From the NCBI RefSeq assembly GCF_015521605.1, contig NZ_WANV01000036.1:1-64000 (forward strand): DNA of 64,000 nucleotides, written 5' to 3'. Position 1 is the stretch's first letter, and each line of letters begins with the position of its first letter. The notes beneath the pieces were generated by a model that was given only the letters and a program-made list of their open reading frames with translations, was not told where the DNA came from and searched no databases. Origin of the DNA: Thermococcus sp. (GTDB lineage: Archaea; Methanobacteriota_B; Thermococci; Thermococcales; Thermococcaceae). A program made the position numbers and the translations under genes. Below are positions 1-64,000 of the stretch, piece after piece.

Positions 1-1
1 G

Positions 2-79
2 TGGTGGACCGGGCGGGATTTGAACCCGCAGCCTCCGCCTTGCGAGGGCGGCGCTCATACCAGGCTGAGCTACCGGCCC
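2..79 (-). tRNA. tRNA-Ala (anticodon CGC)
   Basis: Read on the minus strand, the 7-bp acceptor stem GGGCCGG/CCGGTCC closes a full cloverleaf with an anticodon stem CGCC/GGCG and the loop CTCGCAA, giving anticodon CGC, which reads alanine codon GCG. The T-loop has the usual GGTTCAAATCC pattern, and the 3' CCA is encoded (positions 2-4). An AT-rich TATA-like element lies about 30 bases upstream at 109-118. The gene is complete but sits at the very edge of the window. Confidence 0.95.
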
Positions 80-107
80 ACACCCGGTATTAGTGAACCC
101 CTGGAGG

Positions 108-120
108 GTTTAAAAGCTTT
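108..120 (-). promoter_or_regulatory. TATA/BRE of tRNA-Ala
   Basis: On the minus strand the sequence reads AAAGCTTTTAAACC, a good archaeal BRE/TATA match. It is 30-40 bases upstream of the mature tRNA 5' end, which fits a transcript start a few bases before the tRNA. Confidence 0.6.
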
Positions 121-234
121 TGGTCGGGAAAGGGGCACAAGCGCCGGCACGTTTCGATGGCCATGCCGCTGACAAATTCATACACGAATCAAATAGTTTT
201 TAACTTTCACATGCCAACAAACCCCGGTGGTCTT

Positions 235-1503
235 ATGGACGCTCTCAACTTTCATCGGGACAACTTCCCCGGCAACGGGAAGATAGAGATAATACCCAAG
301 GTTCCCCTCACCGAGGAGACCCTCAGCCTAGCTTACACCCCGGGTGTGGCTGAGGTTTCAAGGGCGATAGCCAACGGAGATGACCCGTGCGAGTACACCA
401 ACAGGTGCAACACCGTCGCTGTTGTAAGCGACGGAACTCGCGTGTTAGGCCTCGGCGATATAGGCCCATCGGCGGCACTCCCTGTCATGGAAGGGAAGGC
501 ACTCCTCTTCAAGGTTTTCGGTGGAGTGGATGCCTTTCCCCTCGTCCTGGCCGAGAAGAACCCCGAGAGGTTCATCGAGGTCATCAAGGCGGTTTCCCCT
601 TCTTTCGGAGGGATAAACCTTGAGGACATAGCCTCACCGAAGTGCTTCTACATCCTCGAAAGACTCCGCAACGAGCTGGACATCCCGGTTTTCCACGACG
701 ACCAGCAGGGAACTGCGTCGGTCGTCCTGGCGGGTTTGATGAACGCCCTTAAGGTCGTTGGCAAGAGGATGGGGGACATAACCCTCGTGCTTTTTGGCGC
801 GGGGGCGGCTGGCTTCGCAACGCTCAGGATAGCAACCGAAGCAGGCGTGAGGCCTGAGAACGTCAGGGTCGTTGAGCTCGTTGAGGGGAGGCAGAGGGTC
901 ATAACGCCCGACCTTCCGCTTGAGCGCCTCTTCCCCTACAGGGGTGAGCTCCTCTCGAAGACGAACGGCGAGGGCATTGAGGGCGGCCCGGAGGAGGCCG
1001 TTAAGGGAGCTGACGTTCTCATTTCATTCACGAAGCCCGGCCCCGGCGTGATAACGCCCGGGTGGATAAGACTCATGGCCGACGACGCGGTGGTCTTCCC
1101 GCTGGCCAACCCTGTCCCTGAGATACTCCCCGAGGAGGCCAAAAGGGCCGGAGCGAGGATAGTTGCCACAGGTAGGAGCGACTACCCCAACCAGGTGAAC
1201 AACCTCCTCGGGTTCCCGGCGATATTCAGGGGGGCTTTAGACGTAAGGGCGAGGGCGATAACCGACGGGATGATTATAGCGGCCTCCAAGGCCATGGCCT
1301 CGGTGATAGAGCCCAGCGAAGACGAGATAATCCCCTCTCCGTTCCACCCGGACGTCCACCCAAAGGTGGCCAGGGCTGTTGCGGAAGAGGCCCTCAGAGA
1401 GGGTGTGGCGAGGGCCAAGGTCAGCCCGGAGGAAGTGGAGGGGAAGCTCAGACAGTGGAGGGTGTTCTACCTGGAGAAAATCGCGCCCCTTGGATGGCGG
1501 TAG
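235..1503 (+). CDS. Malic enzyme (malate dehydrogenase, oxaloacetate-decarboxylating)
   Basis: Converts malate to pyruvate and CO2 with NAD(P)+ reduction, linking C4 acids to pyruvate in the cytoplasm. The 422-residue protein is the short prokaryotic type. Visible family features are the catalytic Tyr34 in SLAYTPGV, Lys88 in EGKALLFK, metal-ligand acids in NLEDI (130-131) and HDDQQGT (155-156), and a Rossmann GAGAAG at 189-194. I place the start at 235 because GGTGG lies just upstream at 226-230 and the protein then begins as family members do; in-frame ATGs at 157 and 211 are less likely. It is followed on the same strand by a CoA-transferase and then by the opposing fumarase genes, a C4-acid neighbourhood. 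Confidence 0.93.
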   Translation: MDALNFHRDNFPGNGKIEIIPKVPLTEETLSLAYTPGVAEVSRAIANGDDPCEYTNRCNTVAVVSDGTRVLGLGDIGPSAALPVMEGKALLFKVFGGVDAFPLVLAEKNPERFIEVIKAVSPSFGGINLEDIASPKCFYILERLRNELDIPVFHDDQQGTASVVLAGLMNALKVVGKRMGDITLVLFGAGAAGFATLRIATEAGVRPENVRVVELVEGRQRVITPDLPLERLFPYRGELLSKTNGEGIEGGPEEAVKGADVLISFTKPGPGVITPGWIRLMADDAVVFPLANPVPEILPEEAKRAGARIVATGRSDYPNQVNNLLGFPAIFRGALDVRARAITDGMIIAASKAMASVIEPSEDEIIPSPFHPDVHPKVARAVAEEALREGVARAKVSPEEVEGKLRQWRVFYLEKIAPLGWR

Positions 1504-1513
1504 CCATATAAGC
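1503..1513 (+). promoter_or_regulatory. Predicted TATA box of the CoA-transferase gene
   Basis: GCCATATAAGC begins at the end of the malic enzyme stop codon, about 45 bases before the next start. It suggests that the CoA-transferase gene has its own promoter despite the short gap. Confidence 0.45.
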
Positions 1514-1555
1514 CCCGCCGCCGTAGGTTGAACAATACGCGGCGGGGGTATGTCT

Positions 1556-3163
1556 ATGGCGAAGGTTGTCGATGCCGAGACGGCCGTTTCGGCCGTTCCA
1601 GATGGGGCTGTGATAGCGGTTTCGGGCTTCAATCTTCTCGTTGCCCCGGAGTACCTGCTCCTCAAGCTTTTCGAGAGATACAAGGAAACCGGACATCCAA
1701 AGGGGCTCTTCCTTGAGGTAAACCCGATTCCAACCGCCCCTGGCAGGGTTCTCGACAGGATCCTCGGGGAAATCTACCACGAAAAAGACCAGGACTTCCT
1801 CTCGGGCATGCTCGTAACTTATCCTGGCTGGTCTCCCTACATTCAGAAGCTAATAGAGGAGAACAGAGTTGAGGGCTACACGTGGTCGATAGGCACCGCC
1901 TCGTGGTTCTTCCGAGAGGTGGCGAGGGGCCTTCCGGGAGTGCTCACGAAAGTTGGGCTTGGAACCTTCCTCGACCCCAGGGAGGACGGCGGCTACCTCA
2001 ACGAGCTGGCCAGGAAGAAAAAGCGGTGCAGAATCGACGTCGTGACCATCAACGGAGAGGAATACCTGTTCTATCGCGCCCCGAAGCCCACGGTGGCCTT
2101 CATCAGGGGGACCACGGCGGACGAGATTGGAAACATCGCCACCGAAAAGGAGGGCGCCTTCACGGAGATACTCAACCTGGCCCAGGCCGCGAAGGCCGAG
2201 CCGGGCAAGGGAATCATCATAGCTCAGGTGGAGAGAATAGCGAGGTATCCTTCCCTCAATCCGCAGGGCGTTAGAGTTCCCGGCCCGCTGGTGGACTACG
2301 TGGTGGTTGCGCCTCCGGAGTACCACAGGCAGAGCGCAAACATAACCTACGACCCCAGGGTTTCCGGCGAGGTCATTCCCCCCAGGGGTGTCTCTTCATC
2401 GATGGAGCTGGGCACCAAGAAGGTCATCGCGAGGAGGATACTGGTCGAGATGCTGGAGCTTGTCAAGAGGCTCAAAAGGCCCGTCCTGGTAAACCTCGGC
2501 ATAGGCATTCCTGACAGAGTGGCCGGGGTTGCCATGGAGGAGGGCGTGGCCGACTGGGTCTTCACGACGGTTGAATCCGGTCCCTTCGGCGGGATAGCCC
2601 TCGGTGGCCCGGACTTCGGGGCATCCATAGGGCCCTTCGCGATAATCTCCCAGCCGGACCAGTTCGCCAACTACGAAGGGGGCGTGATAGACGCCGCCAG
2701 TTTAGGCTTCATGCAGGTGGACGAGAGGGGCAACGTAAACCCCTCCCTCCTTCCCGGGAGACTCCCGGGCCCGGGAGGCTTTCCAGTCATATCCTACGGC
2801 TCACCTAGGATGTTCTTCGCGGGGCACTTCACGGCGGGGAAGAAGGAGCTCCGGGTGAGAAACGGACGCCTGGAGATAGTCAGTGACGGGAACGTCAGGA
2901 AGTTCGTCAGGAGCGTGTACAAGGTGGTCTACAACGCCCGCCTCGGACTGGAAAAGGGGCAGGAAGTGGTCTACATCACGGAGAGGGCAGTCTTCAGGCT
3001 GACCAGAAAAGGCCTCCGGCTTGAAGAGTACGCCCCGGGGATAGACGTCGAGAGGGACATAATAGATAACATGGAGTTCGAGCCCCTGATCAGTCCGAGG
3101 CTGAGGGAGATGGACGAGAGGCTCTTCCGTGATGAGCCGATGGGCCTAAAGGACGAGCTCTAG
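1556..3163 (+). CDS. Acyl-CoA:acetate/3-ketoacid CoA-transferase family protein
   Basis: A 535-residue single-chain family I CoA-transferase in which the alpha-like and beta-like halves are fused, as in propionate CoA-transferase and YdiF-type enzymes. Such enzymes move CoA between an acyl-CoA and a carboxylate through a glutamyl-CoA thioester. The probable catalytic glutamate is Glu340 in TTVESGPFGG, followed by the glycine-rich GGPDFGAS. The start is placed at 1556 rather than 1550 because the GGCGGGGG ribosome site at 1541-1548 is too close to the first ATG. Its stop overlaps the stop of the opposing fumarase beta gene by three bases. The acyl substrate cannot be told from sequence; it may be a short-chain acid or C4 acid given the malate/fumarate neighbours. 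Confidence 0.85.
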   Translation: MAKVVDAETAVSAVPDGAVIAVSGFNLLVAPEYLLLKLFERYKETGHPKGLFLEVNPIPTAPGRVLDRILGEIYHEKDQDFLSGMLVTYPGWSPYIQKLIEENRVEGYTWSIGTASWFFREVARGLPGVLTKVGLGTFLDPREDGGYLNELARKKKRCRIDVVTINGEEYLFYRAPKPTVAFIRGTTADEIGNIATEKEGAFTEILNLAQAAKAEPGKGIIIAQVERIARYPSLNPQGVRVPGPLVDYVVVAPPEYHRQSANITYDPRVSGEVIPPRGVSSSMELGTKKVIARRILVEMLELVKRLKRPVLVNLGIGIPDRVAGVAMEEGVADWVFTTVESGPFGGIALGGPDFGASIGPFAIISQPDQFANYEGGVIDAASLGFMQVDERGNVNPSLLPGRLPGPGGFPVISYGSPRMFFAGHFTAGKKELRVRNGRLEIVSDGNVRKFVRSVYKVVYNARLGLEKGQEVVYITERAVFRLTRKGLRLEEYAPGIDVERDIIDNMEFEPLISPRLREMDERLFRDEPMGLKDEL

Positions 3164-3675
3164 CGGTAGAGTGAGTTTCCATGGGCGTCTATCGCAACCA
3201 GTAGGGGGAAGTCCTCGACCTCAAGAACCCACACGGCCTCGGGAATCCCCAGCTCCTCCAGCCAGAGGACGTCAACGATTTGCTTTACGCTCTTCGCCGC
3301 GAGGGAACCTGCTCCTCCGGTGAAGGCGAAATAGACCGCCCTCCCCTCGAAGGGGGCAACCTCCATGCCGCCCTTGCCAATTATCCCCTTAACACCGAGG
3401 GAGAGGAGGCCATCAAGATAGGGGTTCATTCTGGCGCTCGTCGTCGGCCCGGCGGATACAATCTCATAGCCCCCAGCGGTTCTCCTCACAATCGGGCCAC
3501 AGTGGTATATCACCGCCCCCTCAAGCTCAAAGGAGAGTTTTCCCCTTCCAGCAAGCTCCAGAATCCTCCTGTGGGCCGAATCGCGGGCGGTGTAGATTAC
3601 CCCCGAGAGGTGCACGATGTCCCCGGCCTTGAGGTTCAAGATGTCCTCCCCGCCCAGAGGGGTCTCCAGCCTCAC
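3160..3675 (-). CDS. Class I fumarate hydratase, beta (C-terminal) subunit
   Basis: About 171 residues, the size of the small subunit of the two-chain iron-sulfur fumarases, which hydrate fumarate to malate together with the alpha subunit. Family features are GDIVHLSGVIYTARDSAH near the N-terminus, HCGPIV, and the SAGPTTSARMNPY active-site segment. The start is a GTG whose last two bases overlap the TGA of the alpha gene (GTGA), so the two subunits are translationally coupled. Its stop codon overlaps that of the convergent CoA-transferase. The heterodimer is the common archaeal and anaerobe form; the reaction could also be a related tartrate dehydratase, but the malic enzyme context favours fumarase. 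Confidence 0.9.
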   Translation of the reverse strand: MRLETPLGGEDILNLKAGDIVHLSGVIYTARDSAHRRILELAGRGKLSFELEGAVIYHCGPIVRRTAGGYEIVSAGPTTSARMNPYLDGLLSLGVKGIIGKGGMEVAPFEGRAVYFAFTGGAGSLAAKSVKQIVDVLWLEELGIPEAVWVLEVEDFPLLVAIDAHGNSLYR

Positions 3676-4526
3676 TGCCACACATCGACCCTCCCGTCGG
3701 GCTTTATCTCCACGAAGGCCCTTCTGTTGGCCCAGCACTGGACGACCAAGCCTACCGGAAAGCTCGCCGGGTGCCTGTGGGCGACCTCGATTTTAACGTC
3801 GAGGGCCGTAGTTCTTCCGCCCATGCCCATCGGTCCTATGCCCAGGGAATTGACCTCGTCAAGGATTTCCTCTTCGAGCTTGGCTATCCTCCCATCTGGA
3901 TTCCTCTCACCCACAGGCCTCAGGATCGCCCTCTTGGCCAGCTTTAGGGACAAATCCGCACTTCCGCCGACGCCGATACCGAGGATAACCGGCGGACAGG
4001 GCTTTCCGCCGCAGGCCTTGACTCGTTCCACCACGAACCTCTTGACCCCCTCCCAGCCCTCACTCGGAGTCAGCATCGCAAGGGCAGAACAGTTCTCACT
4101 CCCTCCCCCCTTCGGAAGAACCGCTATCATTATCCTATCTCCCGGGACGAGCTCCCAGTGGATCACCGGAACGCCCCTCCCGGTGTTGTTCCCCGAGTTC
4201 CTGCCCGTCAGAACGTCAACGGCGTTTGGCCTCAGGGGTATTTCCTCCGTCGCCCTTCTCGTCGCCTCTATGAGCCACCTTTCAACATCACCGAGGTAGG
4301 GACTGTCGATGCCGGCCTCGACGAAGAAGGTTATCGTTCCCGTGTCCTGACAGACCGGAATTCTGTCTCCGAGGCCCAGGTCTATGGCCTTTAGCATGTT
4401 CCCGAGATTAAAACGGGCTATCTCGTCTTCCTCCTCCGCGTAGGCCCTCCTGAGGGCTCTGACGGTATCTTCGGGAATCCTCGTAACGGCGAGCCTTATG
4501 GCATCGACAAGTGAATCAACGAGCAA
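3672..4526 (-). CDS. Class I fumarate hydratase, alpha (N-terminal) subunit
   Basis: Large subunit of the oxygen-sensitive [4Fe-4S] fumarase. The cluster cysteines are visible in PVCQDTGT, GGSENCSA and KACGGKPCPP, and the GIGVGGSADLSLKLAK and GPMGMGGRTTALDVKIE segments are typical. The likely start is TTG at 4526, eight bases after GGTG; a TTG at 4544 would add six residues. It is the first gene of a two-gene operon with the beta subunit. The promoter on the minus strand is a strong GGCTTTTAAATCC at 4579-4590, framed by an inverted repeat. Confidence 0.9.
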   Translation of the reverse strand: MLVDSLVDAIRLAVTRIPEDTVRALRRAYAEEEDEIARFNLGNMLKAIDLGLGDRIPVCQDTGTITFFVEAGIDSPYLGDVERWLIEATRRATEEIPLRPNAVDVLTGRNSGNNTGRGVPVIHWELVPGDRIMIAVLPKGGGSENCSALAMLTPSEGWEGVKRFVVERVKACGGKPCPPVILGIGVGGSADLSLKLAKRAILRPVGERNPDGRIAKLEEEILDEVNSLGIGPMGMGGRTTALDVKIEVAHRHPASFPVGLVVQCWANRRAFVEIKPDGRVDVWQ

Positions 4527-4574
4527 TCGGCATACACCAGTCAAAGGTTCGAAGATGAGTTAAAAAGTTTGACG

Positions 4575-4593
4575 TGTGGATTTAAAAGCCACA
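4575..4593 (-). promoter_or_regulatory. Fumarase promoter framed by inverted repeat TGTGG/CCACA
   Basis: Perfect 5-base arms TGTGG (4575-4579) and CCACA (4589-4593) flank a 9-base spacer that contains the TATA element (TTTAAA). A protein bound here would cover the TATA box itself, so it looks like a repressor site. Confidence 0.45.
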
Positions 4594-4601
4594 TCCAGAG
4601 C

Positions 4602-4689
4602 GTTTACCATCATACTGCAAAACTTTTCCGCTAAAATCTATCACTATACTGGTAAACTTTCTCCCGAAAAGTCTACCACCATGGTAAAC
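4602..4689. repeat. Imperfect tandem repeat, period 32-34 bases, about 2.5 copies
   Basis: The core ATACTG plus GTAAAC/CAAAAC recurs at 4612, 4646 and, in altered form, about 4681. Each copy is preceded by a TACCATC/TATCACT/TACCACC box and followed by an A/T-rich ACTTT...CCCGAAAA or CTTTTCCG...AAAAT tail. It lies between the end of serA and the fumarase promoter, 75-165 bases upstream of the fumarase start. Spacing near three helical turns suggests regulatory binding sites, but no known regulator motif is recognised. Confidence 0.45.
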
Positions 4690-4714
4690 CTGCTAAAGAG
4701 AGGAAAAGAAAAGC

Positions 4715-5632
4715 TCAGCCCTTCAGAATCTCGACTATCTGCTCCGCCACCTGGACTCCAGCCCTCATCTGGGCCTCGACGGTCGAGGCGCCGATGTGCG
4801 GAGTAAGAACCACGTTGTCGAGTTTGGTAAGCGGGTGGTCCTTCGGCAGGGGCTCCTCCTCGAAGACGTCGAGGCCTGCTCCGGCTATCCAGCCTTCCTG
4901 AAGGGCTTTAACGAGGGCGTTTGTGTCAACGACCGCTCCCCTGGCGGCGTTGATGAGTATGGCGGTGGGCTTCATGAGCTTCAGCCTCTCCTCGTTTATG
5001 AGGTGGTAGGTTGCATCGATGAGCGGGACGTGGAGAGTAACCACGTCGCTCTCCTTCAGGAGGGTCTCAAGGTCGACGAACTTCCCACCGACTTCCTTCG
5101 CCCTCTCCTCGTTCGGGTAGGGGTCGTAGAGTAGGATGTTCATCCCAAGGGCCTTTGCGATCTTCGCTATCTGGTAGCCTATCCTTCCGAAGCCCACTAT
5201 ACCGAGGGTCTTGCCCTCAAGTTCGATCCCCATGCACTGCTTCTTGGCCCAGACGCCTTCCCTCATCTTCCTGTCGGCGAAGGCCACCTTCCTGGCGACG
5301 TTGAACATCAGGGCAAGAACGAGCTCCGCGACGCTTCTGCTGGACGCACCGGGGCTGTTGACGACCTTAATGCCCCTCTCTTTTGCCGCTTCGAGGTCTA
5401 TGTTGTCGAGGCCAACGCCGGCCCTCCCAATGACCTTTAGCTTTGGAGCCGCCTCGATGACCTTCCGGGTCACCTTGGGCTTGCTCCTGACGATTATAGC
5501 GTCAACATCCCCGACGAGCTCGATGAGCCTCTCCTCATCGGGGTACTCCTCGTAGAGAACCTCAAAACCGGCGTTCGTCAAAACCTCTATCGCCTTCTCG
5601 TGCAGGGGCGCCGCAACGAGAACCTTCACCAT
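4715..5632 (-). CDS. serA: D-3-phosphoglycerate dehydrogenase, short form
   Basis: Oxidises 3-phosphoglycerate to 3-phosphohydroxypyruvate, the first step of serine synthesis, with NAD+. The 305-residue protein has the 2-hydroxyacid dehydrogenase fold: Rossmann motif GIVGFGRIG, the substrate and catalytic residues in NAARGAVVD (Arg), FEEEP (Glu) and TPHIGAST (His). It lacks the C-terminal ACT regulatory domain of the long bacterial enzymes, as expected in this order. The start is ATG 5632 with GAGGTGA before it; upstream GTG/ATG codons at 5641/5638 sit within that ribosome site. It follows the DUF47 gene by 10 bases on the same strand, so the two are probably co-transcribed. Confidence 0.92.
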   Translation of the reverse strand: MVKVLVAAPLHEKAIEVLTNAGFEVLYEEYPDEERLIELVGDVDAIIVRSKPKVTRKVIEAAPKLKVIGRAGVGLDNIDLEAAKERGIKVVNSPGASSRSVAELVLALMFNVARKVAFADRKMREGVWAKKQCMGIELEGKTLGIVGFGRIGYQIAKIAKALGMNILLYDPYPNEERAKEVGGKFVDLETLLKESDVVTLHVPLIDATYHLINEERLKLMKPTAILINAARGAVVDTNALVKALQEGWIAGAGLDVFEEEPLPKDHPLTKLDNVVLTPHIGASTVEAQMRAGVQVAEQIVEILKG

Positions 5633-5642
5633 GTCCATCACC

Positions 5643-6290
5643 TCATCCCCGTCTTTTTATAGCCATGAGCATGACCTGGTCGGAAGCGTCCTCCGCCCTG
5701 TCGGCTATGTCTCCTATTTTCGTCAGTATCTGGTTCCAGATGAGCTTGGCGTAGGTTGTGACGGTCTCGCTCTCGAAAACCTTACCCTTGACGTCGTACT
5801 CGACGTCATCGGCCTTCTCCTCGGCGTCCTCAACGGCCTTCGCCAGCTCTATGGCCTTGTCAACGTCGCGGTTTAAGGCCCTCACGGCCTCAACGAGAAC
5901 CTTATAGCTTTTGACTGATGAGTCTACAAGCTCCATAATCTCGTCTTTGAGCTCAGCAGGCACCTTTGGCCTTGCAAGGATCAGCGTGTGTGCCGCGCTC
6001 TCGGCCGCGTCGGCCACCTGGTCTATGAGCTCGCTCAGCCTCACGTAGTCCCCCCTGTTTGCCGGAAGGAACGCACCCTCGTAGAGCATGGTCTCGATGT
6101 CCCTTCTCAGTCTGTCTGCTTTGCTCTCAAGCTCGTCGACTTCTCTCTCAAAGGCCTTTGCCCTCTCAAAGTCCCCTTCAAGGTACACCCTCATGAGCTC
6201 TCTGAACGCCACGAGGGTTTCGTCCACGACTGCAAGGTGGTTCTCGATGGCCTCAAAGACGTTGCTTTCCTTACCACCGAATATGGGCAT
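5643..6290 (-). CDS. DUF47 family PhoU-like protein (TIGR00153 type)
   Basis: A 215-residue, all-helical, charged protein with two PhoU-like heptad regions (about residues 8-100 and 110-205). DUF47 proteins often accompany Pit-type phosphate permeases and are thought to modulate them; a Pit permease gene lies 7 kb away (12902-13864) but not in the same operon. A strong GGGGGAGG ribosome site precedes the ATG. The gene sits between ketopantoate reductase and serA on the same strand with gaps of 35 and 10 bases. A phosphate role is inferred from the family only. Confidence 0.85.
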   Translation of the reverse strand: MPIFGGKESNVFEAIENHLAVVDETLVAFRELMRVYLEGDFERAKAFEREVDELESKADRLRRDIETMLYEGAFLPANRGDYVRLSELIDQVADAAESAAHTLILARPKVPAELKDEIMELVDSSVKSYKVLVEAVRALNRDVDKAIELAKAVEDAEEKADDVEYDVKGKVFESETVTTYAKLIWNQILTKIGDIADRAEDASDQVMLMAIKRRG

Positions 6291-6325
6291 CTTTCCTCCC
6301 CCGGAGTAACTTCGAACGGTGGGGT

Positions 6326-7225
6326 TTATCTACTTTGCCCCTCCTTCGCCTTGATGAGTGCCCAGAGGAGCTCGTTCCTCGGGGCTTCGAGGCCCACACT
6401 CCTTGCGTACTCAACTATCTTTCCGTGGATGTAGTCAACCTCCGTCCTCTTTCCCCGCCTTATGTCCTGGAGGGTGGAGTTGTAGTTCTCCCTCGTGCGT
6501 TCAATGGTGTCCCACAGGAGCTCCAGGGGATGCATCTCGAACTGGACGCCAAGCTGCTGGGCGACGATGCAACCCTCGCGGGCTATGTCTATCGATATCG
6601 CCTCAAGGTGGGGGTCGTCCTTCAGGAAGCCGTTCTTGACCTCAAGAACCGTTCCCAGGCCGTTGATGACCGAGTTCACTATAGTCTTCGCCCACTTCCA
6701 GCCGTTCACGTTTTCCGTGACGTGGGTTTCCAGGCCAGAATCGTTGAAGACCCGCGCCACCCTTCCGACGAAGGGGTCGCTTCCTGTAGGATACCTGCCG
6801 ATGACGGTGATGCCCTTCCCTGTCCACTTCACGTGCCCCCACTCGACCAGCATCGCCCCGTTCGTGGTTATCCCCCCCATGACGTTTGGGGTGACCTTCA
6901 GTGCAAGCTCCTCGTTGCCCAGACCGTTCTGGATGCTCAGTATCCATGTCTCGGGCCCTATACAGTTGCGCGCACACTCAAGCGCCGTCTTGGTCGAATA
7001 GGACTTGGTGGCAAGTATCAAAAGCTCCGGGGGCTCGTCGGGCGCGTAGAGGCTCGCTTCCGGATAAACCGTGAACTCCTGAAAGCCCGAAACGTGCAGC
7101 CCGTTCTCCTTTATGGCCCTCACCTGCTCCTCCCTACCGATGAGCGTTACGTCGTTGCCGGCCCTTGCAAGCAGGGCCCCGAAGAGCGAGCCTATGCTCC
7201 CCGCTCCAAGTACGTAAACTTTCAT
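6326..7225 (-). CDS. panE: 2-dehydropantoate 2-reductase (ketopantoate reductase)
   Basis: Reduces 2-dehydropantoate to pantoate for coenzyme A synthesis. The 299-residue protein shows the N-terminal nucleotide motif [13 protein letters not shown] (4-16), the TKSYST lysine segment, the QNGLGNEE loop and the C-terminal [12 protein letters not shown] helix with the conserved catalytic lysine. Start ATG 7225 has GGTGGTGGG immediately upstream. The next archaeal CoA-pathway enzyme, pantoate kinase, is also in this window at 56986-57888, so the two steps are encoded apart. It is divergent from the trmJ-like gene, with TATA-like elements for both in the 45-base gap. Confidence 0.92.
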
Positions 7226-7270
7226 CCCACCACCGCAAGCGTTTAAAGCCCCATCCTTAAAGCCTTACCG

Positions 7271-7987
7271 ATGATTTCGGTAGTGCTCGTTGAGCCGGAG
7301 GGGCCGGCCAACATAGGGATGGTAGCGAGAACCATGAAAAACTTCGGGTTCCCAAAGTTAGTTCTCGTCAATCCAAACATCACCCGGGAGAGCTACAGCT
7401 ACGCTGTCCACGCGGCGGATGTGCTAAAAGAGGCGCTGGTGGTAGGGAGCTTTGAGGAGGCGCTGGAGCTCTTCGACCTCACCGTTGGAACGACCGGAAA
7501 GCCCGGAAAGAGCTACATCCCCGAGAGGGCGCCGCTGATGCCCTGGGAGCTCAGGGAAACCATACGGGGCTACCCCGGAAGGGTCGGCCTGTTCTTCGGC
7601 AGGGAGAGCATCGGCCTGAAAAACGAGGAGCTGGAGAGACTCGACTTTACCGTGACCATTCCAACCAGTGAGGCGTATCCCGTCATGAACCTCGCCCAGG
7701 CCGTGGCAGTCATCCTCTACGAGCTGGCAAAGGAGAGGCCGGAGGCAAAAGTCCACTCCCTTGAGCCCGCCACGAGGAGGGAGAAGGAGGAGCTGGTAAA
7801 TGCCTGGAGGAGACTCCTCGACGCACTGAACTATCCCAAAGACCCTGAGAGAAGGGAGGTTTTCGTAAGGGTGTTCCGGCGCTTCGTTGGGAGGTCTCTT
7901 CTTTATGGGAGGGAGGTCCACACCCTCATTGGGCCCCTGAGGAGGGCCCTGATGAAGCTGGAGGAATGTGGGGATGCTGAGCGTTGA
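7271..7987 (+). CDS. trmJ: TrmJ-like SPOUT RNA 2'-O-methyltransferase
   Basis: A 238-residue SPOUT (SpoU/TrmH) methyltransferase. The three family motifs are visible: PANIGMVARTMKNFG (motif 1, with Asn14 and Arg20), LFFGRESIGLKNEEL (motif 2) and PVMNLAQAVAVILYEL (motif 3), which form the trefoil-knot AdoMet site. TrmJ enzymes methylate the ribose of tRNA position 32; the archaeal branch is known for Cm32. Assignment to TrmJ rather than another TrmH group rests on motif 1 and the C-terminal extension. Its 3' end overlaps the ogt start by 14 bases, so it heads a three-gene coupled operon. Confidence 0.87.
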   Translation: MISVVLVEPEGPANIGMVARTMKNFGFPKLVLVNPNITRESYSYAVHAADVLKEALVVGSFEEALELFDLTVGTTGKPGKSYIPERAPLMPWELRETIRGYPGRVGLFFGRESIGLKNEELERLDFTVTIPTSEAYPVMNLAQAVAVILYELAKERPEAKVHSLEPATRREKEELVNAWRRLLDALNYPKDPERREVFVRVFRRFVGRSLLYGREVHTLIGPLRRALMKLEECGDAER

Positions 7988-8510
7988 CAGCTTTGGGATC
8001 GCAGGAAGGAAGGTTTGGATAGGGGTCTTCTTCGACGAGAGAATCCAGGGAATAACGTTCTCTCTGGATAGGGGGCAGTTTGATGACAACGTAAAACGCC
8101 TCGCGGGTTTTCTGGAAAGGCGGGGCGTTATCGTTGACGCGGCGAGGAGGGAGAGCGAATATCCGTCGCTGGTGCGGGAGGTGATCACAGGAGGGCTTGA
8201 GAACGGGGAGCTCCTTCCGATGCTGTCCTTCGAGGGTGTTACACCCTTTGAGAGACGGGTTTACGAATGGCTCACGAAAAACGTTAAAAGAGGGAGCGTT
8301 ATAACCTACGGTAGCCTTGCCGAGGCTCTCAAGACCTCACCAAGGGCCATCGGCGGTGCCATGAGGAGAAACCCGTATCCGATAATCGTCCCCTGTCACA
8401 GGGTAGTTGCCCACGATGGCATCGGTTACTACACTCCGAGACTTGAGGAAAAGGTGTTCCTGCTCGAAATTGAGGGGGTGAAAGAATGGACAAGCTCAAG
8501 GCGTACCTGA
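7974..8510 (+). CDS. ogt: Methylated-DNA--protein-cysteine methyltransferase
   Basis: Suicide DNA repair protein that takes the methyl group from O6-methylguanine onto its own cysteine. The active site is PCHRVVAHDG, with the HTH arginine finger region RAIGGAMRRNP just before it and the GSVITYGSLAEAL helix. It has 178 residues, the usual size of the Thermococcales enzyme. Start ATG 7974 is nine bases after GGAGG at 7960-7964; an in-frame GTG six bases upstream is less well placed. It overlaps trmJ upstream (14 bases) and the TPR gene downstream (25 bases), which implies one transcript. Confidence 0.95.
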   Translation: MLSVDSFGIAGRKVWIGVFFDERIQGITFSLDRGQFDDNVKRLAGFLERRGVIVDAARRESEYPSLVREVITGGLENGELLPMLSFEGVTPFERRVYEWLTKNVKRGSVITYGSLAEALKTSPRAIGGAMRRNPYPIIVPCHRVVAHDGIGYYTPRLEEKVFLLEIEGVKEWTSSRRT

Positions 8511-9523
8511 TAGGATTTTTGGCGGTTCTCATAGCAGTAGCAGCAGGTATAGTCTGGTACGGCGGCTGGAAGCTGCTGCTCCAAGTTGTTCTCACTCTCG
8601 GCTTCCTTGGAGTCACGCTCATGCTCCTCTTCTTCACGGGACTGACGTTCTACGCGGAGAGCTGGAAGTACGGGACAATACTCGCTATCTTCACCGCCAT
8701 AAGCGGCTACGGCCTCTACCTGAGCGCTACGTGGCAGAAGCTGAACGTCGTTGCTGGCATAATAGTCTTCTTCATCGCGATAGTCGCCTTCGGCATCTGG
8801 TACATCAGCGAGCCTGACTTGAGCCTGGCCGACCGCTTCCGCTCGGCGGAGAAGCTCGAAAGGATGGGCAAGTACAAGGCGGCGGCCAGAAAGTACGAGA
8901 AGGCCGGCAACTACCTGAAGGCGGCGGAGATGTACGAGAAGCTTGGATGGATGGAGAGCGCAGCGTGGGCCTATGAGAAGGCAGAGAAGTACGAGAGGGC
9001 GGCAGAAATCTATGAGGGACTCTACGAGAAGGAGAAGGACACCTACTACCTCAAGGAGGCCCACGAGTACTGGAAGAAGGCCGGCAACATGGAGAGGGCC
9101 GCAAAGGCCCTTGAGAGGTACGCCGAAGAGGAGCCCTGGTTCTGGGAGGACGTCGCCAAACTCTACGAGGAGTTGGGCAACGAGGAGAAGGCCAGAGAGG
9201 CGTGGGAGAAGGCACTGGAGTACTACACCAAGGAGGCCCAGGAAGAGGGCGTCTTCTGGGAGGACGTCGGCACCATAGCGAGAAAGCTCGGCATGGAGGA
9301 GCTGGCGAAGGAAGCCTACCAGAAGTTCCTTGAGTACTGCCTGAAGGAGGCCGAGGAAGACCCGATGTGGTGGAAGCACGTCGCCGAGGCGTACGACTAC
9401 CTGGGCGAGAGGGAGAAGGCAGAGGAGGCAAGGAAGAAGTATGAGGAGTACAGGCAGAAAATTATGAAGGCCAACGAGGAAACCTCGAAGTTCCCGGGAG
9501 AGGACGGGGGACAGTCCAACTAG
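8486..9523 (+). CDS. Membrane protein with TPR repeats
   Basis: A 345-residue protein with four predicted membrane helices at about 8-26, 30-54, 62-82 and 86-107, then a cytosolic or external array of TPR-like helix pairs from about 115 to 325 (repeated A-x-Y-EKA-G-x3-KAAE-Y patterns). Such arrays bind partner proteins. The start is ATG 8486 with GGGGGTGA upstream, inside the 3' end of ogt. The C-terminus overlaps the stop of the opposing small membrane protein gene by four bases. No enzymatic domain is seen; the coupling with trmJ and ogt is positional and does not give a function. Confidence 0.85.
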   Translation: MDKLKAYLIGFLAVLIAVAAGIVWYGGWKLLLQVVLTLGFLGVTLMLLFFTGLTFYAESWKYGTILAIFTAISGYGLYLSATWQKLNVVAGIIVFFIAIVAFGIWYISEPDLSLADRFRSAEKLERMGKYKAAARKYEKAGNYLKAAEMYEKLGWMESAAWAYEKAEKYERAAEIYEGLYEKEKDTYYLKEAHEYWKKAGNMERAAKALERYAEEEPWFWEDVAKLYEELGNEEKAREAWEKALEYYTKEAQEEGVFWEDVGTIARKLGMEELAKEAYQKFLEYCLKEAEEDPMWWKHVAEAYDYLGEREKAEEARKKYEEYRQKIMKANEETSKFPGEDGGQSN

Positions 9524-9702
9524 TACAGCTCCCCCGCTTCATCCAGCTCCTCAAGTTCCCTCTCGATTTCCTCCTTCTTTTTCTCCGCGTACTTCTCCAT
9601 CCAGTCGAAGAAGAGCCAGAGCACTAGGAGGAGAAGGGCTACACCAAAAAAGCCGAACACAATCTGGAAATCCGTGGGGACCGCGTGGGGGATGTAGGAC
9701 AT
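9520..9702 (-). CDS. Small single-pass membrane protein
   Basis: A 60-residue protein: a short N-terminal segment, one membrane helix at about 14-33 ([19 protein letters not shown]), then a highly charged helical tail rich in E and K (about 36-57). The ATG is preceded by GGTGGGAG at a good distance, and the stop overlaps the convergent TPR gene, both supporting a real gene. The head-to-head partner across the promoter region is the NAC gene. I do not recognise a family. Confidence 0.7.
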
Positions 9703-9743
9703 GCTCCCACCGGGGAAACTTCGCGGAGTACCTAAAAAAACTT

Positions 9744-9757
9744 TGCCAACCTTTTTA
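9744..9757 (+). promoter_or_regulatory. Predicted nac promoter
   Basis: AACCTTTTTAAAAT is a strong BRE/TATA match about 40 bases upstream of the NAC start, placing the transcript start near 9777 with a short leader that contains GGTGGT. Confidence 0.6.
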
Positions 9758-9790
9758 AAATCCGAATGGAACTCTCCTCAGGTGGTAGCG

Positions 9791-10123
9791 ATGATGGGAA
9801 TGAACCCCAGGCAGATGAAGAAGCTCATGCGACAGATGGGCATCAAGATGGAGGAACTTGAGGGCGTTAAGGAAGTGATAATTAGGCTCGAAAACAAGGA
9901 GATAATCATAAGGGAACCTGCGGTTACGGTTATCACCGCACAGGGCGAGAAGAGCTACCAGATAATCGGGCCCGAGGAGGTCAGGACCGTGGTGAGCATC
10001 CCCGAGGAGGACATAAAGCTCGTTATGGAGCAGACTGGCGTTGACTACGACACGGCAAAGAAAGCCCTGGAGGAGGCCAAGGGAGACCTGGCAGAGGCGA
10101 TACTCAAGCTCACAGAGGAATGA
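9791..10123 (+). CDS. nac: Nascent polypeptide-associated complex protein (archaeal alpha-NAC)
   Basis: Ribosome-associated chaperone that binds nascent chains; archaeal NAC is a homodimer. The 110-residue protein starts with a basic ribosome-binding segment ([20 protein letters not shown]), has the NAC beta-barrel domain at about 22-70 ([18 protein letters not shown]...YQIIG), and ends with a UBA domain at about 75-110 ([23 protein letters not shown]). The start at 9791 follows GGTGGT at 9781-9786; the long upstream extension in frame runs through the promoter and is not used. Confidence 0.95.
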
Positions 10124-10136
10124 AAAAGAAAAGTTC

Positions 10137-10496
10137 TCATGCCTTTTCCTCTTCCTTCTGGAAGCTTTCTATTGCCTTCATAAGGGGAATCAGGTGCATC
10201 AGCGCTGGACCGCCGGCCATGAGAACCGCGACAAGGCCGGCCTCTATTAGCTCCTCAGGCTTTGCGCCCGCGGCAAGGGCCTTCTGGGTGTGGAGGTAGA
10301 TGCACCATTCACAGCCAGCAGATATGCCGAGTGCGAGGGCTATCAGCTCTTTCTCCCGGGTGGTAAGGGCCTTGTTGTCCAGGGTCTCACGGAGGAAGCG
10401 GGAAAAGGCCGATATCTCCTTGGGATGCTCCTTCCCGAGTTTGTCAAGGAGCTCCTCTATTTCCTTAAGTTTGACGTTAACCTCTTCGCAGTCCAC
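10137..10496 (-). CDS. Carboxymuconolactone decarboxylase / AhpD-like family protein
   Basis: About 119 residues with the AhpD-type redox motif CEWCIYLH: a CxxC plus a downstream His, preceded by the typical LTTREKELIALALGISAG helix. Family members act as alkylhydroperoxidase-like disulfide proteins; the actual substrate here is unknown. I choose GTG 10496 because GGTGG lies just before it and the predicted TATA (GCCTTTAAACC at about 10525-10535) is 25-30 bases further upstream; a longer reading would run back through that promoter. It is divergent from hflX. Confidence 0.85.
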   Translation of the reverse strand: MDCEEVNVKLKEIEELLDKLGKEHPKEISAFSRFLRETLDNKALTTREKELIALALGISAGCEWCIYLHTQKALAAGAKPEELIEAGLVAVLMAGGPALMHLIPLMKAIESFQKEEEKA

Positions 10497-10602
10497 GGGA
10501 ACCACCGTGAATAACTCGCATTTTAGGTTTAAAGGCGTATCCCTAACTTTAGGTTGGAAACTATGCCAAAAGGATATAAAGGCCACCGTGTAGGCGGTGA
10601 TG

Positions 10603-11889
10603 ATGAGGGCGATAGGCGTTATAAGAAAATCGCGGCGGGAGAGGATAAGCCGCGAGGAGTTTGAGGAGCTCCTGAGGAGTGCCGGCTACGAGGTAGTGGC
10701 CATTCTGGAGCAGAACAGGGAGGAGCACCCCAAGTACAACATCGGAAAGGGCAAGCTGGAGGAGCTGAAGGAGCTCGTGCGGGAGCTCGAACCGGACAAG
10801 GTTGTGTTCGCCAACAAGCTAACACCGAGCCAGGCCTACAACCTCTGGAAGGAGCTGAGGGTTGAAATCATCGATAAGTGGCAGCTCGTCCTTGAGATAT
10901 TCGAGAGAAGGGCGCACTCCAAGGAGGCCAAGCTCCAGGTTGAACTTGCATCCCTCCAGTACGAGGTTCCGCTCGTGAAGGAGGCCATAAGGAGGATAAA
11001 GCTCGGCGATAGGGCCGGTTTCAAGGGCATGGGTGAGTACCAGACCCAGCAGTACCTCAAGCACATCAGGTACAGGATGGGCAGGATAAGAAAGGAGCTG
11101 GAGAAGGTCAAGGCCGACCGGGCTGTAAAGAGGAAGCGCCGCGAGGAGGTAGGGTTCATACTCCTGGCGCTGGCGGGCTACACGAACGCCGGCAAGTCAA
11201 CGCTCCTCAACGCCCTAGCAAAGGAGAACATAGAGGCGAAAAATCAGATGTTCACAACACTGGACACCACTACCAGACGCTTCAAGCTCTCAGGGAAGAG
11301 GGTTCTTCTGACGGACACGGTCGGCTTCATAGACGGGCTCCCTCCCTTCATAGTCGAGGCCTTCCACTCGACGCTTGAGGAGATCGTGAAAGCGGACATA
11401 ATACTCCTCGTCCTCGACGTCAGCGAGCCCTGGGGCGAGATAAGGAGGAAATTCCTGGCATCCCTCAACGTCCTCAGGGAGCTGAAGACCCTCGACAGAC
11501 CTATGATAGTCGTGCTCAACAAGATGGACCTGACCACAGAGGAGGACGTGAGGGACAAGGCAAGGAGGATAGGGGAGATAATCGAGGAGCGCGGTGTAAA
11601 CGTCTCCCGCGTGGTGGCCATATCCGCAAAGCTCGGTCAGCTGGATGAGCTTTACAGCGCCCTCGAAGAGGTCATACTAACACTGCCAAAGTACGGTGCC
11701 TTCGAGATAACGGTGGGCGAACCTGAAAAGGTGCCCCAGGTTATGGCGCTGATAAACGCCATCGGCGAGGTTCTGGACGTTGAGTACGGGGAAGAGACGA
11801 GGATAAACGCATACATCCAGATGGGGATGATAAAGGAGCTGACGAGGCTCGGAGTTGGGATAAAGAGACTTCCGGTTAAAAACGAGTAA
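10603..11889 (+). CDS. hflX: GTPase HflX
   Basis: A ribosome-associated GTPase of 428 residues. The N-terminal HflX domain (about 1-175) ends in a long charged coiled-coil; the GTPase domain starts at about 185 with G1 GYTNAGKST, then DTVGF (G3), NKMD (G4) and a SAK segment (G5). The C-terminal 60 residues form the small beta domain of archaeal HflX. ATG 10603 is chosen because GGCGGTGAT precedes it; GTG 10597 lies inside that site. A TATA element GGATATAAAGG at 10572-10582 implies a very short leader. HflX is known to bind the large ribosomal subunit in stress. Confidence 0.93.
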   Translation: MRAIGVIRKSRRERISREEFEELLRSAGYEVVAILEQNREEHPKYNIGKGKLEELKELVRELEPDKVVFANKLTPSQAYNLWKELRVEIIDKWQLVLEIFERRAHSKEAKLQVELASLQYEVPLVKEAIRRIKLGDRAGFKGMGEYQTQQYLKHIRYRMGRIRKELEKVKADRAVKRKRREEVGFILLALAGYTNAGKSTLLNALAKENIEAKNQMFTTLDTTTRRFKLSGKRVLLTDTVGFIDGLPPFIVEAFHSTLEEIVKADIILLVLDVSEPWGEIRRKFLASLNVLRELKTLDRPMIVVLNKMDLTTEEDVRDKARRIGEIIEERGVNVSRVVAISAKLGQLDELYSALEEVILTLPKYGAFEITVGEPEKVPQVMALINAIGEVLDVEYGEETRINAYIQMGMIKELTRLGVGIKRLPVKNE

Positions 11890-11935
11890 GAAAGGTTTTT
11901 CAGGAAAACAGGAGATAGTAATTCAGGGGAGGGGC

Positions 11936-12108
11936 GTGGAGCTCAAGACCACAGTCAGTGTGCCTGCCATAGCCGCGTTCTTGACCCCTCCCTGCCGGAC
12001 CCCAGACACTCTGCCCTAAACGTCAAGGTCGATGGTGACGCTGTCTATGTTAGAATCCTTCACGAGGTTAAGGCCTACCGGATAATCTCCCCTGAGGTGG
12101 TGGCATGA
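11936..12108 (+). pseudogene. Small frameshifted gene coupled to the following secreted-protein gene
   Basis: A GTG at 11936 has a strong AGGGGAGGGG ribosome site. Its frame codes for about 27 sensible residues (beginning VELKTTVSVP) then hits a stop near 12017. From about 11977 another frame continues (LPDPRHSALNVKV, then VRILHEVKAYRIISPEVVA) to a TGA at 12106-12108 that overlaps the ATG of the next gene (ATGA). The 173-base length is not a multiple of three, consistent with a single-base indel in a gene of about 58 codons. The family is not recognised. It could instead be a sequencing error or a programmed shift. Confidence 0.45.
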
Positions 12109-12899
12109 AAGAGCCGCTCATCCTCGTCCTTATCCTTCTCCTCGTTTTGGCCGGCACTGGCACAGTCCCCGACAGGGAAAGCTCCCGCACCAGCGGAGGG
12201 GATTCGACGCCACTTGGAAAAGAGACTCGCCCCTGTTCCAATCCTGTGGGCATTTCCATTGAGACCACCGGAGGTGCCGAGTACCTCACCCACTTCAAAC
12301 TCAGCGGTGGAAATAAAACGGTTAACCTGACCCTCGCGGGGCCGGTGGGGAAGTACATGCGCACTCCGGGGGGAATCCTGGTTTATACGTTCTATCCCGG
12401 GGAGTCGAGGGGAAGTGAGGGGGCGTTTCTGGACTGCAATCTGAGCGTTCTGTGGAAGCGGAAGCTTCCAGCCCTCCCCAGGGGCTACCAAAACGGTAGC
12501 ATCGTCCTCGTGCTCTCGGACGAGTACGAGCCAAGAGGATGTGTCTACCTCCTGAACCCCTCGAACGGGGAGGAGAAGTTCAGATTCTGCCCCGACGAGT
12601 ACAAGTTCTACATCACGGACGTCAGGGTTATCGGGAATGAGCTATACCTAGCTGGGGCGAGTCTGGCCAGTGGGGATGCGTTCATCTATGCCGTGAGGGG
12701 GAGGAAGACGAGAAAAGTCTTCGTGGCGAGCGCCGGGGAGCATTTGCTCGGAGTTAGAGTGCACCTTATCGTGGGTGATGAAAAGATAAAAGTGATTTAC
12801 AGCCTCTCCGGATGGACCGGGAACGCGGATGTCTCCGGCCACTGTATTTTCTGGAGAAAGAGCCTGATAAAAGTTGGATGCGAAGAACACGGGGACTAA
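12105..12899 (+). CDS. Secreted protein of unknown function
   Basis: A 264-residue protein with an N-terminal hydrophobic export signal (about 4-20, LILVLILLLVLAGTG) and then a Ser/Gly/Thr-rich linker and beta-rich body. There are N-glycosylation sequons (NKT, NLT, NLS, NGS) and four to six cysteines (for example RPCSN, FLDCN, RGCVY, RFCPD), which may form disulfides outside the cell. The pattern of repeated hydrophobic strand/GNELYLAG-like units suggests a beta-propeller-like fold. The ATG overlaps the stop of the broken upstream reading frame, so translation was probably coupled. I do not recognise a family. Confidence 0.7.
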   Translation: MKEPLILVLILLLVLAGTGTVPDRESSRTSGGDSTPLGKETRPCSNPVGISIETTGGAEYLTHFKLSGGNKTVNLTLAGPVGKYMRTPGGILVYTFYPGESRGSEGAFLDCNLSVLWKRKLPALPRGYQNGSIVLVLSDEYEPRGCVYLLNPSNGEEKFRFCPDEYKFYITDVRVIGNELYLAGASLASGDAFIYAVRGRKTRKVFVASAGEHLLGVRVHLIVGDEKIKVIYSLSGWTGNADVSGHCIFWRKSLIKVGCEEHGD

Positions 12900-12901
12900 T
12901 G

Positions 12902-13864
12902 CTACACAAGCCCGGCCAGCGCAAACGCCTTGAAGATAGCCAGCGAAATCATTATAGCGGTAAGCGGCGTCGCCACCCAGCCGAAGATTATGTCCCGTAT
13001 AACGGACCTCTCAACCCCCTCTCCGGCCAGTATTCCAACGCCGACGACGCCCCCAACTATGGACTGGCTAGAACTCACTGGAAGACCCATAAGGTTGGCA
13101 AGGCTCACCGCTATCGCCGAGCCGAACTGGGCCGCGAAGGCCGAGATCGGTCCCAGGGCTGTTATCTTCTTTCCGACGGTGTGCATCACGGCGTAGCTGA
13201 AGGTAAGCGCTCCCATCGAGAGGGCTATCGCCCCGAAGATGCCCGCGACCTTCGGCTCCATAAAACCGGCGCCCACTAGGGGGCCCGAGGCGTTGGCAAC
13301 CTCGTTCGTCCCGAAGTTGAAGGCCATATAGGAGCCCCCAAGGATGGCGAGGGCTTTGTATAGGGCTTCAATCGTCGAGACGCTTTTGATTCTAGAAATC
13401 ACCCACGAATAAAATCTGAAGAGCAGCATCGCCAGGATTCCAGAGAGTATCGGGGAGATCACCCAGGCGGCGGCTATTTTGACGAGCGTGTACCAGTTCA
13501 CGGGGGCGTGGGTAGCGAGTCCGACCCCTATAACTCCCCCGACTATTGCCTGGGTGGTGGAAACCGGAAGGCCCTTAACAGTCGCTATCGTCACCCAAAC
13601 GCCCGCAGCCAAGAGCGCTATAACCGCCATCTCCATCGTGAGGTAGCCCTCAGGGACTATGCCCCTCCCCACGGTCTTCATGACCTTGTAACCCCGCAGA
13701 TAAGCTCCCATCAGGACGAATACTGCTATCGTGAGGGTGGCCTGGCGGAAGCTGAGTATCCCCGCGCCGACAGCCGTGCCCATGGCGTTGGCCGAATCGT
13801 TGGAACCTATGTTCCATGCAATGTAGAATGCCACCGCTATCGCCGCCACCGCTAGACCGTCCAT
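12902..13864 (-). CDS. Inorganic phosphate permease (PiT family)
   Basis: A 320-residue, roughly ten-helix transporter with the two inverted PiT signature repeats: AWNIGSNDSANAMGTAVGAG near the N-terminus and FNFGTNEVANASGPLVGAG in the second half, plus paired GLPVSTTQAIVGG and GLPVSSSQSIVGG motifs. It imports phosphate with a coupling cation. Start ATG 13864 follows GGTGGT; a longer reading starts inside that site. The TATA (AATTTTTAACTTCC on the minus strand, about 13906-13919) predicts a start near 13887, inside a perfect palindrome. A DUF47/PhoU-like possible partner is at 5643-6290. Confidence 0.93.
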   Translation of the reverse strand: MDGLAVAAIAVAFYIAWNIGSNDSANAMGTAVGAGILSFRQATLTIAVFVLMGAYLRGYKVMKTVGRGIVPEGYLTMEMAVIALLAAGVWVTIATVKGLPVSTTQAIVGGVIGVGLATHAPVNWYTLVKIAAAWVISPILSGILAMLLFRFYSWVISRIKSVSTIEALYKALAILGGSYMAFNFGTNEVANASGPLVGAGFMEPKVAGIFGAIALSMGALTFSYAVMHTVGKKITALGPISAFAAQFGSAIAVSLANLMGLPVSSSQSIVGGVVGVGILAGEGVERSVIRDIIFGWVATPLTAIMISLAIFKAFALAGLV

Positions 13865-13874
13865 GGATACCACC

Positions 13875-13889
13875 TATATAGTCTATATA
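13875..13889 (-). promoter_or_regulatory. Palindrome at the phosphate permease transcription start
   Basis: TATATAG-T-CTATATA is a perfect 7-1-7 palindrome lying between the predicted TATA box and the ribosome site of the permease gene, over the expected start of transcription. This is the position of archaeal repressor sites. It could alternatively act as a TATA element itself. Confidence 0.45.
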
Positions 13890-14036
13890 TTCTCCATTGA
13901 GGAGGGAAGTTAAAAATTTTGCCAAAAGGAGGGCGAACTTTTTTCGAGAAATGATGCCCCAATTAAGCCATTGACGACTGACAACGTTCATGCATACCCA
14001 AAGACAGCTGCCGAAGGGCGGTTAAGCCAATACCGA

Positions 14037-14048
14037 AACTTAAATAAA
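14037..14048 (+). promoter_or_regulatory. Predicted promoter of the por/vor operon
   Basis: AAACTTAAATAA is a good TATA match about 45-50 bases upstream of porG, predicting a start near 14068. The gap 13890-14036 holds nothing else that I can support. Confidence 0.5.
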
Positions 14049-14090
14049 TGCATTGGATGAATAAAGTTTGACAAACTTAAGGAGGCAGGA

Positions 14091-14651
14091 ATGATGATAG
14101 AGATCCGTTTTCACGGTAGAGGTGGACAGGGCGCAGTTACCGCCGCCAACATACTAGCCTCAGCTGCTTTCCTTGAGGGCAAGTACGTCCAGGCGTTCCC
14201 GTTCTTCGGCGTTGAGAGGCGTGGAGCGCCGGTCACGGCATTCACCAGGATCGACGAGAAGCCAATAAGGATAAAGACCCAGATCTACGAGCCCGATATT
14301 GTCGTTGTTCTTGACCCGAGCCTTCTTGACACCGTTGACGTTACCGCGGGTCTCAAGGACGGCGGGATAGTCATCGTCAACACCGAGAAGAGCAAGGACG
14401 AGGTTCTTGCCAAGCTCAAGAAGAAGCCGGCCAAGCTGGCCCTGGTGGACGCGACGACCATAGCCCTCGACGTTCTTGGCCTGCCCATCACCAACACCGC
14501 AATCCTCGGCGCCGTTGCCAAGGCCACCGGTGTCGTTACGCTGGAGCACGTCCAGAAGGCCATCCAGGACGTCTTCTCAGGAGCCCTTGGCGAGAAGAAC
14601 GCCAAGGCCGCAGAGGAAGCTTTCAACAAGACTGTCCTCTACGAGCTCTGA
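14091..14651 (+). CDS. porG: Pyruvate/2-ketoisovalerate ferredoxin oxidoreductase, shared gamma subunit
   Basis: The 186-residue gamma subunit that is used by both pyruvate (POR) and 2-ketoisovalerate (VOR) ferredoxin oxidoreductases in Thermococcales. The [18 protein letters not shown] start and the [12 protein letters not shown] segment are characteristic of the POR gamma domain that helps bind CoA and closes the complex. ATG 14091 is five bases after GGAGG; ATG 14094 (one residue shorter) is equally possible. It is the first of seven co-directional genes in the order porG-vorD-vorA-vorB-porD-porA-porB. Confidence 0.95.
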
Positions 14652-14689
14652 TTCTCTTTCCTTCATAATCCTTCAAAGGGGTGAAAAGC

Positions 14690-15007
14690 GTGAACACGTT
14701 GTTTGGTGAAAAGAAAGAAGGGGCAACCAAAATCGTCCTCAGCTCCGTGGACGAGTATCCGGAAGCCCCCGTAACGTTGGGTACGACACTCTCCAACTTC
14801 ACCGGCGACTGGAGAACCTTCATACCGGTCGTTGACGACAGCAAGTGCGTCAAGTGCTACATCTGCTGGAAGTTCTGTCCCGAGCCGGCCATATTCATCC
14901 GCGAGGACGGCTACGTTGGTGTGGACTACGACTACTGTAAGGGCTGCGGCATCTGTGCGAACGAGTGCCCGACCAAGGCAATAACAATGGAGAAGGAGGA
15001 GAAGTGA
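14690..15007 (+). CDS. vorD: 2-ketoisovalerate ferredoxin oxidoreductase, delta (ferredoxin) subunit
   Basis: A 105-residue 8Fe ferredoxin-type subunit that carries electrons out of VOR. Two [4Fe-4S] motifs are visible: CVKCYICWKFCPEP and CKGCGICANECP. The N-terminal extension (about 1-45, ending NFTGDWRTFIPV) docks on the complex. The start is GTG 14690, after GGGGTGA; an in-frame GTG at 14681 is part of that site. Only two bases separate its stop region from vorA. VOR oxidatively decarboxylates branched-chain 2-oxoacids from amino acids to acyl-CoA. Confidence 0.94.
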   Translation: MNTLFGEKKEGATKIVLSSVDEYPEAPVTLGTTLSNFTGDWRTFIPVVDDSKCVKCYICWKFCPEPAIFIREDGYVGVDYDYCKGCGICANECPTKAITMEKEEK

Positions 15008-15008
15008 G

Positions 15009-16199
15009 ATGGCGGAGTACAAACCAATTAGGAAGGTTGTGAGCGGCAACTACGCCGCCGCATACGCCGTCAAGCACGCCCGCGTCCAGGTCGTCGCGGC
15101 CTATCCGATCACTCCCCAGACGAGCATCATCGAGAAGATAGCCGAGTTCATAGCCAACGGTGAAGTCGAGAACCTTGAGTACGTTCCCGTTGAGAGCGAG
15201 CACTCCGCTATGGCCGCCTGTATAGGTGCGAGCGCGGCCGGAGCGAGGACCTTCACCGCCACCTCCGCTCAGGGCCTGGCTCTGATGCACGAGATGCTCC
15301 ACTGGGCCAGCGGCGCAAGGCTTCCTGTTGTGATGGTTGACGTTAACCGTGCCATGGCTCCCCCGTGGAGCGTCTGGGACGACCAGACCGACAGCCTCGC
15401 CCAGCGCGATACCGGCTGGATGCAGTTCTACGCCGAGAACAACCAGGAGGTCTACGACGGCGTGCTGATGGCGTTCAAGATAGCCGAGACCGTCAACCTC
15501 CCCGCGATGGTCGTTGAGAGCGCGTTCATACTGAGCCACACTTACGACGTCGTTGAGATGATTCCACAGGAGCTCGTTGACGAGTTCCTCCCGCCGAGGG
15601 AGCCGCTCTACGACCTCACCAACTTCGAGAAGCCCTTCTCAATAGGCGCCCTCGGAACTCCAGCGGATTACTACGAGTTCCGCTACAAGATCCAGAGGGC
15701 CATGGAGAAGGCCAAGGAAGTCATCCACGAGGTCGGTAAGGAGTTCGGTGAGCGCTTTGGAAGAGACTACAGCCAGATGATAGAGCTCTACAGGACTGAC
15801 GACGCTGACTTCGTCTTCATGGGCATGGGTTCACTCATGGGAACAGTCAAACAGGCCGTTGACGTTCTCCGCGAGGAGGGCTACAGGGTTGGAGCTGCTA
15901 AGGTGCGCTGGTTCAGGCCCTTCCCCAAGGAGGAGCTCTACGAGCTCGCCAAGAACGTTGAGGGCATTGCCGTTCTCGACAGGAACTACTCCTTCGGTAT
16001 GGAGGGCATACTCTTCACCGAGGCCAAGGGAGCGCTCTACAACACCAGGGCGAAGCCGCTCATGAAGAACTACATCGTCGGCCTTGGAGGAAGGGACTTC
16101 ACCGTCAGCGACGTCAGGAAGATAGCCGAGAACATGAAGGCCATCATCGATAAGGGAGAGCTTGATGTAGAGGTGGACTGGTACCACCTTAAGAGGTGA
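15009..16199 (+). CDS. vorA: 2-ketoisovalerate ferredoxin oxidoreductase, alpha subunit
   Basis: The 396-residue alpha subunit with the pyrimidine-binding half of the thiamine diphosphate site. Family features: AAYPITPQTSIIEKIAEF near residue 30, VESEHSAMAACIGASAAGARTFTATSAQG (about 59-87) and [15 protein letters not shown]. The last third is the domain that contacts CoA. It is closely similar to porA (17536-18720) downstream, showing an old duplication inside this operon. The start ATG 15009 has GGAGGAGAAGTGAG before it. Confidence 0.95.
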   Translation: MAEYKPIRKVVSGNYAAAYAVKHARVQVVAAYPITPQTSIIEKIAEFIANGEVENLEYVPVESEHSAMAACIGASAAGARTFTATSAQGLALMHEMLHWASGARLPVVMVDVNRAMAPPWSVWDDQTDSLAQRDTGWMQFYAENNQEVYDGVLMAFKIAETVNLPAMVVESAFILSHTYDVVEMIPQELVDEFLPPREPLYDLTNFEKPFSIGALGTPADYYEFRYKIQRAMEKAKEVIHEVGKEFGERFGRDYSQMIELYRTDDADFVFMGMGSLMGTVKQAVDVLREEGYRVGAAKVRWFRPFPKEELYELAKNVEGIAVLDRNYSFGMEGILFTEAKGALYNTRAKPLMKNYIVGLGGRDFTVSDVRKIAENMKAIIDKGELDVEVDWYHLKR

Positions 16200-16204
16200 G
16201 AACG

Positions 16205-17140
16205 ATGGAGATTCCCGAGAACGTTAAAAAGAGATTGAGCATCCCCGCCGAGGAGCACTTTTACGCCGGCCACACGGCCTGTCAGGGCTGTGGTGCTTCC
16301 CTGGGACTCCGTTACGTCCTTAAGGCTTACGGAAGGAAGACCATCTTTGCCATCCCGGCGTGCTGTTCGACCATTATCGCCGGCCCATGGCCCTACACCG
16401 CCCTAGAGGCCAACCTGTTCCACACCGCCTTCGAGACCACCGGTGCCGTCATAGGAGGTATCGAGGCGGCCCTCAAGGCGAGGGGCTTTAAGGTCAAGGG
16501 CGAGGACGGGATAATGGTAGTCGGCTGGGCCGGTGACGGCGGTACCGCCGACATAGGCCTTCAGGCACTGTCGGGCTTCCTTGAGAGGGGGCACGATGCC
16601 GTCTACATCATGTACGACAACGAGGCCTACATGAACACCGGAATACAGAGGAGCTCCTCAACCCCCTACGGAGCCTGGACCACCAACACCCCAGGCGGAA
16701 AGAAGCACTTCCTTGAGAGGAGGAATAAGAAGAAGGTCATCGACATAGTCATCGCCCACGAGATACCCTACGCAGCGACCGCCAGTATCGCTTACCCCGA
16801 GGACTTCATGAGGAAGCTCAAGAAGGCTCAGAAAACGCCGGGGCCGAGCTTCATACAGCTCTTCGCCCCGTGCCCGACCGGCTGGCGCTCACCGACCGAC
16901 AAGAGCATTGAACTTGCAAGACTCGCGGTTCAGACGGCCTACTTCCCGCTCTTCGAGTACGAGAACGGCAGGTACAAGATCAACATGCCTTCAACCAAGA
17001 AAGAGCCCAAGCCCATCGAAGAGTTCCTCAAGTACCAGGGCAGGTTCAAGTACATGACAAAAGAAGACATTGAGGTGCTCCAGCAGTGGGTTCTCCACGA
17101 ATGGGAGAAGCTCAAGAAGCTCGCCGAGGTCTTCGGCTGA
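16205..17140 (+). CDS. vorB: 2-ketoisovalerate ferredoxin oxidoreductase, beta subunit
   Basis: The 311-residue beta subunit, which binds the diphosphate of thiamine diphosphate and a [4Fe-4S] cluster. Cysteines in HTACQGCGASLGLR and further on support cluster binding, and [15 protein letters not shown] with [10 protein letters not shown] forms the Mg-ThDP motif. ATG 16205 is chosen over GTG 16196 because the protein then begins MEIPENVKKRL as in relatives and the GAGGTGAG ribosome site is correctly spaced. It overlaps or abuts vorA, so both are coupled. Confidence 0.95.
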   Translation: MEIPENVKKRLSIPAEEHFYAGHTACQGCGASLGLRYVLKAYGRKTIFAIPACCSTIIAGPWPYTALEANLFHTAFETTGAVIGGIEAALKARGFKVKGEDGIMVVGWAGDGGTADIGLQALSGFLERGHDAVYIMYDNEAYMNTGIQRSSSTPYGAWTTNTPGGKKHFLERRNKKKVIDIVIAHEIPYAATASIAYPEDFMRKLKKAQKTPGPSFIQLFAPCPTGWRSPTDKSIELARLAVQTAYFPLFEYENGRYKINMPSTKKEPKPIEEFLKYQGRFKYMTKEDIEVLQQWVLHEWEKLKKLAEVFG

Positions 17141-17206
17141 GCTTTCCATCTTTAATCCCTCGCAAGGTTTAAGTTCCAATCTGATAATTCACCCGAGGTG
17201 ATACGC

Positions 17207-17524
17207 ATGGCCGAGAGTCCGTTTAAGGCCGAGATTGAGAGGGTTCAGAAGGAGTATAGCGAAAAGATGACCCCCGGGGCCATAGCAGTAATTCCGGGGA
17301 GCAGCGTCGTCAACAAGACCGGTTCCTGGCGTGTCTTCATGCCGGAGTTCAACAGGGACAAGTGCGTTAGGTGCTACCTCTGCTACATCTACTGCCCGGA
17401 GCCGGCTATCTACCTTGATGAGGAGAACTACCCGGTTTTCGACTACGACTACTGTAAGGGCTGCGGCATCTGTGCAAACGAGTGCCCCGTTGAGGCTATC
17501 GTGATGGTTAGGGAGAGCAAGTGA
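17207..17524 (+). CDS. porD: Pyruvate ferredoxin oxidoreductase, delta (ferredoxin) subunit
   Basis: A 105-residue subunit with two [4Fe-4S] motifs (CVRCYLCYIYCPEP and CKGCGICANECPVEA), paralogous to vorD. It transfers electrons from pyruvate oxidation to external ferredoxin. ATG 17207 follows CCGAGGTGAT; GTG 17198 lies in the ribosome site. The 66-base gap before it contains AGGTTTAAGTT at 17165-17175, a weak TATA that may allow separate expression of the POR half. Confidence 0.94.
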   Translation: MAESPFKAEIERVQKEYSEKMTPGAIAVIPGSSVVNKTGSWRVFMPEFNRDKCVRCYLCYIYCPEPAIYLDEENYPVFDYDYCKGCGICANECPVEAIVMVRESK

Positions 17525-17535
17525 GGTGGTGAAAG

Positions 17536-18720
17536 ATGCCGATTAGGAAGGTTATGAAGGCTAACGAAGCCGCCGCCTGGGCGGCCAAGCTGGCCAAGCC
17601 TAAGGTCATAGCGGCGTTCCCGATTACACCGTCAACCCTGGTTCCCGAGAAGATTAGTGAGTTCGTCGCCGACGGCGAACTTGACGCCGAGTTCATCAAG
17701 GTCGAGAGCGAGCACTCAGCGATTTCAGCCTGTGTCGGTGCCTCAGCTGCCGGAGTTAGAACCTTCACCGCAACCGCTTCCCAGGGTCTCGCCCTCATGC
17801 ACGAGATACTCTTCATCGCCGCCGGCATGAGGCTTCCGATAGTCATAGCCGTCGGAAACAGGGCTCTGAGCGCCCCTATCAACATCTGGAACGACTGGCA
17901 GGACACCATCAGCGAACGCGACACCGGCTGGATGCAGTTCTACGCCGAGAACAACCAGGAGGCACTTGACCTCATCCTGATAGCCTTCAAGGTCGCCGAG
18001 GACGAGCGCGTTCTTCTCCCTGCCATGGTCGGCTTCGACGCCTTCATCCTCACCCACACGGTCGAGCCGGTCGAGATACCCGACCAGGAGCTCGTCGACG
18101 AGTTCCTCGGAGAGTACGTTCCGAAGCACGCCTACCTCGACCCGAGCAGGCCGATCACACAGGGTACCCTCGCCTTCCCGGCCCACTACATGGAGGCTCG
18201 CTACACCGTCTGGGAGGCCAACGAGAACGCCAAGAAGGTCATCGACGAGGTCTTCGCCGAGTTCGAGAAGAAGTTTGGAAGAAAGTACCAGAAGATCGAG
18301 GAGTACAAGACCGACGACGCAGACATAATCTTCGTCACCATGGGCTCCCTCGCCGGAACCGTCAAGGAGTACGTTGACATGCTCCGCGAGAAGGGAGTCA
18401 ATGTCGGCGCCGCGAAGCTCACCGTTTACAGGCCGTTCCCGACAGAGAAGGTCAGGGAGCTCGCGAAGAAGGCCAAGGTTCTGGCCCTGCTTGAGAAGAA
18501 CGTCACCTTCAGCGTCGGTGGAGCACTCTTCCAGGACTTCAGCAGGGCACTCATCAACGAGAGCGAGAAGCCAAAGATAGTTGACTTCATCCTCGGCCTT
18601 GGAGGCAGGGACGTCACCTTCAAGGACCTCGACGAGGTTCTCAGCATATCCAAGAAGGCCCTCGCCGGAGAGGAGTTTGAGGAAGTCAACTGGGTAGGAC
18701 TTAGGAAGGAGATACTGTGA
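17536..18720 (+). CDS. porA: Pyruvate ferredoxin oxidoreductase, alpha subunit
   Basis: A 394-residue alpha subunit; pyruvate plus CoA plus oxidised ferredoxin gives acetyl-CoA, CO2 and reduced ferredoxin. The segments [36 protein letters not shown] and [15 protein letters not shown] match vorA in order and spacing. ATG 17536 has GAGGTGGTGAAAG before it. The operon order and near-identity of flanking motifs indicate that the POR and VOR genes arose by block duplication with the gamma subunit kept single. Confidence 0.95.
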
Positions 18721-18730
18721 GGTGAGGAAG

Positions 18731-19726
18731 ATGGCCGTTAGAAAGCCCCCCGTTACCACTCGCGAGTACTGGGCGCCGGGTCACGCCGCCTGTGCCGGCT
18801 GTGGCTGTGCCGCTGCCCTCAGGCTTGCCACCAAGGCATTTAGCGAGGCCATGGAAGAGAAGTACGGTGATCCAAACGCCTTCGCCATAGCCCAGGCCAC
18901 CGGATGTATGGAGGTCGTTTCAGCCGTCTTCCCGTACACCGCATGGAAGGCCCCGTGGGTCCACGTGGCCTTTGAGAACGCGGCCGCCGTTGCCAGCGGT
19001 GTCGAGGCCGCATGGAAGAAGGTGGGCAGAAAGGGCAAGATACTGGCAATAGGCGGAGACGGCGGTACCGCAGACATCGGTATGCAGGCCCTGAGCGGTA
19101 TGCTGGAGCGCTGGCACAACGTGGTTTACCTCATGTACGACAACGAGGCCTACATGAACACCGGAATACAGAGGAGCTCCTCAACCCCCTACGGAGCCTG
19201 GACTACGACTTCTCCGCCCGGAAAGTACTCCATCGGTGAGGACAAGCCCAAGAAGTGGGTCGCCCTCATCGCGGCAGCACACCAGATACCCTATGTCGCC
19301 ACCGCCAGCGTGGCCAACCCCTACGACTACATCAGGAAGATGAAGAAGGCCGCCAAGATCGACGGTCCGGCGTTCATCCAGGTCCAGTGTACCTGTGTTC
19401 CGGGCTGGCGCGCCCCGCCTGAGAAGAGCATTGAGATAACCAGGCTCGCCATCGAGACCGGTGTCTGGCCGCTCTTCGAGATCGAGAACGGCGACTTCCA
19501 CAACATCAAGATACAGGCCCCCGGAGGAGGGGCAAAGGTCAAGCGCGAGGGAGGCCGCGTTGTAGCCATCGAGTTCAAGAAGCCCATCGAGGAGTACCTC
19601 AAGCTCCAGGGAAGGTTCAAGCACCTCTTCAAGCAGCCAGAGGCAATTGACCAGCTACGCGAGCAGATCAAGGCGATGTGGAAGGTTCTCGGCGTTGAAG
19701 TCACCCTCCCGAAGCCGGAGGAGTGA
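18731..19726 (+). CDS. porB: Pyruvate ferredoxin oxidoreductase, beta subunit
   Basis: The 331-residue beta subunit and last gene of the operon. The cluster ligands start in [13 protein letters not shown], the Mg-ThDP motif is [15 protein letters not shown] with [10 protein letters not shown], and the C-terminal part has [13 protein letters not shown] 20-residue insert near residue 260 (rich in G and [14 protein letters not shown]) is absent from VorB and typical of PorB. Start ATG 18731 follows GTGAGGTGAGG. The stretch AATTTTTAC downstream (about 19759-19767) may end the transcript. Confidence 0.95.
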
Positions 19727-19847
19727 TTTCCTCCCTTTTCTCTTGTGCTTTCTTGTGAAAATTTTTACACAGATTTGTCCAGGAGTGCCATATTTTGAGG
19801 CAAAGCTTTTAAGCCCTTAGGGGAACCTAACCCAGAGGTGGTTAAAA

Positions 19848-20744
19848 ATGACGATAAAGACTCCCCCAACACTCAACATAGCCGGACTCGGCGCTGATCC
19901 GCTCACACAGAGGATAAACGAGAAGCAGGAAAAGTGGAAGTACAAGATAGCCGTCCTGAGCGGCAAGGGAGGCGTCGGAAAGAGCACCGTCGCCGTCAAT
20001 CTGGCAGCGGCGCTGGCGAAGAAGGGCTACTTCGTGGGCATCCTTGACGCCGACATACACGGCCCGAACGTCGCCAAGATGCTGGGAGTTGATAAGGAGG
20101 AAGTGCTCGCGGAGAAGCTCGAAGACGGAAGGTTCGAGATGATACCGCCGATGAACGACTTCCTCGGACAGACGACGCCCATAAAGGTCATGAGCATGGG
20201 ATTTTTGGTTCCGGAAGATCAGCCGATAATCTGGCGCGGCTCTCTCGTTACAAAGGCGATAAAACAGCTCCTCGGCGACGTAAAGTGGGGCGAGCTTGAC
20301 TTCATGATAATCGACTTCCCGCCCGGAACCGGCGACCAGATACTCACAGTCACCCAGACGGTAAAGCTCGACGCGGCCATAATAGTCACCACCCCCCAGG
20401 AGGTCGCTCTGCTCGACACAGGTAAGGCAGTGAACATGATGAAGAAGATGGAAGTCCCATACATCGCCGTTGTCGAAAACATGAGCTACCTCATCTGTCC
20501 GCACTGCGGCAACGAGATAGACCTCTTCGGCAAGGGAGGGGGCAAAAAGCTCGCCGAGAAGGAGGGTGTTGACTTCCTGGGCGAGATACCGATAGACCTC
20601 AAGGCCAGGGAAGCGAGCGACGCCGGAATCCCGATAGTCCTCTACGAGGACACCGTGGCGGCCAAGGCCTTCATGGAGATAGTGGAGAAGCTCGTCACGA
20701 AGCTCGAAGGGATGAGGGGCGAAGAGAGCTCCAAAGAGGAATGA
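19848..20744 (+). CDS. Mrp/NBP35-family ATP-binding protein (ApbC-like)
   Basis: A P-loop ATPase of the SIMIBI class that carries or transfers iron-sulfur clusters. The 298-residue protein shows the deviant Walker A GKGGVGKST (about 41-49), switch segments DADIHGPN and DFPPGTGDQ, and the CxxC cluster motif CPHCG (about 217-221). Placement directly after the Fe-S-rich por/vor operon fits a cluster-assembly role, though it has its own promoter (GCAAAGCTTTTAAGCCC at 19800-19816). Start ATG 19848 follows GAGGTGGTT. The gap 19727-19799 has nothing beyond a T-rich run. Confidence 0.93.
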   Translation: MTIKTPPTLNIAGLGADPLTQRINEKQEKWKYKIAVLSGKGGVGKSTVAVNLAAALAKKGYFVGILDADIHGPNVAKMLGVDKEEVLAEKLEDGRFEMIPPMNDFLGQTTPIKVMSMGFLVPEDQPIIWRGSLVTKAIKQLLGDVKWGELDFMIIDFPPGTGDQILTVTQTVKLDAAIIVTTPQEVALLDTGKAVNMMKKMEVPYIAVVENMSYLICPHCGNEIDLFGKGGGKKLAEKEGVDFLGEIPIDLKAREASDAGIPIVLYEDTVAAKAFMEIVEKLVTKLEGMRGEESSKEE

Positions 20745-20774
20745 ACCTTTTAAATCTTCCCCGATATTTTAAAC

Positions 20775-20835
20775 GGGCGCGGCTCAGGCCGGCAGGTGCC
20801 GAAGCGATGGGGCCGCGCTGGGCCAGGCTACATTA
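20775..20835 (+). ncRNA. Candidate structured RNA downstream of mrp
   Basis: A G+C-rich block between AT-rich flanks. Arms GGCGCGGCTC (20776-20785) and GGGCCGCGCT (20810-20819) form a 10-bp stem with two G-U pairs, capped by an inner CGGC/GCCG hairpin (20790-20801). A TATA-like CCTTTTAAATC at 20747-20757 is about 25 bases before the first G, and an ACA (20831-20833) and T-run follow. The pattern resembles small stable RNAs of hyperthermophiles, but a standard H/ACA lower stem cannot be built. It could instead be a processing or termination hairpin for mrp. Confidence 0.35.
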
Positions 20836-20876
20836 ACTTTTTAACCACTTCCCTCTATCTCATCGGGAGGGAGAGC

Positions 20877-22244
20877 ATGAAACGGGCCCTCATTCTAATC
20901 GCGTTCATCCTCATCGCCGCCCTTCCACCAGTTTCCGCCGAAGTGTTAAGCTATTATCCCAGTCAAAGTGCGTTTCAGGCGTTTCTCGACTCAAACTCAT
21001 CGTACACCGTCGTTGCCGGCGACGAAAGCTGGGCAAAGGGCTGGGCGTATTACGTCGATGAGAGACTCCAAACGATAAAGCCACGCGGCAACGATACCGT
21101 TGTTCTCGTCGGCAACGTCCGCAACAACCCCCTAATGGCGAGGGTATGGAATCAGACAGGTCTTCCCGAAAACGCCTCCCTTCTCCCCTCCATCATCGTC
21201 CTCAATGGCACGGTTCTCATAACCGGCTCCGAGGACAACATCTACATGACGGAAAGGGCCTTCGGAGAGCTCTGGAACCCCCCAAGGAGCTCGGTGGTGG
21301 CGTTTTCTTTCATCTCCCTCTTGATATTTATAATCTTCGTCATCTGTCTGAGCCGCGATAACAGCCACGCCGGGAGCTTTTATCTCCTCGCCTCTTCCCT
21401 CCTCGGCCTCTGGTACCTCACCGCCAAGAGACCCGTCCCGACCGAGGGGTTCCTGCGCCATCTCCTGCAGGGACTGAAGTTCGCCGCGGGAGGCTCGCCG
21501 AACTCACCGCTGAGCGCGGTAATGGGGGCCATGTTCAGGGTTATACCCCCGATAGAGGAGAACATAGTGTTCATCCACTGGATCCTCATTCTGCTCATAG
21601 TATCCTTCTCTTTCTACCTCGCCCCCAAGCGGGCTCGTGAGCTCGGCTTTATGATATTCGGACTCATCTTTGTTTCTCCAATGTTCAGGGAGAACCTGTA
21701 CCGCATCAACGGCAGCGCCCTCGGCCTGGCGGCCCTGGCAATAACCCTCGCGATAATAAGCAACGTGACGTTCTCCCCGGAGAGGTGGAAAGCACTGCTC
21801 CAGACTTTCGTCCTCTCGATCTTCACGCTCCTGGCGATAGCAATAAACCCTTATCTGGTTCTCATCCCAATAATCTTCGTCCTGACGTTCCCGAAGAGAC
21901 ACCTCCGGAACTATGCATACCTGATGATAACCGGCATCGGAGTCTTTCTGATGTACACGCAGTTCGGCCTGCCCCCGGGAATACCCAGGAGCATAGACCC
22001 CAACGGATGGAGATACCTCGAAAGGTTCCTCTTTAACAGCTCCCTTGCACTAGCCGCAATGGCCTATGCGACCGTAAAAGGCAGGAGAAGAATAAAGATG
22101 AAGGGACAGACGGCTTTTCTGTCGCTGATGACGGCGGTGTATCTGCCGATAGCCCTCTTCGTGCCCCCGATGTTCCCGTACTGCTTCATCCTGCTGGCGG
22201 CACTCACCATCAGGCTGATCCACGGCTTCACTCCCGGAACTTGA
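20877..22244 (+). CDS. Multi-pass membrane protein with extracellular N-terminal domain
   Basis: A 455-residue protein with a cleavable-looking signal (1-20, ending VSA), an external domain of about 110 residues with sequons (NSS, NDT, NQT, NAS, NGT), then roughly nine to ten membrane helices from residue 135 to the C-terminus. No transporter or enzyme signature is visible. The start is ATG 20877 with GGGAGGGAGAG before it; the upstream in-frame extension crosses the predicted promoter ACTTTTTAACC (20837-20847). The 3' end overlaps the convergent DUF2110 gene by 17 bases. Function unknown; a cell-envelope role is only an inference. Confidence 0.75.
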   Translation: MKRALILIAFILIAALPPVSAEVLSYYPSQSAFQAFLDSNSSYTVVAGDESWAKGWAYYVDERLQTIKPRGNDTVVLVGNVRNNPLMARVWNQTGLPENASLLPSIIVLNGTVLITGSEDNIYMTERAFGELWNPPRSSVVAFSFISLLIFIIFVICLSRDNSHAGSFYLLASSLLGLWYLTAKRPVPTEGFLRHLLQGLKFAAGGSPNSPLSAVMGAMFRVIPPIEENIVFIHWILILLIVSFSFYLAPKRARELGFMIFGLIFVSPMFRENLYRINGSALGLAALAITLAIISNVTFSPERWKALLQTFVLSIFTLLAIAINPYLVLIPIIFVLTFPKRHLRNYAYLMITGIGVFLMYTQFGLPPGIPRSIDPNGWRYLERFLFNSSLALAAMAYATVKGRRRIKMKGQTAFLSLMTAVYLPIALFVPPMFPYCFILLAALTIRLIHGFTPGT

Positions 22245-22962
22245 TTGCACCGATGAGGGTTCCCCGAAGATGTGGGCCGATCTCCTTTATTATCCCCGGC
22301 GCTTGAGTGCCCTTTTTGAGTATGAGGAGGGTCTCCATAAGGCCCAGCTCTTCTATGCGCTTCACGTCCCTTCCGTGGCCGGTGCGGATCAGCGCCTTCT
22401 CCACGTTCTCGCTTATCGTCCCAGTGATGAATAGCTTGTCGTAGCCGTCGCTTATCCAGCCCTTTATGCGCCTCAGCTGGGCGTCGCTGAAGGCCAGCTC
22501 GACCTCCCTGGCACCGAATTCAACGTCGGTCACAACGACCTCAACGGGCAGGTTGTCCATCCAGCCGAAGTCCCGTATCATCCGCCTAACCGGGATGTCA
22601 CCGAAGGTCTCCTTCAGGTAGTAGAGGGGAAGCAGAGCGTCCTTCGGCCTGGGGGTGAATATTCCGATGTCCACGTAGGCACCGTAGCCGACCTTACCCA
22701 GGTCAACGAACCTGCCCCGATAGGTTTCCCCCTCCTTAACGGCGCTCAGTCTGTAGGGGACTTCCCCAAACTCCTCACGGACGAGGTTCGCACTTATCTC
22801 CTCGTCCTCACCGCTCAGAGAAACCTTGACCCAGTTCTTTTTCACCGCCGAGAGCTTCCATTCAACTTCCAGGTCTCCAAGGAGGGCTTTCAGCTTCTTA
22901 TCAAGCTTGAGAAAACCACTCCTGTCTCCGTAAACCTTCTCAAGAATAACTACTTCCCGCAT
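22228..22962 (-). CDS. DUF2110 family protein
   Basis: A 244-residue archaeal protein of the conserved family DUF2110. There is no signal peptide or membrane segment. The central segment YRGRFVDLGKVGYGAYVDIGIF resembles a short OB/S1-like beta-barrel strand pattern, which hints at RNA or nucleic acid contact but is not proof. The start is ATG 22962 after GGATGGTGA. It lies between a membrane protein gene and the TFE gene; the pairing with transcription factor E on the same strand, 44 bases apart, suggests shared transcription and possibly an information-processing role. Confidence 0.75.
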   Translation of the reverse strand: MREVVILEKVYGDRSGFLKLDKKLKALLGDLEVEWKLSAVKKNWVKVSLSGEDEEISANLVREEFGEVPYRLSAVKEGETYRGRFVDLGKVGYGAYVDIGIFTPRPKDALLPLYYLKETFGDIPVRRMIRDFGWMDNLPVEVVVTDVEFGAREVELAFSDAQLRRIKGWISDGYDKLFITGTISENVEKALIRTGHGRDVKRIEELGLMETLLILKKGTQAPGIIKEIGPHLRGTLIGAIKFRE

Positions 22963-23005
22963 ACTCACCATCCCCGAAGTTCATTCAACGGCCATTCAAA
23001 CATTC

Positions 23006-23539
23006 TCACTTCTTCTTCCTGGGCTTCTTCCTGAGGCCGAGTTCTACCTCAAGCTCCTCTATGCGCTTCTGGAGCTCCTCAACGACGGCAGTGTTGTCGT
23101 ACTGCATGAGCATGGCACCGCATATCGGGCACTGGAACTCGTACTCCATGGCCTCGTCGAAGGTTAGCTTAGGATGTCCCGGCGTGCCGCAGTGGTAGTA
23201 GATCTCGCTGGTCTCTTCATCGAGCATCTCCTTGAGCTTCTTCAGCTCGGCCATCTTCTTTGCCCGGATAATCTCCGGGAGGCGCTTGGTCTCAAGGCGC
23301 CAGTAGTAGTAATACCAGCCGGTTTCCTTGTCCCTTATGCGCTTGAACTCCGCCAAACCCTGGTCGTAGAGCATGTAGAGAACCTTTCTGACGGTGTTGA
23401 CCCTAATGCCAGTTATCTCGGCGAGCTCCTCGTCGGTGGATTCCTTCTTCTTTTCAAGAGCCTTGATTACCTCAACGGCCTCCTCCCCGCCCATGTCCAT
23501 TGCAAGCTCAAGGAGCTCCTTGTTCCTTCTCCTTGCCAC
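23006..23539 (-). CDS. tfe: Transcription factor E (TFE alpha)
   Basis: General transcription factor that helps open the promoter, homologous to TFIIE alpha. The 177-residue protein has a winged helix domain at about 1-90 ([20 protein letters not shown] then [14 protein letters not shown]), a coiled linker, and a C-terminal zinc-ribbon-like part ([12 protein letters not shown] then QCPICGAM). Only three cysteines occur there, so His may complete the metal site. The start is GTG 23539, spaced correctly from GGAGGT; the upstream reading would cross promoter elements. TATA-like AGTATTTATGC at about 23585-23595 is the nearest promoter candidate. Confidence 0.92.
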
Positions 23540-23680
23540 AACCACGACCTCCAGAGAATATTTAACGGAACTGACTTTTAGCGCATAAATACTGTCCAAT
23601 AACAAACTATGTGAGCTGGAGTATATATAGGTTTTTGTCATATTTCCAACGCCAGTGAACAGAAAAGAACGTTGGATGGA

Positions 23681-23968
23681 CTAATCGGTGAAGTACTCAT
23701 TGAGGAGCTCCTTTGCGGATGGCTTGTAGAGCTCTAAAACCTCGATGTCCTCGATGACGTTGCCCTCCCTAAGACGGAGCTTCACCTTGCCACCGTAGAC
23801 CTGAAGGTCATCAAGCATGCCGTATATCGCGTCCTCGGCCTCAAGGGGGGTCTTAAACTTCATTATGTACTCCTCACCATCTGACAAAATAAGCTTGACC
23901 CAGTACTCGTTTTTCCTCTTGAAGGGGCGGGTGATTTTCGGCTTAAAGTTGTCGATTATGATTTCCAA
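23681..23968 (-). CDS. Conserved hypothetical protein, 95 residues
   Basis: A small basic/acidic alpha-beta protein (MEIIIDNFKPKITRPFKRK at the start), without signal or membrane segment. TTG 23968 is favoured because GGAGGTGG is seven bases upstream; GTG 23977 would overlap that site. It is transcribed towards tfe with a 141-base gap that contains tfe promoter elements. The promoter of this gene (CCCTTAAAAATCC on the minus strand, 24024-24036) sits between two inverted repeats, so it may be regulated. No family is recognised. Confidence 0.7.
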   Translation of the reverse strand: MEIIIDNFKPKITRPFKRKNEYWVKLILSDGEEYIMKFKTPLEAEDAIYGMLDDLQVYGGKVKLRLREGNVIEDIEVLELYKPSAKELLNEYFTD

Positions 23969-24002
23969 GTGCTCCACCTCCAGCCCAAAGACTTTTTGGC
24001 CT

Positions 24003-24052
24003 CCCTAAGGCTTTTAGGGTGCGGATTTTTAAGGGTTTCCTAAAGGACCCTT
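24003..24052. promoter_or_regulatory. Two inverted repeats around the promoter of the 95-residue protein gene
   Basis: CCCTAA-N5-TTAGGG at 24003-24019 and AAGGGT-N10-ACCCTT at 24031-24052, both with perfect 6-base arms. The first is between TATA and start, the second covers the BRE/upstream side of the predicted minus-strand TATA. The shared CCTAARG/CCCTTA words suggest one binding protein. Confidence 0.4.
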
Positions 24053-24134
24053 AGATAAAATGATGTCGGCCATTATTTAAACGTTATGAGACAAGATTTT
24101 TATTGAAGTTCACAAACTCGATAGGGGCTGTGTT

Positions 24135-25109
24135 ATGTGGACGATAGAGGCCGAGGGGCTTAAAAAAAGCTATCCAAAGAAGATCCCCCTCCCTTTCAGA
24201 AAGGTGGAGTGGGTGGAGGCCGTAAGGGGCGTCAGCTTCAAAGTTAAGAGGGGGGAGCTCTTCGGGCTCCTCGGGCCCAACGGTGCGGGGAAGACCACCA
24301 CGATAAAGATGCTAACGACCCTTCTGGAGCCCAGCGGAGGGACTGCAAGGGTTCTGGGGCTGGACATACGGGGAAACACCAGGGAAATCAGGAGGAGGAT
24401 AAACTTCGTGGCAGAGGGCGAGAGAACCCTCTATTGGCGTCTATCCGCCTACGAGAACCTCAAGTACTTCGCCAGAATATACTACGTCCCAAAGAGGGAT
24501 GAGAAGGAAAGGATAGAACGTCTCCTCAAACTGGTGGGCCTCTGGGAGAGGAGGAACGACCTGGTGATGAACTTTTCCAGGGGTATGAAGCAGCGCCTGG
24601 CCATAGCAAAGGCTCTCATAAACGATCCGGAGGTACTCTTTCTGGACGAGCCCACCCTGGGCCTCGACGTACAGAGTGCGATATTCGTGAGGGAGTTTGT
24701 GAAGAGGCTCGTGAAGGAGGAGGGCAAAACGGTTCTTCTCACGACCCACTACATGGCCGAAGCGGAGGAGCTGTGCGACAGGATAGCGATCATCGACCAC
24801 GGGAGGATAATAGCCATGGACACCCCCGAGGGCCTGAAGAGGCTCGTTAAGGACGAGGAAACCGTCGAGATCAGGGTAAGGGAGCTGAACCCCAAAAGCC
24901 TCGGAGAGAGCCCATTCAGCATGGCCGTAGTGGAGGAGGACACCTCAACCGGAACCGTGAGGCTCAGGGCCCAGGTTGACGAGGAAGACCTCCCCCGGCT
25001 CGTGGAATGGCTCGTAAAACGGGGCGCTAAGGTGCTGTCGGTCAAGAAAATGGAGCCAACCCTTGAGGACGTCTTCATCAAGCTCACCGGGAGGGGGCTG
25101 AGGGATTGA
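24135..25109 (+). CDS. ABC-2 type exporter, ATP-binding protein
   Basis: A 324-residue ABC ATPase of the DrrA/multidrug-export group. Walker A is GPNGAGKTT (about 51-59), the signature is NFSRGMKQRLAIAKAL, Walker B is EVLFLDEPTLGLD with the switch His in LLTTHYMAEAEEL, and a C-terminal domain of about 90 residues follows, as in DrrA-type proteins. It is the first of three overlapping genes with two permeases. TATA-like GATTTTTATTG at 24094-24104 lies 40 bases upstream. The exported substrate cannot be told from sequence. Confidence 0.93.
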   Translation: MWTIEAEGLKKSYPKKIPLPFRKVEWVEAVRGVSFKVKRGELFGLLGPNGAGKTTTIKMLTTLLEPSGGTARVLGLDIRGNTREIRRRINFVAEGERTLYWRLSAYENLKYFARIYYVPKRDEKERIERLLKLVGLWERRNDLVMNFSRGMKQRLAIAKALINDPEVLFLDEPTLGLDVQSAIFVREFVKRLVKEEGKTVLLTTHYMAEAEELCDRIAIIDHGRIIAMDTPEGLKRLVKDEETVEIRVRELNPKSLGESPFSMAVVEEDTSTGTVRLRAQVDEEDLPRLVEWLVKRGAKVLSVKKMEPTLEDVFIKLTGRGLRD

Positions 25110-25906
25110 TACTGGCCGTTGTGGAGAAGGAGTTCCGGATGTTCTTCCGCTACCCCCTGAGGGTCATAAGCTCGATCCTCGTGGGGATAGTCTTCCTCCT
25201 CCAGTTCGTTTACTTTGGACAGGCAGTTCTGGGGGGCAGGTACTCGGCACTGCTTGAGGCCTCCACCGGAATGGGGGACTACCCCACCTACGCCCTCATA
25301 GGCTACGTCCTCTGGTGGGTCTCAGTTTCACCGATGGAGGCCTACGTCTGGGGCGTCAGGCGGGAGCTCCAGAGGGGGACCTTTGAAACCAACGTCCTGT
25401 CCCCTGCGAGACTCATCAGCCTGCTCTTCGGACTCTCGCTGAGCTGGCTCCTCATGGACTCCCTCCTCATGGCGATAGTCTTTGCAATGGGGGTGGTAAT
25501 CTTCAACATCCCCATAACCGCGGTCATCGTACTGAAGTCCCTGCCTGCCATAGCGGCGTCACTTCTGGCGTTTTTGGGCTTCGGCTTTGTTTTTGCCGGC
25601 CTGGTTATGCTTCTGAAGAACATCGGGCCATTCGCCCAGATATTCGAGTTCGCAATGCTGTTCCTGTCCGGAGTCTTCTTCCCACTCACCGTCATGCCAG
25701 CGCCCATCCAGGCGCTCTCCAACCTGTTCCCGCTGACCCATTCAGCACGAATCGTCAGGGCGCTCTTTGCCGGGGGAGGATACTCCGCCGTTGGAAGCTC
25801 CGTGGCGTGGCTCCTGTTCCTGATACCCGCTTACTGGGCCGTTGGCTACCTGCTCTTCCGGTGGGCAGAGAGAACGACGAGGGTGATCGGATATGGTGGC
25901 TACTGA
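25106..25906 (+). CDS. ABC-2 type exporter, permease 1
   Basis: A 266-residue integral membrane protein with about six helices and the ABC-2 signature near the C-terminal half (FEFAMLFLSGVFFPLTVMPAPIQALSNLFPLTHSARIVRAL). It starts with TTG overlapping the TGA of the ATPase gene (TTGA), and its 3' end overlaps the second permease by 14 bases, so the three proteins form one coupled operon and one complex. Confidence 0.9.
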   Translation: MILAVVEKEFRMFFRYPLRVISSILVGIVFLLQFVYFGQAVLGGRYSALLEASTGMGDYPTYALIGYVLWWVSVSPMEAYVWGVRRELQRGTFETNVLSPARLISLLFGLSLSWLLMDSLLMAIVFAMGVVIFNIPITAVIVLKSLPAIAASLLAFLGFGFVFAGLVMLLKNIGPFAQIFEFAMLFLSGVFFPLTVMPAPIQALSNLFPLTHSARIVRALFAGGGYSAVGSSVAWLLFLIPAYWAVGYLLFRWAERTTRVIGYGGY

Positions 25907-26711
25907 GCTCAGGGCCCTCTGGGGGGTAGCCGTTAAAAGCTGGCGCATCTTCCTCGGCTACAAGCTCTGGTTCATCAGCGACATAGCCCTTGGCTTCTTC
26001 TTCGTTGGACAGGCACTTCTCATAGGGATAGGCCTCACCGGGGAGCGGAACTCCGAGGCCCTCCGCGAGCTGACCGGCTACTCAGACTACGTGACCTTTG
26101 CCGTCCTGGGATTTATGGTTCTTGGGTTCGGGCTGACCTTTCTCAGCGGTTTCGTCTGGAGCGTTGTCGACGAGCTCTACGCCGGAACCCTGGAGTACTC
26201 GTTCGCCGCCCCAATGAGGAGGATAACCTTCTTCCTCGGCAACGTCCTCACGAGACTCCTCCTCTCATTCGCGTACATGGCGGTTTACGTTCCCCTTTTC
26301 GTACTCATGTTCGGGCTGAACTTCGACATCGTGGCGTTCTCAAGGGCTATCCCCGTGCTCCTGATAGGGGCCGTCGGGATGGTGGGGATGGGGATGACCG
26401 CCGCAGGGATAGTGCTCTACCTGAGGGATCCGGGACCTTTCATAAGCATACTTGAAATGCTGGTGTTCGCACTGAGCGGTGCAATGTATCCCATCTCAAT
26501 ACTCCCTGGCGGGCTCCAGTTCCTGGCCAGAATACTCCCCTACGCACCCACAACCGAGGCCGTGAGGAGTGTCGTTGCCCATGGTTACGGGGCGGCGGCG
26601 GGGGAGATAGCCTACCTCTCAGTTCTCTCGGTAGCATACGGCCTTCTTGGCTACCTGACGTATAAATGGAGTGAAAAACAGGCAAGGACAGTTGGTCTCA
26701 AGGCCTACTGA
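25893..26711 (+). CDS. ABC-2 type exporter, permease 2
   Basis: A 272-residue paralogue of permease 1 with about six helices and the matching motif [19 protein letters not shown] followed by [12 protein letters not shown]. Two different permeases plus one ATPase imply a heterodimeric channel. Its end overlaps the convergent PfkB kinase gene by 14 bases. Confidence 0.9.
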
Positions 26712-27588
26712 AGGGCAGCTCGATCCCCGTCTCCTCTGCAACTTTTACGACCCTCTCAAGTGGAACCACGGCACTCCTCGCGCCGACCTTCTGGACGGTG
26801 AGGTACGCCAGCACCATGCCCAGCCTTGCGGCTTCCTCCAGCGACCAGCCGTTGAGAACCCCGTAGATTACGCCCGCGTCGAAGGAATCCCCCGCACCGG
26901 TTGAGTCCACAACCTTGGCACTCAGCCCCCTCACCTCGTGCACGTTTCCATACTCGTCCCTCACCAGCGCCCCCCCGCCGTTGAGGGTCACCACGAGGTT
27001 CCTTGCCTCCGAGAGAGAAAGATCCAGAGAACCGAACTTCCGCCTGTACTCGTCTTCGTTCATCATCAGGTAATCCACCTTTCTCTCAATCTCGGGAGGA
27101 AGCTCCGCCTCCCCTATGTCGAGGGAGACCGTTATGCCGTTGTCGCTCGCGAAGTTCACGACCTCAACTATGGTCTCCGGAGGGTTAGAGGATAGGTGAA
27201 CGTGCCTCGTCGTCGAGAGATAATTGAAATCCACCTCCTTCATCCGGTTGGCACCCGGGTACTTCACTATCCTCTTGTCCTCACCGCGTATCATCGCCAC
27301 GGCCACACCGGAGGGAACGTCGACGACCTTTATGCCGCCGGTGTCCACACCGAGCTTTTTGAAGTATGCCAGGTGAGCCTCACCTATCTCGTCCCGACCA
27401 ACGGCACCTATATAGCCCGTCTTCAACCCAAAGGTGGCCAGCCAGCTTATCGTGTTTGCAGCTGCGCCGCCCAGACCGAAAAAAGCTTCTTTGGCGTTGA
27501 CCTTCTCGTGGAACTCGGGAAAACGCTCCATCAGCATTATGATGTCGTAGTTCAGATTCCCAATGCCCACCACATCAAATCTGACCAC
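26698..27588 (-). CDS. PfkB family carbohydrate/nucleoside kinase
   Basis: A ribokinase-fold kinase of about 296 residues. The N-terminal signature has the [15 protein letters not shown] helix, and the C-terminal PfkB signature [18 protein letters not shown] holds the catalytic Asp and the anion hole (GAGD). The lid region near residues 10-35 differs between substrate groups and does not let me name the substrate; nucleosides and sugars, including ribose derivatives, are phosphorylated by archaeal members. GTG 27588 is chosen for its spacing from GGGGGTGAGG. A TATA-like GATTATTAACG is at about 27626-27637 on the minus strand. Confidence 0.85.
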
Positions 27589-27707
27589 AGGCCTCACCCC
27601 CTGAGTGAGATGATACGCCGGACTTCGTTAATAATCTTGCGGACGGTAGGGAAGGGAAAGATTTAAATATCCATTCCTACCCACATATGAGTAAGAGGTG
27701 AACAAAA

Positions 27708-28301
27708 ATGATGCTTGTATTGGAGGCCTACTTCAAGAACTACCCTGCCAGAAGGAAGGTAGCCGAGTTTCTCTTTGAAAACGGCCTCAGCGTAAAGAAC
27801 GGCAAGATATACCTTCGGAACGTGGAGGTTCCCATAAGCGAGCTCGCCAGGGTCATAGGGGTCAACAGGAAGATAGTCTATCACACCATAGAATACATTG
27901 AGAAGACCTATCCCCTCAAGCTCATCTTTGAGAGGCTCAATCCCCTGCCGAGCCTGATAGAGGTCGCCCCCCTGATGGGGTGGGAGGTTCTGGAGATAGA
28001 GCTGGACAAAGAGGGCTACCTCCGGGGCTTTTCCGAGGTTCTCGCCCTGCTCTCGGACAACGGCGTTTCGGTAATGGAGGTGTTTAGCAGAAACCTCCGC
28101 GAAGAGCCCACGAAGCTCTACATAGTGATAGACGGAACCCTGCCCGTTGAGGTCTTCATGCGCATCAAGGAGATGGAGGGTTTCAGGAAGCTCATACTCC
28201 ACACGCCCGAGAAGGATAAGGAGAGGTTCGTCTGCAACTACTGCGAGGTCAAATACTGCCCAAAAAGGGTTCTCATCGAGAGGTTTGAGGCTACCCCGTG
28301 A
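27708..28301 (+). CDS. HTH regulator with ACT-like domain and C-terminal cysteine motif
   Basis: A 197-residue predicted regulator. An HTH at about 45-70 ([22 protein letters not shown]) is followed by an ACT-like beta-alpha-beta domain ([22 protein letters not shown] ... [18 protein letters not shown], about 103-155), a fold that senses amino acids or other small ligands. The C-terminus carries [13 protein letters not shown], a compact Cys cluster that could bind zinc or iron-sulfur. A strong TATA GATTTAAATATCC (27660-27672) and GAGGTGA precede the start; ATG 27711 is an alternative start. Targets are unknown. Confidence 0.8.
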
Positions 28302-28566
28302 CTTTAAAGCCTTCCAGCCCCTCCGGTTCCTCCCATTTTACATCCACCCTCGTTACCCTGGCAAGCATCGGGCCCTGGTGCGCCCAGCCGATGAGCGCTT
28401 CCACCCTTTCGGGGTCACCCTCAATAACGGCCTCGACGGTTCCATCGGGCAGGTTCCTTACCCAGCCGCTGAGACCGAGTTTTCTCGCTTCCCTCTGCAT
28501 GCTCCACCTGAAGCCAACCCCTTGAACGCGTCCGTAGATTCTAAGGTGAGCCCTCACCCGCTCCAT
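28291..28566 (-). CDS. acyP: Acylphosphatase
   Basis: A 91-residue enzyme that hydrolyses acyl phosphates. The signature [16 protein letters not shown] (about 12-27) holds the catalytic Arg (Arg20), and the second signature [18 protein letters not shown] (about 34-51) holds the catalytic Asn (Asn38). Size and both motifs are standard. The 3' end overlaps the convergent regulator gene by 11 bases. Confidence 0.95.
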
Positions 28567-28644
28567 ACCTCATCCCGTTGATGATACCCCCACAACCGAT
28601 TTAAGCTTATCCATCGAGTTCAGAACAGGGTGGGGGACATGGAG

Positions 28645-28950
28645 ATGATATTCGTCTACACGACCTTCCCGGACTGGGAGAGCGCCGAAAGGATAGTGAA
28701 GACCCTGCTTGAGAAAAAGCTCATCGCCTGCGCCAACCTCAGGGAGCACAGGGCGTTCTACTGGTGGCAGGGGAAGATTGAGGAGGACACCGAGGTCGGT
28801 GCCATACTCAAGACGAGCGTCGAGAAGTGGAAGGAGCTGAGGGAGGCCATAAAGGAGATGCACCCCTACACCGTTCCAATAATAGCCCGCATCGAGGTCG
28901 ACAAGGTGAACGGTGAATACGCTGAGTGGCTTGAGAAGGTGCTGACATGA
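28645..28950 (+). CDS. cutA: Divalent-cation tolerance protein CutA
   Basis: A 101-residue trimeric CutA1 protein, known for extreme thermostability in Pyrococcus. Typical segments are [42 protein letters not shown] and HPYTVPII. The role is uncertain; metal tolerance was suggested from bacterial mutants. ATG 28645 is eight bases from GGGTGGGGG and matches family starts; ATG 28639 is too close. Its stop overlaps the start of the DUF99 gene (ATGA). Confidence 0.93.
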
Positions 28951-29534
28951 TAAGGAAGGTCAAGCCCCAGATCCGCGTCGTAGGGTTTGACGATGGGACG
29001 TTCTCTTTTTCTTCCAAACTCAGAGGGGAGAAGACCATTCTAGTGGGAGTTGTCATGAAGGGCTCTCAGGAAGTCATGGGAGTCCTCTCGCGCTGGATAA
29101 CCGTTGATGGAAACGACGCCACCGACGCAATGATAGACGCCGTCAACTCCTCCAGGTTCAAAGATCTGAGGCTAATTCTCCTCAAGGGGATAACCTACGC
29201 GGGTTTCAACGTCGTTGACCTGGAGAGGCTCCACGGGGAGACGGGTCTTCCGGTGGTAGTCGTTATCAGGAAGAGGCCGGACATGGAGGCGATGGAAAGG
29301 GCGCTAAGAAAGCACTTCAGTGATGCCGAGGAAAGGATAGAACTCCTTAGAAAATCGCCTCCCCTCCTGGAGCTCATCCCGGAGAGGCTCTACATCCAAG
29401 TGGTGGGAATCGAGGGAAACAAAGCCTCCGAAGTCGTCAGGGTCACGACCCGAACCGGGCTCGTCCCGGAGCCCCTCAGGCTGGCACACATGATAGCGAG
29501 CGCCGTTATGAGTGGAGAAAGCACCCGGGAGTAA
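28947..29534 (+). CDS. DUF99 family protein (endonuclease V-like fold)
   Basis: A 195-residue protein of family DUF99, which is distantly related to endonuclease V. The segment [11 protein letters not shown] near residue 11 and the [22 protein letters not shown] strand-turn are typical. Whether it keeps nuclease activity is not known. The ATG overlaps the cutA stop codon (ATGA), so the two are coupled. The C/D box RNA follows 31 bases downstream with its own TATA. Confidence 0.85.
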
Positions 29535-29545
29535 GTTTATAAGAG
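29535..29545 (+). promoter_or_regulatory. Promoter of the C/D box sRNA
   Basis: GTTTATAAGAG is a near-consensus TATA box whose centre is about 25 bases before the predicted 5' end of the guide RNA at 29566. Confidence 0.6.
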
Positions 29546-29565
29546 AGCCGAAGAAAGAGAGAAAC

Positions 29566-29628
29566 GGCCGATGATGGCAACAGGGTAGCTACCGAATCTT
29601 GATGTGGAAGCCGTTCCAGTCTGAGGCT
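29566..29628 (+). ncRNA. C/D box sRNA (2'-O-methylation guide)
   Basis: All four boxes are in order: C ATGATGG (29571-29577), D' CCGA (29592-29595), C' TGATGTG (29600-29606), D CTGA (29621-29624). Flanking GGCC/GGCT closes a terminal stem with one G-U pair. The D' guide is complementary to UAGCUACCCUG, a sequence of the type found just before GGGGAUAACAGG in domain V of archaeal 23S rRNA; by the box+5 rule the U of AGCU-ACCC is the target. The D guide is complementary to ACUGGAACGG and would direct the second G; I cannot place that target. Own promoter at 29535-29545. No protein gene overlaps it. Confidence 0.78.
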
Positions 29629-30463
29629 AATCGCACGGCACCAACAGTACCGGGACTTTTGAGTCCCTCATGACCCTCTCCGCGGTGCTTCCAAGGAGCA
29701 GATCCTTCAGAAAGTTCCTGCCCTTCTTGCCTATGACTATCAGCGTGGCGTTCTTTGCGATGGCCGTCCCTATTATCGCCTGACTGGCACTGCCCACGAG
29801 AACCTCAACGTCAAAGTGGGCCTTCACGCCCCGGGCGGACTTCCTGAGGTTAATCTTCGCCACCTCTATGTTGTGCTCAAGCTCGTCCATCTTCCCGTAG
29901 TCCACGGAGTGCACGAGGATTCCCCGTTCTATGAGCTCCTCGAACTCCCTCACGGTCTTGACTATCTTTACCGAGCACTTCGAGAAGTCAAGTGCAACCA
30001 GGGGGCGCTTGAATATTGTCGAACAGTCCACCGATGGCTCAAAGCCGTCGTCCTTTTTCTGGTACTTCAGGAGGAGAACCGGCCTTCTGGTGGCCCTGGC
30101 AAGGTTGGAGGCGGTGCTTCCCATGAACATCGTCCTCCAGATGTTCTCACCAACGCTTGGGATGACGACGAGGTCTATGTCCCTTTCCTCCGCCACCTCT
30201 GCTATCTCTATGGAGGGAATCCCTATCCTGACTATCGCGTTCACATCCACACCCTCAGTCCTGAGCTCTTCGGCGAGCTTCTCAAGCTTCTCGCGGTAGA
30301 TGTCCTCAAGCTCAAAGGCCTCGAACTCGGCGATGGTTATGTCAACAACGTGGATGAGGTGAAGCTCCCCAACTCCCATGGAGATGAGCTTCGGGATGCA
30401 GGTGCGCAGGGCGTGCAGGGAAACGTCCGAAAAGTCGGTCGGGTACAAAACCTTCTCAAACAT
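29627..30463 (-). CDS. Tandem universal stress protein (two UspA domains)
   Basis: A 278-residue protein of two fused USP domains. Domain 1 (about 1-145) begins VLYPTDFSD and ends with an altered nucleotide loop ([17 protein letters not shown]). Domain 2 (about 155-278) keeps the ATP-binding G2xG9xGS motif ([20 protein letters not shown]), so one ATP site may be intact and the other degenerate. The start is ATG 30463 after GAGGTG; a longer reading from 30472 begins in that site. It is divergent from gcvT. Its 3' end abuts the C/D box RNA from the other strand. Confidence 0.9.
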
Positions 30464-30566
30464 CTTGGACACCTCAGTATTAATTTGGACGTTGGTGCTT
30501 ATTATCGTTATCCATTCAATTGGAAAGGGTTATAACGCTCAGAGCGAACTCTCAACGGTGATAGCT

Positions 30567-31763
30567 ATGGTTAAGAGGGTTCACATCTTTGACTGGCACA
30601 GGGAGAACGCGAAGAAGGTCGAGGAGTTCGCCGGCTGGGAGATGCCCATCTGGTACTCCAGCATAAAGGAGGAGCACCTAACCGTTAGGAACGGCGTCGG
30701 AATCTTCGACGTCTCCCACATGGGAGAGTTCATCTTCCGCGGTAAGGACGCCCTGGAGTTCCTTCAGTATGTGACCACCAACGACATTTCAAGGCCCCCG
30801 GCGATAAGCGGAACCTACACGCTCGTCCTCAACGAGAGGGGCGCTGTAAAGGACGAGACGCTGGTCTTCAACATGGGCAACGACACCTACATGATGGTCT
30901 GTGACAGCGATGCCTTCGAGAAGCTCGACGCCTGGTTCAACGCGATAAAGCGCGGAATCGAGAAGTTCGGCGAGCTTGACCTTGAGATTGAAAACAAGAC
31001 CTACGACATGGTAATGTTCTCCATCCAGGGCCCGAAGGCGAGAGACCTCGCCAAGGACCTCTTCGGCATCGACATCAACGACCTCTGGTGGTTCCAGGCA
31101 AAGGAGGTCGAGCTCGATGGGATCAAGATGCTCCTCTCAAGGAGCGGCTACACCGGTGAGAACGGCTTTGAGGTTTACTTCGAGGACGCCAACCCCTATC
31201 ACCCGGACGAGAGCAAGCGCGGGGAGCCGGAGAAGGCCCTCCACGTCTGGAAGACCATCCTCGATGCCGGGGAGAAGTACGGCATAAAGCCCGCTGGACT
31301 GGGAGCGAGGGACACCCTCAGGCTTGAGGCCGGCTACACGCTCTACGGCAACGAGACCAAGGAGCTCCAGCTCCTCAGCACCGACATCGACGAAGTTACG
31401 CCCCTCCAGGCCAACCTCGACTTCGCCATCTTCTGGGACAAGGAGTTCATAGGAAAGGAGGCCCTCCTCAAGCAGAGGGAGCGCGGCCTCGGCAGGAAGA
31501 TGGTGCACTTCAAAATGGTTGACAGGGGCATTCCGAGGGAGGGCTATGCCGTCTACGCGAACGGCGAGCCCATAGGAGAGGTAACCAGCGGGACCAGCTC
31601 CCCGCTCCTCGGAATTGGCATTGGGATAGCCTTCGTGAAGGAGGAGTACGCCAGGCCTGGCGTCGAGCTGGAGATAGAGATAAGGGGCAAGCCCAAGAAG
31701 GCCGTAACCGTTGCTCCGCCCTTCTACGACCCCAAGAAGTACGGAGCCTTCAGGGAGGAGTGA
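30567..31763 (+). CDS. gcvT: Aminomethyltransferase (glycine cleavage system T protein)
   Basis: Releases ammonia from the aminomethyl group carried on H protein and makes 5,10-methylene-tetrahydropterin. The 398-residue protein has the T-protein folate-binding domain (about 1-270, with [13 protein letters not shown] and [15 protein letters not shown], where the catalytic Asp region follows the first) and the C-terminal barrel (about 290-390). The other glycine cleavage genes are not in this window. ATG 30567 follows CGGTGAT; TATA GGGTTATAACG is at 30526-30536. The in-frame upstream extension overlaps the USP gene and is unlikely. Confidence 0.93.
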
Positions 31764-31825
31764 TTCCTCCCGTTTTATTGTCTTCTCCATCCCCCGATTT
31801 TTCCTTAATCACCCAAAATCCTTTA

Positions 31826-31856
31826 GGTAATGGGGGCGTTACCTGGTAACGGGGGC
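31826..31856 (+). promoter_or_regulatory. Repeat/palindrome upstream of the EamA transporter
   Basis: GGTAATGGGGGC and GGTAACGGGGGC form a direct repeat around GTTACC, and GTTACC-T-GGTAAC (31838-31850) is a perfect palindrome. It ends about 35 bases before the TATA GGATTTATATTT (31891-31902), an activator-like position. The rest of the 31764-31922 gap has a T-rich run after gcvT and nothing else that I can name. Confidence 0.45.
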
Positions 31857-31922
31857 AGAACCGAATTTTATTCAGGAAACCAAAATCGCTGGATTTATAT
31901 TTCCCGAGAATGAGTTGGAGCT

Positions 31923-32750
31923 ATGTCCAGAAAACACGCCGTCGGCGCGGTGCTCCTCTGGTCAACCGTCGCGAGCGCCTTCAAGCTCTCGCTGCGCTAC
32001 ATGAGCCCCCTCCAGTTACTCTTATACGCTTCCCTGACTTCACTCATCGTATTTGGCTTTCTTTACTCCAGGGAGTTCTCGCTGAGGAAAGAGAACCTTC
32101 GCTCCGCCTATCTGGGCTTAATAAATCCGCTCCTCTACTACACCGTGCTCTTCTCGGCCTACGACAGGCTTCCGGCACAGGAGGCGCAGGCGCTCAACTA
32201 CACCTGGCCTCTCATGCTCGTCCTGCTCTCGATCCCCCTCCTCGGAAAGAGGCCGGGAGCGAGAACGGTGCTGGGACTCTTCATAGGCTTCCTTGGGGCA
32301 TTGGTTGTGGCCACGAAGGGAAACATAACCGGCCTGAACTTTTCGGATCCGGTTGGCGTCGCCCTCGGTCTGGGGAGCGCGGTGATATGGGCGAGCTACT
32401 GGATCCTCAACCTGCGCGATGACAGGCCACTCATCGAGAAGATGTTCTGGAACTTCCTCTTCGGGTTCGCTTACGTTTCGGTGGTTCTCGCGCTATCGGG
32501 CCGGCCTGCCGTTCCTCCAGCGGAAGGCCTCGTCGGGGCGGCCTACGTCGGCCTCTTCGAGATGGGTATCACGTTCCTCCTCTGGTACAGGGCGGTCGAG
32601 GGCGACATGGCCTTCGCCTCAAACCTGGCCTACCTCGTGCCCTTCCTGAGCCTCTTCTTCATCTCCCTCGTCGTCGGGGAAGGCATCGCCCCGGCAACGG
32701 TGCTGGGGCTGGCGATGATAGTGGGCGGTATAATCATCGGAAAGAGATAG
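31923..32750 (+). CDS. EamA family transporter (DMT superfamily)
   Basis: A 275-residue protein with about ten membrane helices arranged as two EamA repeats (about 5-130 and 145-273). These are exporters or exchangers of small metabolites; the substrate is not predictable. Typical features are the LSLRYMSPLQLLLYAS start and the C-terminal GEGIAPATVLGLAMIVGGIIIGKR. TATA at 31891-31902 and a weak GTTGGAG ribosome site precede ATG 31923. It is followed closely by the tRNA-Trp promoter. Confidence 0.88.
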   Translation: MSRKHAVGAVLLWSTVASAFKLSLRYMSPLQLLLYASLTSLIVFGFLYSREFSLRKENLRSAYLGLINPLLYYTVLFSAYDRLPAQEAQALNYTWPLMLVLLSIPLLGKRPGARTVLGLFIGFLGALVVATKGNITGLNFSDPVGVALGLGSAVIWASYWILNLRDDRPLIEKMFWNFLFGFAYVSVVLALSGRPAVPPAEGLVGAAYVGLFEMGITFLLWYRAVEGDMAFASNLAYLVPFLSLFFISLVVGEGIAPATVLGLAMIVGGIIIGKR

Positions 32751-32753
32751 CAA

Positions 32754-32764
32754 AACTTATAAAC
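32754..32764 (+). promoter_or_regulatory. Promoter of tRNA-Trp
   Basis: AACTTATAAAC is a near-consensus TATA box about 30 bases upstream of the tRNA 5' end, right after the EamA stop codon. Confidence 0.65.
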
Positions 32765-32789
32765 TCGGCTTGGGTAGGTTAAGCCGGAT

Positions 32790-32930
32790 GGGGGCGTGGT
32801 GTAGCCTGGTCCATCATCGCGGGCTCCAGAGGTATGAGGACTTGCGGGTTTGCTGATTTGGGGATGAGCCTTTGGAGCTCTGACCCGGAGAAACCCGCGG
32901 ACCGGGGTTCAAATCCCCGCGCCCCCACCA
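32790..32930 (+). tRNA. tRNA-Trp (anticodon CCA) with a 63-base guide-RNA intron
   Basis: Acceptor stem GGGGGCG/CGCCCCC, encoded CCA, anticodon CCA at 32826-32828. The intron (about 32830-32892) lies between positions 37 and 38. The bulge-helix-bulge is clear: CTCC (32824-32827) pairs with GGAG (32887-32890), with 3-base bulges AGA and AAA. The intron has C/D boxes: ATGAGGA (32835-32841), D' CTGA (32853-32856), C' GATGAGC (32863-32869), D CTGA (32880-32883). The D guide pairs with GCTCCA and sets the target at C34; the D' guide pairs with AAACCCGC and sets the target at position 39, which here is C. Introns of this kind are known for euryarchaeal tRNA-Trp. Confidence 0.96.
32830..32892 (+). 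ncRNA. Intronic C/D box guide RNA of tRNA-Trp
   Basis: The intron itself is the guide. Using the box+5 rule, base G75 of the D guide (32875) faces C34 of the anticodon loop, and base 32848 of the D' guide faces the first base of the 3' anticodon stem strand (32894, position 39). Both targets are in the same precursor, one in each exon. Confidence 0.85.
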
Positions 32931-33110
32931 TTGAAATCCTTCTGACGGAAGTTCCATTGGGGCTTGAGTGCCTTTTTCAGTAGGTTCCTGTTTGTGTTTC
33001 TTGCCATCGGCCGCCACCAACCACTTGAAGGGGATGTAACTCCCCATGTGCCCCCTTGGTTGGGACATTTTGGCCGGCCCGAACGGGCAGGATTATTTGT
33101 CCGGCTAGGG
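32931..33110 (-). mobile_element. Possible IS200/IS605-type 3' end remnant (weak)
   Basis: This stretch contains no intact gene. On the minus strand two overlapping open frames run through it: one reads SYIPFKWLVAADGKKHKQEP, similar in flavour to C-terminal tails of Thermococcales TnpB/OrfB proteins, the other reads on for about 60 codons to a TGA-like stop. The minus-strand end CTTCCGTCAGAAGGATTTCAA has a small CTTC/GAAG hairpin followed by TTTCAA, as at right ends of this IS group, and stops two bases from the tRNA-Trp CCA. No transposase core is present. This is a tentative reading. Confidence 0.3.
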
Positions 33111-33126
33111 CTTTTCTGAAGTCTCC

Positions 33127-33190
33127 GCCAGCCTTTGTCAGAGGGTACTCGTCAAACTTCCAGAAAAAGGACTGCCAGCCTTTGCAAAGG
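33127..33190 (+). promoter_or_regulatory. Direct repeat GCCAGCCTTTG and palindrome CCTTTGCAAAGG
   Basis: GCCAGCCTTTG occurs at 33127-33137 and 33174-33184. The second copy is part of the perfect 12-base palindrome CCTTTGCAAAGG (33179-33190); the first is part of an imperfect one (CCTTTGTCAGAGG). The palindrome is about 15-20 bases upstream of the TATA GTTTTATTAAC (33207-33217) of the next gene, an activator-like position. Confidence 0.4.
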
Positions 33191-33249
33191 TTCAGTGGGA
33201 GCGGAAGTTTTATTAACTTTGACTCATAAAAAGTTTACGAGGTGGTATC

Positions 33250-33486
33250 ATGGAGGAGCCCATAAAGATAGGCCACGACAAGTTCTACATCGGCGAGGGA
33301 GAAACGGCCAGAAGGGAGCTCCGCGTGGTTAAGGTTGGTGACGACGTGATCCAGGTTCAGGAAGAGGTCCACGGCATCATAGCCCTCGTTGGTGCAAGCT
33401 CAAGCGTCAACATAAAGAAGGAAGAGCTCAAGAACCTGATCAAGGTTGCCAAAGAGGAGTTCGGATGGACCGACATCTGCGAGTGA
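33250..33486 (+). CDS. Conserved hypothetical protein, 78 residues
   Basis: A small, acidic alpha-beta protein without signal or membrane segment: beta-rich first half (ELRVVKVGDDVIQVQEEVHGIIALVG) and a helical C-terminal part ending FGWTDICE. TATA GTTTTATTAAC and CGAGGTGGT precede the ATG. No family is recognised. It precedes fbp by about 110 bases on the same strand but fbp has its own promoter and TGM site, so they are probably regulated apart. Confidence 0.75.
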   Translation: MEEPIKIGHDKFYIGEGETARRELRVVKVGDDVIQVQEEVHGIIALVGASSSVNIKKEELKNLIKVAKEEFGWTDICE

Positions 33487-33531
33487 ATCTCTCTTTTTTC
33501 CGCCGAATCCCGGCTTTGCCGTCTCCATGAG

Positions 33532-33548
33532 TATCATTGGCGGTGATA
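33532..33548 (+). promoter_or_regulatory. Thermococcales glycolytic motif (TGM) upstream of fbp
   Basis: TATCAT-N5-GTGATA matches the known TGM TATCAC-N5-GTGATA with one mismatch. It ends six bases before the fbp TATA region (CGTTTTATAAGC, 33553-33564). TGM sites upstream of TATA are associated with activation of gluconeogenic genes by the TrmB-type regulator Tgr. Confidence 0.75.
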
Positions 33549-33598
33549 TTAACGTTTTATAAGCATAAAAGTGCTTAAAAGCCATCGAGGTGATTGCC

Positions 33599-34726
33599 AT
33601 GGCAGTTGGAGAGAAGATAACGATCAGCGTTATAAAGGCCGACATCGGCGGCTGGCCCGGACATTCGAGGGTTCATCCCCAGCTTGTCGAGACCGCCGAG
33701 GAGGTTCTTGCCAAGGCCCGGGAGGAGGGCATGATAATCGACTTCTACGTCGCCACATGTGGAGACGACCTTCAGCTCATCATGACCCACAGGAAGGGTG
33801 TTGACAGCTCCGAGATACACGGTCTCGCCTGGAAGGCCTTTGAGGAGGCCACGAAGGTCGCCAAGGAGCTCGGTCTCTACGGTGCCGGACAGGACCTCCT
33901 GAAGGACGCCTTCAGCGGCAACATAAGGGGAATGGGTCCAGGAATAGCTGAGATGGAGATAACCGTGAGAAAGAGCGAGCCTGTAGTTACCTTCCACATG
34001 GACAAGACCGAGCCCGGTGCCTTCAACCTTCCGATATTCAGGATGTTCGCAGACCCGTTCAACACCGCCGGGCTCGTGATAGACCCCAACATGCACATGG
34101 GCTTCCGCTTTGAGGTCTGGGACATAAAGGAGCACACGAGGGTTACCCTCAACACTCCCGAGGAGCTCTACGACCTCCTCGCCCTCATCGGCGCCAAGTC
34201 AAGGTATGTCATCAAGAGGGTCTTCCCCAAGGAGGGCCACAAGATACCGAAGGACGAACCGGTCGCCGTCATAAGCACCGAGAAGCTCTACGAAATAGCC
34301 GGCGAGTACGTTGGAAAGGACGACCCGGTAGCCATCGTTAGGGCTCAGAGCGGCCTTCCGGCACTCGGAGAGGTTCTTGAGCCCTTCGCATTCCCTCACC
34401 TGGTCAGCGGCTGGATGAGGGGCTCACACAACGGCCCGATAATGCCCGTCCCGATGCACATGGCCAACCCGACCAGGTTCGATGGACCTCCAAGGGTCGT
34501 CGCCCTCGGCTGGCAGATAAGCCCCGAAGGAAAGCTCGTCGGCCCGGTTGACCTCTTCGACGACCCGGCCTTCGATGGGGCCAGGCAGAAGGCCCTTGAG
34601 ATCGCCGAGTACATGCGCAGGCACGGCCCGTTCGAGCCCCACAGACTCCCGATGGAGGACATGGAGTACACCACCCTCCCGGGAGTTCTGGAGAAGCTCA
34701 AGGACAGATTCGAGCCCGTCGAGTGA
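33599..34726 (+). CDS. fbp: Fructose-1,6-bisphosphate aldolase/phosphatase
   Basis: Bifunctional archaeal type V enzyme that condenses triose phosphates to fructose 1,6-bisphosphate and then removes the 1-phosphate, the committing steps of gluconeogenesis. The 375-residue protein has metal ligands in KADIGGWPGH near the N-terminus, the lysine/tyrosine active-site region around GLYGAGQDLLKDAFSGN, and FNLPIFRMFADPFNTAGLVIDP. ATG 33599 follows GAGGTGATT; the reading from GTG 33590 starts inside that site. Transcription is likely induced without sugar through the TGM upstream of its TATA box. Confidence 0.96.
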   Translation: MAVGEKITISVIKADIGGWPGHSRVHPQLVETAEEVLAKAREEGMIIDFYVATCGDDLQLIMTHRKGVDSSEIHGLAWKAFEEATKVAKELGLYGAGQDLLKDAFSGNIRGMGPGIAEMEITVRKSEPVVTFHMDKTEPGAFNLPIFRMFADPFNTAGLVIDPNMHMGFRFEVWDIKEHTRVTLNTPEELYDLLALIGAKSRYVIKRVFPKEGHKIPKDEPVAVISTEKLYEIAGEYVGKDDPVAIVRAQSGLPALGEVLEPFAFPHLVSGWMRGSHNGPIMPVPMHMANPTRFDGPPRVVALGWQISPEGKLVGPVDLFDDPAFDGARQKALEIAEYMRRHGPFEPHRLPMEDMEYTTLPGVLEKLKDRFEPVE

Positions 34727-34745
34727 TTTCCTTTTCCCCTTTTCT
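34727..34745 (+). terminator. T/C-rich terminator-like stretch after fbp
   Basis: Pyrimidine-rich TTTCCTTTTCCCCTTTTCT directly follows the fbp stop codon. Archaeal termination often uses such T-rich runs; no stable hairpin is visible. Confidence 0.45.
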
Positions 34746-34834
34746 GTCCGTAAAATCTTATAACTCCAGACCACCATAGCCATCAATATACACTCCCAGT
34801 GCAGGGTGAATGGGAATGTACACCGGTGGTTGAA

Positions 34835-36322
34835 ATGAGCGGGGACATGTTCATTCTCTCCCTCGACGAGGGAACCACAAGCGCCAGGGCAATAGTTTTT
34901 GACAGGGAGGGTAACGTTAGGGGGATAGGCCAGTACGAGTTCCCACAGCACTACCCGAAGCCCGGCTGGGTTGAGCACAGGCCGGACGAGATATGGGATG
35001 CCCAGTTCAGGGCGATAAAGACGGCGCTGGAGAGGGCTAAAATCGGGCCGGGGCAGATAGCGGCAATAGGCGTCACCAACCAGAGGGAAACGACGATAGT
35101 ATGGGACAGAAACGGCAAGCCCCTCCACAACGCCATCGTCTGGCAGTGCAGGAGAACCGCCAAGATGGTGGAGGAGATAAAGAGGGAATACGGGGACGTA
35201 ATCAAGGAGAAGACAGGCCTGGTTCCGGACGCCTACTTCTCGGCAAGCAAGCTCAAATGGCTCCTCGACAACGTCCCGGGACTCAGGGAAAAGGCCGAGA
35301 GGGGGGAGGTCCTCTTCGGGACAGTGGATACATTCCTCATCTACCGCCTCACAGGGGAGCACGTGACCGACTACTCCAACGCTTCCAGGACGATGCTCTT
35401 CAACATCAAGAAGCTCGACTGGGACGATGAGCTGCTGGAGCTCTTCGGGATTCCTGAAGAGGTCCTTCCCGAGGTCAGGGAGTCGAGCGAAGTGTACGGT
35501 TATACAAAGGGAGAGCTCCTCGGAGCCGAAATACCCGTGAGTGGGGATGCCGGCGACCAGCAGGCGGCCCTGTTCGGTCAGACCGCTTTTGAAGCGGGAA
35601 TGGTGAAGGCCACCTACGGAACCGGGAACTTCATCCTGGCAAACACCGGCAAAACCGTCCGCTATTCCGACAACCTTCTCACGACGATAGCGTGGGGGCT
35701 CAACGGAAAGGTCACCTACGCCCTTGAGGGGAGCGTCTTCATAACCGGCGCAGCCGTCCAGTGGCTCCGCGATGGGGTAAGGATCATAGGAAGTGCTGGG
35801 GAGACCGAAGAGCTCGCAAGAAAGCTCGAAAGCAACGAGGGCGTTTACTTCGTCCCTGCCTTTGTTGGCCTCGGGGCGCCCTACTGGGACCAGTTCGCCA
35901 GGGGTTTGATAATCGGGATAACGCGTGGAACCGGGAGGGAGCACCTGGCGAGGGCGACGCTGGAGGCGATAGCCTACCTGACCCGCGACGTGATCGAGGA
36001 GATGGAGAGGCTCGTTGGTATAAAGGAACTGCGCGTCGACGGGGGAGCGACGGCGAACGATTTCCTCATGGAGTTCCAGGCTGACATACTCGGAAAGCCC
36101 GTCATAAGGCCTGTCGTCAAGGAAACCACTGCCCTCGGGGCGGCCTACCTTGCAGGACTGGCCGTGGACTACTGGGAGGGTATGGAAGAGATAAGGGATC
36201 TCTGGAAGGCTGAGAGGATATTTGAACCAAAGATGGACGCGGAGACCCGGGAGAGGCTCTACCGCGGCTGGAAGGAGGCCGTGAAGAGGGCGCTGGGGTG
36301 GGCGAAGGTCACAGGGACTTGA
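34835..36322 (+). CDS. glpK: Glycerol kinase
   Basis: Phosphorylates glycerol to sn-glycerol 3-phosphate with ATP. The 495-residue FGGY kinase shows [15 protein letters not shown] (ATP/phosphate loop), [25 protein letters not shown], and [17 protein letters not shown] (FGGY signature region). It is nearly standard in length. ATG 34835 is four bases from GGTGGT; ATG 34847 is possible. TATA ATCTTATAAC lies at 34754-34763. The three dehydrogenase genes follow 240 bases downstream with their own promoter, so the pathway is split into two units. Confidence 0.95.
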
Positions 36323-36423
36323 CGGGAGCACCACCCGTCCCTTCACCTTTCACCGTTTTGAACGGGCTGGAAGGGCTGGCTGTTCTGCCGGGCCGCCGAA
36401 AACAGGGAAAGGACACTTCAGTC

Positions 36424-36459
36424 CATTGCTCCAATGTCCACCAATGTGCTGCCTTTTTA
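36424..36459 (+). promoter_or_regulatory. CAATG half-site cluster and distal promoter of the glpA operon
   Basis: CATTG-N3-CAATG (36424-36436) and a second CCAATGT (36441-36447) give three half-sites, two of them in direct orientation spaced exactly ten bases. They end just before a TATA-like CCTTTTTATGC (36451-36461). A second TATA, AAGCTTTAAAAC (36511-36522), is nearer to the start. The rest of the 36323-36561 gap shows nothing else. Confidence 0.4.
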
Positions 36460-36561
36460 TGCCCAGATATGTTCTCTGCGTGCCGCTGAAAGGAACTTGA
36501 GGTTTAAGAAAGCTTTAAAACGAGAAAAACCCTTTCTTAGGTTAATTAGGAGGGAGATGGA

Positions 36562-38061
36562 ATGAAGACACGGATCGCAATAATCGGTGCCGGCGTCGTC
36601 GGGGCGTCGATAGCGCGCGTTCTCAGCCAGTACGAGGGACTCAATGTTCATCTAATCGAGAAACACGCCGATGCCGGGATGGGCGTCAGCAAGGCCAACA
36701 CGGGAATAATCCACCCCGGACACGAGGATGACCCCGAAAAGCATCCCCTGAGGGCGAAGCTCTGCGTCGAGGGGAACAGGCTCTGGTACCAGTGGACCAA
36801 GGAGCTTGGCATCCCCGCGAAGTGGCCGGGCGAGCTCATGGTTGCCCTCGAAGAGGAGGATATGAAGGTTGCCGAGTACTACCTGGAGCTTGCACAGAGG
36901 AACGGCGTTCCTGGTGTCAGGCTCGTTGACCGGGAGGAGCTCCTGAGGCTCGAACCCAACGTCAACCCAAACGCTGCGGGAGCGCTGTGGGCACCCACCG
37001 CGGGAGTCATGTCCTCGCCGATAGCAGCCGTGGCTCTCACTGAGAACGCCGTTGACAACGGGGTTAAGTTCCACCCGGAGACCGAAGTGCGCGGAATAAA
37101 GGTGGAGAACGGGGAGGTTAGGGGTGTTGAAACAAACCAGGGGTTCATCGAGGCGGACATCGTCATAAACGCCGCCGGCCTCTACGCGGACAGAATCTCT
37201 GCCATGGCAGGCATAGACCACTTCACGATACGCCCAAGGAGGGGCGAGTACTACATCTTCGACGACGATGCCGAACCCAAGGTCAGGAGGATAGTCCACC
37301 AGACGCCGACCCCGACCACAAAGGGCGTCTACGTCATCACCGAGATGAACGATGGGGTTATGATAGGGCCCACCGCCGAGGACCTGCCGGAGGATGCGAA
37401 GGACGACACCTCTACCACCAAGGAGGGGCTGGAGTTCGTATGGGAGATGGCGAAGAAGCTGGTTAGGGGACTACCGCCCAGGAGCAAGGTGATAAGAACC
37501 TTTGCTGGCCTGAGACCAGAGCCACCGGACGGCAGGTGGATAATAGAGGCCTACGACGACCCCTGGGGCTTCATAAACGTTGCTGGAATAAGGTCGCCCG
37601 GACTGACTGCGGCTCCAGCGATAGCGCACTACGTTGTTGAGGAGCTGATTCGGGGCAAACTGGACGTGAAGCTGGCCAAAAAGTCCCACTGGAACCCCTA
37701 CAGGGACGCCTTCTGGTTCAAGGTTCTGCCGCGGGAGAAGCAGGCGGAGCTGATAAAGAAGAACCCCTCCTACGGAAGGATAGTCTGCATGTGCCGCACG
37801 ATAACGGAGGGCGACATAGTGGACATAATACACCGCATGAAGCGGATGGGCGTTAGAACCATCAGCCTCGACGGCGTCAAGCTGAGGAGCGGCGTCATGG
37901 CCGGAACCTGCCAAGGTTCCTTCTGCAGGGTGAGGATAGCCAACATCATAGCCAGAGAAACCGGAACCCCGCTCTGGAAGGTTACCCTGAAGGGAGAGGG
38001 AACGGAGTACGGCATCGGCGACATAAAGGTTCTCCTCAGGGGTGAGAACGATGAGGAGTGA
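36562..38061 (+). CDS. glpA: Anaerobic glycerol-3-phosphate dehydrogenase subunit GlpA-like (FAD)
   Basis: A 499-residue FAD-dependent dehydrogenase oxidising sn-glycerol 3-phosphate to dihydroxyacetone phosphate. N-terminal DAO domain: GAGVVGASIARVL (FAD GxGxxG, 8-20) and GRWIIEAYDDPWGFINVAGIRSPGLTAAPA near residue 330. The C-terminal BFD-like [2Fe-2S] domain has CMCRTITEGD and GTCQGSFCRVRI. Start ATG 36562 follows AGGAGGGAG. It overlaps the next gene by 11 bases. With the next two genes it forms a GlpA, GlpB-like, DUF1667 set; no GlpC is present, so the electron acceptor differs from bacteria. Confidence 0.92.
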   Translation: MKTRIAIIGAGVVGASIARVLSQYEGLNVHLIEKHADAGMGVSKANTGIIHPGHEDDPEKHPLRAKLCVEGNRLWYQWTKELGIPAKWPGELMVALEEEDMKVAEYYLELAQRNGVPGVRLVDREELLRLEPNVNPNAAGALWAPTAGVMSSPIAAVALTENAVDNGVKFHPETEVRGIKVENGEVRGVETNQGFIEADIVINAAGLYADRISAMAGIDHFTIRPRRGEYYIFDDDAEPKVRRIVHQTPTPTTKGVYVITEMNDGVMIGPTAEDLPEDAKDDTSTTKEGLEFVWEMAKKLVRGLPPRSKVIRTFAGLRPEPPDGRWIIEAYDDPWGFINVAGIRSPGLTAAPAIAHYVVEELIRGKLDVKLAKKSHWNPYRDAFWFKVLPREKQAELIKKNPSYGRIVCMCRTITEGDIVDIIHRMKRMGVRTISLDGVKLRSGVMAGTCQGSFCRVRIANIIARETGTPLWKVTLKGEGTEYGIGDIKVLLRGENDEE

Positions 38062-39301
38062 GTACGACGTCGTTGTCATTGGAGGCGGGCCCGCCGGTCT
38101 GGCCGCTGCGATAAAGGCAAAGGAACTGGGGATGAGCGTCCTTCTCATCGAGAACAGGGAATTCCTCGGCGGTGTCCCGATGCAGTGCGTGCACCCGGGC
38201 TTCGGGCTCCACTACTTCAAGGAAGACCTGACCGGAACGGAGTTCATACACCGCATAATCAAGCGGTTCAGGGAGCTGGAGGTCGAGTACTACACGAACG
38301 CCCACGTCCTTGAGATAGTGCCGTACTCCTACAGGCACAAGATCCTCCGGGTGGTGACGGAGGAGGGGCTCTTCGATGTCAGGGCAAAGACCGTCATCTA
38401 CGCAGCGGGCGCAAGGGAGAGGCACATGTTCGAGATAGGGATAACCGGGCACAGGGTTGCCGGAATATACACCGCCGGGGAAGCCCAGACCATGATGGAC
38501 ATCTACGGCATAATGCCCGGGAAGGAGATAGTCATAGTGGGTTCGGGCGACGTCGGACTCATAATGGCGAGAAGGTTCACCCTTGAGGGCGCCCACGTCA
38601 AGGCGGTTATAGAGCTCATGCCCTACCCCGGGGGACTGACCAGAAACGTCGTCCAGTGCCTTGAGGACTTCGGGATCCCACTCTACCTGAGTCACGCCGT
38701 AACGAGGGTTGAAGGAAAGAAAAGGGTCGAGAGGGTCATCGTGACGAAGGTTGACGAGAACCTCAGGCCAATCCCCGGAACAGAGGAGAGCATAGATTGC
38801 GACACCGTCGTTCTAGCGGCGGGCCTTGTCCCGTACCTCAGGGTCATAGAGAGGGCAGGTGTGGAGATAGACCCTGCCACCAAGGGGCCGGTCGTCAACA
38901 GCTACCTGGAAACCAGCGTCCCGGGAATCTTCGTCGCAGGGAACGCCCTCGTCATCAATGACCTCGTTGACTACGTCGTCGAGCAGGGAGAGGAGGCCGC
39001 CGTGGGAGCGTACGAGTTCGTCAAAAACGATGGCCTGCCCGCGCTTAAATGGAGAAGGCTCGTGAAAGGAAGAAACATCAGGCTGGCGGTGCCACACTAT
39101 CTGGCCGATACCAAAGACGTCACAATATACGCGAGGGTGGCCGAGCCGGAGGAGAACGTCAAGCTCCGCTTCCCAGAGATTGGGAAAGAGATACGGCTGC
39201 CCTTCGTGAGGCCCTCCGAGATGATAAGAGTGAGGTTGAAGAGGGAAGAGATAGCCCGGGCCAAAGACAGAATCACCATGGAGGTCGTTCGTGATGAGTG
39301 A
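38051..39301 (+). CDS. FAD/NAD(P)-dependent oxidoreductase, partner of GlpA
   Basis: A 416-residue pyridine-nucleotide-disulfide-type flavoprotein: FAD motif VIGGGPAGLAAAIKAKELG (7-25), second dinucleotide motif VIVGSGDVGLIMARRF (about 162-177), and FVAGNALVINDLVDYV near residue 298. In other anaerobes the same gene set (GlpA-like, this protein, DUF1667) forms a glycerol-3-phosphate dehydrogenase; NAD(P)H or another carrier is the likely acceptor. ATG 38051 is set by GGGGTGAG; a GTG at 38042 lies in that site. Coupled to both neighbours. Confidence 0.88.
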   Translation: MRSEYDVVVIGGGPAGLAAAIKAKELGMSVLLIENREFLGGVPMQCVHPGFGLHYFKEDLTGTEFIHRIIKRFRELEVEYYTNAHVLEIVPYSYRHKILRVVTEEGLFDVRAKTVIYAAGARERHMFEIGITGHRVAGIYTAGEAQTMMDIYGIMPGKEIVIVGSGDVGLIMARRFTLEGAHVKAVIELMPYPGGLTRNVVQCLEDFGIPLYLSHAVTRVEGKKRVERVIVTKVDENLRPIPGTEESIDCDTVVLAAGLVPYLRVIERAGVEIDPATKGPVVNSYLETSVPGIFVAGNALVINDLVDYVVEQGEEAAVGAYEFVKNDGLPALKWRRLVKGRNIRLAVPHYLADTKDVTIYARVAEPEENVKLRFPEIGKEIRLPFVRPSEMIRVRLKREEIARAKDRITMEVVRDE

Positions 39302-39659
39302 GACCAAGAAGTTCAGGCTGACCTGCATCGTCTGTCCCCTGGGCTGTACAGTGGAGGTGACCATGGAGGGCGACAAGATAACCGGAGTCGAGGGCTTCAC
39401 ATGTCCAAGGGGGAAGGACTACGCGATACAGGAAGTCAGAGAGCCAAAGCGCATCGTCATGAGTGTCGTGAGGGTGAAGGGGGGAAGGTTTCCCACCGTT
39501 GCCGTCAAGAGCGACAGGCCAGTTCCCAAGAACCTCATACCGGAGATCATGCGAAAGCTCGCGGATGTCGAGGTCGAGGCACCGGTCAGTGTGGGACAGG
39601 TCATAATAGAAAACGTCCTCGGAACCGGGGCAAACATAGTGGCCACGAGGGAAGCGTAG
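39294..39659 (+). CDS. DUF1667 protein, iron-sulfur subunit of the glycerol-3-phosphate dehydrogenase
   Basis: A 121-residue DUF1667 protein. CIVCPLGC near residue 11 and CPRG near 37 supply four cysteines, probably for one [Fe-S] cluster. It always accompanies GlpA and flavoprotein genes of this type and is likely to pass electrons between the two flavoproteins or out of the complex. ATG 39294 overlaps the end of the preceding gene. A T-rich terminator follows at 39688-39699. Confidence 0.87.
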   Translation: MSETKKFRLTCIVCPLGCTVEVTMEGDKITGVEGFTCPRGKDYAIQEVREPKRIVMSVVRVKGGRFPTVAVKSDRPVPKNLIPEIMRKLADVEVEAPVSVGQVIIENVLGTGANIVATREA

Positions 39660-39687
39660 CACGGCAGGGCTTTAGCCAGATTCACCG

Positions 39688-39699
39688 TTTTATTTTTTT
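39688..39699 (+). terminator. T-rich terminator after the glp operon
   Basis: TTTTATTTTTTT lies about 30 bases after the last stop codon of the operon. Runs of this kind are sufficient for intrinsic termination by archaeal RNA polymerase. Confidence 0.6.
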
Positions 39700-39732
39700 C
39701 CCGACGGCAGGACATAGCGCAACCTCTCAAAA

Positions 39733-39745
39733 CTCTTAAATACAT
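39733..39745 (+). promoter_or_regulatory. Predicted gor TATA box
   Basis: ACTCTTAAATACA is the best TATA match upstream of gor, predicting a start near 39763, inside the TGM just downstream. Confidence 0.55.
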
Positions 39746-39755
39746 TAATTGTAAA

Positions 39756-39772
39756 TAACACTGGGAGTGATA
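39756..39772 (+). promoter_or_regulatory. Thermococcales glycolytic motif downstream of the gor TATA box
   Basis: TAACAC-N5-GTGATA matches TATCAC-N5-GTGATA with one mismatch. It lies between the TATA box and the start codon, over the predicted transcription start. In this position the regulator Tgr is known to repress glycolytic genes when sugar is absent. Confidence 0.72.
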
Positions 39773-39785
39773 CGGGGTGAGGGAT

Positions 39786-41744
39786 ATGAAGTTCACGGTT
39801 CTCAGGATCAACCTGAACGAAGGAAAGGTCGAAAGCGAGGAGCTGGAGAAGGAGGGAATATACGGGGTCATAGACTACGGGATAGAGGTTCACGAGAACC
39901 TCGAAACCCACAGCCTCGAACCCTACGACCCGAAGAACGTCGTCGTCATGGGGATGGGGCCCTTCTCAGGCTCAACCCTGCCCGGGGCCCACAGGCTCAT
40001 GTTCTTCTTCCGTTCCCCCCTCTACGGAACGCTCTTCCCTTCGGCCATGGGTGGAGCCGCCTACACATTCAAAAACGTCGGGGTTGACTTTGTGGCCTTT
40101 GAGGGCAAGGCCGAGAAGCCGGTAGTGGTTCTCCTGTACAACGACGGGGAAAACGTGAGGGTGGAGCTCCACGCGATAGAACTTGAGAAGGTCGTTGAAA
40201 TCTGGAGGGGCTACGAGGGAGAGGAAGGGGTTTATGCCCTCACACAGTACCTCATCGATACCTTCGGCGATAGGTTCGACTTCGAGTACCGCATAGCCGT
40301 TGTCGGGCCTGCTTCGCTCAACACCAACTACGGCGCCATATTCTCCCAGGCACTCAGGAAGGGAGAGAGGCTCGTGGGCAGCGAGGACTGGGCTGCGAGG
40401 GGAGGCTCCGGAAGCGTTCTCATGAGGGCACACAACGTTGTCGGAATAATCTTCGGAGGAAAGCCGAGGAGAAGAAGCTTCCCGGGCGAGGACATCGGCA
40501 GCTTCAAGACCTCCAAGGACATCGTCGAGGGAGTACACAAGAAGCCCTACAACGAGATAATAGCCGAGAAAACGACCAAATACCGCTTCAACCCCAAGCT
40601 CAACACAGGAGGGACCTTCGGCGGCAACTACCCGGCGGAGGGCGACTTCGTGCCCATCCTGAACTGGCAGATGCCCTACATCCCGAAGGAGGAGCGCATA
40701 AAAATCCACGAGAACATAATGAAACACTACTGGGAGCCCTTCAACGAGGAGGCCATAAAGCCCAAGAACTGGACGACCTGCGGCGAGCCGTGTCCGGTCG
40801 TGTGCAAGAAGCACCGCAGGGGACACCACGTCGAGTATGAGCCCTACGAGGCCAACGGGCCGCTGAGCGGAAGCATAAGCCTCCGTGCCAGCGACATAAG
40901 CGTCCACGCGGCAGACGCAATGGGCTTCGACGCGATAGAGTTTGGAGGAACTGCGGCGTGGGTTCTTGAGCTCGTCCACCGCGGTCTGCTGAGGCCCGAG
41001 GAGGTTGGCATAAGCGGAAAGCCGGAGTTCACGAAGGAGGCGCTCCTTGAGAGACCCGTCGAGGCGAGCGAGGTCAACGCCAAACTCGTGGCGGAGCTGG
41101 CCCACCGTGTGGCCTTCGCCGAAAACGAGGTAGCCAAGGTGATCGGCCTCGGCAAGAGGAAGGCGAGCGTGATCTTTGACGAGATGTTCAAGGACAGGCT
41201 GAAGTACGGCGAGAGCTTCAAGGACTACGGCGTCTTTGTTCCGCTCGGCGAGAACGGGGAGATGACGCCGACGATGTACTGGGCTATAGGCAACTACATA
41301 CCGCTCCCAATCCAGGGCCGCTACTGGACGTTCTACCAGTTTGGCGTCTTCCTTGAGCCGGAGGAGCTCGCCCAGAAGATAATCGCCTCGGCTCTCTGGG
41401 AGTTCTGGTACGACAACGTCGGCTGGTGCCGCTTCCACAGGGGATGGATGAAGCCGGTCCTTAAAGCACTGTTCATGGACGCATACGGAGCCAACGTGGA
41501 CATGGAGGAGCACGCCAGGAAGCAGATCAAGAGGCTCATCGAATACGCCAGGAGAGCGGGCTACACGCCTGTCTTCTGGGACAGTATGAGGGTCATTGAC
41601 CTCGTTGCTGCCGGCAGCGAGGAGTTCGGTAACGAGCGCTGGGCAGAGAAGTTCAGAATCGACAAAGTCGGCACCGCCAAGGAATACCTCGAAAGGGTCC
41701 TTGAAGCGTACAGCGAGGCCCTCGGTGTTGACTGGCGCCTCTGA
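39786..41744 (+). CDS. gor: Glyceraldehyde-3-phosphate:ferredoxin oxidoreductase (tungsten)
   Basis: Oxidises glyceraldehyde 3-phosphate to 3-phosphoglycerate with ferredoxin, replacing GAPDH and PGK in Thermococcales glycolysis. The 652-residue AOR-family enzyme carries the first domain for the tungsten bis-pterin (about 1-210, with MGGAAYTFKNVGVDF and EDWAARGGSGSVLMRAHN). The [4Fe-4S] ligands are in TTCGEPCPVVCKKH and a later Cys in GWCRFHRG. The length and the GTFGGNYPAEGD segment fit GAPOR rather than AOR or FOR. ATG 39786 is chosen over GTG 39777 because of GGGGTGAGG. A TGM site lies in its promoter. Confidence 0.95.
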   Translation: MKFTVLRINLNEGKVESEELEKEGIYGVIDYGIEVHENLETHSLEPYDPKNVVVMGMGPFSGSTLPGAHRLMFFFRSPLYGTLFPSAMGGAAYTFKNVGVDFVAFEGKAEKPVVVLLYNDGENVRVELHAIELEKVVEIWRGYEGEEGVYALTQYLIDTFGDRFDFEYRIAVVGPASLNTNYGAIFSQALRKGERLVGSEDWAARGGSGSVLMRAHNVVGIIFGGKPRRRSFPGEDIGSFKTSKDIVEGVHKKPYNEIIAEKTTKYRFNPKLNTGGTFGGNYPAEGDFVPILNWQMPYIPKEERIKIHENIMKHYWEPFNEEAIKPKNWTTCGEPCPVVCKKHRRGHHVEYEPYEANGPLSGSISLRASDISVHAADAMGFDAIEFGGTAAWVLELVHRGLLRPEEVGISGKPEFTKEALLERPVEASEVNAKLVAELAHRVAFAENEVAKVIGLGKRKASVIFDEMFKDRLKYGESFKDYGVFVPLGENGEMTPTMYWAIGNYIPLPIQGRYWTFYQFGVFLEPEELAQKIIASALWEFWYDNVGWCRFHRGWMKPVLKALFMDAYGANVDMEEHARKQIKRLIEYARRAGYTPVFWDSMRVIDLVAAGSEEFGNERWAEKFRIDKVGTAKEYLERVLEAYSEALGVDWRL

Positions 41745-41809
41745 GTCTTTCTTCCTTTCAGGAACAACCCTTATATTCCCCTCCTTCCTCAGGTTTTCGG
41801 GTGGGAAAC

Positions 41810-43072
41810 ATGAGGGCAGTTGTAATAGGCTCTGGAATCGGCGGCCTTCTGACGGCCTCGTTCCTGGCCAAAAACGGTTACGAGGTCACCGTTCTTGAGA
41901 AGGCCCCATATGTCGGCGGCCGCTTCACCAACCTGGAATACAGGGGCTTTGGCCTCTCCACCGGCGCTTTCCACATGCTCCCCCACGGCGAGGACGGCCC
42001 CCTGGCCCACCTCCTTAAGCTCCTCAACGCGGACGTTCAAATCGTGAACTCGAATCCAAAGGGCATGATTCTCTACGGGGGAAAAACCTTCCACTACCGC
42101 GATGGCTGGAAGTATCTGAGCTTGACCGAGAAGGCCAGGGCTACAAAGCTTCTTCTCGACATCAAGAGGAACAAACTGCCAACCGGCGAAGAGGCCGGGA
42201 TGAGTGGCCGCGAGTGGATAAGGGAAAGGATCGGCGACAACGAGTTCGTCGACCTCTTCATCAAGAGCTTCCTTGGCTGGGCCGACAGCGTCTTGGACGT
42301 TCCGGCGGGAGAGCTGGCGAGGGAGATAAAGGCGGCGCTGAGATGGGGCGGGCCTGGACTGGTCAGGGGCGGCTGCAGGGCGATAACCGGCGAGCTGGCG
42401 AGGCTCACGAAAGCCAACGGTGGAAAAGTCCTCACGAGGAAGAGGGTCGTCGAGATCGACCCCGAGGCGAAGAGGGTCTTTACCTCCGACGGCGACGAGC
42501 TAAACTACGACGTTCTCATCTCCAACATCGGCATCAGGGAGACCGTCGAGCTGATCGGCAGGGACAACTTCGACCGCGAGTACCTCAAAAGGGTGGACTC
42601 GCTGAAGCCGAGCGAGGGCATAAAATACAACGTTGCCTTAAAAGGTGAACCGAGGATAGGCAACACCGTCGTCTTCACCCTAGATACCGAGAGGATAAAC
42701 GGCTACAACGAGCCATCCAGTATTTCCCCGGAGCTCGCTCCCAAGGGCTACACCCTGGTGATGCTCCACCACGCCCTCCAGTCAAAGAACGTCAAGGCCG
42801 AGCAGAGAAAGGGCCTCGATGACATCCACCGCATCTTCCCGAACCTCGACGAGGAAGGGGAGATTCTGCTCGTCCAGACCTACCTCGATGGGAATCCCGT
42901 CAACAGGGTTGCCAGCGGCCAGACCGTCGAGGACTTCCCGATAGGCGATGTTTACATCGTCGGCGACGCCTACAAGCCGCCCGGAGGAATCGAGGTTGAG
43001 GGCATAGCTCTCGGCGTCATGAGGACACTTGAGAGGCTCGGCCTGGGGAACTTTTCGGAGTGGTACCTCTGA
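41810..43072 (+). CDS. FAD-dependent oxidoreductase, phytoene desaturase-like
   Basis: A 420-residue flavoprotein of the amine oxidase/phytoene dehydrogenase fold. The dinucleotide motif is VIGSGIGGLLTASFLAKNGY (4-23) followed by VLEKAPYVGGRF, and the C-terminal FAD motif is VYIVGDAYKPPGGIEVEGIALG. The substrate is unknown; related archaeal proteins reduce or oxidise isoprenoid chains, so a lipid role is possible but unproven. ATG 41810 follows GGGTGGG. TATA CCCTTATATTCC is at 41767-41778. Confidence 0.82.
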   Translation: MRAVVIGSGIGGLLTASFLAKNGYEVTVLEKAPYVGGRFTNLEYRGFGLSTGAFHMLPHGEDGPLAHLLKLLNADVQIVNSNPKGMILYGGKTFHYRDGWKYLSLTEKARATKLLLDIKRNKLPTGEEAGMSGREWIRERIGDNEFVDLFIKSFLGWADSVLDVPAGELAREIKAALRWGGPGLVRGGCRAITGELARLTKANGGKVLTRKRVVEIDPEAKRVFTSDGDELNYDVLISNIGIRETVELIGRDNFDREYLKRVDSLKPSEGIKYNVALKGEPRIGNTVVFTLDTERINGYNEPSSISPELAPKGYTLVMLHHALQSKNVKAEQRKGLDDIHRIFPNLDEEGEILLVQTYLDGNPVNRVASGQTVEDFPIGDVYIVGDAYKPPGGIEVEGIALGVMRTLERLGLGNFSEWYL

Positions 43073-43212
43073 CGCATCCTCCCGCTTCTCTACCCTTTAC
43101 CTTTGCCAACTTATTTTTCCACCCCCCGAACCTTTTTCCAGTGAACAGGACTGGTACCTAACGAACGTTTTTATCCTCCCCCGCGTATCTATACATCCCG
43201 GAGGTGATGCTC

Positions 43213-44160
43213 ATGAAGAGAGTTGTCATAGCCTTGGGCGGTAACGCTATTCTCCAGCGAGGCCAGAAGGGAACCTACGAGGAGCAGATGGCCAACGTCA
43301 TGAAGACGGCCAAGCAGATAGTGGATATAATCCTTGACGGTGACTATGAGGTTGTAATCACCCACGGTAACGGGCCGCAGGTCGGCGCGCTCCTCCTCCA
43401 CATGGACGCCGGTCAGGCCGCCCACGGCATTCCCGCACAGCCAATGGACGTTGCAGGTGCGATGACCCAGGGGCAGATAGGATACATGATACAGCAGGCG
43501 ATAAGGAACGAGCTGAAGAGGCGCGGAATAGAGAAGCCCGTGGCGACGATAGTCACTCAGACCCTCGTTGATAAGAACGACCCCGCATTCCAGCACCCGA
43601 GCAAGCCGGTTGGGCCCTTCTACGACGAAGAAACGGCGAAGAAGCTCGCAAAGGAGAAGGGCTGGGTCGTGATCGAGGACTCGGGCAGGGGGTGGAGGCG
43701 CGTTGTGCCGAGTCCCGACCCGATGGGGCACGTCGAGGCGCCTGTGATAGTTGACCTGGTGGAAAAGGGCTTCATCGTCATAGCCAGCGGTGGCGGCGGG
43801 GTTCCCGTCATCGAGGAGGACGGCCAGCTTAAGGGCGTGGAGGCCGTTATAGACAAGGACCTGGCTGGAGAGAGGCTCGCCGAGGAGGTAAAGGCGGACA
43901 TCTTCATGATCCTCACGGACGTGAACGGGGCCGCGGTGAACTTCGGAAAACCCGACGAGAGGTGGCTCGGAAAGGTCACGGTGGAGGAACTGAAGAAGTA
44001 CTACGAGGAGGGACACTTCAAGAAGGGCAGCATGGGGCCGAAGGTCCTGGCGGCCATACGCTTCGTCGAGTGGGGCGGCGAGAGGGCCGTGATAGCGGCG
44101 CTCGACAGGGCCGTCGAGGCCCTCGAAGGGAAGACAGGAACGCAGGTCATAAAGGGCTGA
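43213..44160 (+). CDS. arcC: Carbamate kinase
   Basis: Interconverts carbamoyl phosphate plus ADP and carbamate plus ATP; the hyperthermophile enzyme is known to make carbamoyl phosphate for arginine and pyrimidine synthesis. The 315-residue amino-acid-kinase-fold protein shows [41 protein letters not shown] and [17 protein letters not shown] 43213 is set by GGAGGTGATG; GTG 43204 and ATG 43207 lie within that site. TATA CGTTTTTATCC at 43167-43177. Confidence 0.95.
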
Positions 44161-44207
44161 ACCAAAGCCTATAAATATCTCCCCTCCCTTCTTTATTTGG
44201 TGATGAC

Positions 44208-45050
44208 ATGGCTGACGCAACCACCGGATTCTTCGGCTCGCTGCTGTGGTGGCTGTTCTTCATGTACCTGCTCCTCTGGCCCCAGATGCAGTACCGGAGC
44301 CTGCAGCTGGCCAGGGCCAAGATACTGAAGAGGCTCTCGGAAAAGCGGGGCTCAACCGTGATAACGATGATCCACAGGCAGGAAAGCGTCGGGCTCTTCG
44401 GCATACCGTTCTACAAGTTCATAAGCATCGAGGACAGCGAAGAGGTTCTTAGGGCCATCCGCGCGGCCCCCAAGGACAAGCCGATAGACCTCATAATACA
44501 CACCCCGGGCGGATTGGTCCTAGCCGCCACACAGATAGCGAAGGCACTTCACGACCACCCGGCAGAGACGAGGGTTATCGTCCCACACTACGCCATGAGC
44601 GGCGGAACGCTCATCGCCCTCGCCGCAGACAAGATAATAATGGACCCTCACGCGGTTCTGGGACCTGTTGACCCTCAGCTTGGCCAGTATCCCGGACCAA
44701 GCATCGTCAGGGCCGTCGAGAGGAAGGGCGTTGACAAGGTGGACGACCAGACACTCATTCTGGCAGACGTGGCAGAGAAGGCCATCAAGCAGGTACGGGA
44801 CTTCGTTTACAGCATATTGAAAGACAGATACGGGGAGGAGAAGGCCAGAGAGCTTGCCCAGGTACTCACCGAAGGCCGGTGGACCCACGACTACCCGATA
44901 ACCTACGAACACGCCAAGGAGCTCGGCCTCCACGTCGAGACCAGTGTCCCGGAGGAAGTCTATGCCCTTATGGAACTCTACAGGCAGCCAACAAAGCAGA
45001 GGGGCACAGTGGAGTTCATGCCATACACCCAGAAGGGAGAGAGTTCCTGA
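44208..45050 (+). CDS. Membrane-anchored ClpP-fold serine protease (SDH/DUF114 family)
   Basis: A 280-residue protein with one N-terminal membrane helix (about 10-26, SLLWWLFFMYLLLWPQ) and a ClpP/crotonase-fold domain. The likely nucleophile is Ser in YAMSGGTLIALAAD, the oxyanion region is HTPGGLVLAATQIA, and a conserved PVDPQLGQYP loop follows. The family is known as SDH or DUF114 in archaea and bacteria; membrane-protein quality control is the usual guess. ATG 44208 is preceded by TTTGGTGATGAC. It stands alone, with a compact 48-base gap to arcC. Confidence 0.85.
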   Translation: MADATTGFFGSLLWWLFFMYLLLWPQMQYRSLQLARAKILKRLSEKRGSTVITMIHRQESVGLFGIPFYKFISIEDSEEVLRAIRAAPKDKPIDLIIHTPGGLVLAATQIAKALHDHPAETRVIVPHYAMSGGTLIALAADKIIMDPHAVLGPVDPQLGQYPGPSIVRAVERKGVDKVDDQTLILADVAEKAIKQVRDFVYSILKDRYGEEKARELAQVLTEGRWTHDYPITYEHAKELGLHVETSVPEEVYALMELYRQPTKQRGTVEFMPYTQKGESS

Positions 45051-45195
45051 AGGGTCAATCTTTCCCCTACTTCCACTTCTTTTGAAGGGCACACAAAATT
45101 TCAGCCAAAAAGTTTTTATTTACTCTCACCGTTTTCAGTCCAGATGTTTGGAGTAAGCTCACGGGCTGTTCTAAAAAGAGGGAAGGGGAAGAGAG

Positions 45196-46098
45196 ATGCA
45201 AGTGAAAGTGGATCCAGAGGAAATTAAGAGGATCAAGAGGGAGATTGAGGCCCTTGAAAAGGAGAGAAATGAGATAAGGGCCAAACTGGAGGAGCTTGAG
45301 AAGGAGCTTCAAATCTGGGTTCAGAAGAGGGACGAAAAGAACAACGAGGTAAAACAGCTCCGCCAGAAGGGGCGCGAGTATAAAGCCAAGAGGGATGAAA
45401 TCAACCAGCAGATACAGGAGCTCAAGAAGAACCGCGAGGAGATAAACGCGAAGCTCGACCTCCTCTACCAGGAGATACTCGAGTACAGGACGAAGAGGGA
45501 CGAGTACAACCAGCTCCGCAGGCTCAAGATGCCACCCGAGAAGATACAGGAGCGCATAGAGAAGCTGGAGTGGGAGCTCCAGACCAACCCGAACATAACC
45601 CCTGAGAGGGAGAAGCAGATAGTCGACCAGATACAGGTTCTGGCGACCGAGCTTGAGATAATCCAGCAGGCCCAGAGGTTCCACAACAAGCTCCAGGAGA
45701 CCCGGAAGAAGGTTGACCAGCTCAAGAAGGCCAGGAGGGCCATAAGCATGGAGATACAGAAGCTCGCAAACCAGAGCCAGCAGTTCCACGAGCAGATGAT
45801 AAAGGCCTTCAACCAGGCCGACGAGGTCAAGAAGGAGGCCGACGAGTACCACGCCAAGGTCGTCGAGCTGCGCGAGAAGATGAGGGAGGTCAGAAGGGAG
45901 CTCCGCGAGATCGAGAAGAAGATAAGGGAGTACGACGAGAGGCACAAGGAGCTCATAGCCTACAGGCTCGTCGCCAGGATGCGCTCCAAGAAGGACGCCA
46001 GCTTCGAAAAGGCGGTTGAAGCCCTTGAGAAGTTCAAGCGCGGCGAGAAGCTCACCCTTGACGAGCTGCTGCTCCTCCAGAGGTACAACCTCGTCTGA
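45196..46098 (+). CDS. Archaeal coiled-coil protein (COG1340 type)
   Basis: A 300-residue, highly charged protein that is coiled coil from about residue 5 to 265, interrupted near 125-145 by NPNITPEREKQ, followed by a short helical C-terminal domain (FEKAVEALEKFKRGEKLTLDELLLLQRY). No enzymatic motif is present. The predicted TATA (AGTTTTTATTTAC, 45111-45123) implies a leader of about 55 bases, long for this genome. The arcS gene starts nine bases after its stop, so the two are co-transcribed. Confidence 0.85.
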   Translation: MQVKVDPEEIKRIKREIEALEKERNEIRAKLEELEKELQIWVQKRDEKNNEVKQLRQKGREYKAKRDEINQQIQELKKNREEINAKLDLLYQEILEYRTKRDEYNQLRRLKMPPEKIQERIEKLEWELQTNPNITPEREKQIVDQIQVLATELEIIQQAQRFHNKLQETRKKVDQLKKARRAISMEIQKLANQSQQFHEQMIKAFNQADEVKKEADEYHAKVVELREKMREVRRELREIEKKIREYDERHKELIAYRLVARMRSKKDASFEKAVEALEKFKRGEKLTLDELLLLQRYNLV

Positions 46099-46107
46099 GG
46101 CCTGGCT

Positions 46108-47814
46108 ATGGAGGTGCTCAGACACGAGGGGCCCGGAAGGCTGGGTCTCGTAAGGATTGGAGAGCATACATTCCGGACACCAGCCCTAGTGGGGGTAGAC
46201 TTCACACTATCCCCCTTCAACTCCTTCTTCCATCCCTCCGAACCCGGGAATTACGACTTCAATCTGGCCCCATCCATACCTCTCGGCTTCTACACGCCGG
46301 ATGACGTTATAGAGAAGGCCCTTGGGAGGCTCTGGAGCGTAAACTACGGGGGATTTAACGCCTTCTACCTGCCCGCTTTGAGGAGGACGGAATATCTGGA
46401 GGAGTTCTTCAAGATAATCGAGCGGTACAACTTTGACGCCGTCTATCTCGGCAACTCGAAGATTTTAATCAAGGAGTACCGCTACTTCGTGAGAATCCTG
46501 CGCGAACTCCGCGAGAGGTTCCCCAACGTTATGATCATAGCCGACCTTGAGCCCTTCTTCTACCCCCTAGCGGTATACCTCGGCGTCGATGCCTTCGACA
46601 CCCGCTCGCTTAAGCTCTACGACTTCGAGGGGAAGGGCTTCACCCAGTACAGCCCCTTCATCTGGAGCGATGAGCCCAACTCCCTCAACTTCGCCAGACG
46701 AACCATCCTGGAGGTCAGAAAGGCCCTTGAGAGAGGGAAGCTCCGCTACCTGGTGGAGAACTACTTCCCGACCCAGTACAACGCTGGAATCCTCCGTATA
46801 GCCGACCTGGAGCACGGGGATTACCTTGAAAAGTACACTCCGATACAGAAGGATACTGTCTACTTCATAAGCGACGCCTCGATAAGGAGGCCAGAGGTGA
46901 AGCGCTGGCACTCGCGCGTCGCCGAGCGCTTTACCCCGCCGGAGAACACCGAGCTGGTCTTACTCTTCCCCTGCTCTGCCAAAAAGCCCTACTCCTTCTC
47001 CCGCTCACACACCCTCTACAGGAAAGCTGTGAAAGAGGCCCTCGGCTCCGGCGTTTCCAAAGTCCACGAGCTGATATTAACTTCTCCCTTCGGCGTCGTT
47101 CCAAGGGAGTGGGAGTGGCTGGCCAAGTACGACATAGTCGTCACCGGCCACTGGGGCGAGGAGGAGATAAAACCGGCCGCCAAGTTACTTGCCAAGACCC
47201 TCGAAAAGTATCCGAAGGACGTCCCCATCATAGCCCACCTCGATGAGGCCTACGTCGAGATAGCCAAGCTCGCCTCCGAGATGACAGGAAGGGAGGTAAT
47301 CTTCACCGAGGTAAAGAACGGCACGACGAGCAGGGAGAGCCTCGAATCTCTCAAGGAGACTCTGAGGGAGTTCGAGCTTGAGGGGACAAAGGAGGACAGG
47401 ACCTACCGCTACTTCGAGGGCATAAGGAAAGTCTTCGACTTCTACTTCGGCGCCGGTGCCGGAGAGGCCGTCCTCCCGGAGAACGGGAAGGTCAAGGGCT
47501 CGAAGATGCTCCGCCTCTTTGTGGACAACCAGCAGACGGGAACGTTCAAGGACGGCGTCATAAGCGTCACGCCCTTCGGCATGCAGAGGATATACGACGC
47601 CGTCGGAGGCTACTGGGTAAAGGTGGACTTCGAGCTCCGCGGCGACGTCTTTGCTGTGGGCGTTGACGAGGCAGATCCTGTGATAAGGCCCGACGACATC
47701 GTCGGCGTCGTCAGGGACGGTAGAGTGGTGGGTGTAGGAAAGGCCGTTCTGAGCGGCGAAGAGATGGTGAGGGCAAAGAAGGGCGTGGCCGTCAAGGTGA
47801 GGAAGAGGGCGTAA
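46108..47814 (+). CDS. arcS: Archaeosine synthase ArcS (TGT-like with PUA domain)
   Basis: Second enzyme in archaeosine (G+) formation at tRNA position 15, acting on preQ0 base. The 568-residue protein keeps the TGT-like barrel (about 1-260) without the normal TGT catalytic pair, then the ArcS core with the conserved PCSAKKPYSFSRSH motif, and ends with a PUA domain (about 490-568) that binds tRNA. In Thermococcus, ArcS works with the radical SAM protein RaSEA to attach lysine and then cleave it; no RaSEA gene is in this window. It is in an operon with the coiled-coil protein. Confidence 0.93.
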   Translation: MEVLRHEGPGRLGLVRIGEHTFRTPALVGVDFTLSPFNSFFHPSEPGNYDFNLAPSIPLGFYTPDDVIEKALGRLWSVNYGGFNAFYLPALRRTEYLEEFFKIIERYNFDAVYLGNSKILIKEYRYFVRILRELRERFPNVMIIADLEPFFYPLAVYLGVDAFDTRSLKLYDFEGKGFTQYSPFIWSDEPNSLNFARRTILEVRKALERGKLRYLVENYFPTQYNAGILRIADLEHGDYLEKYTPIQKDTVYFISDASIRRPEVKRWHSRVAERFTPPENTELVLLFPCSAKKPYSFSRSHTLYRKAVKEALGSGVSKVHELILTSPFGVVPREWEWLAKYDIVVTGHWGEEEIKPAAKLLAKTLEKYPKDVPIIAHLDEAYVEIAKLASEMTGREVIFTEVKNGTTSRESLESLKETLREFELEGTKEDRTYRYFEGIRKVFDFYFGAGAGEAVLPENGKVKGSKMLRLFVDNQQTGTFKDGVISVTPFGMQRIYDAVGGYWVKVDFELRGDVFAVGVDEADPVIRPDDIVGVVRDGRVVGVGKAVLSGEEMVRAKKGVAVKVRKRA

Positions 47815-47845
47815 GGCCTAAAAACCTCTCTTCCATTCTCCTTCC

Positions 47846-48142
47846 ATGCCGAAGCACTTCAAGAAAGGCGTCAAGAGGGAGCACCACTTCCTCAAGGGAC
47901 TTGAGAGGCCGCTCGAAGAGATAGCCCAGATCCCAGGGGTTAAGAAAGTCATCCCCGGCAGGATATACGCGAGCGATTCCAGGGGCTTCGAGATAAGGGT
48001 CTCCCGCGAGACGAAGACGGGTTTGAAGCTCATAGCCAAGAGCGACGGGAGCGTTCAGGAGGTTTTTCTGGTCGTCGATAAGGGCGACAGGGAGAGGGTT
48101 TGGGAAGAAATTGAGAAAATGGCAAGGGAATGGAGACGTTAG
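47846..48142 (+). CDS. DUF2103 family protein
   Basis: A 98-residue basic protein of the DUF2103 family, common in archaea. The start MPKHFKKGVKREHHFLKGLE is strongly basic and the middle VKKVIPGRIY/GFEIRVSRET pattern suggests a small alpha-beta nucleic-acid-binding fold, but no function is known. No clear ribosome site precedes the ATG (only CTCCTT), so the start is less certain. Its stop overlaps the stop of the opposing secreted protein by four bases. Confidence 0.78.
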   Translation: MPKHFKKGVKREHHFLKGLERPLEEIAQIPGVKKVIPGRIYASDSRGFEIRVSRETKTGLKLIAKSDGSVQEVFLVVDKGDRERVWEEIEKMAREWRR

Positions 48143-49233
48143 AGTGCGAACTCGAGCCCGTGGGATAGCCTTGTGAAAGCCGCTGCAACGGTGTCACTTA
48201 CCGCAAAGTCCTGCGAGGCTATGGAGTTCACGTTCAGTTCAACCGGCTTTTCTGCTGGGTTCTCACTGGTTGAGTATCTCATGACCGCGGATACCTCCTC
48301 CCGAGGCTTCCTCTCCACCATGAGGGCGAGTTTGACCTTCTCCATGTCCACGTGAACTGAGTAGTTCCCTCCTGGAGAGACCCTAACGACGCTCTCCACG
48401 AGGTAGTTGTCCTCTGCGACTCCAACGGTGTGAGTGTTGAGCCTGTGAATAACCGGAATCAGCATGTATCCATAGAAGCCGTAGGCAGTGGAATTGTAGA
48501 CGTCTTGTGGAATTGCGGGCACATAGAGACCTACCGGCGTGTAGAGAATATACCTGTTGTAGCCGCCGTTGATGTAAACCGTCAGGTCTTTTGGCTCAGA
48601 GCTTACCTCCAGCCTCGCCCAGGGGACTGTGTAGGTGGCATTTCTGACGAAAACTATTGTGTTCCTTTCGCCGGGGAATATATCGACATAGAACACACAA
48701 GCCGTTCCTTCATCGTCCCCGAGGTGCATAAAGGTTCCATTGAGGGTCAGGTAGATTTCGTCCTTCCCCCTAACGAGGAGGCTCATGGGATACGGTTTGG
48801 ATATGTTGATGTACGGAAAGTTGCCCCCGCACCCTCCCGGGAAGAAGAACGGGTCGAACGGCGGGTTGAGCTTCTCCCTGCTGTAGTTGGCGCTCTCGTT
48901 GAGTATGGCCCTAACAGATGTTATTCCCTCGCCGGTGACGGCCTCCCTGATGGTTCTGGGATCAATGCGGAGTATGGTAACGTTATCTGGGCTCACAAAG
49001 ACCTCGGCAACGACCTCAACGTCCCCCGTGACCTTCACGGTGTACCTGCCGTAGGGTAGTTCCAGAGCAGTGGGCCCAATATAGGAACCAACACCTGAGA
49101 CGGTTATTTGGGTTCCCTGGGGCACGTCGACGAAAAGGAAGCCGGTTCCGTTGTCAGGGGATGGAGTAGCAAAGGGCGCCAGCAGGCCCATAAAAATCAA
49201 GCCGAGGAGTATTCCGGCGATGGTTCGCCTCAT
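48139..49233 (-). CDS. Secreted PEGA-like beta-sandwich protein
   Basis: A 364-residue protein with an N-terminal signal (1-24, ending ATPS) and all-beta composition. The segment VDVPQGTQITVSG...LPYGRYTVKVTGDVEVVAEVFVSPDN resembles a PEGA domain, and a second similar unit (LEVSSEPKDLTVYINGGY...VGLY) follows near 220. It has at least six N-glycosylation sequons (NGT, NVT, NYS, NIS, NAT, NST). Such proteins sit at the archaeal cell surface. Specific function is unknown. The 129-base gap before its start is AT-rich with a TATA-like TTTATTAACC on the minus strand. Confidence 0.78.
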   Translation of the reverse strand: MRRTIAGILLGLIFMGLLAPFATPSPDNGTGFLFVDVPQGTQITVSGVGSYIGPTALELPYGRYTVKVTGDVEVVAEVFVSPDNVTILRIDPRTIREAVTGEGITSVRAILNESANYSREKLNPPFDPFFFPGGCGGNFPYINISKPYPMSLLVRGKDEIYLTLNGTFMHLGDDEGTACVFYVDIFPGERNTIVFVRNATYTVPWARLEVSSEPKDLTVYINGGYNRYILYTPVGLYVPAIPQDVYNSTAYGFYGYMLIPVIHRLNTHTVGVAEDNYLVESVVRVSPGGNYSVHVDMEKVKLALMVERKPREEVSAVMRYSTSENPAEKPVELNVNSIASQDFAVSDTVAAAFTRLSHGLEFAL

Positions 49234-49362
49234 GGCAGCGACCTCCAGTCACTCCTTTGGTTGGAGATTATCGATTTTAATTAGCAATGATGGTTAATAA
49301 ACTTTACTCGAAAGAGTCCACAATAGCACGAAGTAGAGTTTAATAAAAGAGCCTAGCGGGAG

Positions 49363-49998
49363 TTAAAGCTTCCCCCTCCCCTCGAAGAACGCCTCAAGCT
49401 CCTCGTCGCTTATTTCCTCATCGGCATCGGTGTAGCCGAGCTGCCTCTTCTGGAGCTCTATCAGTCCGGGCGTGAGCAGAAGCTTTCCGCCCAGCTTCGG
49501 CACCGCGTAGTGGAGCGTTATCTCGCTGAACTCGTCGAGCTTTATCGTGGGGTTCAGCTCGTACTCAATCTCCTCCAGCCGCTTCCCCTCCGCGATGAGC
49601 TTCGCCACTATCGCCGAGCCGTCTATGGAGAACTGCACGCTCCCGATATGTCTCGCTTTGGCGCCTTCGATCCTCTCGGTTATGAACTTCTTGGTCTTCC
49701 CCGTGAACTCGAAGTCGCCTAGGATTCCCCCGACGACGATTATGCTGTCCTCCTCAATGTCCTCCGGTTTCAGCTCCTCCTCCGCGAAGGGGTCGAGGAT
49801 TATGAGCTTCGACCTGTCGAAGGGGAACTCGGTTACGCTCTGGGTTAAAACACTCCCCAGCTTCGCGAGCTCTTCCCTTTCATGGGGTTCTACGTTGGTG
49901 AATATCAGCCGCTCTCCCCACCACTCGCTCGCGTGCCTGTACTCCAGGAGAACCCAGTCGCGCAGCTCTTCAAGGTGTTCTATCAGCAGGTACGGCAT
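49363..49998 (-). CDS. DUF431/Sfm1-like SPOUT methyltransferase
   Basis: A 211-residue SPOUT-fold protein similar to yeast Sfm1, a SPOUT enzyme that methylates ribosomal protein uS3. Family features: YLLIEHLEELRDWVLLEY at the start, IILDPFAEEELKPED, VVGGILGDFEFTGKTKKF (knot loop for AdoMet), and IGSVQFSIDGSAIVAKLI. The archaeal substrate is not established. ATG 49998 follows GGTGGTG; the long in-frame upstream extension overlaps the neighbouring methyltransferase gene and is rejected. It is divergent from that second methyltransferase. Confidence 0.83.
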   Translation of the reverse strand: MPYLLIEHLEELRDWVLLEYRHASEWWGERLIFTNVEPHEREELAKLGSVLTQSVTEFPFDRSKLIILDPFAEEELKPEDIEEDSIIVVGGILGDFEFTGKTKKFITERIEGAKARHIGSVQFSIDGSAIVAKLIAEGKRLEEIEYELNPTIKLDEFSEITLHYAVPKLGGKLLLTPGLIELQKRQLGYTDADEEISDEELEAFFEGRGKL

Positions 49999-50066
49999 AA
50001 GCACCACCACGCCAGCTTTTGAGGGGCACCTTAAAAGCCTGCCGACTTCCCGGTTCTGTCCAGCAA

Positions 50067-50078
50067 GGGTTTTAACCC
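50067..50078 (+). promoter_or_regulatory. Palindromic TATA (GGGTTTTAACCC)
   Basis: A perfect palindrome with the TATA core in its centre, 20-31 bases before the start codon at 50098. The spacing implies an almost leaderless transcript. Confidence 0.5.
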
Positions 50079-50097
50079 CGGTTGAGAATGCCTCTTC

Positions 50098-50700
50098 ATG
50101 AGCTTCAAGGAGAAGTACGCGAGGCTCGGCGAGAGGTACGAGCGGATAGACGGCCCCCTGGAGAGGTTCTTCGAGCCCCTCAGGAGGAAGGCCGCCCGGT
50201 TCGTCTCGGGGAAAGTTCTCGAAGTCGGTGTAGGGACCGGCTTCATGCTGCCCTATTACCCCTTGGACATCGAGCTGCACGCTATTGACGCCGTCCCCGA
50301 GATGCTGGAGGTGGCAAAGAAGAGAGCCGAGGAATTAGGTCTGAACGCCCGCTTCTACGTCATGGACGCCGAGAGGCTGGAATTTCCGGACGAGAGCTTT
50401 GACACTGTAGTTTCAGCCTTCGTCTTCTGCACAATCCCAAACCCGGAGAGAGCCATGGAGGAAATCAACCGCGTCCTGAGGCCCGGCGGAAGGGCTGTGT
50501 TCCTCGAACACACAAAAAGCGACTGCAGGCTCGTCAACTGGCTCCTCCTCAAGCCCCTTGACCTTCTCCTCGGGTGGCTGATAGAGGACAACACCCTGAG
50601 GGAGACTCACAGGCTCGTGGAGAAGTACTTCGATGTGGAGCACGAGGAGAGGCTCTATGCGGGCGTCGTGAGGCTTATCGTTGGGAGAAAGGAGGGATAA
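50098..50700 (+). CDS. Class I SAM-dependent methyltransferase
   Basis: A 200-residue Rossmann methyltransferase: motif I VLEVGVGTGFMLPYYP (about 40-55), the acidic AIDAVPEMLEVAKKRAEEL (motif II), DAERLEFPDESFDTVVSAFVF (motif IV) and LRPGGRAVFLEHT. It resembles the UbiE/phospholipid N-methyltransferase group, but the substrate is unknown. There is no clear ribosome site before ATG 50098, in line with the leaderless promoter. It is followed directly by the tRNA-Gly promoter. Confidence 0.88.
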   Translation: MSFKEKYARLGERYERIDGPLERFFEPLRRKAARFVSGKVLEVGVGTGFMLPYYPLDIELHAIDAVPEMLEVAKKRAEELGLNARFYVMDAERLEFPDESFDTVVSAFVFCTIPNPERAMEEINRVLRPGGRAVFLEHTKSDCRLVNWLLLKPLDLLLGWLIEDNTLRETHRLVEKYFDVEHEERLYAGVVRLIVGRKEG

Positions 50701-50744
50701 AACTTTTAAAGTTCGAAGGTTCCCTATATTACGGGCTGGGCTGA

Positions 50745-50822
50745 GCGGTGGTAGTCTAGCCTGGTCTAGGACACCGGCCTCCCAAGCCGGTAACCCGGGT
50801 TCAAATCCCGGCCACCGCACCA
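50745..50822 (+). tRNA. tRNA-Gly (anticodon CCC)
   Basis: Acceptor stem GCGGTGG/CCACCGC, anticodon stem CCGGC/GCCGG with loop CTCCCAA, giving anticodon CCC for glycine codon GGG. The T-arm GGGTTCAAATCCC is standard and CCA is encoded (50820-50822). TATA AACTTTTAAAG at 50701-50711 lies about 35 bases upstream. Confidence 0.95.
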
Positions 50823-50959
50823 TACTATTCTTGCGGACGTGACCTCTACATAGCTGACAAGGTTTTAGAACATCCTCAAATATAAAAATCCAGGATATGG
50901 CGCATACTGGACTTCGTTCTACCGTTCTTGCCAGGCTCCCGAAGTAAAAAGAGAAAAGC

Positions 50960-51385
50960 TCACTTCAGCTTCTCAAGGATGATGGCGGGGCAGACTTTGG
51001 TGACACCCTCTATTTTGCCTATCTTGTTGGAGATTATGTCGGAGAGATCCTCCCCGTCCTTGGCCCACACCTCGGCCATTATCATGTGGTCGCCGCTGGT
51101 GAGATAGACGCTCCTGACGAACTCAAACTCCCTGAGCTTGCTGGCAACGTCGAATATCTTCTCGGGGAGGGTGTCAACCCCGGTCAGGCTGACGAGGTTG
51201 TAGCCGAGCTTTGAGGGGTCAACGACAACGGTGTACTGCTTGATAACCCCGGCCTCCTCAAGGGCCTTGACCCTCTTCCTGACGGCCGTCTCGCTGATGC
51301 CCAGAACCTTTGCTATCTCCGTGAAAGGAGTGCGGGCATCCTTGGTGAGCATCTCGATTATGATCCTATCCCTTTCATCAAGCAT
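50960..51385 (-). CDS. lrpA: Lrp/AsnC family transcriptional regulator LrpA
   Basis: A 141-residue Lrp-type regulator: N-terminal HTH (about 17-45, [24 protein letters not shown]) and C-terminal RAM/ACT effector domain ending [13 protein letters not shown]. It closely fits Pyrococcus LrpA, which is known to repress its own gene by binding near the transcription start. The predicted TATA (AACTTAATATAC on the minus strand, about 51421-51432) and the start-site region are in the right place for that. The 137-base gap after tRNA-Gly holds no other gene that I can support. Confidence 0.93.
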
Positions 51386-51454
51386 TTTTCATCACCTCTG
51401 TTTAAGGTTATGCAGACTAAGTATATTAAGTTTTTGAACCTATTGGTTCTAAAG

Positions 51455-52708
51455 TTAAACCTTGAGTTTAAGTTTGACAACCGTCTCCACGTGAGGTGTG
51501 TGAGGGAACATGTCAAGCCCCACAGCGGCGTCCAGGGAGTAGGCTCCTACCAGCTCATCGAGATTCGCCCTGAGGGTCTTTGGGTTGCAGGAGACGTAAA
51601 CGATGCTTTGCGGTTTGTCTTTTAAGATTTTCCTTATTAGCCGGGGGTGCAGCCCCGCCCTCGGAGGATCCACGATTACCGTGTCGTATTTTGAAAGATT
51701 TTCGACATTCCTGTCCTCTCCGACGGTGAAAGTGGCCTCAACGCCGTTAAGCCGGGCGTTTTTATTGGCCATCTCCACGGCGAAGGGATTGGCCTCGATT
51801 CCCTCCACGCTAAAGCCCCGCTTGGCGAGGTATATTCCAAAAGTTCCGACACCGGAGTACAGGTCGAGCACCCTCTCACCCTCGACGAGCTCGGCCACCC
51901 GCCGGACTAGGTTGACCGCCTGATGGCTGTTAGTCTGGAAAAAGCTGTTTGGATGTATCAGGTAGGTAACGTCGTCGAGCTTCTCCCTTATAAACTCTGA
52001 GCCCCAGAACCTCTCAACGTCGCCGTAGGAGACGTCGCTCTTGGTTCTGTTAACGCTCCAGTAGACAGAGGTGGCGTAGTCGAAGTACCCAGGGAACTCC
52101 CCGGGAAGGCCCCCCTCAGAGGTAACGAGGTTCACCATGAGCTCTCCCGTAAACTTGCCCTCTCGGATAACTATGTACCTCAAAAACCCTTCGTTCCTGC
52201 GGATCTCATACAGGCTCGGCTTAAAGTCCTCGATGAAGTCCCTCAGGGAGCGGAGAACCTTTCGGCTGGAGTCTCCAAAGACGGGACACCACTCGATGTC
52301 AACCGCGTCCCACCACGTACCGCGCCGTCTGAATCCAACGCCTTTTGTAGAGATGACAACATCAATGCGGTTTCGATGACCATATATCACGGGTGATGGA
52401 ACAACATCGACATCAAAACCCAAAATCCGGGATAACTTGTCGGATTTAAACCTGACCTGCTCCCCGTAGGGGATATGTTGGAGCAGGCAGCCACCGCAGA
52501 TACCGAAGTGGGGACACTTTGGCTCAGTCCTCATCGGAGAAGGCGTTATTACCTCAAAATCGGTCGCAACAAGGGTTCTCTTCCTCTTTCGCCATCTCCG
52601 TATTTCCACCTCGTCTCCGGGTGCGGTGAAGGGGACATGAACCTCCTTCTTTCCGAGTCTCACGACTCCCAGTCCCTCATTATCAAGCCTCTCAACAACT
52701 CCGCGCAT
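51455..52708 (-). CDS. RNA m5U methyltransferase (TrmA/RlmD class, Fe-S type)
   Basis: A 417-residue enzyme with an N-terminal TRAM domain (about 1-55), an iron-sulfur motif CPHFGICGGCLLQH (about 63-76), a central domain, and a C-terminal Rossmann methyltransferase domain (VLDLYSGVGTFGIYLA, about 270-285). The nucleophile is the Cys of VSCNPKTLRANL and the general base sits near the C-terminus. Thermococcales have two such paralogues, one for tRNA U54 and one for 23S rRNA; which this is cannot be told here. Start ATG 52708 is preceded by TATA AGATTTATAAAGC at about 52732-52744. Confidence 0.88.
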   Translation of the reverse strand: MRGVVERLDNEGLGVVRLGKKEVHVPFTAPGDEVEIRRWRKRKRTLVATDFEVITPSPMRTEPKCPHFGICGGCLLQHIPYGEQVRFKSDKLSRILGFDVDVVPSPVIYGHRNRIDVVISTKGVGFRRRGTWWDAVDIEWCPVFGDSSRKVLRSLRDFIEDFKPSLYEIRRNEGFLRYIVIREGKFTGELMVNLVTSEGGLPGEFPGYFDYATSVYWSVNRTKSDVSYGDVERFWGSEFIREKLDDVTYLIHPNSFFQTNSHQAVNLVRRVAELVEGERVLDLYSGVGTFGIYLAKRGFSVEGIEANPFAVEMANKNARLNGVEATFTVGEDRNVENLSKYDTVIVDPPRAGLHPRLIRKILKDKPQSIVYVSCNPKTLRANLDELVGAYSLDAAVGLDMFPHTPHVETVVKLKLKV

Positions 52709-52816
52709 GATTCTCTCTTCAGCGGTTGCTTTATAAATCTGCTCTTGTAAATGTGCCAATCCTGTCCACAGAAGGTTTATTTAGGTGGTCGTGGTAATTA
52801 TATACCGGTGCCCCCG

Positions 52817-53032
52817 ATGTTCGGCAGGCGTAAGGATGTTGTTTATAAGGTCCTTGCCACCAAAAAAAGGGCCGTGGCGCTCCAGGCCCTGAGTGCCGAG
52901 CTTGAAACCCCAATGTCCGCGGTTCTCAAAACCGTTAAACAGCTTGAATCCGACGGTCTGGTGGAGGTCTTCTATGGCCGGGAGAAGGCTTCAATAATGG
53001 TCAGGGCAAAGACCATAGAGGACTTCATCTAA
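52817..53032 (+). CDS. Small winged-helix protein
   Basis: A 71-residue protein consisting of one wHTH domain: MFGRRKDVVYKVLATKKRAV, then ALSAELETPMSAVLKTVKQLESDGLVEVFYGREKA with a typical recognition helix and wing. GGTG at 52808-52811 precedes ATG 52817, while TATA-like AGGTTTATTTAGG is at 52781-52793. It is 47 bases before the MinD-like ATPase on the same strand, and may regulate it or be co-expressed. No target is known. Confidence 0.78.
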   Translation: MFGRRKDVVYKVLATKKRAVALQALSAELETPMSAVLKTVKQLESDGLVEVFYGREKASIMVRAKTIEDFI

Positions 53033-53079
53033 TCCCCTCCAGCCATTTTTTAAATAATGCATTGACGGAGGCATAGACA

Positions 53080-53910
53080 GTGGTATCAGTGGTGATAACC
53101 GGCAGGGGCGGAGCGGGAAAGACCACAATGACCGCCAACCTGGGTACGTACTTCTCCAAGAACGGATACAGGACGCTCGTCATAGACGGCGACCTGTACC
53201 TGCCCAAGCTTGCCTTTCATTTTGGAATATACAACCCGGTCTACAATCTTCACACCCTCCTGAAGAACCCGGACATGCGCGTTCTCAACGCCGTTTACCA
53301 CGACGTCAACACGGGGGTTGACGTGCTTCCGGGGAGCTCAAGGCTGTACGACGTCATCGACCTTGACAACAAACGACTCAGGGACATCGTGAGGGAGATT
53401 TCAACGAGGTATCAGCTGACGATAATAGACTCGCCCGTCGGCATACCCTTCGACACGATATCAACCTTCCGGCTCGCCCAGTATCAGCTTATAATACTAG
53501 AGATAGAGCGCTGCCCGATACACTCGATTCACAGAATGGTCGAGAACGAGGTTATCAAGCTCAAGGCCCTTGGCGAGGCCTACGGGCTTAAGGTGGGGGT
53601 GATAATAAACAAGGTCAGGGAATCGTCCCACAACATCGACGACGTTGTGGACTTCCTTGAGTACAGCGTCGACGTCCCCGTCGTCGGGATAATCCCCTAC
53701 GACTACAAGGTTCCGGAAGCGACGAATATAGGACGGCCGGTTCTCGACTATGCGCCCCACGCTCCGGCATCGAAGGCCATCCGGGAAGCTGGTGATGTTC
53801 TGAACGAGTGGATATTCGGAAAGAAGAGAGAAGGCATACTCCGCAGGTTATACGAGGCGATAATCTCATTCCTCCATTCCAGCAGAGTTCCTGCGGGCAA
53901 AAAGCTCTGA
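53080..53910 (+). CDS. MinD/ParA-family ATPase
   Basis: A 276-residue SIMIBI ATPase with the deviant Walker [12 protein letters not shown] (8-18), switch [10 protein letters not shown] and switch [16 protein letters not shown]-terminal basic helix ([15 protein letters not shown]) could serve as a membrane-targeting tail as in MinD. The role may be positioning or regulation; it is not of the Mrp group because it lacks the CxxC. The start is GTG 53080, eight bases after GGAGG (53067-53071). Its 3' end overlaps the opposing pyrE gene by 45 bases. Confidence 0.88.
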
Positions 53911-54417
53911 GACCGTGACAAGGGGTATGAACCTGTACTTCTTTTCTATTCTTTCGCCAGCCCCCTCTTCCCTGTCAACAACCACGCTTATGGCGGCTAT
54001 CTCGGCCCCGACATTCTCCAGGACCTCGGCGGCTCTCAGAACGCTCCCACCCGTGGTCGTCACGTCCTCGACCAGGAGTATCCTATCGCCGGGCTTTACC
54101 TCCCCCTCGATCTGGCTCCCCGTGCCGTGTCCCTTGGGCTTCTTGCGGACTATGACGAGGGGCTTTCCTGTTTCGAGCGCCAGAGCGGTCGCGATGGGAA
54201 CCGCCCCAAGCTCGGGACCGGCGACGCGGTCGAACTCGATGCCGAGGGTCTTGGCCTTCTCGGCCATCAGCCTCGCGATTATCCTCAGCGCCTCAGGATT
54301 GGTGGAGAGCTTCTTGACGTTGATGTAGTACTCGCTCTCCCGCCCGGAGGTGAGTATGAAGCGGCCGAAGAGTATGGCCCCCTCAGAGAAGAACATATCG
54401 ATGAGCTGGCCCTTCAT
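53866..54417 (-). CDS. pyrE: Orotate phosphoribosyltransferase
   Basis: Joins orotate to PRPP, giving orotidine 5'-phosphate in pyrimidine synthesis. The 183-residue protein has the PRPP motif [18 protein letters not shown] (about 114-131), the flexible loop [10 protein letters not shown], and the N-terminal [23 protein letters not shown] 54417 follows GGGGGAC; an ATG three codons upstream overlaps that site. The 45-base convergent overlap with the MinD-like gene is the longest in this window. Confidence 0.94.
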
Positions 54418-54534
54418 GTCCCCCATTTTTGAACACCTTCGTGTAAATTCTCCTGCAGGTCACGGGTGAGATACACACCGAGTTTAAAAAAGTTGATGCC
54501 AACTTTAATAAGGCGGGACGGTGTAGAAAATACC

Positions 54535-55272
54535 ATGCTCACACCGGAAAAGGTCATCGGGTACTACTTCGGAATTGTAACACTTGTTGGAGGCATCTCC
54601 GTTCTGCTGGCAGTCAAGTACACCCTCCAGAGGTGGCGCTCCTTTCCCGAGAGCGGCTGGAGGGTTCAATCCTTCGCCCTCGGAGTGCTCGGCCTTATCA
54701 TGGCCTCGATCCTAGAGGCGCCCCTCCTGTTCCTCAAGACCTGGATTGCACTGGCCTTCGCTGCCGGGATAATCGAGGAGTCGGTGAAGCTCCTGCCCAT
54801 GAAGTTCTTTGGGCGCTCGCCAGAATGGGAGAAGTGGAAGCTCGTCATCGGGACAGGCCTTTTCCTCGGGATTGTAGAGGGAATAATGTACACCGCAGGA
54901 ATCTTCGCCCTGAACCAGGAACCCTACCTGGTGGCAGTTAGGGTAGTGCTTATGGGACTGCACACCATCTGGGCGGCCGTTTCCATTGGCTTCCTGCTCG
55001 GCGAGACCGGGTGGAAGCGCCTCGCGGGACTGGCCTTCTCGATGGCCGCCCACGCCCTCTACGACCTCCCACCGCTGGCAGTCGCCGACGGCTACTCCGG
55101 AACCGTTGTGGCGTATCTGGCCGGACTGTCAACTGGCTTCCTCCTCGTGACACCGCTCATGGCAAAGAAGGCGGCCGAGCTGGCCGAAAAACTGGTTCCC
55201 GAGGAAGGTGAAGAAACGGGCGAAGTTGGGGAAAACGCTGAAAAAACTGAGGAAAGCGATGTCATCTTTTAG
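54535..55272 (+). CDS. PrsW-like intramembrane metalloprotease
   Basis: A 245-residue protein with about seven membrane helices. The conserved motifs of the PrsW/CAAX-protease group are present: [11 protein letters not shown] (paired glutamates, about 82-92), [17 protein letters not shown] and AHALYD (metal-binding His and Asp). The tail after residue 225 is acidic and hydrophilic ([18 protein letters not shown]). PrsW cleaves anti-sigma factors in Bacillus; the archaeal substrate is unknown. GGTG 11 bases before ATG 54535 supports that start. Convergent overlap with the ligase gene is 11 bases. Confidence 0.82.
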
Positions 55273-56941
55273 CCTTAAATCTCTCCTGGAACTCGTAGAG
55301 CTGGGCTATGCGCTCGATGGTGTCCGCTTCCTCCGGACTCTTGTCTTCTCTTAAAGCCACGTAACGCGGGAAGCGGAGGGCAAAGCCGCTCTCGTACTTC
55401 GGGCTCTTCTGTATCTCCTGGTAGGTGACCTGGATAACAACTTTCGGCTCTATCTCGACGTATTTGCCCTCCTCGCGGACTATGAGGGGCTTGAGCATCC
55501 TCGTGAACTCGGCCAGGTCCTCGTCGGTGAAGCCGCTCCCAACCTTTCCAACCGGGACGAACTCGCCGCTGTGTGGATCAAAGGCCGCAACCAGGAACGA
55601 GCCGAGGAGGTGTGCGCGCCTTCCCTCGCCCCACTCCGCGCCTATTATGACGAGGTCGAGGTCTTCCATGGTCGGCTTTATCTTGAGCCACTTCTTCCCC
55701 CTGTTTCCGGGCTCGTAAACCGAATCCAGGCGCTTCGCCATCAGCCCCTCATGGCCCAGCTCAAGGGCGCGCTGGTAGAATGCCTCAGCCTCGTCGGCCT
55801 TTGCAGTCACCAGCTGCTCGGCCAGTCTTATCCTCTCATTTGAGGAGATTATCCCCTCAAGCCTCTTCCTGCGCTCGGAGAAGGGGGTGTCTATCAGCCC
55901 CTCGCCGTCAACGTAGAGGACGTCGAAGAGGTTCAGCTCAAGGGGTATTTTCTCTATCATCTCCTCGATGTTGTACTTCCTCCTGAAGCGCCTCAGGACG
56001 TACTGGAAGGGCCTGGGCTTTCCTTCCTCACCCACGGCAACGAGCTCGCCCTCCACGATGGCCTTTTCAGCTTTCACGCTCTCCAGAACCGCGTCAACCA
56101 CCTCGGGGATGGACTTCGTCACGTTCTCCAGCCTGCGGGAGTAGATAACGACCCTATCCCCGTCCTTGTGAACCTGAACGCGCGCGCCATCATATTTTAT
56201 CTCGAACGCCGCCTTTCCACCCATCTCCGTCAGCGCTTCCTTCACACTGGCCGCGTTCTGGGCGAGCATCGGCCTTATAGGCTTGCCCACCTGAATCCTG
56301 ACCTTTGAGAGGCCTTCGTTCCCCTCAAGCTTGGCCACCCTGGCTACGTATCCGAAGTCGCTCGTGAGCATGTAGGCCCTTTCGACGAGCTCGGCCTTGA
56401 CGCCAAAGGCGCTCGCTATGGCGTCCCTCATGAGCCCCTCGGCGACACCGGTTCTCATCGTTCCGAGAACCGTCCTGGCCAGGTACTTGCCCTCCTCGGG
56501 TTGAGAGTCCATGAAGAGGTTGGCCAGATACTTCAGCTTTCTGTCCTGACTCCCCTGCCCGCTGGCCTCCGCTATCTTCACGAAGGTGTCATAAACGCGC
56601 TTTATGGTCAGCGGCTGGGAGAAGAAGCTCTTCTGCCTTTTCTTTTTCAGGGCTAAAGCAACGCTCTCTCCCAAATCGCCAGTGTCTCTCACGGAGTTCT
56701 CTATCTCCCTCTCGGGGACACCTGTTGCCATCGAGACGGCCTTTATGAGGAGCTTCTCGCCGACGCCGAGCTCCCTCTCGTCCCAGTCAGGGAAGACCTT
56801 TCCAAGGATGAGGTAAGGTATTATCTCAAGGAGCTCATCGGGAGTTCTCTTTAGAAAATCTGAGACGAATCTCGTCTTGAGGGTCTTGAGGGTTGTTTTT
56901 TCCAGGCGTCTGTAAAGGTCGGCCAGCTCGGCATATTTCAT
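55262..56941 (-). CDS. lig: ATP-dependent DNA ligase
   Basis: Seals nicks during replication and repair. The 559-residue family B-type archaeal ligase has an N-terminal DNA-binding domain (about 1-210), the adenylation domain with active Lys in [12 protein letters not shown] (about 249), motifs [36 protein letters not shown] and WLKIKP, and the OB-fold domain (about 425-559). ATG 56941 follows GAGGTGGTGAAG; the reading frame extends further upstream but without a suitable start. It is 44 bases after the pantoate kinase gene on the same strand. Confidence 0.96.
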
Positions 56942-56985
56942 CTTCACCACCTGGGACAGGTTAGGAAAAAGGAGGATAAAAGGGT

Positions 56986-57888
56986 TTAGCCGACCCACCT
57001 TCCTACCACGGGCCGTCCCGCGTGGATTCCGGTCACATCGTAGGGCAGGCCAAGGTCGGCCAGCAGGCCCTTTGCCTTTTCAAGCTCATTATCCCTTACG
57101 AGGGCAAAGAGACCCCGCCCCAGCATTATCATGGAACTGGGATTTCCGAGCACCCTGTCAAGCTCCCTGGCCAGCTCAAGGAGTTCTCCCTCCAGAAGGC
57201 CTGTTTTTTCGGCGAATTCCCTCGCCAGAACCATCATCCTCTCCGGACTCGGCCCCCGAAGGAGCTTCTCAAGTGCCTCCCTTCCCCAGAGCTCTATGGC
57301 CTTCACAACGTCACCGTCCAGAACTTCTCTCGTTGATAGCCTTCCAAGAGGAACCACGAGAACCCGGTAGTCCTCGAAGAACAGGTTGTCGACAACCCCG
57401 ATTCCCGGACCGCCGGCCTTAACGCGAACCTCCATCCCTCCGGCCATCTGAGCCACGACGTCCCCGAGACCGCCCCTGTTGATGACCTCATACTTGTGCG
57501 CTATCTGAGCCGCTTTGAGCCATGTCCCACCGAAGGTGTAGCTCAAAGCCAGAGCCGTGCCCAGGGCGCCGCCGGCACTGTTACCGAAGCCGTATCCATT
57601 TGGGAAGTCGAAGTACTGCCAGATTTCAACCTCCCCATGGAAATCCCGGGGAACGAGTTCATCCGCGACGGAATAGCTTATGATCGCCCGTTTCTTCTCA
57701 ACAGGCTCACCGTTGAAGGCGATGTGAATGTGCCTCTCAAGGGAGCCCTCCTCCACGCTCGCGAAGACGTTGACGCCCTTGTCGATGTTCACGCCCGCCC
57801 CGAGGGAGCCGGCTTTGAGCGGGTCATCGTGAAACATCGGGACGAAGAACGCCGTTATATGCGCTGGGACAAAAGCCCTAACGAGCAC
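56986..57888 (-). CDS. Pantoate kinase (GHMP superfamily)
   Basis: Phosphorylates pantoate to 4-phosphopantoate, the archaeal replacement for the pantothenate kinase route to CoA. The 300-residue GHMP kinase shows [12 protein letters not shown] at the N-terminus, the phosphate loop [16 protein letters not shown] (about 119-134) and a C-terminal [12 protein letters not shown]. Start is GTG 57888 after GGAGGTGAGA. TATA CCACTTTTAAAAGGC lies at about 57920-57934. Together with ketopantoate reductase at 6326-7225 it gives two of the CoA-pathway steps. Confidence 0.92.
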
Positions 57889-57956
57889 TCTCTCACCTCC
57901 GAGAAGAGGTTGAACGTTTGCCTTTTAAAAGTGGCGAGAAAAGAAAAAGGAAAGAC

Positions 57957-59564
57957 TCATTCCTCTACCACGTACACGGGAACCTTTCCGTGCGGTATGC
58001 CGTACTTCTTGCCGTACCACTCACTGAGGAAGTACCAGGCCCCGATGAGGAGCACGAAGCCAAGTGGCAGGAGGATCCACCAGCTGTGGACTCCGAGTCC
58101 GAAGAGGAGGTAGAGGATTATGCCGACGCCCGAGGCGGTCATTGCGTAGGGAACCTGGGTCGTGACGTGGTCTATGTGGTCGGAACCGCTGAACATCGAG
58201 CTCATGATTGTCGTATCACTGATCGGGGAGCAGTGGTCGCCGAAGATACCGCCGGCGAAGACGGCACCGATTGCCGCGAAGACCTCCGGGCCAACGTAGC
58301 CTGTAACGCCGTAGGCGAGGGGTATCGCTATCGGCAGCATGATGCTGAAGGTTCCCCAGCTCGTTCCGGTCGTGAATGAGATGAACATCGAGATGAGGAA
58401 CACTATCAGCGGCACCCAGCTCCCGGTGACGCCGGCGCTCTTGGCGAGGTCGACGATGTAGGGGGCGGTTCCAACTGCGTCTGTCGCGCTCTTGATGCTC
58501 CACGCGAGCAGCAGGATGGTGTTGGCTATGACCATCTGCTTCATGCCGCGGACTATGGCGTCCTCGGCTTCCTCAATCGTCATCTGCTTGGTGGCGAGCA
58601 CGAGGAAGAAGGCCACGACGACCATCGCGAAGCTTCCCCAGAGGAGCGCCAGTGCAGAGTCGGAGTTCCCGAGGACTCCCATCAGTCCATCGGTGGCGTA
58701 GACCTCGCCCCCACCGCCGGTGTACCACATACCGTAGAGGGTGACGAAGATCAGCGTCAGTATGGGCCATATGAAGATGTGGACGCTTCCCCCCTCCTTG
58801 GGCATGCCGAGATCAACCTCGGTGGTCATTAGCGGCTTCGCACCGTCACGCAGGACTTTGCCCTCCGTCCTGGCGCGCATCTCGGCCTGGAGCATGGCAC
58901 CATAGTGCCTGTGGGTGAGCGCCACGATGAAGACGAGTATTATCGCCAGTATCGAGTAGAACCTGAAGGGAACGCTGTGGGCCCACGCACCGTAGGCGCC
59001 CCCAACAGACGCCAGGTCAACGTTCAGCTTGCTGAAGGCGTCCCCTATCAGGCCGACCTCGTAGCCTATCCAGGTCGAGACTATCGCCAAACCCGCGACC
59101 GGTGCAGCCGTTGAATCGTCGATGTATGCAAGCATCTCACGCGAGACCCTCGTCCTGTCGGTGATGGGCCTCATGGTGTTACCGACGATGATGGTGTTGG
59201 TGTAGTCGTCGAAGAATATGAGCACACCGAGGAGCCATCCCATCAGAGAGGCGCCGCGGCTGCTTTTAACCCTGCTCGCGAGGGCGCGGCCTATCGCATA
59301 CGCACCGCCGGACTTATAGATCAGCCCGACGCCGGCTCCAATGAGGAAGTCGAACAGCAGTATCTTGACGTTCCAGTCGTCGGTGGCGTTCGCCACTATC
59401 CAGTCAAGGGTCTGCGTGGTTCCGGTCACTGGGTTCCAGCCGGAGATCATGACGCCCCCAATCCAGACACCGGCGAACAGCGCTAGGATAACCCTCTTCG
59501 TCCATATCGCCAGTATAATAGCCACCAGGGGTGGCAGCAGAGACAGTATTCCGAAATCCGACAC
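57957..59564 (-). CDS. NhaC-family Na+/H+ antiporter
   Basis: A 535-residue membrane protein with about 12 helices. Characteristic segments are FFDDYTNTIIVGNTMRPITD, FTTGTSWGTFSIMLPIAIPLAYG and GGIFGDHCSPISDTTIMSSMFSGSDHIDHV, which hold the acidic and polar residues of the ion path. It exchanges sodium for protons or substrates such as malate/lactate in the wider family. Start GTG 59564 follows GGTGGGGGTGAA. TATA AAGCTTATATCCC at about 59605-59617 on the minus strand. Confidence 0.92.
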   Translation of the reverse strand: MSDFGILSLLPPLVAIILAIWTKRVILALFAGVWIGGVMISGWNPVTGTTQTLDWIVANATDDWNVKILLFDFLIGAGVGLIYKSGGAYAIGRALASRVKSSRGASLMGWLLGVLIFFDDYTNTIIVGNTMRPITDRTRVSREMLAYIDDSTAAPVAGLAIVSTWIGYEVGLIGDAFSKLNVDLASVGGAYGAWAHSVPFRFYSILAIILVFIVALTHRHYGAMLQAEMRARTEGKVLRDGAKPLMTTEVDLGMPKEGGSVHIFIWPILTLIFVTLYGMWYTGGGGEVYATDGLMGVLGNSDSALALLWGSFAMVVVAFFLVLATKQMTIEEAEDAIVRGMKQMVIANTILLLAWSIKSATDAVGTAPYIVDLAKSAGVTGSWVPLIVFLISMFISFTTGTSWGTFSIMLPIAIPLAYGVTGYVGPEVFAAIGAVFAGGIFGDHCSPISDTTIMSSMFSGSDHIDHVTTQVPYAMTASGVGIILYLLFGLGVHSWWILLPLGFVLLIGAWYFLSEWYGKKYGIPHGKVPVYVVEE

Positions 59565-59816
59565 GGTTTCACCCCCACCTAAATATCATGCCTTGAATTC
59601 TTGGATGGGATATAAGCTTTCCTGAAGACTTTTTGACATAATGACATATTTTCGAAAATTTCATGGCTCCTTTCCATACATTTGAACCGAATTTCCTGCG
59701 TTCTGGTGAATACTGGTGTACCCCTGCATTAATGCATACTCTCAAGTACAATAATGCGCACCAATTCCATAAAAATCTTTCCCAGAAAAAGCTTCAGAAA
59801 AGAGTGTTTTGGGCTT
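59565..59816. promoter_or_regulatory. Intergenic region with two palindromes
   Basis: A 310-base AT-rich gap without a gene. It holds the NhaC promoter at about 59605-59617, the palindrome ATTTTCGAAAAT (59648-59659) about 30 bases upstream of that promoter, and TGCATTAATGCA (59725-59736). Their functions are unknown; the first is well placed for a regulator of the antiporter. Confidence 0.4.
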
Positions 59817-59842
59817 AAAAAACGCTAAGTAGGGACGACTTA
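59817..59842 (-). terminator. Hairpin terminator after the uracil-DNA glycosylase gene
   Basis: On the minus strand TAAGT-N7-ACTTA is followed by GCG and six T residues. A second hairpin (TTACTC-GGAA-GAGTAA, 59840-59855) precedes it. The position, 30-60 bases after the stop codon, fits transcript end formation. Confidence 0.5.
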
Positions 59843-59874
59843 CTCGGAAGAGTAATTGAAAAGTGGGAGTAATT

Positions 59875-60462
59875 TCATGGAGAGCCTCTGATGAGCTCCT
59901 TCAGTTTCAGGAAATCCTTCCGCAGTTCCTCCTTCAGCGGGGGACGGTATAGGGCCACCGCCGGGTGGTACATCGGCATTATGACGAATTTCCCGAAAAG
60001 GGTGTTTGCCTCGAAAGTTTTCCCGTGTATCTTGCTTATCGGTTCGGCTTCGAAGCCGAACTTTTCGAGGATGTAGCGCATCGAGTGCCTGCCGAGGGGC
60101 ACTATCACCTTGGGCCGGATTATGTCTATCTGCCTGTCGAGGTACGGGGAGCAGGCCTTGATTTCATCATCGGTGGGGTCGCGGTTTTCGGGGGGGCGGC
60201 ACTTCACTATGTTGGTGATGTAGACCTCGTCCCGGGTAAGCCCTATCTCAGCCAATAGCTCGTCGAGAACTTTACCCGCCCTGCCGACGAAGGGAAGGCC
60301 CTTCTGATCTTCCCAGTACCCCGGTGCCTCTCCGACGAACATTATTTCAGCACCGTAACTTCCGGAACCAGGAACGGCGTTCGTTCTGAGCTTCCCGAGG
60401 GGGCACCTCTGGCACGCCTTAATCCGCTCCTCAAGCTTTCTCATCGCCTCTTCCCTGCCCAT
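59875..60462 (-). CDS. Type 4 uracil-DNA glycosylase
   Basis: Removes uracil from DNA, a key repair step at high temperature. The 195-residue family 4 UDG has [4Fe-4S] cysteines: CQRCPLGK (17-20) and two later cysteines in NIVKCRPPENRDP and EIKACSPY. The active motif is GEAPGYWEDQKGLPFVGRAG and the second motif is MYHPAVALY. ATG 60462 is preceded by GAGGTG and overlaps nothing; the gene upstream ends 10 bases away, so both form one unit. Confidence 0.94.
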   Translation of the reverse strand: MGREEAMRKLEERIKACQRCPLGKLRTNAVPGSGSYGAEIMFVGEAPGYWEDQKGLPFVGRAGKVLDELLAEIGLTRDEVYITNIVKCRPPENRDPTDDEIKACSPYLDRQIDIIRPKVIVPLGRHSMRYILEKFGFEAEPISKIHGKTFEANTLFGKFVIMPMYHPAVALYRPPLKEELRKDFLKLKELIRGSP

Positions 60463-60471
60463 GGGAACACC

Positions 60472-60831
60472 TCATTTCCTGAGTCCGAGAGTCTTCTGGG
60501 CGAGGTAGGCCTTGAGGAACTCGACCCAGGCGGTGTAGTAGCCCTTCTCGTATTCGTCTCTGAACTCGTGTTCGAGTATTCCCTGGAAGTGCTCAAGGAG
60601 CTTCTCTGCCTTTTCCCGGTCGTGCTCGTTTATCAGCTGGACTATAAGCGCGTCGGTGTCGTTGTCCTTCAGGGCGCTCATGAATCCGTTTATGGCCTTT
60701 CCGTAGCCCCTGCCCCACTCGTCGGAGCCGGCCATCTTCTGGAGCTTCTCCAGGTGCGCCTTCGCCTTTGTGAAGTCCCTCCTCAGCAGAGCACGGAGGA
60801 ACATTTCCATCCTCATTTCTCTCGCTGGCAT
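60472..60831 (-). CDS. Conserved hypothetical helical protein, 119 residues
   Basis: A hydrophilic, mostly helical protein (MEMFLRALLRRDFTKAKAHLEKLQKMAGSDEWGRGYGKAINGF...), with two-helix repeats like a small helical-hairpin domain. No catalytic motif. GGTGGTGAG precedes ATG 60831 and a TATA-like AGGTTAAAAGC is about 35 bases upstream. It is the first gene of a probable operon with the uracil-DNA glycosylase; a repair link would be only a guess. Confidence 0.75.
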   Translation of the reverse strand: MPAREMRMEMFLRALLRRDFTKAKAHLEKLQKMAGSDEWGRGYGKAINGFMSALKDNDTDALIVQLINEHDREKAEKLLEHFQGILEHEFRDEYEKGYYTAWVEFLKAYLAQKTLGLRK

Positions 60832-60926
60832 CTCACCACCGGACTAAGTTTGAGGGCCTGCTTTTAACCTTACCCCTCTACCCAAGTATGGGGCATAGAT
60901 ATGCAGGAAAATCTTCATATTTACGC

Positions 60927-60940
60927 AAAAGTTTTTATAC
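60927..60940 (+). promoter_or_regulatory. Predicted tes promoter
   Basis: AAAGTTTTTATACC is a strong TATA match about 55 bases upstream of the tes start, giving a leader of roughly 25 bases that ends in GAAGAGGTGAG. Confidence 0.6.
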
Positions 60941-60989
60941 CAGATGATTGGATAAATGACCAAAGGCGAAAGTTGAAGAGGTGAGTAGC

Positions 60990-62765
60990 ATGGCAGAGAG
61001 CGTTGGTGAAGTGCCCAGCGGTGAGAAAGAATTCGACCAGCTAACGAGGAGGATCAGGGACATAGTCGAGTTCCCGGAGATCAGCGAGGAGGAGTTCGAG
61101 GAGATGCTCAGGAAGGCCAGCAGGGCCTACGGTGCACCGCTGCCGCACAGAACGTATTCCCTCTGCCCGGAGACCAGAAGGGTTGTCCCCGCACTCGTCT
61201 GGGAGAAGGACGGCAAGGTATGGATAACGAAGCGCTGTCCGGAAGGTATGATAACCGATGTCTATTATGAGGACGTTGAGCAGTATTACAGGTTCCAGAA
61301 GTGGAAGTTCGATTTCAAGCTCATGAGCGCCAACGTTGACGCCTCGGGCGTCAACTGTCCCCTCGACTGCGGCCTCTGTGCGAGGCACCGCTCCCACACC
61401 AGCCTTCTCAACATCGTTCTCACCAACCGCTGCAACCTGAGCTGCTGGTACTGCTTCTTCTACGCCAAGGAGGGCCAGCCGATATACGAACCCACCCTCG
61501 AGCAGATACGCATGATGCTCCGCAACGCCAAGAAGGAGCATCCGATAGGTGCCAACGCCGTCCAGCTCACCGGAGGCGAGCCCACCCTCAGGGATGACCT
61601 CATAGAGGTAATCAGAATCGCCAAGGAGGAGGGCTACGACCACGTCCAGCTCAACACCGATGGAATAAAGCTCGCTTTCGAGCCGGAACTGGTCAAAGAG
61701 ATACGCAGGGCAGGGGTCAACGTACTGTACCTCAGCTACGATGGAATGAGCCCCCAGACCAACTGGAAGAACCACTGGGAGATTCCGCTCATCTTTGAGA
61801 ACGTCAGGAAGGCCAACGGGCCGGGCATAGTCCTCGTGCCGACCACCATAAGGAACGTCAACGACCACGAGCTCGGGGCAATAATAAACTTCGGCCTCAA
61901 CCACCTGGACATCGTCAGGGGCGTCAACTTCCAGCCGATTTCCCTCGTCGGAAGGGTCCCCAAGAAGGAGCGCCAGCGCTTCAGAATAACGATCCCCGGG
62001 GCCATAAAGCGCATAGAGGAGCAGACTCACGGTGCAATAGCCAGGGAGGACTGGTACCCGATCCCGATAGCCGGCCACATAGCCAAGTTCTTTGAGGCAT
62101 TTTCAGGAAGCAAGTACTACATGACCAGCCACTACGGCTGCGGCGCGGCGACCTACGTCTTCCTCGACAGGGAAAACAAGAGGGTCGTTCCGATAGGAAG
62201 GTTCCTCGACGTCGAGGGGTTTGTTGAGTACCTGGAGAGCAAGGCGGAGGAGATAGAGCACTGGAAGAGCATGGGCAGGCTCCACAAGCTCAAACTTGGT
62301 GCCGAGATATTCATGAAGTTCAAGAGCTTCTACGACGAGAAGTACGCCCCGGAGGGGCTCGGAGTCCTCGACCTCATAAAGAACGCCTTCGTTCACGGCA
62401 ACTACGACGCCCTTGGAAAGTTCCACATAAACTCCCTCTTCCTTGGAATGATGCACTTCATGGACGAGTACAACTACGACGTTGAGAGGGTTGAGCGCTG
62501 CGTCATCCACTACGCAATGCCGGACGGAAGGATAGTGCCCTTCTGTACCTTCAACGTGATCCCTGAGCTCTACAGGGACAAGGTTCAGGCCCAGTTCAGC
62601 TACACCTGGGAGGAGTGGAAGGCCATGCACCCAGACTGGGAGTACCAGAAGGACAAGTACATCAGGACGAAGGAGTTCGTTGAGCGGATGAAGAACAGCG
62701 AGCTCTACAGGAAGACCTACATCGACATCGAGGACTACCTTGGGGTCATGGAAAGCGGGAAGTGA
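60990..62765 (+). CDS. tes: Tetraether lipid synthase (radical SAM, Tes)
   Basis: Joins the phytanyl tails of archaeol lipids to form tetraether (GDGT) membranes. The 591-residue protein has the radical SAM cysteines in TNRCNLSCWYCFFYA (CxxxCxxC), preceded by an extra cysteine group (NCPLDCGLCARHR, about 122-134) for auxiliary clusters and followed by more cysteines in HYGCGAA, ERCVIHY and VPFCTF. This cysteine pattern and length fit the recently described Tes proteins. ATG 60990 follows GAGGTGAG; GTG 60981 lies in that site. It is followed after 10 bases by a small unknown gene. Confidence 0.92.
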   Translation: MAESVGEVPSGEKEFDQLTRRIRDIVEFPEISEEEFEEMLRKASRAYGAPLPHRTYSLCPETRRVVPALVWEKDGKVWITKRCPEGMITDVYYEDVEQYYRFQKWKFDFKLMSANVDASGVNCPLDCGLCARHRSHTSLLNIVLTNRCNLSCWYCFFYAKEGQPIYEPTLEQIRMMLRNAKKEHPIGANAVQLTGGEPTLRDDLIEVIRIAKEEGYDHVQLNTDGIKLAFEPELVKEIRRAGVNVLYLSYDGMSPQTNWKNHWEIPLIFENVRKANGPGIVLVPTTIRNVNDHELGAIINFGLNHLDIVRGVNFQPISLVGRVPKKERQRFRITIPGAIKRIEEQTHGAIAREDWYPIPIAGHIAKFFEAFSGSKYYMTSHYGCGAATYVFLDRENKRVVPIGRFLDVEGFVEYLESKAEEIEHWKSMGRLHKLKLGAEIFMKFKSFYDEKYAPEGLGVLDLIKNAFVHGNYDALGKFHINSLFLGMMHFMDEYNYDVERVERCVIHYAMPDGRIVPFCTFNVIPELYRDKVQAQFSYTWEEWKAMHPDWEYQKDKYIRTKEFVERMKNSELYRKTYIDIEDYLGVMESGK

Positions 62766-62775
62766 GGTGGTCGAA

Positions 62776-63081
62776 ATGAGCGTCAGTCCGGACAAGAGGC
62801 TCACGATGCTCAGCTTCAGGTTCGGGAACATAGACTGGGAGAAGGCCACGGCAAAGCAGTACGAGCTCCTGAAGGACGAGAGGATATGGAGGGCGTTCCT
62901 CAACGGATACTCCAAGAACGGCTTCGTGATATTCGACGAGGACGCACTTCCCAGGGAGGAGCTCCTGGAGGCCCTGAAAGAGCTGGAACCGGAAATAGTC
63001 GGAGAGGAGCGCATAGCGGTGAAGGAGCTCGTGGAATCCAGCTACTCATGGAACAACATCCTGGGGAGCATGGAATCATAA
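62776..63081 (+). CDS. Small unknown protein co-transcribed with tes
   Basis: A 101-residue soluble protein without signal or membrane segment (starting MSVSPDKRLTMLSFRFGNID; middle IWRAFLNGYSKNGFVIFDED; end YSWNNILGSMES). It starts 10 bases after the tes stop, with GAGGTGGTCGAA as its ribosome site, so it is translated from the same message. I do not recognise a family and there are no cysteines, which argues against an electron carrier. A binding partner or regulator of Tes is a possibility based on position only. Confidence 0.8.
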   Translation: MSVSPDKRLTMLSFRFGNIDWEKATAKQYELLKDERIWRAFLNGYSKNGFVIFDEDALPREELLEALKELEPEIVGEERIAVKELVESSYSWNNILGSMES

Positions 63082-63092
63082 AAAGAAAAGGC

Positions 63093-64000
63093 TCAGCGAA
63101 GCTCTATTCTTACCTTTCCTTTCATGTCCTCTTTCTCCAGCTCGAAGCTGACGATTCCGCTGAACGAGTCTAGTTCAAGGATGTTCTTGCCTGCCTTAAC
63201 GTCGAAGGTCTCGGCAACGGCCTCCCCTGCGGGAAGCGAGAGGTCGTACTCATAGACGGTCAGCCTGTTGTCGCCGCTCAGGTAGAGAACCATCCTCGGC
63301 TCGCGGTAGCCGTCCAGCGGGATCCCTCCGAAGGTTCCACCGCCCATCTCCTTCGCCATGCCAGGCAGTGCCAGGGGCAGTGAGAAGCTCACCGCAGGTG
63401 GCCTCTCCTGGATTACCTTCTCGTCAAGGATGACTATGTCCCTGTTCCCGGTGTCGAAGGGCGTCGCCTCGGTTGAGCCTGTGTTCGGGGTTGTGTTGGT
63501 GGCCACGAGGAGCTTTCCGTCCATCTTCTCGATGCTCGTAACCCTCGCCCCAAAAGCCCCAACAATCTTGACCATTGGCGGGGCGATGTAGAGGAGAACG
63601 CTGGGGCCGGTTATCGTGTTGGTCGTTGCCCATGTTAGACTTCCATCCGGCCGGTAGAGGACATCGTGGTGGGCGTTGTAGGCCGTCAGTATCCCACCGC
63701 CGACGTTTACGGCGTTGACCCTGAAGGGGGCGTAGAAGGTGTAGAACTCAAAGAGGCGGAAGAACCGGAAGTCCTCGCCCATCAGCGGGTTGCCGGCTAT
63801 TATCCCACCGCGGACGAAGGCAAAGGCCCTGTTGTACGCGCTCGCCAGCGGACCGTATTCTGGCCTTATATACGGTCTCCCATCGACGCTGTCCCCGGGT
63901 TTAAACGCCTCCCACTTTCCGGTTATCAGGTCGAGGGCCTTTATCTCCCTCAGCCCGGAGGTGAAGTTGCTGCCGACGCCGAAGAAGGCCGCGTCGTGGA
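63093..64000 (-). CDS. Secreted/beta-propeller-like protein, partial at the window edge
   Basis: The reading frame is open from the stop at 63093-63095 to the end of the window, so the 5' part is missing; an internal ATG at 63782 is probably not the start because clear coding sequence continues upstream (for example SNFTSGLREIKALDLITGKW). The visible 302 residues are beta-rich, with repeated IVAG/LLVATN/VLYLSGDNRL strands and aromatic turns as in YVTN or PQQ-type propellers, and sequons (NFT, NTT). Export is likely but the signal lies outside the window. The specific family is unknown. Confidence 0.75.
   Translation of the reverse strand, partial: HDAAFFGVGSNFTSGLREIKALDLITGKWEAFKPGDSVDGRPYIRPEYGPLASAYNRAFAFVRGGIIAGNPLMGEDFRFFRLFEFYTFYAPFRVNAVNVGGGILTAYNAHHDVLYRPDGSLTWATTNTITGPSVLLYIAPPMVKIVGAFGARVTSIEKMDGKLLVATNTTPNTGSTEATPFDTGNRDIVILDEKVIQERPPAVSFSLPLALPGMAKEMGGGTFGGIPLDGYREPRMVLYLSGDNRLTVYEYDLSLPAGEAVAETFDVKAGKNILELDSFSGIVSFELEKEDMKGKVRIELR

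Follow-up and report, generated by a model that had tools for sequence, protein, structure and literature searches.

The window analysed here, a stretch of 64,000 nucleotides forming positions 1 to 64,000 of contig NZ_WANV01000036.1 from a Thermococcus sp., carries near its far end the gene for tetraether lipid synthase (tes), followed on the same strand by an ATG-initiated open reading frame of 101 codons that encodes a 101-aa protein of the Pfam family DUF3213 (Table 1). The genes of this region run in the order ligase, pantoate kinase, antiporter, uracil-DNA glycosylase, a hypothetical protein of 119 residues (hyp119), tes and DUF3213. The hyp119 gene (60472-60831, minus strand) is divergent from tes and adjoins the uracil-DNA glycosylase gene; its product has no family match above cut-off, and the gene is kept in 53 of 63 loci. 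The original prediction had drawn the small gene across 62766-63081, which is correct as to the presence of a real gene and not as to its beginning, since translation starts at 62776 and 62766 is the first base past the tes stop codon (TGA, 62763-62765). Its description of a start 10 bases past tes with a ribosome site of its own agrees with the 10-nt spacing between the tes stop and the DUF3213 start, and with a GAGGTG ribosome site that overlaps the stop within TGAGGTGGTC. This overlap makes translational coupling of the two genes likely.

Table 1. Features of the tes-DUF3213 locus, in window coordinates
Feature	Position	Strand	Evidence
AT-rich TATA-like element (about aaagtttttatacc) upstream of tes, likely sole promoter of the pair	60927..60940	+	putative, read from the sequence
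tes, tetraether lipid synthase, long Thermococci form, ATG start (GTG at 60981 an alternative)	60990..62765	+	NF045702, 694.5 bits; 7TOL, E=1.4e-134
Tes N-terminal extension (MAESVGEVPSGEKEF...)	60990..61130	+	motif PSGEKE; missing in M. jannaschii Tes and in the short Tes that occur without DUF3213
Tes C-terminal extension (KDKYxRTKEFVExMKxSELYRKTYIDIEDYx), candidate DUF3213 contact site	62634..62762	+	motif DKYxRxKEFxExMKxSExYxKTY
GAGGTG ribosome site overlapping the tes stop	62764..62769	+	sequence; TGAGGTG arrangement shared by many of 60 relatives
DUF3213 protein, small ferredoxin-like domain with conserved S-x-SWNN C-terminal tail	62776..63081	+	PF11491, E=3.4e-35; 2f40, phmmer E=2.8e-12; model pLDDT 87

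That this reading frame is a gene and more than chance is confirmed by its Pfam match, by residues that are invariant across 63 homologues, and by dN/dS values of 0.12-0.23 (NG86, against six relatives) that reflect purifying selection. The gene 3' of the pair is most often convergent, so that tes and DUF3213 normally form a two-gene operon. A sigma-70 promoter and terminator scan returned no match, sigma-70 being the wrong model for archaea.

The protein had been thought to belong to no recognizable family, a reading that we dropped because it matches DUF3213 (PF11491) with 120.6 bits over positions 3-85 of the 85-position model, against a curated Pfam cut-off of 27 bits, and has a relative in the PDB, P. 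furiosus PF1455 (2f40; profile E=1.4e-25). The family is listed as being of unknown function. No NCBIfam model matched the protein, and a match to CdiI_ImmP (E=0.0014, in 11 of 33 members) was set aside as lying under the curated cut-off of that model. Among the 63 aligned homologues Q28, Y29, R39 and S89 are invariant and A24, L31, F41, N43, Y45, F53, D54, S91 and W92 nearly so, and the S-x-SWNN tail is kept in 59 members. The protein is acidic (pI 4.64, net charge -7) and has no hydrophobic stretch. The original prediction was right that it lacks cysteines and a membrane helix: cysteine is absent from all 63 members, in which histidine is also hardly present, and the 19-residue hydropathy maximum is 0.29 for the window protein and 1.02 for the family.

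An AlphaFold model built from the 63 sequences (pLDDT 87, pTM 0.76) shows the ferredoxin-like alpha/beta fold of about 100 residues expected of DUF3213, with a beta-alpha-beta-beta-alpha-beta arrangement (strands 8-16, 37-43, 48-53 and 72-81, helices 21-33 and 60-66) followed by a C-terminal helix. The S-x-SWNN tail is unordered in this isolated model, and its conservation despite that disorder is as expected of a binding peptide. The top Foldseek matches in the PDB are mainly HMA, Atx1 and MerP domains (TM up to about 0.59/0.76), none of them at E<=0.001; the HMA domain of RAN1 is the second profile match (E=0.1) and HMA_2 matches one of 33 members (E=0.025), neither of which is significant. 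The common beta-alpha-beta-beta-alpha-beta fold is where this likeness ends, as DUF3213 carries an extra C-terminal helix and tail, and the CxxC metal site of the HMA metallochaperones is absent from the 63 members; identification of DUF3213 as a metal chaperone was dropped on this ground. A Foldseek search against viral structures gave nothing at E<=0.001.

The identity of the upstream neighbour as Tes is given by its NF045702 score, which stands against a cut-off of 450 bits, by a radical SAM domain (PF04055, E=3.9e-26) and by a homologue of known crystal structure (7TOL/7TOM). The gene comprises 591-594 codons; its GTG-start form has 594 residues, of which residues 51-551 are covered by the alignment with M. 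jannaschii Tes. The methanogen enzymes (Tes/GDGT-MAS; MJ0619/7TOL, Maeo_0574 and MA_1486) share family and core fold with the window Tes, whereas the M. jannaschii protein lacks both the N- and the C-terminal extension. Across genomes these extensions track DUF3213. The N-terminal motif occurs in 51 of 51 Tes sequences from DUF3213-bearing genomes and the C-terminal motif in 49 of 51, against none of 10 for either motif in the short Tes of genomes without DUF3213, those ten being the loci of the f3 genomes, which belong to the same class as the Thermococcales, and of G097. This correlation amounts to roughly one evolutionary event and is weak as statistics; it is compatible with the extensions being a putative docking site for DUF3213.

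A profile search for both families across 94 Thermococcales genomes confirmed the expectation that the small gene would follow tes in other Thermococcales. DUF3213 was found in 86 of the 94 genomes, all of which carry tes, usually as a single copy, and 86 of its 87 copies immediately follow tes in the same orientation, at a distance of 162-224 nt from the end of one profile to the start of the other; the 14 control genomes yielded no DUF3213. Where 60 loci were read base by base, the DUF3213 start mostly falls between -4 and +14 nt relative to the end of tes, with +10 a common value. The one unlinked copy (G057:C5) was rejected as a true exception, as it begins at a contig edge in a metagenome-assembled genome (MAG) with two copies. 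The eight Thermococcales genomes without DUF3213 show no real loss as far as can be seen, their tes loci being masked or unassembled. Apparent co-loss of both genes in the complete genome G024 is an artefact of a locus masked as N; in a second candidate, G062, the assembly breaks off ahead of the locus, in G085 the contig ends inside tes, and the remaining genomes are MAGs with completeness values of 53-82%. G024 agrees with T. kodakarensis KOD1 in the position of its ligase gene (TK2140 at 1,918,057; PMC8788744). The masking in G024:C1 (L169, L170) extends from about 1,920,001 to 1,950,000 or beyond, and absence calls within it are untrustworthy. Outside Thermococcales, the pair is present at a distance of 179 nt in one genome of another family (G095, family f2), and a further genome (G096) has both genes at contig ends, while the f3 genomes contain Tes and yielded no DUF3213. 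A scan of the genome contigs with one degenerate pattern placed DUF3213 in Thermococci only (19 loci). In Thermococcales, and in one family related to them, the two genes thus form a conserved, tight and exclusive pair that goes with the long form of Tes. This linkage was not found in the literature searched, and the word DUF3213 is in none of those papers.

The wider gene order provides a measure against which this linkage can be judged. Four neighbours were tested, namely the upstream hyp119, uracil-DNA glycosylase and antiporter genes and a downstream propeller gene, and these too are conserved around tes in Thermococcus (47-53 of 63 loci). All four are absent from the stretch read in G095 and in eight loci of the Pyrococcus type, where tes and DUF3213 are still paired. 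Retained in about nine loci that lack the four neighbours, the pair is thus held together more firmly than the genes around it.

The near-exceptionless linkage and the survival of the pair beyond its neighbourhood favour a role in partnership with Tes, and we consider DUF3213 to be, on balance, probably a dedicated, lineage-specific and non-catalytic partner of the long Thermococci-type Tes. The original prediction had offered a Tes partner, a lipid presenter or a regulator; the first of these is now the tentatively preferred role. In the mechanism that we propose, the two proteins would be made together, and DUF3213 would contact Tes through its conserved face and S-x-SWNN tail, probably at the Tes extensions, to tune catalysis and not to enable it. 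Such tuning might consist in stabilising Tes at high temperature, in holding it at the membrane, or in setting the diether-to-tetraether ratio. As cysteine is absent, DUF3213 can carry neither electrons nor metal by that residue. Small proteins co-encoded with a radical SAM enzyme have a precedent in PqqD, a winged-helix peptide binder and small RRE-type partner of such an enzyme; DUF3213 differs in its ferredoxin-like fold, and the substrate of Tes is a lipid. Against partnership stand the single event behind the extension correlation, the much faster divergence of DUF3213 than of Tes, and a fused AlphaFold model in which there is no sign of docking. For this model the Tes-DUF3213 chain of the in-frame locus L102 was used with the stop read as Gly and a shallow 60-row alignment (A5), and the result was judged by pLDDT and pTM only; the joined chain is a modelling device and does not imply read-through. 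Its Tes portion matches 7TOM/7TOL, and the tail is again unordered (pLDDT blocks 44 and 34, pTM 0.75).

Published experiments bear on how strictly Tes would depend on DUF3213. In M. maripaludis methanogen Tes by itself suffices for GDGT synthesis (PMC8941075), and GDGT is also made by E. coli when it carries a methanogen tes, mj0619 (PMC12042123); the methanogen enzyme is active in these hosts, which lack DUF3213. In T. kodakarensis TK2140 is the DNA ligase and TK2143 the uracil-DNA glycosylase (PMC8788744), and given the gene order of the window TK2145 should be tes and TK2146 should be DUF3213. A transposon mutant of this species, FFH22 (tk2145::Tn, the gene then being called a hypothetical protein), has its insertion at positions 518-526; its growth is almost normal at 85 °C and poor at 93 °C, and the coding region of tk2145 is by itself enough to complement it (PMC6393311). 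Of tes and its two neighbours, only tes, at 1.8 kb, is long enough to take an insertion at those positions, the other two measuring 360 and 306 nt; the thermosensitive FFH22 should accordingly be a tes mutant, if the gene-order assignment is right. Complementation by tk2145 only would then speak against a strict dependence on DUF3213 at 93 °C, provided that the insertion had also silenced the gene downstream.

The strongest competing explanation, which we regard as unlikely though deserving of weight, is that DUF3213 is merely co-transcribed with tes and serves an unrelated function in the cell. The fused model with no sign of docking, the conservation of much of the surrounding Thermococcus gene order and the tk2145-only complementation would all fit such an arrangement, but it does not readily account for a pair that persists where all other tested neighbours are lost, that recurs in another family, and in which DUF3213 never occurs without tes wherever the locus is assembled. 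Presentation of the lipid substrate, with DUF3213 binding archaeol headgroups or the membrane surface and feeding Tes, would suit the gene linkage and the conserved aromatic and polar residues (Y29, R39, F41, N43, Y45 and D54); it appears improbable for a small, compact, acidic domain that lacks both a hydrophobic stretch and a match to any lipid-binding family, and methanogen Tes needs no presenter (PMC8941075). Slightly less probable again is regulation of tes expression through its own message or promoter, for which co-encoding behind tes and the occurrence of ferredoxin-like folds in regulatory domains (Lrp-type and aspartokinase structures are among the weak Foldseek matches) can be cited, but the protein is acidic, has no DNA-binding domain and matches no regulator family. 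Delivery of metal or Fe-S to Tes, as the likeness to HMA metallochaperones might suggest, is very improbable for a family with neither cysteine nor CxxC and hardly any histidine, whose fold matches all have E>1e-3.

If DUF3213 is indeed a partner of Tes, the assignment would be the first functional one for a family that already has a solved structure. Thermococcales maintain diether as well as tetraether lipids and adjust their proportions. In this genetically tractable group, a gene that is conserved, separable and firmly tied to tes would offer a direct handle on how Tes activity is set. A bolder form of the partnership, which we put forward as a tentative possibility, is a two-protein Thermococci synthase in which long Tes and an obligate regulatory DUF3213 would set diether-to-tetraether joining with temperature, as opposed to the single-protein enzyme of methanogens; methanogen Tes acting alone and the tk2145-only complementation both argue against so strict a requirement. 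The gene-order identity of TK2145 with tes would also make the existing thermosensitive T. kodakarensis strain a candidate tes mutant.

Two variations in Tes itself were recorded in the course of the genome comparison. Most f3 genomes (G098-G107) and G097 have two Tes paralogues each, neither with DUF3213, the second being mostly lower-scoring at about 580-645 bits. In many Thermococcales Tes is split by an insertion of ~450 aa, an intein according to the model name of NF045703 (L092, L093, L107, L109, L113, L121, L125, L129, L131, L134 and L145), and the window Tes is of the uninterrupted kind.
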